A stretch of DNA of 26,509 nt, from positions 1 to 26,509 of the IMG/VR virus record IMGVR_UViG_3300021962_010737; one strand, given 5' to 3'. Shown one piece after another: positions 1-26,509 of this stretch. The notes under the pieces were generated by a model. The model was not told the DNA's origin, searched no databases, and saw only the letters and a program-made list of their open reading frames with translations. Position 1 is the first letter of the stretch; every line of letters starts with the position of its first letter. A program made the position numbers and the translations under genes. This DNA comes from a virus.

Positions 1-2
1 CC

Positions 3-1637
3 ACTGGTCAATTCGGGGTCACGCAGCAATTCTCGCAGACCGGGGGCACGGTGTCGGTGGGTGGCAATATGATGATCAGCCAGCACAGTGGTGATCTATA
101 TCTGGGCAATCTGACGGTAGGCAATTTGCAAACGCCCAGCAGTCTAACGGTCAGCACTCAAGGGGGCAACATTGACCTGGGGACGACCACTGTTTACGGT
201 AATCTGACGGGCACCTCGAATGGTGGCAACATGACCCAGACGGGTCCGCTGATCGTTTATGGCGACACCAACCTCAACAGTACTGGTGGTAGCCCGCAGA
301 ATCAAAACGGTGATATCACACTGACCAATGCGGGCAACAACTTTGGCGGCACGGTATCTATGACCGGTGCAGATGTGGCGGTGGTGGATAGCACACCTCT
401 GAATCTGGGAACCGTATCGAGTACAGGTAACCTCAGCGTGACCGGTACCGGAGGCCTGAGCCTGGGTACAACCAGCGTGGGCGGCAGCCTGACCGCAGTC
501 AGCGGCAATGGCGACATCACGCAGACGGGCGTGTTGCAGGTGACAGGCAACAGCACCCTGACTGCGGGCTCGGGTGACATCACACTGACCAATGCAGGAA
601 ACAACTTTGTGGGTGTGGTGGCCAGTAGCGGTAACGATCTCGTCTTGACCGACGGCACGGGTGGTATTGTGCTGGGTGCCACCAACGCCACAGGCTCTCT
701 GCGAGTGGCCAGCCCTGGCGGTGCGATATCGCAACCGCAGCCCTATATAAGTAGTAATCGTATCCAAGTCGCAGGCAACGCAGACTTCACATCGAGTGCG
801 ACAAGCATGTTGTTAGATCCGAACAATGGCTATGGTGGTGTAGTGACACAGAATGGTGTTCCTATACGAGCAACTGCACCAGTGTTCAGTTCTGCGCCTA
901 CGCTTACACCAACCTCTACCCAAGTGCTCAGTGTTGCTCCCACGCCTATACCCACACTGGCCTCAACTATCACATCAGACCCAACTCCTAACGTGATTGA
1001 GAGTAGGAACACGGTTGCCAGTGCGACGATCGTGATAAACACTTCGAGTGCTGCCAACTATCCAGGCAATAGTCCTGCGTTGCTTCCAGTGGCCGGTTTG
1101 GCGGGTAATGCAGGAGCAAACGGGATTAGTGGCTCGATGCTTTCATCAAGTTCGAGCTCAAGCGCTGTATCTAACGTCACCACGAGCATTACCTCGATTG
1201 AAGCATCCGGCACTGCCTCGACATTAACATCAAGTGTTGGAACAAGCGCTGGAGTAACCAACGATCTGGGCGGTGCTCCTGCTGGCCAAGGTATTAACCG
1301 TACGCTGAACTCAACGGTGTCGAACTTGCGAGTGGATCTGGTTAAACCAATCGCCTTGACTGAATCGGGTCTGGTACGTGTGGATGTGCCAAAAGGAAAT
1401 AACGTTGGCTTTACATTTGATTTGCCGACAGAGATTAAGCAGGAGATCATTAACGTTAGCGCCACACCGCGCGCGCTCCAGTTAGACGGTCTAGCTTTGC
1501 CAAGCTGGCTGAAGTTTGACAGCAGCACATTGCGCTTTACCGCAGTCGGTGTTCCTGAAGGTGCGCTGCCTTTTACTGCTCAGGTTGTGACCGGGTCACG
1601 GAAAGTGGTGGTAGAAATTACTGAGTTTATGCAGTGA
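3..1637 (+). CDS. Filamentous haemagglutinin-type repeat adhesin, C-terminal part (5' end outside window)
   Basis: The reading frame is open from base 3, so the GTG at 51 is probably internal and the gene starts left of the window. Residues ~1-230 (counted from the GTG) are Gly/Asn/Thr/Ser-rich short strands, including two copies of an ITLTNAGNNF unit, typical of the right-handed beta-helix of two-partner-secretion exoproteins. Residues ~270-430 are low-complexity Ser/Thr/Ala/Pro with a serine run. The last ~90 residues look globular and include LPSWLKFDSSTLRF, which fits a cadherin/Ig-like (He_PIG-type) fold. By family knowledge such proteins are exported through a TpsB pore and act at the cell surface in adhesion; no TpsB partner is visible here. 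The class is fairly secure, the exact role is not. A separate adhesin gene follows 414 bases downstream on the same strand. Confidence 0.75.
   Translation, partial: TGQFGVTQQFSQTGGTVSVGGNMMISQHSGDLYLGNLTVGNLQTPSSLTVSTQGGNIDLGTTTVYGNLTGTSNGGNMTQTGPLIVYGDTNLNSTGGSPQNQNGDITLTNAGNNFGGTVSMTGADVAVVDSTPLNLGTVSSTGNLSVTGTGGLSLGTTSVGGSLTAVSGNGDITQTGVLQVTGNSTLTAGSGDITLTNAGNNFVGVVASSGNDLVLTDGTGGIVLGATNATGSLRVASPGGAISQPQPYISSNRIQVAGNADFTSSATSMLLDPNNGYGGVVTQNGVPIRATAPVFSSAPTLTPTSTQVLSVAPTPIPTLASTITSDPTPNVIESRNTVASATIVINTSSAANYPGNSPALLPVAGLAGNAGANGISGSMLSSSSSSSAVSNVTTSITSIEASGTASTLTSSVGTSAGVTNDLGGAPAGQGINRTLNSTVSNLRVDLVKPIALTESGLVRVDVPKGNNVGFTFDLPTEIKQEIINVSATPRALQLDGLALPSWLKFDSSTLRFTAVGVPEGALPFTAQVVTGSRKVVVEITEFMQ
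309..609 (+). repeat. Direct repeat inside the adhesin gene (units 309-345 and 573-609)
   Basis: Two 37-base units, 264 bases apart in the same frame, differ at only three positions. They encode the strand pair GDITLTNAGNNF in both copies. This is an internal beta-helix repeat of the coding region and could support copy-number change by recombination. Confidence 0.8.
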
Positions 1638-2051
1638 AATTAATATGTGTCAGAGGACTAAAGTCCCGCCATATCTGCAGCCATACCAATACGATTAGAA
1701 CGAATCGTTTGATGAACAACTCAATCACTTAGCCGTTTGCTTCTTGTTTAGTCTCTATCGGAGTTGAAGATACATGAGATATTCGCTGGCAGTGAGAGAG
1801 TTTTCATGAACAAATCCTTCAAACATTCAGTGCATAGGACTGAGAGGCTATGTCTTTTAAAAAGATATTGTCAACCTCTAAAGTAAGAAAAGTAAGAAAA
1901 TAACATGGGAAATCATTCCAACATGTTGATCATATGAAGAGAATAAGTTGTTGGGAAAAAGATGTCAGGCTAAATTTGAATTGAATTTTTGACGTAGGCT
2001 TATCTCTGCTCGCCGTCTAGCGGACCCCACTTTTAAAAAGATAAACAGCAC
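1638..2051. other. 414-base intergenic stretch between the two surface-protein genes
   Basis: AT-rich and without a convincing ORF. A small inverted repeat (ACGATT, six-base loop, AATCGT; 1691-1708) lies 54 bases after the adhesin stop but has only two T after it, so it is a poor terminator. The rest probably holds the promoter of the following autotransporter. No strong Shine-Dalgarno is seen before the ATG at 2052. Confidence 0.4.
1948..1976 (+). promoter_or_regulatory. Candidate sigma70 promoter for the autotransporter
   Basis: TTGTTG (1948-1953), a 17-base spacer and TAAATT (1971-1976) resemble -35/-10 boxes about 75 bases before the start codon. The region is AT-rich, so chance matches are likely and this is tentative. 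Confidence 0.25.
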
Positions 2052-4649
2052 ATGTTTACCAAAAAAAACTTTTATAGAAAAAGATTTTTTAATTGCAAAG
2101 TCGTGACTGACTTGTACAAAAAAGCTTCGTATGCATTAAGCGTATTTTTTTTGATGTGTACAACGGCTTTTGCCGATTGTTCGACAGTAGCTGGCGTGGT
2201 CACCTGTACTGGCTCTCCTGATGGAATTAATGGAGCTGGATCATGGGCGCTTGGAATTCCACCAGTTTCAAAGACATTTATTAATAACGGAACGTTAAAT
2301 CCAGACGCAAGTGTGACTGGCATTATGTTTTTTGGTGATGGTTGGAACATCACAAATAACGGGATATTGTCTAAGAATAGCGATGATGGAACTATTCTTA
2401 TAAGGATGGCTAGCAATGCTACCGTCCAATCAACGCTCACAAATTCTGCCAATGCTTCGATAATTTCTTCGAGCGGTATAGGCGCAATGGTTTTGGGATA
2501 TGGCGGAAGCTACACAAATAATTTGCGAATTGTTAACAATGGTTTGATCTCTCAGCCAACAGCATCAAATACAGCTACGTACCCTGGCGCCATTTATATC
2601 GGCGATGCAAGCAGAGCTATTTCAATTTTTAATTCCGAAACAGGGTCAATCATTGGCGGAAATGGCTCATCAAATTTTCATGCGGCAATCTCGAACTCAG
2701 GACAAATACAAACACTCAGGAACGCAGGTTTAATTCAAGGAAATGGCCCTTCAGCGGCAGGTATTATTGATATTAATGGTTCGATCGGCGAATTTTTAAA
2801 TCTAGGCACAATCTCTGCGAATGGTGGGATTTCGCCAGTTGCAGTTAATCTGTTAAGTACCAACATAACAAGATTTGAGAACCTCTCTAATGGGGTTATC
2901 AGATCAACAGGGTCCTCTTCATCTGAGGCACTACGGTTACGTGGTGCCCAAATTAAGACTTTACAAAATTTTGGCGAGATTTCTGCCGGTGGAAATGTCA
3001 TCACTCTTGATTCCACAGCTTCGATAAGTACATTTACCAACACTGGTTCAATACAAACTACTGGTACAAATCGATACGGCATTCAGAATTCGGGCGCAAT
3101 TACAACTCTAAACAATAGCCAAGTCTATTTAACCTACCAGGGCAACTTGCCGTCTAATTACAATATCAAGGTCAATAGCCCTAACAGTTACGGTCAACTA
3201 ATAACAACTTCGCCAGCTGGCGCTACAAATTTTGGTATCTATCAAACATCAAAGCTCTCTCCGAATACCGTTTATACCAACGTAATTACTGGCGTGACCG
3301 CTGCAAATTTCACAAACGGATCTGTTCCAGTAGGACGATTTGGTACTGGCGCCATGGTGACTACGATTCAATGGTACTTGACCAACAGAGGAACGAATTG
3401 GGATTTAGTTACTCAACCTTCACCCACTCAAAGTGTCGATCCAGTTGTACCCGGAGGCGGTACTCCTGTAGCGCAACCCGTTCAAAGCACAAATCCGGTT
3501 GTACAAAAAAGTAACTCTGCTACATCTGTTGCTAATGCAATAGCTAATTCGGCCGTTATTGCATCAAATGGTGGCGCTGATCCGACACTAAAAACTGGAA
3601 CGTCCATTTCAACTGCTGTGCAAACTTTGACAGCTTTTCAAGTTGATGAGCTCACCAATGTACACGCTGAAGGTTACTCCTCAAATATGACGATTGGCCT
3701 AGAGCAAATGAAAACGGTCGCTAATACAGTCATGGATCGAATTCACAAGCCCATTTCAAATAGCAGTACTACCTCTACATCGTATGCCCTAGATGCGGGT
3801 CGCTACCTGTGGGCCGACGTTGCTGGATTTAATGGAACAGTTAAGAGCTATAACGGACTGGCAGGTTTCGGATATCACTCTTATTACGGCGTGGTGGGTT
3901 TGGATTTATTCAGAAATGAATCTGGTGGTCTTGGCTTATACGCGGGTGCGGGCAATTCTTCTATGAATCAAAGTGCACAGGTATCTCAGACGTTTAACAA
4001 TAATGTCGGCTATGTCGGTCTGTACGGCGGAATGTATCTTGGTGATACCGTTAAGCTATCCGGTGCGCTGGGTTATTCCTTTGGTAACACCAGTGCAGCA
4101 CGTAACAACCCAAATATCGGGGACTTTACGGGAGGCAATGCGACCGATAAATATTCAAGCAATGGTGCATATGTCGCGCTCAAACTGTCGCATAGCATGC
4201 TTGTTGGTGACAGTTTCACACTCACCCCATTTATCGGTGGCTCATATTCGCAACTGAACACGGGTGCTGTGAATGAAACGGGTGGGGGCGACTTCAACTA
4301 TTCTATTAATGCAGCCAAGTCATACCAGGCCATCACATTTGCGGGCGCTGAGTTTATTCAGCCCCTAAAGCAAATAGGGGCTGGATCATTATCGTTAGTT
4401 GGATTTTATCGGTTCTCGTATAACTGGTCGGCAAATACTGACTCAGCACATACGGTGACAGCGACCAGTTCTGCGTTCGGCACATTTAATCAAACGGGTG
4501 CCAATATGGGTCCCGTGAGCAATATATTTGGACTGGGCTTGCAAGGTCAATTAGCTAAGGATCTATCGTTCCGTCTAGGCGCGATAGCTTCAATTAATAC
4601 AAACGGTACACAATACGGTGGTGGTGGTGAGCTGCGGTTGCGATTCTAA
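2052..4649 (+). CDS. Type Va autotransporter (beta-helix passenger plus outer-membrane beta-barrel)
   Basis: A complete 865-residue protein. The N-terminus is a long basic signal region followed by a hydrophobic core and a likely cleavage after TAFA (residue ~41). Residues ~45-450 are short Asn/Gly/Ile/Thr-rich repeats of beta-helix type. Residues ~455-485 form a Pro/Val/Thr linker. Residues ~580-865 show alternating aromatic/glycine strands of an autotransporter barrel, ending in GGELRLRF with the expected terminal phenylalanine. By family knowledge the barrel inserts in the outer membrane through Bam and exports the passenger. No catalytic motif (GDSL or serine protease) is seen in the passenger, so adhesion or aggregation is more likely than enzymatic activity. 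The gene stands alone, downstream of another surface-protein gene. Confidence 0.88.
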   Translation: MFTKKNFYRKRFFNCKVVTDLYKKASYALSVFFLMCTTAFADCSTVAGVVTCTGSPDGINGAGSWALGIPPVSKTFINNGTLNPDASVTGIMFFGDGWNITNNGILSKNSDDGTILIRMASNATVQSTLTNSANASIISSSGIGAMVLGYGGSYTNNLRIVNNGLISQPTASNTATYPGAIYIGDASRAISIFNSETGSIIGGNGSSNFHAAISNSGQIQTLRNAGLIQGNGPSAAGIIDINGSIGEFLNLGTISANGGISPVAVNLLSTNITRFENLSNGVIRSTGSSSSEALRLRGAQIKTLQNFGEISAGGNVITLDSTASISTFTNTGSIQTTGTNRYGIQNSGAITTLNNSQVYLTYQGNLPSNYNIKVNSPNSYGQLITTSPAGATNFGIYQTSKLSPNTVYTNVITGVTAANFTNGSVPVGRFGTGAMVTTIQWYLTNRGTNWDLVTQPSPTQSVDPVVPGGGTPVAQPVQSTNPVVQKSNSATSVANAIANSAVIASNGGADPTLKTGTSISTAVQTLTAFQVDELTNVHAEGYSSNMTIGLEQMKTVANTVMDRIHKPISNSSTTSTSYALDAGRYLWADVAGFNGTVKSYNGLAGFGYHSYYGVVGLDLFRNESGGLGLYAGAGNSSMNQSAQVSQTFNNNVGYVGLYGGMYLGDTVKLSGALGYSFGNTSAARNNPNIGDFTGGNATDKYSSNGAYVALKLSHSMLVGDSFTLTPFIGGSYSQLNTGAVNETGGGDFNYSINAAKSYQAITFAGAEFIQPLKQIGAGSLSLVGFYRFSYNWSANTDSAHTVTATSSAFGTFNQTGANMGPVSNIFGLGLQGQLAKDLSFRLGAIASINTNGTQYGGGGELRLRF

Positions 4650-5045
4650 GAAAAATGAGAACTTTATCAAGTGAATTCATTCTGATAGTGATCTTCGATT
4701 GTTCGATCAATTGGCTGATCAGCTCTTGTCCTCTGGTTATTCAAACCGTCCTATAACTAGACACTATAGGTTTCGTCCGTTCAAAAGGACGTTTTCAACG
4801 TGTGGACCTTAACTGTTAAGTTAGGTCAAGTCTGTCGCCGAGTTAAGCCTAGAAATGCACCGATACCAACATTGTTACGCCTGATAACCGACTCAATAAC
4901 TTAGCTCGTGCTGTGCGGGCTACGTCGGACTTCATCAATCTATGAGCTGCAAATACTGCTGCGATATCGACTAGCGACTCGTTTAGACTCATGTGATTTT
5001 GGATCAAAAAACTTTCACGTTCAGATCGACTTGGGAAGGTCTGAT
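4650..5045. other. Non-coding stretch of about 400 bases
   Basis: I see no gene I can support. Short open stretches occur on both strands, for example a 47-codon ATG frame at 4849-4992 on the - strand with helical-looking residues, but none has a ribosome binding site or a recognisable family. It may hold decayed coding sequence, as the neighbouring genes at 5046 and 6118 are broken. Confidence 0.4.
4774..4795 (+). terminator. Weak candidate terminator after the autotransporter
   Basis: CGTCC and GGACG pair around an eight-base loop and are followed by TTTT, 125 bases past the stop codon. The stem is only 5 bp, so support is weak. Confidence 0.25.
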
Positions 5046-5333
5046 TTAGCCATGACTCAAATGGCTTGTCGCTCTTTTCAATATTTTGTTTGACCTGAAG
5101 TAATTGCAGTCGAGACGGCTGCAGCTGATGGTGACTATTTTGTTGTCTTGTGCGGTCATCTTGACGATCACCAGTTGGCTGGAGTTGACCACCACTTAGG
5201 TGGGTAAGAGCTTGGCACTGGCCTGCACGCGGTTGACGCAGGTCTCGAAGCCCACCGTGGCCTCTTGCGTGTTTGCGAATGCGTTGGTGCTGATGGCCAA
5301 GGCTGCGATGCTGATAATGGTCTTGAAATTCAT
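5046..5333 (-). pseudogene. Small secreted cysteine-containing protein, interrupted by an in-frame stop
   Basis: Starting at the ATG at 5333, behind a clear AGGA ribosome binding site, the frame encodes a textbook signal peptide (MNFKTIISIAALAISTNAFA) and then NTQEATVGFETCVNRVQA. It stops at a TAA (5196-5198) after only 45 residues. Read through that codon, the same frame continues for 49 coherent codons, including VVVNSSQLVIVKM and VTISCSRLD, to a TAA at 5046-5048. The second half has the hydrophobic-strand and TxxCSRxD pattern I associate with small periplasmic proteins of Burkholderiales, so I read this as one ~94-residue gene broken by a point mutation. An alternative is a genuine 45-residue peptide. 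The role is unknown. Upstream in-frame codons to 5516 are probably not translated with it. Confidence 0.55.
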
Positions 5334-5608
5334 TTCGTTTCCTGGGATGCTTGATTGCTGTCCATGGGTGTTATCTGTTCGGATTGTAAAGCGCAACCAC
5401 GCGGCAATTGCACCGTACTTGATTACTATCAGCATGATGGCTAGCGTCATCACAAAGTTGTTGTTGCTCATGAAGCTCGTGACCTTATGTTTTTGAATTT
5501 CTTTTTCACACACCAAACCAGCTTAGCGCGTAACATCCCGGCAGACTAGCAGCACGAATATCGCTTTTAATAAAATCGGAGACATCACCATGAGAACGCG
5601 GGTGCCTT

Positions 5609-5896
5609 ATGAATGAGTTTTTTCACGATGACGAGAAGCTTCAAGAGTTGGTGCGCCTTGCGACAGACTACTCCTCAACAACCCACCACTTCCTACTGGT
5701 CCTGGGTGAATGTAATGAATTACCTCTGAGCGTCATTTCGCAGTTCACTGATGAGTATCAAACCCTGCCCAATACAGTCCAGCATCGCAGGCATGCTGTT
5801 TCCTTAAATGCACCCTCTCAGATCATTCCAGAAATCGTGAAGGCGCTCGCTCTGCGAAATGTAGCTGTTTATCAGGTAGTGCTGCTGTCCGAGTAG
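5609..5896 (+). CDS. Hypothetical 95-residue protein
   Basis: A small soluble acidic protein with an alternating helix/strand look: MNEFFHDDEKLQELVRLAT is probably helical, HHFLLVLGEC and NVAVYQVVLL look like buried strands. There is no signal peptide, membrane segment or family motif that I recognise. The start is odd: an eight-codon frame begins at an ATG (5590) with a good GGAG motif in front and ends at 5614-5616, overlapping the ATG at 5609. The gene may therefore be translated by coupling to this mini-cistron, or the true N-terminus may have been lost by frameshift. Neighbours are decayed genes, so it could be an isolated survivor. Function not assigned. Confidence 0.55.
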   Translation: MNEFFHDDEKLQELVRLATDYSSTTHHFLLVLGECNELPLSVISQFTDEYQTLPNTVQHRRHAVSLNAPSQIIPEIVKALALRNVAVYQVVLLSE

Positions 5897-6117
5897 GGTT
5901 GCTCAGCAACTTATCGCATTCATTCAGGCTGCTGGAAAGGCACTTCCCAAGGATAAAGCGGTACGAACATCTGGGGCAATAAAACTGCTTGATGATCTTA
6001 CGATGAGATTCAACTTTTTGGGTACTGGCTGAAACGCGCAGCAAAGTGTTCCAAACCACGTAACGTTAGCCTACGCTGACTTCTACATTCAATCCTGTCC
6101 TACCCAAAGGAATATCC
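5897..6117 (+). other. Gap with an orphan open stretch (5880-6032), possible gene remnant
   Basis: The frame starting at 5880 is open for about 50 codons to a TGA at 6030-6032 and reads like real protein (VAQQLIAFIQAAGKALPKDK, then GAIKLLDDLTMRFNFLGTG). It has no start codon or ribosome binding site and overlaps the end of the preceding gene in another frame. I read it as a possible tail of a lost gene. Bases 6033-6117 are the leader of the aquaporin remnant, with AAAGGA before its ATG. Confidence 0.3.
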
Positions 6118-6402
6118 ATGAATAAGTTATTTGCTGAAGCTATAGGAACTTTCTGGCTGGTATTGGGAGGCTGCGGCAGTGCGGTGATAGCAACAGCGTT
6201 TCCACAAGTAGGCATTGGCCTGATGGGGGTCTCGCTGGCCTTTGGTCTGACGGCGCTGGCTATGGCTAATGTGATTGGGCACATCTCGGGTTGCCACCTG
6301 AACCCGGCAGTCTCCATCGGCCTGTGGGTCGGGGGCCGATTTGCTGGCCGTGATCTACCCACCTAAATTACGGCACAAGTGCTGACCGCATAGCTCTACT
6401 TC
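6118..6402 (+). pseudogene. aqpZ: Aquaporin Z remnant, truncated after the first NPA half
   Basis: The 82 residues to the first stop match the N-terminal half of AqpZ-type water channels: [17 protein letters not shown], the helix around [19 protein letters not shown], and the first NPA loop [22 protein letters not shown]. Intact AqpZ has about 230 residues and a second NPA motif, absent here. After the TAA at 6364-6366 the same frame still resembles the family (ITAQVLTA, a TAG, then LYF) to 6402, so the gene has decayed by stops and a 3' deletion. A good Shine-Dalgarno is kept, but a half-channel would not form a pore. The terminator at 6454 may once have served this gene. Confidence 0.85.
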
Positions 6403-6453
6403 TAGGTCCCCGTAAAAAGGGGAAGATTACCGTTTGCCTCACCAAGAAAAGCT

Positions 6454-6477
6454 AAAACCACCTCCGGGTGGTTTTTT
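6454..6477 (+). terminator. Strong rho-independent terminator
   Basis: ACCACC-TCCG-GGTGGT forms a GC-rich stem, extended to 9 bp by flanking A-T pairs and followed by six T. It separates the aquaporin remnant from the histidine kinase promoter. Confidence 0.85.
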
Positions 6478-6488
6478 CATTGATGGAG

Positions 6489-6511
6489 CAATGTCGTTTT
6501 AAACGACATTG
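6489..6511. promoter_or_regulatory. 23-bp palindrome, candidate operator of the kinase gene
   Basis: CAATGTCGTTT, one central T, then AAACGACATTG: two perfect 11-bp arms. The right arm covers the likely -35 box of the histidine kinase gene, which fits a dimeric regulator site. The half-site recurs at 8006-8019 after the gene. The binding protein is unknown; the cognate response regulator is a reasonable guess. Confidence 0.6.
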
Positions 6512-6531
6512 TTAACGATCTTTAGTATTAT
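6503..6531 (+). promoter_or_regulatory. Candidate promoter of the histidine kinase gene, possibly giving a leaderless mRNA
   Basis: ACGACA (6503-6508), a 17-base spacer and TATTAT (6526-6531) precede the ATG at 6539 by seven bases, so transcription would start at or next to the start codon. There is no Shine-Dalgarno, and an in-frame TAG at 6533-6535 rules out an earlier start. Confidence 0.4.
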
Positions 6532-6538
6532 TTAGATC

Positions 6539-7987
6539 ATGGAAGTGGCCAACAAAATCTTTTTTATCGTTTTTGCTCTCATTACCTTCGCTATTTTACT
6601 GAGCGCAATTCCACAATTTCAGGCTCCAAGGTCGGACTGGCCCAGTACCTATTGGCCATTGAGTACCTGTTTTTACACCCTTAGTTGCTTAAGCTTTGGG
6701 ATTGCCTTATGGGTTAATAAGTTTCTCTTAACGATAGGCAATACCTCGCTATTAATGTCGTCTCTGGCCCTTGTGTTTTTATACCGCTCTTTGGGCGAAA
6801 AGCCGTTTAATAAAACACAAACCCTTCTGCTTTGGTTGATCCCTCTAGGCGTTGCCATTCTGTATGAGCCATTAAGAGTGGCCCCAGATACATTTCTTCA
6901 GCGAGTCGCCTTAATAACAATTACTCAAGAAATCTTAATTTCCTGGCAATTATGGGAATTAATAAAATTGTATAAAAAAGATCGCCCAAGCATTGTGGGT
7001 TGGATTATCTTTTTAACTACATTGACGCTGGCGGGTAATGTCTTTAGGACTTATCGGATTCTGACAGGCGATGGCCCAACCAATATCTTCATCTATACCG
7101 AAGATGCCTTTGCCTTAGGGCTCAGATGGGTTACCTATGCATCTAACATCATGACCTTTGTCGCGTTGGGAATGTTTTATTTTCAAAGACGGCTCTTAAA
7201 AGAAAACGAAATCAGTAACGCCCTGGAAAGATCCAAGCAGGAGAATGAAAAAATTACTGAGCTCTTAAAAGAAAAAGAGCGGCTTATCTATAGCTTGATG
7301 AAAGCAAATAAGACTGCGGCCACTGGCGCATTATCAGCATCGATTGCTCATGAGCTTAATCAACCTCTAGGCGCATCTCATCTCAATATCCAATTTCTCA
7401 AAATGAAATTAGAAAAGGGTGTTATCAATCCTGAGTTGGGTAAAGAAATTTTAGATTCTCTGGAGCAGGACAATAAGAGGGCGGCAACAATTGTCAGATC
7501 TCTCAGGTCAATATTTACTGAGAGTGAGTCTAATGCTCAAGAAGTTCAATTGAGTGATTTGATAGCAAAAGTTCTAGATATTACTAAACCTGATCTTAAG
7601 AACAAGAGCATCCAAATTCAATTACGGGTCGATGATGATTTAGTGATCAGAGTTAACCCCTCTGAAATCGAACAAGTCATATTAAATTTGCTCAATAACG
7701 CAATTCAAGCCTTGGCGAATTCAGCAACACTCCAGCGCCGCATTGCTATAGAGGCCAGAAAGGCAGATAAGTTTGCTCAACTAAGTATTTCTGATAATGG
7801 TTCTGGGGTTCCTCCTGAATTTAAACCCTACCTTTTTGAGCTATTGAGTACAACTAAGCAAACGGGGATGGGCCTGGGCCTATGGCTTTGCAAGCATGTT
7901 GTCACTAGATATGGCGGCTCCATCCATCACGAAGATCCCGAAGGGGGTGGTGCTAAGTTTGTGATGGAGCTACCTTCAGCAGTCTAG
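6539..7987 (+). CDS. Membrane sensor histidine kinase, orphan in this window
   Basis: A complete 482-residue sensor kinase. Residues ~5-216 hold about seven hydrophobic segments with short loops, so sensing is probably within or near the membrane. Residues ~220-255 are a charged coiled coil. The H-box is SASIAHELNQPLGA with phospho-acceptor His271; the N-box is IEQVILNLLNNAIQAL (Asn386/387); the ATP-binding glycines follow in SDNGSGVPP and TGMGLGLWLCKHV. By family knowledge it autophosphorylates and passes phosphate to a response regulator. No regulator gene is adjacent: the upstream gene is a decayed aquaporin and a prophage lies immediately downstream, so a partner may sit beyond the prophage. 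The signal is unknown. The start is the only one that keeps the first membrane segment. Confidence 0.9.
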   Translation: MEVANKIFFIVFALITFAILLSAIPQFQAPRSDWPSTYWPLSTCFYTLSCLSFGIALWVNKFLLTIGNTSLLMSSLALVFLYRSLGEKPFNKTQTLLLWLIPLGVAILYEPLRVAPDTFLQRVALITITQEILISWQLWELIKLYKKDRPSIVGWIIFLTTLTLAGNVFRTYRILTGDGPTNIFIYTEDAFALGLRWVTYASNIMTFVALGMFYFQRRLLKENEISNALERSKQENEKITELLKEKERLIYSLMKANKTAATGALSASIAHELNQPLGASHLNIQFLKMKLEKGVINPELGKEILDSLEQDNKRAATIVRSLRSIFTESESNAQEVQLSDLIAKVLDITKPDLKNKSIQIQLRVDDDLVIRVNPSEIEQVILNLLNNAIQALANSATLQRRIAIEARKADKFAQLSISDNGSGVPPEFKPYLFELLSTTKQTGMGLGLWLCKHVVTRYGGSIHHEDPEGGGAKFVMELPSAV

Positions 7988-7997
7988 CTTTAACTCT

Positions 7998-8030
7998 TAG
8001 TGTCTTTTTAAACGACATTACGAGACACTA
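7998..8030. repeat. Hairpin whose loop carries a copy of the kinase-upstream motif
   Basis: TAGTGTCT (7998-8005) and AGACACTA (8023-8030) are perfect 8-bp arms around a 17-base loop. The loop starts with TTTTAAACGACATT (8006-8019), identical to 6497-6510 in the palindrome before the kinase gene. It could be a second regulator site or part of the prophage junction; it has no U-tract, so it is not a typical terminator. Confidence 0.55.
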
Positions 8031-8068
8031 TGGTGTTTGACTTGAGCAGGAATGGCAACACATAGTGT
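8025..8068. repeat. Imperfect dyad at the host/prophage boundary
   Basis: ACACTATGGTGTT (8025-8037) and AACACATAGTGT (8057-8068) are inverted copies differing by one inserted G, with a 19-base spacer. The region 7988-8147 has no gene and lies where the prophage attachment site is expected, so integrase or excisionase arm sites are possible. The att core cannot be defined without the other prophage end. Confidence 0.4.
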
Positions 8069-8147
8069 GCGTTTAAATCATGCGCACAGGACGTTTGATG
8101 GCGTGAGACGAGGCTCGCGCATCCCAGCTGACGAAACCGTTGCGCTG

Positions 8148-8378
8148 TCATTTACCAACAATCGCATCATGTTTGCTTGCACATTCTGTATAACGAATGA
8201 CTAGTTTTAAATAGCTTTGCATCAAATCATCCCACGACATTGAGGTAATGTTATCGAGCGCTGGGCATTGGTTGGTTATGTTTGCTGGAATTGGCGGTCG
8301 TGATGGCTGCATTGAGCTCGCGCAGCCTGTCAGCATCAATAATGCAATCGCCGGGCAGAGGTTTTTCAATAACGACAC
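8148..8378 (-). CDS. Rz1-like o-spanin lipoprotein
   Basis: I place the start at GTG 8376-8378, behind AAAGG with a 7-base spacer, giving 76 residues. The N-terminus SLLKNLCPAIALLMLTGC is a lipoprotein signal with lipobox LTGC, followed by a Ser/Pro-rich stretch (SSMQPSRPPIPAN). By family knowledge the mature lipoprotein sits in the outer membrane and joins the i-spanin to fuse the two membranes at the end of lysis. The gene begins in another frame inside the i-spanin gene and runs 103 bases past its end, an overlapping rather than fully nested arrangement. The longer open frame to 8552 lacks a signal sequence at its start and is rejected. A C-terminal extension with two more cysteines is unusual for the short Rz1 class. 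Confidence 0.8.
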   Translation of the reverse strand: MSLLKNLCPAIALLMLTGCASSMQPSRPPIPANITNQCPALDNITSMSWDDLMQSYLKLVIRYTECASKHDAIVGK

Positions 8379-8628
8379 GGTTATACCTTTCGATGATTTT
8401 GGGTTGAGCCTCGCGTAGTGTTGATAGCTGCGCTTCGAGGTTTTGGGATAAACCTTGCAATCGGATTGACTCTGATTGAAAGGATTCGAGATCGGCAAGG
8501 TGACGAATGTTTTCTGCGGCTTGGTAGCCCACGTGGAATTGATACTTTCCATAGCTCCACAGTCCTACCATGCCACTAGCCATGGCCATGGCGATAAGTA
8601 CATATCGGTGAGCGAGTAGATCAATCAT
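8251..8628 (-). CDS. Rz-like i-spanin
   Basis: Start chosen at ATG 8628 because AAGGAGG lies five bases upstream and the codon overlaps the stop of the preceding holin gene; 125 residues. An N-terminal membrane anchor (YVLIAMAMASGMVGLWSYG) is followed by a periplasmic coiled coil (~residues 35-95) and a C-terminal CIIDADRLRELNAAI segment typical of Rz proteins. It acts with the overlapping lipoprotein to span the periplasm and disrupt the outer membrane after peptidoglycan is degraded. Position at the end of the lysis cassette supports the call. Confidence 0.85.
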   Translation of the reverse strand: MIDLLAHRYVLIAMAMASGMVGLWSYGKYQFHVGYQAAENIRHLADLESFQSESIRLQGLSQNLEAQLSTLREAQPKIIERYNRVVIEKPLPGDCIIDADRLRELNAAITTANSSKHNQPMPSAR

Positions 8629-8837
8629 TTGACCTCCTTCTGCCAATGATCATCGACTACCGCTCCACCAATGTAGGCAGTTACGACCATCCCAACAAAA
8701 ACATAAAAGGGTGGTGCAATCTGTCCGAGTTGAGCGGATTCAGTGACGAGTATTAGTAGTGGAAAAAGGAGTCCCGCAAGCATAGAGAGCCAGGCCATCT
8801 TTCGGCGATTACGCCAACGATCTGAGCGATTAGTCAT
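8625..8837 (-). CDS. Small two-helix membrane protein, probable holin
   Basis: 70 residues. A basic N-terminus (NRSDRWRNRRK) precedes hydrophobic helices at ~14-33 and ~42-62 (PPFYVFVGMVVTAYIGGAV), with a charged tail. Size, topology and position between the endolysin and the spanins fit a class II-like holin that permeabilises the inner membrane. Its stop overlaps the i-spanin start (ATGA), indicating translational coupling. The XhlA-like protein at 9363-9590 is the other membrane protein of the cassette, so which of the two is the pore former and which an accessory cannot be decided from sequence alone. Confidence 0.65.
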   Translation of the reverse strand: MTNRSDRWRNRRKMAWLSMLAGLLFPLLILVTESAQLGQIAPPFYVFVGMVVTAYIGGAVVDDHWQKEVK

Positions 8838-8853
8838 GAGTTGTCATCCGCAT

Positions 8854-9366
8854 TTAGTTATCCTCTGCTGCATAAAGCAGATTTTCGGCTCCCCGATTTG
8901 TCCAGCCCCGACCATAAATATCGAACTTTTGAAGGGATGCCCAAAACTTCAAGCGATGGGCCAGAAAACGTAGCAACACATCATTTGGATCCATGTGGTT
9001 TAGTGCCGCTTGAGATATCACTCCCCACTCTCCATCATCAGCTACCTTCACCGCGCGCTGTAAAAAGCGAATCGCGTTACTTCGACCGTGATTGACAGAT
9101 GCATCGAACAGTTGAAATTTGACCGCTGGATGTGCCTCGCCACAAACATCCCAAAAGTCTCGCTGATAAATGGCCTTTGCCTCATCAAGAGTGAGATTCT
9201 TGATGTCGAGATAGCCGTAGGAACTTGCGGCAATTCCAAACTTGGTGCCTTTTAATAGCCCAATGCCAGGTGCCCCTCCTGTCCAATTGCCCGAGTCGCG
9301 TGGGTCATCGCTGTAACCCCCCTCGTGTGAGATCAAGCGATCAAATGCATCGTTGAAAGTAATCAT
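8854..9366 (-). CDS. Endolysin, glycoside hydrolase family 108 muramidase
   Basis: A full-length 170-residue protein. The N-terminal motif ISHEGGYSDDPRDSGN carries the expected catalytic glutamate (Glu15) of GH108 enzymes, followed by GTKFGIAASSYGY and the LTLDEAKAIYQRDFWD helix seen in this family. The C-terminal part (QLFDASVNHGRSNAIRFLQ onwards) matches the peptidoglycan-binding domain usually paired with it. It cleaves the glycan backbone of murein. There is no signal peptide, so release should depend on the holin. The start overlaps the stop of the upstream membrane-protein gene by four bases. Confidence 0.92.
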   Translation of the reverse strand: MITFNDAFDRLISHEGGYSDDPRDSGNWTGGAPGIGLLKGTKFGIAASSYGYLDIKNLTLDEAKAIYQRDFWDVCGEAHPAVKFQLFDASVNHGRSNAIRFLQRAVKVADDGEWGVISQAALNHMDPNDVLLRFLAHRLKFWASLQKFDIYGRGWTNRGAENLLYAAEDN

Positions 9367-9590
9367 CTTTTCCAGAACTCATTCCAAAGCACTGCAACGG
9401 CTGAGCACACGCCTGTAATCCATAGGATAGGCTTAGCAATCTTGCCCAGTACTTCAAGTGCAATAAATGCCCCTTTTGCAGCAGAAAAGGCGGCGGTGAC
9501 TTCCTTTGTGTTCTCATCGATGCGATCGATCTTGTCTTCAACGCAGACGAGCCGTTCGTAGATTTCTTTATGGGTGATTTCTTCGTCCAT
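9363..9590 (-). CDS. XhlA-like small membrane protein of the lysis cassette
   Basis: 75 residues: an acidic coiled-coil N-terminus (HKEIYERLVCVEDKIDRIDE) followed by a hydrophobic segment near residues 40-70 (LGKIAKPILWITGVCSAVAV) and a short basic end. This layout is that of XhlA/haemolysin-type proteins, which associate with the inner membrane and work with a holin. AAGGA precedes the ATG. It is the first gene after the terminator that ends the tail module, so the lysis genes either rely on read-through or have a promoter in 9591-9640 that I could not identify with confidence. Confidence 0.6.
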   Translation of the reverse strand: MDEEITHKEIYERLVCVEDKIDRIDENTKEVTAAFSAAKGAFIALEVLGKIAKPILWITGVCSAVAVLWNEFWKR

Positions 9591-9637
9591 GATGTTCCTT
9601 AGCCGTTATGTATTTCTTAATCGATATGTGCAGACGT

Positions 9638-9660
9638 AAAAAAGCCGCCTTCTGGCGGCT
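9638..9660 (-). terminator. Rho-independent terminator at the end of the tail module
   Basis: On the - strand AGCCGCC-AGAA-GGCGGCT forms a 7-bp GC-rich stem followed by a T-run. It lies 51 bases past the stop of the second RCC1 tail gene and separates structural from lysis genes. Confidence 0.85.
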
Positions 9661-9710
9661 AATTGAGGTAGATGAAATGGGAAGTGTTTTTAAGGGCGTT
9701 TTTCGTTTAA

Positions 9711-11369
9711 TCAAAATACAACTGGCATTGGTGTCCAGGTCGATTCTGAGTCATCTTCAGGTAACTGCGAGCCACCAGCGTATCCCGTTTGCCAGACTTG
9801 ACCGTCATCCATGAGTAACGCGATACCTTGCTGACTACCAGTACCTAGTGCGCAGATGTCAGTCACCAGTCGATTGCCTGTCAGCATCGTGTTCACTGAG
9901 TATCTGTTGTTCGTGTCACCGACGCCTAGCGCACCGTTGCCGTTATATCCCCAGACTCTAACTTGACCGTTGGTGAGTAGTGCGGCTCCAAAGTTGTACG
10001 TGCCAGAGCCTCCACGGATTGCTTTAACCAGGGTTCCACCAAGCGGGATCTGGGTAAAGGTGGCTGTCGTTGTGCCGGGTGGTGAGACGCCATTGGCCCA
10101 GTAATCTCCGTAACCACATGCCCAGAGCGTGTTGTCTGTTTTCTTGATGTAGGTCACGGGATAGTCGTAACCTCCAAGGTAGGCATCTGTAACGCCCGTG
10201 CCCACAGCCATGACAGGGGTTAACTGTTGTGTGTAATTACCATTACCCAGCTGGCCGTATTGGTTCGTACCCCATGCATGCAAATTGCCCAGGCTATCCA
10301 GGGCCATGGCATGAAGGTAGCCAGCAAAAACTTTGACGATCGTTTTTCCGCTTAACGAGCCGCCAGTGCGAGGCATGGCAATCGTAGTATTGGTTGTAGT
10401 GCCATCTCCAAGTTGGCCATCCCCGTTATATCCCCATGAGTAAAGTGTGCCGTCATTTTTAACGGCATAGCAAGACAAATAAGCTTCGCGTCCAGCGGCG
10501 ATTTGGGTGATGCCGGAGAGCACGGGCAATTGCACAAAGCGGGATCGATAGGTGGTATCACCGTGGCCTAGTTGTCCGTACCCGTTGTATCCACAGGAAT
10601 GAACAGTGCCGTCACTACACAGCACTAAAGAGCTATTGGCATTTTGTTCACCGCAGGCAAGTGCCACTTGGATGACCGTCTTGCCATAAATGGAGTTGGC
10701 AGAATCTACACTTGCGTTAAACGGCACGCGTTGCACGGTTGTGTTGCCATTGGCGCATTGACCGTAATCGTTGTAACCCCAGATCCAGAGTTGACCGTTA
10801 TTGTCGATGCAGTAGGTATGCGTCTGTGCTGTGAAGTAAAGTTTAGAAGCCCCCGGAAACCCGGGAGGAAAAGCCGCACGCGCAGGGTAGGAGCGTGAAT
10901 ATTCTGTGCCGTCTCCAATCCTAAAATTTGAATTCTGTCCCCAGGCACGCACACTGCCATCGGTCATGATGACGCCCATCGTGCGGTACAGGTTCGATTG
11001 AGTGTTCGCCGTGTTTTCCGGAAACCTTAAAGCCTTGGTGCCGGATCGGATTTCAGGGGTTGCCCAGACGGGCAGTCCCGTAGGACCCACTGTCAGCACT
11101 TGACCGAGTGCGCCTGCAGGAAGCGCCACCAGTCCCGTGCCATTGTTATAAATAATTTGCCCAGAGCTATTTGAAATCCCGGTAGTTCCCTGCGCAAAGA
11201 GATCCCAGGCGGCTGAGGCATCTGTAGGTGTCACGCCCATGGTGTTATCTAGTACGCAAACAAAACTGTCGCCGTTATAAGAAACCACGTCTTGCTTCAT
11301 GTAGGTGCTGCTGGCGTTATAGGTCGATCGCCACGTAAAGGCGATTTTGCCAAGCGAGATGGTTGTCAT
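9711..11369 (-). CDS. Phage tail protein with RCC1-type beta-propeller (copy 2)
   Basis: 552 residues. Residues ~8-60 form a small aromatic module (WRSTYNASSTYMKQDVVSYN) like the carbohydrate-binding-type attachment modules of phage fibres. Residues ~70-105 carry the fibre-like GQVLTVGPTGLPVW segment. From ~130 to the end there are seven or eight RCC1-like units with cores such as WGYNGDGQLGDG and WGTNQYGQLGNG, predicted to close into a beta-propeller. The C-terminus DDSESTWTPMPVVF is echoed in the neighbouring paralogue. I infer a surface-exposed receptor-binding or tail-tip role. The ATG at 11369 follows AAAGGA. The gene ends the tail module. Confidence 0.8.
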   Translation of the reverse strand: MTTISLGKIAFTWRSTYNASSTYMKQDVVSYNGDSFVCVLDNTMGVTPTDASAAWDLFAQGTTGISNSSGQIIYNNGTGLVALPAGALGQVLTVGPTGLPVWATPEIRSGTKALRFPENTANTQSNLYRTMGVIMTDGSVRAWGQNSNFRIGDGTEYSRSYPARAAFPPGFPGASKLYFTAQTHTYCIDNNGQLWIWGYNDYGQCANGNTTVQRVPFNASVDSANSIYGKTVIQVALACGEQNANSSLVLCSDGTVHSCGYNGYGQLGHGDTTYRSRFVQLPVLSGITQIAAGREAYLSCYAVKNDGTLYSWGYNGDGQLGDGTTTNTTIAMPRTGGSLSGKTIVKVFAGYLHAMALDSLGNLHAWGTNQYGQLGNGNYTQQLTPVMAVGTGVTDAYLGGYDYPVTYIKKTDNTLWACGYGDYWANGVSPPGTTTATFTQIPLGGTLVKAIRGGSGTYNFGAALLTNGQVRVWGYNGNGALGVGDTNNRYSVNTMLTGNRLVTDICALGTGSQQGIALLMDDGQVWQTGYAGGSQLPEDDSESTWTPMPVVF

Positions 11370-11381
11370 GTCTTGATTCCT

Positions 11382-13055
11382 TTAAAAAATGACAGGTGAG
11401 GGGGCAAAACGACTCTCTTGATCGTCATCCCCGTCCATGGAGTGCGCACCGTACCCGTTGACCATGACTTGACCATCGGAGGTCAGACAATAAAGAGCGC
11501 CCGAGCCTGCACCGAAATAGCCCGAGACACTAAAGTCAACGACTGTTTTATCCAGGAGCAAAAAGGCGTTGGGCGCATTCGGTGTGAGGTTGTTTCCATT
11601 ACCGACCTGGCCTGATCCTCCAAATCCCCAGACCACGACTTTGCCATCGCTTCGCAAAGCCACCGCAGTCTGATAAGTGGAGTAGCCGTAGAGGCGCAGC
11701 TTGGTGACATTGGTGAGGAAACTTCCACCGAGTGTTTCCCAGGTATTTCGGGAGACGCCGGAGCTGCCACCAATATATTGACCGTTGTATCCGGTCCATT
11801 TCACTGTCCCGTCATTCATGAGCGCAAGACTCATGTGGTAGCCCGCAGCTACAGCTTGAGCATCTTTGACGCCATCCAGGCACTTGATTGGGAAAATCGT
11901 GTTGCCTTGAAACGATGCAGGACCATAGCCAATCCCAAATCCGTCTCCGACATATCCGCCCTGATCGCCCCACATCCAGAGCTCACCGTTATCGAGCACC
12001 GCGCCATAGCGGCGATAAGTCCCTGCACCTTCCCAGGTGCCAGGGGTTTCGCAAGAAAAGATCTTTTTGACCGTCTTGTTCCAACCCCAAGGCATGACGG
12101 GCTGGTGAGTAGAGGAGTTGGATGTGAGCAATGAGGAGTTAGTCTCTCCCGCAGCATACAAAATTCCATTCGTTCCAATTAAAAACGAGGCTGCATAAAT
12201 TCCACCTGTGACATAGATGTCTTTGATGGGAGTGGTGACAGACAAGGGAACAAGCTTAGGTGCGTTTTGGTTTGTGCTATTGCCATTGCCGAGCTGGCCA
12301 TATTGGTTGTAGCCCCAGGAGTAGACGCGTCCCTGGTTATCTAGCAACCAGACCGATGGGTAGCCGTGATAGCACCGACCGACATAAATCTTTTTAACTA
12401 TCGTGCTTGATCCCAGATCTCCATTGCCATTAATTCTTTGTGGCACCGGAATGTAGCTCGTAGTATTGCGCCCAGACATCGTGTCACCCTGATTGGAGCC
12501 GGAGTGCCAGACTGCACCAGTTGCATCGAGGTAGTAGGTGTCGTTAAAGGCCGAGATCACTTGCGTGATCCGAGGTGTGCCTGGAGGAAACGCCACCGAA
12601 GTGGGAAAGGTATAGTTCCAGGCAGGGTCTCCCCCATAGATACCAGTGCCTGTTTGCCCGTATTGGCGCAAGCCAATCATCCGAACTGATCCATCGCTCA
12701 TGATGAATCCCATGTAGTAGTTTGTGACCGCATTCCCTGAGCAACTAGATCTTTCAGTGGACATGAGCCCAGTGGCAATTGTGCCGTTTCTGCCACCCAT
12801 GAAGCGAAACTCCATCCCGCTTGCGCCATTGGAGTGCAGCACCATATTGGCAAGCCCCCCAACTGAGACGCCTCCCGTTAAAACGTGACCAGCGAGCACC
12901 GCATCTTGTTGTCCAAGCGCAAAAGGAGTCGGCACACCATTACGTATGACGTAAGCTCCCCCATCTTTGTAGACCACATCATTATTCAGGTAGCTTAAGT
13001 ATGGGGAGTACACCCCCTTCCAGCGATAGCCCAGATTGTTGATATCAATATTCAT
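11382..13055 (-). CDS. Phage tail protein with RCC1-type beta-propeller (copy 1)
   Basis: 557 residues, paralogous to the next gene downstream. The N-terminus has the same aromatic module (YRWKGVYSPYLSYLNNDVVY), then a linker, then about eight degenerate RCC1-like units from residue ~112, for example MGFIMSDGSVRMIG, WGYNQYGQLGNGN and WGFGGSGQVGNGN, ending in DDQESRFAPSPVIF. Repeats are more divergent than in copy 2. The ATG overlaps the stop of the Ala-rich fibre gene (ATGA), so the two are probably translationally coupled and made in matched amounts. A receptor-binding or tail-tip role is inferred from position after the tape-measure gene. Confidence 0.8.
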   Translation of the reverse strand: MNIDINNLGYRWKGVYSPYLSYLNNDVVYKDGGAYVIRNGVPTPFALGQQDAVLAGHVLTGGVSVGGLANMVLHSNGASGMEFRFMGGRNGTIATGLMSTERSSCSGNAVTNYYMGFIMSDGSVRMIGLRQYGQTGTGIYGGDPAWNYTFPTSVAFPPGTPRITQVISAFNDTYYLDATGAVWHSGSNQGDTMSGRNTTSYIPVPQRINGNGDLGSSTIVKKIYVGRCYHGYPSVWLLDNQGRVYSWGYNQYGQLGNGNSTNQNAPKLVPLSVTTPIKDIYVTGGIYAASFLIGTNGILYAAGETNSSLLTSNSSTHQPVMPWGWNKTVKKIFSCETPGTWEGAGTYRRYGAVLDNGELWMWGDQGGYVGDGFGIGYGPASFQGNTIFPIKCLDGVKDAQAVAAGYHMSLALMNDGTVKWTGYNGQYIGGSSGVSRNTWETLGGSFLTNVTKLRLYGYSTYQTAVALRSDGKVVVWGFGGSGQVGNGNNLTPNAPNAFLLLDKTVVDFSVSGYFGAGSGALYCLTSDGQVMVNGYGAHSMDGDDDQESRFAPSPVIF

Positions 13056-13687
13056 AGGGCAATTACCAGTTCGTTGTTGTTAATTGAAAAGGTCAGGTTT
13101 TCACCAATAAACCAGCTCACAAAGTCAGTGGCCGCAAAGCCACCGGTTTTGGCATCCGTAAACATGAGTTCAGAGCTGTCAGCGGAAAGGGCAAAGCCAT
13201 ATAGCCTTGGCAAGGCGGCAGACTCAAAGAGTGCGTAGCCCGTCTCGCCTGCGTTGACCTTTAAAACTTTGAGAGCTTGCCCAATGAGTGAAGATGGCAT
13301 GTGCGTGGCACTCACGGCCGAGGCGGCTTCAAGGACGCTTAAGGCGGCCGCCACCTCACTTGAATGGGCGTTTGCAGCACTTTGGGCGGCTTGAGTCGCG
13401 TTGGTTTGTGCGCTCGCCGCACTTGCTGTGGCGCTAGTCGCTTTGGTGGTCGCTAGGGTTGCGCTCGCAGCCGAGGCAGTTGCACTGGCGTTAGCGTTTG
13501 TGGCACTTGTTGCGGCAGCCGATTGACTTGCTGACGCTGCTGTTGAAGCGGTATCAACCAAATCTGCTACATCGTTTGTCTCTGAAACAAAGGCATCCAG
13601 TGCACCAATGAGGGCAAATGCCTTACGGTTAAATTCCGATGCCCCATCGGTTGGAAGGGGTGCTGAGGGTAGAGGGGTAATGGCCAT
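13052..13687 (-). CDS. Ala/Ser/Thr-rich coiled-coil tail fibre protein
   Basis: 211 residues. After a short Pro-rich start and SEFNRKAFALIGALDAFV, residues ~45-125 are almost entirely Ala, Ser and Thr in heptad-like spacing (AATSATNANASATASAAS), typical of trimeric fibre stalks. The last ~75 residues are globular (LPRLYGFALSADSSELMFTD). By analogy it links the tail tip to the receptor-binding proteins encoded just downstream. The start overlaps the upstream stop by one base (TGATG). Confidence 0.75.
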   Translation of the reverse strand: MAITPLPSAPLPTDGASEFNRKAFALIGALDAFVSETNDVADLVDTASTAASASQSAAATSATNANASATASAASATLATTKATSATASAASAQTNATQAAQSAANAHSSEVAAALSVLEAASAVSATHMPSSLIGQALKVLKVNAGETGYALFESAALPRLYGFALSADSSELMFTDAKTGGFAATDFVSWFIGENLTFSINNNELVIAL

Positions 13688-14646
13688 CAGGTCAATCCTT
13701 CAATTTCTAATTCAAAATCCGCATAGTCCGGGTAACTAATGAGCGCTTCAAAGTTCTTGTAAAACCCGAATAGCGTGGTGGACTCGTATTCAGTGCTACC
13801 AATCCATAAGCAGGGCGTGGCTCGAATCTCGGTTAAAAAAAGTTGAAACGCATCGACTTCACTTTTCTCAATGAGTAGATTGAAGTTGGCACGCTTGGCA
13901 AAGGCTCGGCGCACAAGAATCGTGTCCCCGAAATCGTTTGTTTCTTTTCGCGAGTAATCCTGAATGCCCACTCGCGCACCAAGCTGCACCCCCAAACCAA
14001 ACGATCGCTCCTGTCCAATCAGAAGAACGCCCACAGAAAGGTCTGCACCTCCCAGCAACTCGAACTTAATGATGCCATCCCCATAGGAGGGCAAATCTGT
14101 TTGAATGTTTTGAGTTGGTACGGTACGCGCGCTATAGAACCAGCTCCACCAGTCTGAACCTGTGGGCAGTGCCGAGAGGTCAATCGTCTTGGCGTAGACG
14201 ATTTCTAATGCGCCAGAAATCGCGCTATACATCGTGACGTTGATCTCAGTCGCGTTGTTCAAATTCAGCGCGGCAATCGTATTAATCACCTGTCCTGGCT
14301 CCAGGACATAGGTGATGTTGTTAGGTTGTGCAGTTGAGGTACTGACCGAGGTATCAAATAATGCCCATCTGTTTGTGGGCGATACCTCAATCCACCAGAG
14401 CGATTCAGTTAACGGATTCTTGTTTAAGTTCGCAGCCTTTAGACTTTCATATACCTTGTGCGTGCTTGTGAGCATGACTCGTGCACCCAGCGCATAGGTC
14501 GTGGCAGCGCTCCACGCAGGATGATCTGATTCAGGGACGTTAGTTACTGGCCCCGCAGTAGAACCACCACTCTCCGATACATGCACCATCGCATCGGTGA
14601 TCTTGATCGGATTGACGATGACTAGCGCATTAGGATCGGAGCTCAT
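13687..14646 (-). CDS. Tail-tip protein, possible distal tail or baseplate component
   Basis: 319 residues. Residues ~43-90 contain an aromatic module (PAWSAATTYALGARVMLTST, then KVYESL and WWIEV) resembling those at the start of the RCC1 tail proteins. The C-terminal half is beta-rich with YSRKETNDFGDTILVRRAFA, TPCLWIG, FGFYKNFEALISYPDYADF and a final LEIEGLT, a pattern I recall from proteins directly downstream of tape-measure genes in Burkholderiales phages. It most likely forms part of the tail tip. The ATG overlaps the tape-measure stop. No larger J-like hub gene follows, so this protein may carry more of the tip function than usual. Confidence 0.65.
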   Translation of the reverse strand: MSSDPNALVIVNPIKITDAMVHVSESGGSTAGPVTNVPESDHPAWSAATTYALGARVMLTSTHKVYESLKAANLNKNPLTESLWWIEVSPTNRWALFDTSVSTSTAQPNNITYVLEPGQVINTIAALNLNNATEINVTMYSAISGALEIVYAKTIDLSALPTGSDWWSWFYSARTVPTQNIQTDLPSYGDGIIKFELLGGADLSVGVLLIGQERSFGLGVQLGARVGIQDYSRKETNDFGDTILVRRAFAKRANFNLLIEKSEVDAFQLFLTEIRATPCLWIGSTEYESTTLFGFYKNFEALISYPDYADFELEIEGLT

Positions 14647-17600
14647 GCGGTGACCACCCTTTGCTCTGGCATCCCATCACCATCCCAGCGCTCAAGCAGG
14701 CGGGTCATTCTGGCTTGAAGCTGAACTACGGATCGAGCCTGCGCCCGATTGTCTTCTCGCAAACTACGCAATTCTTCAGCGATTTTGTTACCGCCAGATA
14801 AAAGGCCACTGGTTTGCTCAGAGTTGTAGACCATGCCAGGGTTCTTGAAATTAATTAATTCAGGGCCTTGTTCACCCACCATGGCTAGGCCCCCGGGGTA
14901 ATAACCTCCAGAAGCAAAGCCACGAGCCTGGTATTCTTGGCTGCCTAAAATGCCTTGTTGCACTTCGGCAAGGCTTAATCCACTCCCCGTCCAACTTGCA
15001 AGACCTCCTGAGTCCGGTTCCCGACCCAGTAGATCCCGATACATTTGGGCAATCGAGGATTCCCGTGAGCTCGTTGTTGGGTTGCTCGATGGGTTGCTAG
15101 ATGAGTTGCTTGCGGCTCGTTCTGCTGCAATGGATACACCGAGCACAGCCATCGCCTGAGCGACAGACATGACTGAGTTATTCACACCACGCAGTTCATT
15201 GATCTGAAGCTGTGCGTATTGAAGCTGCGAGTCATAATAGGCGCGGGTGCGCTCGACATCGGCGTCATACTGAGCTTGCGCCTGAATGACCTGCGCATCG
15301 AGCGCGGCGAGTTGCTTCTCGGCAATCGCGACTTGTTGCTGAGCAAAGGACATTTGCTCAGATCCAATGTCTTGTAAGGATTGAAGATCGACTGCAACTT
15401 GAATGTTGGCCTTACGCATTTCAAAGGCAGAGTCAAAGTTATCAGACGAAAGTCCAGCCATGGCCGCATCGATTGCATCCGACAGAGCAGACTGATCGGG
15501 CAGATACCCTGTGGTCTTGGCAACTTCAAGCGCCTGGGTAATAAATGCGGCTCCCTGGGCTGGCGTCTGTCCGAGTCCCGCGCCTTGTAACAGCGTCTTG
15601 ATCTTGCCGCCAAGCAGATCAAATAGACCCTGTAGAGACGAAATGCTTTCAGTTGCGACTTGCTTGGCCGCATCGGCCGCTTTTTTCTGGGCATCCAGAT
15701 TTTTATTTAAAGCATCAAAACTGTCTGATAGTTGTTTAAGCGATGCCTCGAGCTCATTGCTAATCGCACTTTGCACTCCCGCAAAGGCCTGATCGGTCAT
15801 GCTCGAGAGTTGCTCAAGCGAAATGACGGAATTCTTAATCGCCTGCGTGACCGTCTCAATGGCTGCAGACTGAGCGCTGCTGGCCACGGCCTGTTTACTG
15901 CTTTCCTGGGCTGCCTTGATGGCTTGCTGGGCAAGTTGGTCGCTCGCAGTTACGAGCTCATTAAACGAGGGAGCGAGCTGTAAAAGGTTTGCCAGGAGCT
16001 GATCATTGCCTGCGGCTCTGGCAGATTCAACAAGCGAGCGAAACGCTTGTTTACTTTGCGGAAGTGTAAATCCGAGTTGAGCAAAAACTTTAGTGAGCTG
16101 CTCGGTCGTCTTGGCCACACGCTCTTGCGTACTATAAAAGTTCTGATAGTAGTAATCGGTCGATTTGATGAATTGATCCACACCACCAAACATCTCAACG
16201 AGCTTACTTGCTGCATCTGCGCCATAAACGCTTGCCTGCATGAGGCTAATGTTCAAAGTGTCAAAGACACCGTTAACCGTTTGTAAGCTTGTCGCAAGTC
16301 GGGTGAGGGTCGCACCCGCTTGTTCGCCTTCGCGCTGAACTGCACCGATCTCACTTGTCGCTGAGGACGCTAATGCGTTGCCGTAAGCGGCAATGATTTC
16401 ATCAATTTTCTTTTGCGCATCCTGGGGCGAGAGATCTTTGAGGCTTTGCTTAACCTCAAAAGTAAAGTCGGAAATGTTTTGAGCAGGCAGTTTTAGGATA
16501 TCTGCATATTGCTTGACCTTTAATGCTGTCATGCCTACGGCAGAATCAAAATACTTCTGGATTTTTGCATCCACCTGGGTGATTTCAGTGCCGCTATCCC
16601 CGCCACTAAACCATCCACCCGCTTTACTCCATTCCTCATAGGCATCGATCGTGGTTTTCATGGCGTTAAAGCGCACACTAATACCGGTGTCTTCGACCTG
16701 CTTTTTGCCTGTTCCAAACGCGGCGTTAACTAGACCGCCTACAACGCCACCAATCGCAGCCCCCAGAGGGCCACCAACCATGGCACCAATTGCGGTACCT
16801 GTTCCCACAGAGAGCAAAGAACTTCCACCCACTGATTTACCACCCGAGATCAGGTTCCCAAGGCCAAGCCCGGCACCAATCCCACCAACGTAGGAGGCAA
16901 CCGTTCCGATCGTTCCTGCGGCTTGCATGATGGACATGCCTGCGCTTTGCATGGCACCTCCCGCTTCGGCTGTCATAAAGGCCGTGGCGCCCACATCAGA
17001 TACGAAGTTGGTCACTGTTGCGCCCAGACTGGTAAAGCCACCCGTGACCATGTCATAAGCGGTCTTTAAACCATTGGCGGCATTCATGAGTCCGAGCGAA
17101 TTCGAGACAGAGCCACCAGAGGCCACGCCTTCTGCGCCACTCCCTGTTGCTCCTGAGGCTAAAGCGCTTGCAGTAAACGCCCCAACAAAGCCCGTAATAA
17201 TGGGCTGCAAGAGTGGGCGCAAGACCATGGTTTTAAACATATTTACCAGAAACTCTTTAGCCGAGAGACCTCCTTGCATGAGCGCATCGGTCAGACTTTG
17301 TCCGATCTGGTTATTAATACCTTTAATCTCATCAGCAAAATCCTGCTCTGCTTTAAGGCGGTCTGCATTAGCTTTTTCTTCGGCCTTTTTACGCTCATCC
17401 TCGATCTTCTTGTTGCTGTCGATAATCGACTGCATGGTTTGCTGATCAAGTAGGGCAGCCGTATGCGCATCGGCATACTTTGCCCACTCGTCCGATCCTT
17501 CTTTGATCCCTGCGTTCTGAAGCTTTTGCAGAAAGACAGCTTGCTCTTTCTGCACGTTATTCATGCCGAGAGCTTCGGTATCGAATTTAAGCTGAGCAAT

Positions 17601-18914
17601 CTCATCTTCGATCGCCTTGATGTTGCGCAGCCGCTCTTCAGCCACGCGTTTTGCTTCACTTTCCGCTTGTTTGGCTGCTGCCTGCGCTTCTTGTTCGGCT
17701 TTAATTCGCTCACGTGTGGCATCGTTTTGTGCAACGATGGCTTCAATCTTAGGCAGATACTCATCCATAGCAGAGGAGCCCGCCCGAATGCCAATTTCTT
17801 CCAGTTTGCGCAGTGCAATGGATTTTTCCCGCTCGCCATTGGTCATGCCCATCAGAAGCGACTCATGCTCCATATTGGAGATGAGCTCATCAGCAGATAG
17901 TTTCATCTTGTTATAGGCCGCGACATGAGCGTCCGTTGCCGTACTCGCTTCTTTTGATGCCTTGGCTTGCGCGGTGATTTCCTGATTCAGTCTGAATTGA
18001 GAAAACTCGAGCTTTTTCTTAACCGTGGCCAGAGCCTCCTCCAGCGCACGGGTATCAGAGTTCGATTGGTTGTATTTATCAATCTTTTCTTGAAGGTAAT
18101 TGACTTCCTCGGTATAGCTTTTGACCCCATCTTCAAGCGTGCCAAAGGGGTTCATAGTGCCAAAGGTCAGTAGTGCATTCCAGAAGCCTCCTGCAATGCG
18201 TGTTGCCGCAGACATTTCCTCCATGGAATCAACGATTGAGGATAAGAAGGGGCCTGCCAGAGTGAGTGCTGCTCCCTGAGAGCGTAGAGCCAAAATATCC
18301 AGCTGATCGTTAAATCGCGCAGCATTGTCGATGACTTCAGGCGTCACACCGGAAAGATTAATGCCCTCATCGATTAAGCGCTGAATTCCATCTGCACCCT
18401 CTGCAAGAAGAGGCGCCACACCTTGCCAGGATTTACCCAACGCATCGGCTGCAAGTGCTGCGCGCTGCTGAGGATCCTCGGTCTTGGCAAAAACGGCTGC
18501 CAACTCCTTAAATGCTTCGACCGGATCCTTGGCACTAATGCCGAGTGCTTCGTATTTCGTTGCATTGCCCCCAATGGAGACAGAGAGCTTATTGATCGCA
18601 CTTGCCGTATCTTCAAGCGTGATCCCCGAGAGCTTTGCTGCATACTGCAAACCAAAGAGAGTGGTGCCCGCAATGCCAGAAGCATGGCTTAAGTCATTGA
18701 TCTTGTCTGCCGCATCAATCGCACCCTTAATCCAGTTTGCAATCCCCATGACAGAAAAGCCAATACCGATCGCACCAAGTGCCTTGGTGGCAAGCTCAGT
18801 GCTTTTACGGATATCGGCCATGGCCCGATCAACGGTCTTGCGGGCCGCTTCCATGTCAGTCTTCAGGCGTGCAACATCGGCGGCCATCTGAATGACAAGG
18901 TTTGCTACTTGCAT
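14643..18914 (-). CDS. Tail length tape-measure protein with C-terminal DUF4214-like segment
   Basis: 1423 residues. The N-terminus MQVANLVIQMAADVARLK with long helices to ~residue 280 is typical of siphovirus tape measures; coiled coils follow at ~380-510. Residues ~530-600 contain the conserved LMQGGLSAKEFLVNMFKTMV region, and ~600-730 a Gly/Ala-rich hydrophobic stretch thought in this family to reach the membrane during DNA injection. Further coiled coils run to ~1260. Near 1285-1333, MYRDLLGREPDSGGLASWT matches DUF4214, followed by GGLAMVGEQGPELINF, a common tape-measure C-terminal motif. It sets tail length and is wrapped by the chaperones encoded just upstream. Confidence 0.92.
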   Translation of the reverse strand: MQVANLVIQMAADVARLKTDMEAARKTVDRAMADIRKSTELATKALGAIGIGFSVMGIANWIKGAIDAADKINDLSHASGIAGTTLFGLQYAAKLSGITLEDTASAINKLSVSIGGNATKYEALGISAKDPVEAFKELAAVFAKTEDPQQRAALAADALGKSWQGVAPLLAEGADGIQRLIDEGINLSGVTPEVIDNAARFNDQLDILALRSQGAALTLAGPFLSSIVDSMEEMSAATRIAGGFWNALLTFGTMNPFGTLEDGVKSYTEEVNYLQEKIDKYNQSNSDTRALEEALATVKKKLEFSQFRLNQEITAQAKASKEASTATDAHVAAYNKMKLSADELISNMEHESLLMGMTNGEREKSIALRKLEEIGIRAGSSAMDEYLPKIEAIVAQNDATRERIKAEQEAQAAAKQAESEAKRVAEERLRNIKAIEDEIAQLKFDTEALGMNNVQKEQAVFLQKLQNAGIKEGSDEWAKYADAHTAALLDQQTMQSIIDSNKKIEDERKKAEEKANADRLKAEQDFADEIKGINNQIGQSLTDALMQGGLSAKEFLVNMFKTMVLRPLLQPIITGFVGAFTASALASGATGSGAEGVASGGSVSNSLGLMNAANGLKTAYDMVTGGFTSLGATVTNFVSDVGATAFMTAEAGGAMQSAGMSIMQAAGTIGTVASYVGGIGAGLGLGNLISGGKSVGGSSLLSVGTGTAIGAMVGGPLGAAIGGVVGGLVNAAFGTGKKQVEDTGISVRFNAMKTTIDAYEEWSKAGGWFSGGDSGTEITQVDAKIQKYFDSAVGMTALKVKQYADILKLPAQNISDFTFEVKQSLKDLSPQDAQKKIDEIIAAYGNALASSATSEIGAVQREGEQAGATLTRLATSLQTVNGVFDTLNISLMQASVYGADAASKLVEMFGGVDQFIKSTDYYYQNFYSTQERVAKTTEQLTKVFAQLGFTLPQSKQAFRSLVESARAAGNDQLLANLLQLAPSFNELVTASDQLAQQAIKAAQESSKQAVASSAQSAAIETVTQAIKNSVISLEQLSSMTDQAFAGVQSAISNELEASLKQLSDSFDALNKNLDAQKKAADAAKQVATESISSLQGLFDLLGGKIKTLLQGAGLGQTPAQGAAFITQALEVAKTTGYLPDQSALSDAIDAAMAGLSSDNFDSAFEMRKANIQVAVDLQSLQDIGSEQMSFAQQQVAIAEKQLAALDAQVIQAQAQYDADVERTRAYYDSQLQYAQLQINELRGVNNSVMSVAQAMAVLGVSIAAERAASNSSSNPSSNPTTSSRESSIAQMYRDLLGREPDSGGLASWTGSGLSLAEVQQGILGSQEYQARGFASGGYYPGGLAMVGEQGPELINFKNPGMVYNSEQTSGLLSGGNKIAEELRSLREDNRAQARSVVQLQARMTRLLERWDGDGMPEQRVVTA

Positions 18915-18932
18915 GGATTAATCTCTGTTGAG

Positions 18933-19433
18933 CTATTTGTGTTGTATTGACTGACTAGATTGCGCGAGCATGAAGGCTTTGAATTGCCCGACCACTTTCT
19001 TTTGAATCACATCGCGATCAAGTTGATGAGATGGATGATTTATAGGATCGCCATATGGTGCTGGACACTCAGGTTTGGATGCCTCATGAAGGCTTGCGAT
19101 GTACTGCGCGGACATCTCGCGCAATACAGCAAACTCCCAAGGCGCAAGCGTGACGCAGCAACCTTCTTGCCAAGCCCTGAGTTCAAGCGCACTTAACCTT
19201 GCGGGTCCCATTGCACCTGACCCCACAAGCCCAATATCCTGCCAGTAGCGAAGCAGGTACGAGACTTCACCCACCTCTGGCAAGAGAGGTTCACCGCCCT
19301 GAGCGATGATTTGCTCGGCGCGATTAAGCTGCGGGTCAGATTCTCGTCGGGGAGTTTTTTCTTGAGGAGTGGCGTGCATCCAGCCCAATTGGCGGGCATA
19401 CAGGATTAGGGCTTCTCGCCAACCCCAAAGAAG
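18933..19433 (-). CDS. Tail assembly chaperone T domain, made as G-T fusion by -1 frameshift
   Basis: This frame is open from the slippery site at 19433-19439 to the stop at 18933 and lies in the -1 frame relative to the upstream G gene. Entered by frameshifting, it starts LLWGWREALILYARQLGWMH and adds 166 residues, giving a 291-residue fusion. The only in-frame starts near the junction (TTG 19388, ATG 19379) have no good ribosome binding site and would discard conserved-looking sequence. Later residues include YLLRYWQDIGLV and ALELRAWQEGCC. By analogy with lambda G/GT and many siphoviruses, the fusion binds the tape measure and recruits tail tube subunits. The tape-measure gene follows after 18 bases. 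Confidence 0.8.
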   Translation of the reverse strand, partial: LLWGWREALILYARQLGWMHATPQEKTPRRESDPQLNRAEQIIAQGGEPLLPEVGEVSYLLRYWQDIGLVGSGAMGPARLSALELRAWQEGCCVTLAPWEFAVLREMSAQYIASLHEASKPECPAPYGDPINHPSHQLDRDVIQKKVVGQFKAFMLAQSSQSIQHK

Positions 19434-19807
19434 TTTCCCGCATCCCCTACAAAGGTGCGCACCTGGTCCGCGACGTATTTGAGCTTAGGCTCACGGTAAA
19501 TCGCATCGATTCCGCCAGGAAAGGGGAAGTTCTCGATTCGCTCGGTAATGGCCACCAGGAATTTGGCATCTGCGTCTTTATCCTCAGCTTCCTTTTTGCC
19601 TTTATTGCCGATGGCGGCCATCACACGCTTAGCCGCCTCCTTTTGCATTGCCTCATTGGCTTTCGTAAAGCGAGCGGTAGCGGGCCCATGGACATGTACG
19701 CGCACAGGACTGCCTTGGTAGAGCATGGGCTCGCCATTGGGCAGATCAAGCTCCACCACAGACGTTTCAGCCAGAAAGAAGCTTGAAAAATCTTGCGTTT
19801 TATTCAT
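19406..19807 (-). CDS. Tail assembly chaperone G
   Basis: The start at ATG 19807 is preferred over the ATG at 19840 because AGAAGGA lies seven bases upstream; this gives 133 residues. The protein opens MNKTQDFSSFFLAETSVVEL and continues into a beta segment (VRVHVHGPATARF) and a Lys/Glu/Ala-rich helical part (AMQKEAAKRVMAAIGNKGKK), as in many small phage tail chaperones. Near its end lies the G-GGA-AAC slippery site, so it is also the N-terminal domain of the G-T fusion. Position between tail tube and tape measure is diagnostic. It is expected to act in assembly and not remain in the virion. Confidence 0.85.
   Translation of the reverse strand: MNKTQDFSSFFLAETSVVELDLPNGEPMLYQGSPVRVHVHGPATARFTKANEAMQKEAAKRVMAAIGNKGKKEAEDKDADAKFLVAITERIENFPFPGGIDAIYREPKLKYVADQVRTFVGDAGNFFGVGEKP
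19433..19439 (-). promoter_or_regulatory. Programmed -1 ribosomal frameshift slippery heptamer
   Basis: On the - strand the heptamer is G-GGA-AAC, with GGA and AAC as zero-frame codons, so it has the canonical X-XXY-YYZ phase. Seven bases later a stem can form: GGGTTGGC pairing with GCC and AATCC around a GAGAA loop (CT bulge, one G-T pair), at the usual stimulator distance. The zero frame ends 27 bases after the heptamer; the -1 frame stays open for 166 codons. Confidence 0.85.
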
Positions 19808-19839
19808 TTGTGTTCCTTCTCGAGATTTGAGGACAGACA

Positions 19840-20301
19840 TTAAGCAAAGAGATCCTCAACGATGCCCGCACCGTTGGCGCTCGTCGTTAACTCAAGCGAG
19901 CATGAGGCAGTCGTGATGTTGTCCACGGATCCGATATTGACTTTCCAGGACATGACTTTGGCCTGAAAGAAATACTTGTCGCCATTCTGTGTTTCAACAC
20001 GAAACGTGTAGTTGTTGTCCGAAAGGCTTGCCGCTTTCATAAGGATTTGACCGGCATCATCGGTATCCAGGCCAATTGAGAGCGTAATAGAGCCCTCGTT
20101 AAATGAGCCTTTGAACTTTTGTGTTCCACGTGATCCCACTGGCTGGTGGGTCACAAGCGAATACTCGCGACCAAATTCACCCAGATCGGTGATCTCGCCG
20201 ACCGGGGTGTAGGTGAGGGCCCCATATCCTGTTACATCAAAGGAGGCAGGGGTGGCCGCGGATACTTTAAAAATGGTTCCCGCACTGGTACGAACTGTCA
20301 T
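19840..20301 (-). CDS. Major tail tube protein
   Basis: 153 residues from ATG 20301, which has GAGGA at a good distance; the open frame upstream to 20364 runs through two terminator-like hairpins and is rejected. The sequence is beta-rich with motifs usual for siphovirus tube proteins: GTIFKVSAATPASFDVTGY, EITDLGEFGREYSLVTHQPV and SRGTQKFKGSFNEGSITL, then NIGSVDNITTASCSLELT. It polymerises around the tape measure to form the tail shaft and should be one of the most abundant virion proteins. No sheath gene precedes it, supporting a non-contractile tail. The U8 hairpin directly upstream is discussed as a finding. Confidence 0.88.
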   Translation of the reverse strand: MTVRTSAGTIFKVSAATPASFDVTGYGALTYTPVGEITDLGEFGREYSLVTHQPVGSRGTQKFKGSFNEGSITLSIGLDTDDAGQILMKAASLSDNNYTFRVETQNGDKYFFQAKVMSWKVNIGSVDNITTASCSLELTTSANGAGIVEDLFA

Positions 20302-20315
20302 GATGATTTCCTCAT

Positions 20316-20342
20316 AAAAAAAATACCCACAAATTTGTGGGT
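20316..20342 (-). terminator. Terminator-like palindrome directly upstream of the tail tube gene
   Basis: The perfect 18-bp palindrome ACCCACAAATTTGTGGGT (20325-20342) is followed on the - strand by A and eight T, ending 14 bases before the tail tube start codon. By shape it is an intrinsic terminator; by position it could be a 5' leader hairpin of the tail tube mRNA. Confidence 0.7.
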
Positions 20343-20349
20343 TAGAAAT

Positions 20350-20382
20350 AAAAATGCCCGCCACCAGTCGCCTGGGCGGGCA
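20350..20382 (-). terminator. Rho-independent terminator after the head-tail joining module
   Basis: On the - strand TGCCCGCC pairs with GGCGGGCA, with an inner CAG/CTG pair closed by GCGA and a small GT bulge, followed by TTTTTA. It starts 24 bases past the stop of the DUF3168-like gene and is in tandem with the hairpin at 20316-20342. Confidence 0.75.
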
Positions 20383-20405
20383 CGACTCACCTGCGCGCAG
20401 CAGTA

Positions 20406-20846
20406 TTAGTCTGTGGAAAATTCCACGAAATTTAATAAGTAGTCGTAGGGTTGAGTCCAGACGCCTGCATCGGTGTCTTTATCGACCGGCCCCATCAAGT
20501 CGAGTCGACAGGAGATGACCTTTTGATCCACCACAATGGTTTGGTGCTTAAAGTCAAGCGCGGCACGCACTGCTTCATGGATGGCTTTGACTTCGCCAAT
20601 GGTTGTGGCCAATGGGTTGATCTGTATTCTGGCAAGTGCTCGCTGCTCGCCCACTTGGTAATTCAAATTAGGGGTGGGCTTGCTGTCGATAACGGTGTAA
20701 ACAAGCGCCGGCATCGAGGTGTTGGGTGGCAGTTGCGCAAGCGCCCTGCGGGTACCCACCAGCGCAACAATGGCGGGGGTGTTGAGCATGGTGGCAATAA
20801 TTAACTCTGCACTGATGGAGCGGGTACTTCTGGCTGGGGTACTCAT
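20406..20846 (-). CDS. Tail completion/terminator protein, DUF3168-like
   Basis: 146 residues. Features fit the DUF3168/gp17-like tail terminator fold: an N-terminal helix (SISAELIIATMLNTPAIVAL), then PPNTSMPALVYTVIDSKPTP and a central strand QVGEQRALARIQINPLATT, a helix (EVKAIHEAVRAALDF) and a C-terminal strand set ending VWTQPYDYLLNFVEF. By family knowledge it caps the tail tube and mates with the head connector. The ATG overlaps the upstream stop by four bases (ATGA). Two terminator-like hairpins follow its stop, so it is the last gene before a probable transcription control point. Confidence 0.85.
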   Translation of the reverse strand: MSTPARSTRSISAELIIATMLNTPAIVALVGTRRALAQLPPNTSMPALVYTVIDSKPTPNLNYQVGEQRALARIQINPLATTIGEVKAIHEAVRAALDFKHQTIVVDQKVISCRLDLMGPVDKDTDAGVWTQPYDYLLNFVEFSTD

Positions 20847-21385
20847 GGATTTAACTTATTAATTTCTTTCGGTAATCGAGTTCGGATGTAATCGGCAAAG
20901 GCAAGAATGGCTCGGTCGCTACTTGAATCAAAGGCGCTTCGCATAAACGATTGTGGTTTGATGCCAGGGTGAACAATCACATCTCGCATGACGCCCGCAA
21001 AAAATAGACTTTTTTTGTTCTTAGGCCTGATCTCGTAGGGTTGTTTCTTAGACTTTGAACCTGTGCCCGTGTAATAACTACCCGTTCCAAACTCAATGAG
21101 GTGCGCGTACCAAGCCTCTTTGTTGCCTGCGATCAGATTGGCTCTGACCCATCCGTATTTCTTTTCACTCTTGCGAACAAAGCGGATTCGCACGCTCTTG
21201 AGCAACGCACCGGTGCGGATATTATCATTTGCAACAAGCGTTTTTTTAACCGTTGAGGCTATAACCGTTTGACCTGCGCGCATGGCTCCACGCACGACAT
21301 TGCCCTCAATTTTTGCGGGCAGGGTCTTCAGTAGTTCATCCAATTCCTTAAGACCAAGCACATTAACTGTTGATTCTGTTGCCAT
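20843..21385 (-). CDS. HK97 gp10-like neck/tail completion protein
   Basis: 180 residues with the pattern of the HK97-gp10-like family: ELDELLKTLPAKIEGNVVRG, the Ala-rich helix to VKKTLVANDNIRTGALLKSV, then YAHLIEFGTG, the family signature, and a C-terminal PQSFMRSAFDSSSDRAI segment. Such proteins act at the head-tail interface or as tail completion factors. GAGGAG lies upstream of the ATG at 21385. A Lys/Ser/Gly-rich insertion (GTGSKSKKQPYE) follows the signature. The next gene overlaps by four bases. Confidence 0.88.
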   Translation of the reverse strand: MATESTVNVLGLKELDELLKTLPAKIEGNVVRGAMRAGQTVIASTVKKTLVANDNIRTGALLKSVRIRFVRKSEKKYGWVRANLIAGNKEAWYAHLIEFGTGSYYTGTGSKSKKQPYEIRPKNKKSLFFAGVMRDVIVHPGIKPQSFMRSAFDSSSDRAILAFADYIRTRLPKEINKLNP

Positions 21386-21423
21386 TTACTCGCTCCTCAT
21401 TTACACGCACCTGTGAACTGGAC

Positions 21424-21774
21424 TCAATTTGCCTCTAAACCTTCCGAGGCCAAAAGCGTAATCAGCACGTTGCTCTCATCTTCATTAAGGGCTGCGTGAA
21501 TGTTAAAAATGCGCTCTTTATAGATCGCCCGAAAAGTTGCGACTTTCCGTGTATCGACAAGTGTCGGGTGATAGCGCACCGTAATCTGGTGCGTGACTTC
21601 ACTTGATAGTTGCTGCGCGCTTTGAAGTTCTCGACCCGTTAAGGGCTCAATCGATGCCCAGACGGTCATGAGCGTGTTCCATCCGGGAACAAGCGCACCG
21701 TAGGGATCGAGCTCTGTATTAGGACTTTTAATCGTGACGCGACAGTTGAGCTGCCCGGCACTTAAAATGCTCAT
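21424..21774 (-). CDS. Head-tail joining (head closure) protein
   Basis: 116 residues, the usual size of the SPP1 gp16-like head closure family. It opens SAGQLNCRVTIKSPNTELDP, then WNTLMTVWASIEPLTGRE, and TVRYHPTLVDTRKVATF with a FNIHAALNEDES segment, all typical of this family (R-I-x-I start, W-A-x-I-x-P-L-x-G-x-E, R-Y, I-x-x-x-x-N). It seals the connector after packaging and provides the surface for tail docking. The ATG overlaps the stop of the gp8-like connector gene. Confidence 0.9.
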   Translation of the reverse strand: MSILSAGQLNCRVTIKSPNTELDPYGALVPGWNTLMTVWASIEPLTGRELQSAQQLSSEVTHQITVRYHPTLVDTRKVATFRAIYKERIFNIHAALNEDESNVLITLLASEGLEAN

Positions 21775-22394
21775 ATGAAAGGCACCTTATATGGATCGAG
21801 TAATCCATCGATAAAGGGCAGTGGATCAACGCGTCCGCGATTGATGACGGCGATCTCTTCGCGATGGGCATATAAGCTGCCGACTCTGATTTTGATCCAA
21901 CTCTTAATGCCTTCGGGAACATCTTGTGGTGATCCGTAGCCTGCGTCAAAGGTTACGTTCACTGCACCAATTTGCGGCAGGCTTACGGGCCAGATCTGAC
22001 CAAATACGGGAGTGACTCGCGCCGGTTCACACGCCGCATCCAGGACGTAATGGGCAGGAGACACGGTTTGCATAACCCCATTCATATCCAGATACTGAAT
22101 GGCAGTTATCGTCTGAACAGGGCACTTGAACAGCAGAATCGCGTGATTTGGTAATGAAAAATTACTTTCACTCGAGCAGGCCATGCCCTCTTGACCGGCA
22201 AAGCGATCGAGGACCATTTTCCAGCGGGCAGTGATGAACTGCCGGCCAGTGATGGTCTGAGCCGCTTGCCGGGCTGCAGAGATGAGCGCCAGAATCAGTG
22301 CATCATCTTCATCAAAATCCACCCGCAGATGTAGCTTTGCCTCGGCGAGCGTGACAGGCTCATCAATAGGTGGGGTGACAAGTTGCAAGGGCAT
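21771..22394 (-). CDS. Head-tail connector, phiE125 gp8 / HK97 gp6-like
   Basis: 207 residues. The N-terminus PVTLAEAKLHLRVDFDEDDALI and AARQAAQTITGRQFITARW is diagnostic for gp6/gp8-type connector proteins that form a ring under the portal. The middle part has CPVQTITAIQYLDMNGVMQT and the C-terminus AGYGSPQDVPEGIKSWIKIR, matching the longer phiE125 gp8-like subgroup. It lies between the unknown head gene and head closure, as expected. The Shine-Dalgarno is weak and the start was taken at the first ATG, just in front of the conserved region. Confidence 0.88.
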   Translation of the reverse strand: MPLQLVTPPIDEPVTLAEAKLHLRVDFDEDDALILALISAARQAAQTITGRQFITARWKMVLDRFAGQEGMACSSESNFSLPNHAILLFKCPVQTITAIQYLDMNGVMQTVSPAHYVLDAACEPARVTPVFGQIWPVSLPQIGAVNVTFDAGYGSPQDVPEGIKSWIKIRVGSLYAHREEIAVINRGRVDPLPFIDGLLDPYKVPFI

Positions 22395-22401
22395 GGGTTA
22401 T

Positions 22402-22848
22402 TTAGAGCACCTGAATTACATCGGCCGAATTAGCAGCATCCGCGGGTGCGTAAAGGGGATTGACGCCCAGAAGCTGAGCACTAATTTGGGATGCGGCTAC
22501 AGCTACAGTGACCGCCAGGCGTACAAATCCATAGTCGTTAGACAAGTCAAAGTCGGAAGGGTGAAAGTTCACCAATACCTGCTTGTTTTCTCCGGTTGCC
22601 TTGACGATTTGAGTGATGGATTTACCTACAACGTCTTTGGCACCTGTGCCGGATGCGTCTTTGGCTTGCTGTAACTTCGCGTCAACGGTAGCGTTGGTGC
22701 CAAGTGTGCCCGTTTGCACGATCGCTAAAAGATCGTGAAACGCAGCCATAGAGATCCACTCCGTGGTTGCCGTTCCTGCCGCTTGCGAGGCTGGGTCAAT
22801 GGTGGCGAGCACTGCGAGCAGTTCGCTGCCTTTTGCATTTGGATACAT
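22402..22848 (-). CDS. Conserved phage head-module protein of unknown function
   Basis: 148 residues, GGAG before the ATG. It reads as a compact protein with an N-terminal helix-rich part (SELLAVLATIDPASQ, WISMAAFHDLLAIVQTGTLG), a centre with VDAKLQQAKDASGTGAKDVV and a C-terminal part with strand-like segments (YGFVRLAVTVAVAASQISAQ). I recall similar sequences next to capsid genes in other proteobacterial phages but know no tested function. Its place between capsid and connector suggests a capsid-associated, decoration or minor structural role. No signal or membrane segment. Confidence 0.7.
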   Translation of the reverse strand: MYPNAKGSELLAVLATIDPASQAAGTATTEWISMAAFHDLLAIVQTGTLGTNATVDAKLQQAKDASGTGAKDVVGKSITQIVKATGENKQVLVNFHPSDFDLSNDYGFVRLAVTVAVAASQISAQLLGVNPLYAPADAANSADVIQVL

Positions 22849-22903
22849 TTATTAACTCCGAATTTAAATTGTGAGGATTTGCTTGAGTGCATTTGCGCGC
22901 AGA

Positions 22904-24220
22904 TTAGCGAGCACCAAGCTGGATAAAGGGCGAGAGCGTGGCGCTTCCCTTAGCTGGTGCCATCGGGGCCGCGATCTTTGACTGACCATCCATACGGAAC
23001 GTCGTACGGAATGCTGTCAGGTCCGCATCGAAGTACAGATGCATCGAGGTCGCAGTCTGTAAGCCACCCGCTTTGGTGATCGTCTGGTAGTAGGAGAGAT
23101 CGGCAAGCAGAACATCGCCCTGACCAGAGAAGGTATTAGCGTGTTGAGAGACAAATACTGGGCGACCGAGCAACGTGCCATAGGGCGAGACTTGGATGCT
23201 ACCGACATTCAAGCCCGTAGGCAGGTAGATCGGGTAGTTGCCAAGGGTGAGCGTAAAGAGCGCGGGCAACACATCGTTATTAACGATCCACACCGCCTTT
23301 GCAAAAGATGCGGGAGGCAGGCGCGAGATCATCTTGGCCAAGTTCTGGGCAAGAAGCGTCTGAGTGGCTTGACCCGACTCCTTGGCTACGGTGACCGTTG
23401 TTGCACTTCCCATGCAACCGACAGGCACGCCAGTTCCCGAGCCAAAGAGAATCGATTCGTTGGTTTTCCAGCGAATGGAGGTTGCGATCTTGTCTGGCAA
23501 GTAGGTTGAAAGCGCATTGGTGTCATCCAGCAACTCATCGGTGACCGGTACCAGGGCCATGAGTTTTTTCAGGCGCAGGGTTGAGAGCCCGAGAACTGGC
23601 TTAGTACTTACAGCCGGCGTTGCTTCACCTTGCCAGTAGGCACGAATACCGTTGCTGCCCCAAGGAGTAGTTTCATCCTTCGGGAAAGCCATGGTGTTGC
23701 CGGTAATCTCTACGTTATCGGTCAGCGGCAAAAGGGAGTCTTCACCAAGCGAGAGCTGGAAAATTTCCTGTGCAAACTGGGGAGGCACGAGAAATCCACC
23801 ATCTTGAGCGGAACCTTCGTTACCGAAGTTTGATGCGCTTGCAGCACCGCGGCCAGATCCAATTAAAAGGCGCTCATCAATCGAGCTGCTGGGCTTTTGT
23901 GCCTGGCAGACCGTTTTAAGAAACTCGCCCACACTCTTAAAGCCGTGTTTGGGATCCGATGCGAGATTATCAATCACGGTGATGACTGAGGAACTAGCCA
24001 GCTGAGAGGAGTGGTTCAGGTGTGCTTCTTCTGCGATGAGAGAGGCTTCACGATCGATGGCAGCAGAGCTTGCCTCGATTTTTTCCTTTAATACTTCAAA
24101 AGCACTGACTTCATCTGCATTCATGTCGCGATCTTCTGCGGCTGCGATATCAGTTAGTGTGCGGGCATCTTTAACGAGGGATGCTTTGCGAGCCTGAAGC
24201 TCTCGTAATTGCTTACTCAT
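22904..24220 (-). CDS. Major capsid protein, HK97 fold with N-terminal delta domain
   Basis: The start is set at ATG 24220 with CAGGAG upstream, giving 438 residues; open codons further up run through a hairpin and are rejected. Residues 1-~75 are a charged coiled coil (KQLRELQARKASLVKDARTL), the delta domain that serves as built-in scaffold and is normally removed by the phage protease. The conserved core begins near GNEGSAQDGGFLVPPQFAQE, with LRLKKLMALVPVTDELLDD, RWKTNESILFGSGTGVP, GTLLGRPVFVSQHA and a C-terminal FDADLTAFRTTFRMDG. It forms the icosahedral shell. The S49 protease is encoded upstream, separated by the antisense toxin-antitoxin pair. Confidence 0.93.
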   Translation of the reverse strand: MSKQLRELQARKASLVKDARTLTDIAAAEDRDMNADEVSAFEVLKEKIEASSAAIDREASLIAEEAHLNHSSQLASSSVITVIDNLASDPKHGFKSVGEFLKTVCQAQKPSSSIDERLLIGSGRGAASASNFGNEGSAQDGGFLVPPQFAQEIFQLSLGEDSLLPLTDNVEITGNTMAFPKDETTPWGSNGIRAYWQGEATPAVSTKPVLGLSTLRLKKLMALVPVTDELLDDTNALSTYLPDKIATSIRWKTNESILFGSGTGVPVGCMGSATTVTVAKESGQATQTLLAQNLAKMISRLPPASFAKAVWIVNNDVLPALFTLTLGNYPIYLPTGLNVGSIQVSPYGTLLGRPVFVSQHANTFSGQGDVLLADLSYYQTITKAGGLQTATSMHLYFDADLTAFRTTFRMDGQSKIAAPMAPAKGSATLSPFIQLGAR

Positions 24221-24238
24221 GGATATTTCTCCTGAAAT

Positions 24239-24275
24239 AAAAAAAACCGCCTTGGTCAACATGACTAAAGGCGGT
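24239..24275 (-). terminator. Terminator-like hairpin directly upstream of the capsid gene
   Basis: On the - strand ACCGCCTT pairs with AAGGCGGT, with an inner GTCA/TGAC pairing, followed by a run of T. The T-run ends 18 bases before the capsid start codon. It could terminate most transcripts coming from the protease or act as a leader hairpin of the capsid mRNA. Confidence 0.75.
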
Positions 24276-24381
24276 GATAGGGGTGCGATCAATGGATCGT
24301 GGTGGTGTGGCACAGACCTCTTAGGAGGTCGTTTTGTTACAAATCTTGGGCTAAAAATTCAGTATTGGACTGATTTAGTTG

Positions 24382-24402
24382 TTGTACAATACTTCTGTAC
24401 AA
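24382..24402 (+). promoter_or_regulatory. Operator of the yefM-yoeB pair (two TGTACA boxes)
   Basis: TTGTACA (24382-24388) and TGTACAA (24396-24402) form a perfect inverted repeat with a 7-base spacer, 16 bases before the yefM start codon. TGTACA cores are the known binding sites of YefM-YoeB in E. coli. A plausible -10 (AATACT, 24388-24393) lies inside and a poor -35 (TTGGAC, 24365-24370) 17 bases before it, so bound repressor would block the polymerase. Confidence 0.7.
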
Positions 24403-24418
24403 ACAAAAGGTGATCCCA

Positions 24419-24700
24419 ATGACCATAGAAACTACCTACAGCCAAGCGCGTGAGCAGCTCAAAGCGCTGATGGACAAAGCCACTGAAGATCGTGAAGTCA
24501 TCGTGGTGCGCCGACGTACAGGTGGTGATGTGGCAATGATCGCTGCTGACGAGCTCGAAAGCTTAGTTGAAACTGCGCATTTGTTACGTTCATCTAAAAA
24601 TGCCGAACGATTACTTACCGCGCTTACCCGTGCTCGTTCAGACTCAGTCAAACCCATCGCATTATCTGATTTACAAAATCGAGTAGGCATAGATGCGTAA
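24419..24700 (+). CDS. yefM: YefM-type antitoxin (Phd/YefM family)
   Basis: 93 residues from ATG 24419, preferred over the GTG at 24410 because AAAAGG then lies at the right distance. The N-terminal TTYSQAREQLKALMDKATED and VIVVRRRTGGDVAMIAADEL are the hallmark of the Phd/YefM DNA-binding fold. Residues ~45-93 (LESLVETAHLLRSSKNAERL onwards) form the toxin-wrapping helix region. It should neutralise YoeB and repress its own promoter through the TGTACA boxes upstream. It overlaps the toxin gene by eight bases and lies on the strand opposite to the surrounding phage operon. Confidence 0.93.
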   Translation: MTIETTYSQAREQLKALMDKATEDREVIVVRRRTGGDVAMIAADELESLVETAHLLRSSKNAERLLTALTRARSDSVKPIALSDLQNRVGIDA

Positions 24701-24962
24701 GGCTGAGCGTTTAGCCGTCTGTCACCCAGAATTTTTAGAAGACCTAGATTACTGGGTGCAGACTGATCGACGCACAGCCAAAAGGCTACTAGAGTTAATG
24801 CGCGCTATTTTGAAAGATCCATTTGATGGGATTGGTAAACCGGAGCCGCTGAAATACTTGGGAGCGGATGTCTGGTCGCGTCGAATTACGCAGGAACATC
24901 GATGTGTGTATCTTGTTAAAGCGGATCGCATCGATTTTTTGCAAGGACGCTACCACTATTAA
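24693..24962 (+). CDS. yoeB: YoeB-type mRNA interferase toxin
   Basis: 89 residues, the usual YoeB length. It keeps the motifs PEFLEDLDYWVQTDR, GIGKPEPLKYLGADVWSRRI and a C-terminal RYHY; Glu51, Arg64, His88 and Tyr89 match the expected active-site residues. YoeB binds the ribosomal A site and cleaves mRNA during translation. The gene is coupled to yefM. Its TAA directly abuts the stop codon of the phage protease on the other strand, with no base between, so the two transcription units converge without a terminator. It appears intact and should be active when YefM is depleted. Confidence 0.93.
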   Translation: MRKAERLAVCHPEFLEDLDYWVQTDRRTAKRLLELMRAILKDPFDGIGKPEPLKYLGADVWSRRITQEHRCVYLVKADRIDFLQGRYHY

Positions 24963-25889
24963 TTAGATCAATGCGAGTGCATTACGCGCCCGCTTTAGTT
25001 GAGACTGATTGCTAAGGGTATTGCCTCGAACATTGGCTTGCATCTTGGCAAGCAACTCATCAAAGGTTGCGATACCGTCCACCATGTTCTGAGCAAGCGC
25101 TGCTTGTGCACCCAGAATGCGGCCTTCGCCCATACCCGTTTGAACGTCCTGAGCAGATACCCCACGCCCGACGCTGACCGCTTGAACGAAAGCGTTGTAA
25201 TAGTCATCGACGCGGGATTGCATAAAGGCTTGCGCTTGCTCATCGAGCGGCACATACGGATTACCTTCAACCTTGAACTTGCCCGCAGAGATAAGAGTGG
25301 GTTTAACGCCATCCTCTTCAAACGCCTTTGAGTAATCAAAATGGGCTTGCCACACACCAATTGAGCCCACTTCGCCCCCGGGAGTCACATAAAACTCGCT
25401 TGCTGAGCACCCAATCCAATAAGCGGCAGAGGCTGCAAGGCTATTGGCCATTGCAATAATGGGTTTTTGCTCTCTTGCCTGGATGATTTCGTTGGCGAGT
25501 TCACTTACGCCATAGACGCTTCCACCTGGACTATCGATGTCGATCAGGATTTGGCCGACCGAACTATCTGCAAGTAATTGCTGAAGCGCCGTACAAAATT
25601 GCTGCGTGCTCGTGCAACCCGGACCCGATATGTCATCAACCATGTTTGCTCGTTGCGTGATCACTCCATAGAGTGGGAGCACCGCAATGCTTGAGCCAGA
25701 GTTTGCTGCGGCCATCTGTTTACGGGTATCGCGAATTACGCGATCGGCATTAATTTGAAACATGGTTTTCTCACTTGCCGCCTCTCCTGCAGACCAGCGC
25801 GTCAAGATTCCTGTCATAGCTTGCAGTCGTTCGGGCATCAGTGCCCAGGGTGTAGTTAAAAACTCGGAAATCAGTAGTTGTTTGTTCAT
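24963..25889 (-). CDS. Phage head maturation protease, S49 (SppA/SohB-like)
   Basis: 308 residues from ATG 25889, which overlaps the portal stop (ATGA); the longer frame to 25964 lies within portal sequence. The fold signature includes LPLYGVIT, ILIDIDSPGGSVYGVSELA, MANSLAASAAYWIG with the likely nucleophile Ser154, GGEVGSIGVWQAHFDYSKA, and ISAGKFKVEGNP with the likely general base Lys204. By family knowledge it digests the delta domain of the capsid protein during head maturation. In this phage class it sits directly between portal and capsid; here a toxin-antitoxin pair has been added after it. Confidence 0.92.
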   Translation of the reverse strand: MNKQLLISEFLTTPWALMPERLQAMTGILTRWSAGEAASEKTMFQINADRVIRDTRKQMAAANSGSSIAVLPLYGVITQRANMVDDISGPGCTSTQQFCTALQQLLADSSVGQILIDIDSPGGSVYGVSELANEIIQAREQKPIIAMANSLAASAAYWIGCSASEFYVTPGGEVGSIGVWQAHFDYSKAFEEDGVKPTLISAGKFKVEGNPYVPLDEQAQAFMQSRVDDYYNAFVQAVSVGRGVSAQDVQTGMGEGRILGAQAALAQNMVDGIATFDELLAKMQANVRGNTLSNQSQLKRARNALALI

Positions 25890-26509
25890 CGGTTCAGTCC
25901 AAATTGAATAAGAGAATCTGTCAGGGGTTTTTCTAGGAGTGGGCGCGCTTGTTGCTCTGCCCAAGTCTCGACGTAAGCGGTATCAAATCCAAACGATTGA
26001 GCAATGAGTTCTATCTCTTTAATGCCCATCGAACCCTTTTTTGCAATACGACGAGCCAGGCGGCTGGATGTTGACTGCACCAGCATGCGAAATCGTAAGC
26101 TAAGCTCGTGATCAACAGGGGCAGAAGGCAGTTTCGTGTCGTCTGCCGGTTCTGTGTCACTGCCAGGCACTTGGCCATCCTCTTGCACTAGCTCTTGCTC
26201 TTTCTCCGCCTCTTCGGCATCCTCTTCTTCGACCATGTTTAAGGGGCGAAGTGGTTGATCGAGTCCTTGTAGTGGGTTGAGGTTTTCGGAAACTCGCGCT
26301 TCGTTACGGGTCATCCATCCGTTTTGAATACCGCTCTGGTAGTAGGCCGAGCGACTCGCTGCATCGCCTCGCATGAGGTTGGCAAAATCAAACTCAATCT
26401 CGAGTTGGTCATCCTCGAGCATGAGATCAGACTCAATTGATGCCTCCCAGCGCTCGGCCCAGGGCGTCATGGTGTGCATGACAACTCCAGACTTTGCTGC
26501 TCAATATTG
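25886..26509 (-). CDS. Phage portal protein, C-terminal part; apparent frameshift near 26483
   Basis: Only the 3' part is in the window. From ATG 26479 the frame reads TPWAERWEASIESDLM, FANLMRGDAASRSAYYQSGI and NGWMTRNEARVSENLNPLQG, then LRPLNM, which is the C-terminal core of HK97-type portals, followed by an acidic tail. Upstream, this frame meets a TGA at 26501-26503, whereas another frame reads NIEQQSLEL (26482-26508), the conserved portal motif that should directly precede it. One missing base around 26482-26485 would restore a single frame. So the gene is either frameshifted, making a non-functional portal, or carries a sequencing error. The portal is the dodecameric DNA gate of the head. 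Confidence 0.85.

Follow-up and report, generated by a model that had tools for sequence, protein, structure and literature searches.

HK97 and lambda (before gene E) resemble the locus described here in that a terminator-type hairpin within the late operon precedes a major head or tail gene by 11-20 nt. The HK97 record (GenBank AF069529) lists putative terminators at 3309-3335, 5192-5213, 6692-6719, 7443-7462 and 8398-8422, of which one precedes the major tail subunit gene by 14 nt and another the protease-capsid gene pair by 13 nt; unlike here, putative terminators also follow the capsid and tail-subunit genes and precede the gene for the tape measure. HK022 carries a hairpin followed by U7 that is located 17 nt before its tail-tube gene, D3 carries such a hairpin about 45 nt upstream of the gene for its major tail protein, and lambda gene E is preceded by GGCCGCCTGTGCGGCTTTTTTT, with the hairpin kept in all 80 of the 80 close lambda relatives fetched. 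In SPP1, too, terminator-like stem-loops bound the late genes, and one of these immediately follows the capsid gene (PMC6316719). No functional test of such late-operon hairpins was found in the literature searched. The nearest worked-out counterpart of a gate of this kind is the eut operon; the terminators internal to it, before eutP, eutG, eutS and eutA, open only once EutV has bound a dual-hairpin RNA (PMC3369931).

In the window (the whole 26,509-nt stretch of viral DNA that was analysed), the genes encoding the major capsid protein and the tail tube protein are each preceded by a hairpin with a tract of eight U (Table 1). An earlier note on this DNA had placed these two hairpins 18 and 14 bases before the respective start codons and had claimed that no other gene of the operon shows this layout, and both observations hold; the one other strong terminator-like site on the same strand (9660-9643, - strand) is located near the operon end and is separated by over 50 nt from a small ORF downstream. 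Both leaders were found to fold better than 200 of 200 dinucleotide shuffles (capsid leader, z -4.4; tube leader, z -3.0). A scan restricted to the window identified 19 terminator-like sites where 20.3 were expected; the window alone is therefore unconvincing, and it is the comparative test that shows the significance of the layout.

Table 1. Positions in the window of the two genes and of the elements found in their leaders
Feature	Position	Strand	Basis and remarks
Major capsid protein (Phage_capsid PF05065; phrog_10)	22904..24220	-	ATG at 24220
Whole capsid leader RNA	24221..24342	-	Covariance model R1, 82.2 bits, E 7.5e-17, the window itself being among the 34 sequences used in building R1
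P1 hairpin, GACCUC-CUAA-GAGGUC	24315..24330	-	Fold, alignment, covariation, loop enrichment
P2 hairpin, CGAUC-CAUU-GAUCG, tetraloop class as in P1	24286..24299	-	Fold, alignment, covariation, loop enrichment
P3, intrinsic-terminator-type hairpin + U8, 18 nt 5' of capsid ATG	24239..24275	-	Sequence, fold, conservation; stem 24275-24246, U8 24246-24239
Shine-Dalgarno AGGAG of capsid gene	24229..24233	-	Sequence
Tail tube / major tail protein (phrog_158)	19840..20301	-	ATG at 20301
Palindromic terminator-type hairpin + U8, 14 nt 5' of tube ATG	20316..20342	-	Sequence, scan, fold; perfect palindrome ACCCACAAATTTGTGGGT 20342-20325, U8 20323-20316
Upstream tube-leader hairpin, stem GUGCCCGCC/GGCGGGCAU, then UUUUUAUUU	20354..20383	-	Sequence, fold

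The relatives comprised 160 viral contigs related to the window in capsid or tube and 78 bacterial-genome loci with capsid identities from 87 down to 38%, the latter including Limnohabitans, Polynucleobacter, Accumulibacter, Collimonas, Ramlibacter, Sterolibacterium, Xanthomonas, Dyella, Paraburkholderia and others. For every structural gene recognisable by homology, the layout was scored strictly as a stem of -7 kcal/mol or lower with at least 4 consecutive T within 2 nt, inside the 80 nt before the start codon, and counts refer to distinct upstream sequences. Under this criterion, the layout was found in 109 of 120 capsid leaders (91%) and in 37 of 58 tube leaders (64%), as compared to 14 of 823 (1.7%) for all other structural genes; a looser criterion yielded 113/120 and 44/58, with shuffle rates of 0-10%. 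The Fisher p value for the contrast between gene classes (<1e-38) overstates independence, since the sequences are related; the spread of the layout over divergent capsids and two tube families is independent of these p values. When capsid leaders were divided by capsid identity, the strict layout was present in 59 of 61 at 80% or above, 33 of 34 at 70-80%, 9 of 10 at 60-70%, 8 of 12 at 45-60% and none of 3 below 45%, showing that it is kept down to about 50% capsid identity. Together with the covariation described below, the gene-class control rules out a chance origin.

Leaving aside the homologues of the window's tube protein, prophages with a different tail module carry strong hairpins 22-32 nt before ORFs of approximately 210-284 aa. 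The layout rule predicts that the ORF behind the hairpin encodes the tube, and all seven ORFs tested were indeed major tail proteins (phrog_584/158). A search with one of these seven tail proteins gathered the leaders of a second tube family (phrog_584), in which a terminator was found in 39 of 61 distinct leaders, mostly 22-31 nt before the ATG and usually after a second small hairpin.

The capsid element is a leader of about 120 nt composed of three hairpins, P1, P2 and then P3, which abuts the ribosome-binding site. In the relatives, P3 is followed by UUUUU, AUUUC and the Shine-Dalgarno sequence, while P1 and P2 are capped by a C-R-U-Y tetraloop with a C-G closing pair (CGUU in 24 of 34 aligned leaders for each hairpin; the loop forms are CGUU, CGUC, CGUA and CAUN). 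Hairpins of this tetraloop class were found in 102 of 127 distinct capsid leaders, as compared to 0.8% of the remaining 125-nt intervals of the same loci. The capsid leader is a further structured RNA motif, in which an uncommon tetraloop occurs twice. The earlier note had seen only part of the capsid element, with P1 and P2 missed. Pairing and covariation were assessed on an alignment of 34 capsid leaders (A2). In this alignment, pairing holds in 94% of cells, and for 12 of the 25 pairs both partners have changed; covariation scored 0.294, compared to 0.153 for shuffled alignments (0/500) and at most 0.10 when slid. Absence of stem conservation in relatives, which the earlier note had named among the outcomes that would refute it, was therefore not observed; the stems are conserved and show compensatory changes. 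Moreover, G·U cells far outnumber A·C cells in A2 (60 vs 9), indicating that the folded molecule is the RNA of the capsid strand; a DNA operator is disfavoured by this excess and by the compensatory changes in P1. The inner three pairs and the first loop base of P1 are invariant and the outer stem varies with compensation, suggesting that the loop end is what is recognised. P1 and P2 are absent from some lineages that retain P3 and are thus not essential to it. P2 and P3 are separate in A2 and do not overlap, which excludes classical switching, and inspection of A2 showed that an alternative pairing of P2 with P3 is not conserved. Pairing of P1 with the Shine-Dalgarno sequence (CUCC/GGAG) is possible, but was predicted in few leaders (the L179 group) and is not general.

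In most loci, the capsid leader was matched by the covariance model R1, which also gave weak matches to tube leaders of the same phages (L194, L207, L229, L238); further weak matches, away from phage structural genes (L248, L250), resemble unrelated terminators. At E<=1e-4, R1 matched 7 places in 5 of 300 Burkholderiales genomes, and each of them lies directly upstream of this capsid gene. The leaders matched no Rfam 15 family at the gathering threshold, nor at E<=1 or 5; Polynucleobacter-1 RNA (RF01718) was found in one host genome, at places other than the capsid leader. The literature searched, which excluded most subscription papers, contained no description of this capsid leader. Taking into consideration the precedents in HK97, HK022, D3, lambda and SPP1, the bare layout was already known; the new part is the conserved P1-P2-P3 leader, a three-hairpin regulatory RNA previously unlisted. 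The lambda, HK97 and HK022 hairpins lack the P1/P2 tetraloop hairpins (best R1 E values 0.016-0.7), and D3 yielded no R1 match.

Several known RNAs resemble P1 and P2 in part. The guanidine-II riboswitch (mini-ykkC) consists of two identical C-G-closed tetraloop hairpins before an expression platform; its loop, however, is ACGR rather than CRUY, and no Rfam match was found in any leader tested. In HK022, two adjacent stem-loops of the put RNA, acting in cis and with no need of a phage protein, let polymerase pass later terminators, but put is located at the start of early transcripts, unlike the late capsid leader. Identity with put was rejected, as R1 gave no significant match on the HK022 record, where the best weak match was the tail-tube leader. 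Like the capsid leader, the ANTAR leaders (EutV, NasR, AmiR) have two hairpins in tandem whose loops match and, between these and the gene, an intrinsic terminator that is internal to an operon (PMC3369931). Their loops, however, are hexaloops with A1 and G4 (PMC3369931) rather than C(CRUY)G, and their P2 re-pairs into the terminator, whereas P2 and P3 of the capsid leader are separate; on the loop consensus and the missing P2/terminator overlap, an ANTAR site was rejected. The autoregulatory leaders of T4 gene 43 and gene 32 likewise carry a structure upstream of a phage gene that binds that gene's own protein (PMC3014915), although the proteins and structures differ, with a single hairpin or a pseudoknot and no terminator.

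It seems paradoxical for an operon to carry stop signals directly in front of its most heavily expressed genes, and such hairpins recur before unrelated capsid and tail-tube genes, lambda gene E included. The terminator-like hairpin conserved before both genes across a large group of phages suggests that the virus locks these genes until the late programme starts. The reading that we favour, at a probability of roughly one half, is that an intrinsic-terminator gate is placed on the two most abundant virion proteins and is passed by antiterminated late transcription, with P1 and P2 as a recognition module. Ordinary RNA polymerase, arriving by leaky or read-through transcription in the lysogen, would be released at the hairpin and U-tract directly before the ribosome-binding site of either gene; an antiterminated late transcription complex would pass, and the transcribed hairpin would then form the 5' leader of a capsid or tube segment that is translated strongly. 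In the capsid leader RNA, P3 would be the terminating output part and P1 and P2, with their identical C(CRUY)G loops, would most likely be the recognition site for a factor that may adjust passage or translation, candidates being a phage antiterminator, a host factor or the capsid protein. If these hairpins are gates for antiterminated polymerase only, they would explain why the prophage's costliest genes are silent despite strong ribosome-binding sites. No antiterminator gene was found in the window, which stops short of the early region.

A G+C-rich stem with a directly adjoining U-tract, a feature of intrinsic terminators, is present in the window and in its capsid relatives. P3 passes directly into a sharply bounded U run (85-100% T at positions 2-6, 6% at position 8), with a minimum of 4 and a mean of 5.5 U among 8 positions, and P1 and P2 have no such tract. 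About 17 capsid leaders carry tandem terminators, in which the upstream copy has U5-U8 at least 40 nt from the start codon. A role in translation or in Shine-Dalgarno spacing does not explain a U-tract so remote from the ribosome-binding site, and the U5-U8 tracts of the tandem copies favour real terminators. These tandem copies also weigh against the idea that the hairpin is a translation enhancer which clears upstream structure and presents a U-rich strand (a protein S1 site) together with the Shine-Dalgarno sequence, as likened to highly translated phage leaders. The narrow distance between hairpin and ATG (16-31 nt) hints at a tie to initiation, and the capsid leaders have a second U-rich patch, AUUUC, 5' of the Shine-Dalgarno sequence; nevertheless, tube homologues in several phages from outside the group, whose tube is presumably equally abundant, lack the layout, which counts against the gate as well, and we regard an enhancer role as quite improbable.

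The main rival of the gate is that the hairpins are segment boundaries or stability elements, a reading we consider possible, if on the unlikely side. The hairpins would mark sites at which the long late message is cut or trimmed, protecting the capsid and tube segments or the upstream 3' ends and raising their share of the mRNA, and termination would be incidental. Several tube leaders (L092, L093, L117 and the group L110/L121/L127/L137/L151/L156) keep the hairpin with a U-tract degraded to CCUCUCUUU, and at these leaders a role other than termination is also likely. The putative terminators of HK97 stand both before and after its capsid and tail-subunit genes, and the genes marked are those of strongest need; if the hairpins act on stability, they would bear on the very unequal amounts of virion proteins made from a single late transcript. 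This reading leaves unexplained, however, why the U-tract is retained after P3 and why each tandem copy has U5-U8, and the window has no hairpin 3' of the capsid or tube gene. The earlier note had proposed either a terminator passed by an antiterminator or a leader hairpin that stabilises the mRNA or sets its 5' end; the conserved stems lend this pair of proposals partial support, and the two are inseparable by sequence alone.

With regard to what P1 and P2 might bind, it is conceivable, albeit improbable, that they form a feedback operator to which the capsid protein or an assembly intermediate binds, repressing translation of the capsid gene or promoting termination at P3 when subunits outrun assembly. 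The presence of P1/P2 before this capsid gene only, and before no other gene or elsewhere in the 300 genomes, would fit such feedback, as would the conserved P1 loop on an outer stem that varies with compensation; a precedent is T4 gp43, which binds a tetraloop hairpin in its own leader (PMC3014915). On the other hand, closely related capsids (74-76% identity) occur in lineages that lack P1/P2. Similarly doubtful is the proposal that P1-P2-P3 belongs to a new class of phage leader RNA and senses virion assembly, with the capsid protein or a partner binding the CRUY hairpins and thereby deciding on terminator passage or translation; if true, capsid supply in a dsDNA phage would here be subject to transcriptional feedback.

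A YefM-YoeB-type toxin-antitoxin pair, located on the opposite strand, sits in the window between the protease gene and the capsid leader. P3 is not the terminator of this pair, which is encoded on the other strand and is missing from relatives that keep the leader. The leader has stayed joined to the capsid gene despite this intervening pair, indicating that it is a capsid leader and not the 3' end of the protease gene. P1-P2-P3 followed by a U-tract has the typical outline of a small regulatory RNA, and the element could in principle be the 3' end of one that originates from the protease 3' region; given that the toxin-antitoxin pair parts the protease gene from the leader, and that only about 110-150 nt lie between the protease and capsid genes in other relatives, we consider this highly implausible.

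The opposite strand of the tube leader gave one sub-threshold Rfam match, to anti-hemB, which probably reflects mere hairpin likeness. A second hairpin of the window's tube leader, absent from the earlier note, is also terminator-shaped and lies directly 5' of the tube palindrome.

In the region before the tail tube gene, the terminator-type hairpin and its conserved GCAUCCCUGC apex are retained in nine related loci (L092, L093, L117, L110, L121, L127, L137, L151 and L156), while the U-tract has degenerated to mixed pyrimidines. Because the hairpin was kept as the U-tract decayed, it probably has a function other than termination in these nine leaders. The leaders of homologous tube genes in Vibrio phages (L415, L416, L417 and L418) lack the hairpin and, as judged by eye, seem to carry a promoter-like -10 element in its place. 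Opposite the tube leader, a sub-threshold match to the Rfam family anti-hemB (24 bits versus a gathering score of 49.5) probably reflects mere hairpin resemblance.

Further terminator-type leaders include weak matches to R1, the covariance model of capsid leaders. They also include a hairpin before lambda gene E, conserved in 80 of 80 close relatives, which represents a test case tractable in the laboratory.

Features identified in the window and in fetched loci
Feature	Location	Strand	Context
Weak R1 match	L176 13935-14031		terminator-containing leader immediately 5' of tail assembly chaperone gene
Weak R1 match	L182 10950-11072		as for L176
Anti-hemB sub-threshold match	window, 20302-20400 region; L001 1977-2043	- (L001)	opposite strand to tube leader; Rfam search
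Terminator-type hairpin with U7	L258 1102-1135 (lambda 6101-6134)		immediately 5' of lambda gene E
YefM/Phd-type antitoxin and YoeB-type toxin pair	window, 24410-24962	+	antisense, between head protease and capsid leader

The toxin-antitoxin insertion is absent from the close relative L003. Among capsid leaders, one subgroup (L179, L180, L181, L183 and L209) has a CUGGAG ribosome-binding site predicted to pair with an upstream CUCCAG across approximately 100 nt, a modeled pairing that could possibly sequester this site. Another six (L188, L189, L194, L200, L206 and L223) carry GUCCRUYGA, or a near-match, in the linker joining their tandem terminators; this motif resembles the loop of capsid-leader hairpin P1 but lies without a long stem.
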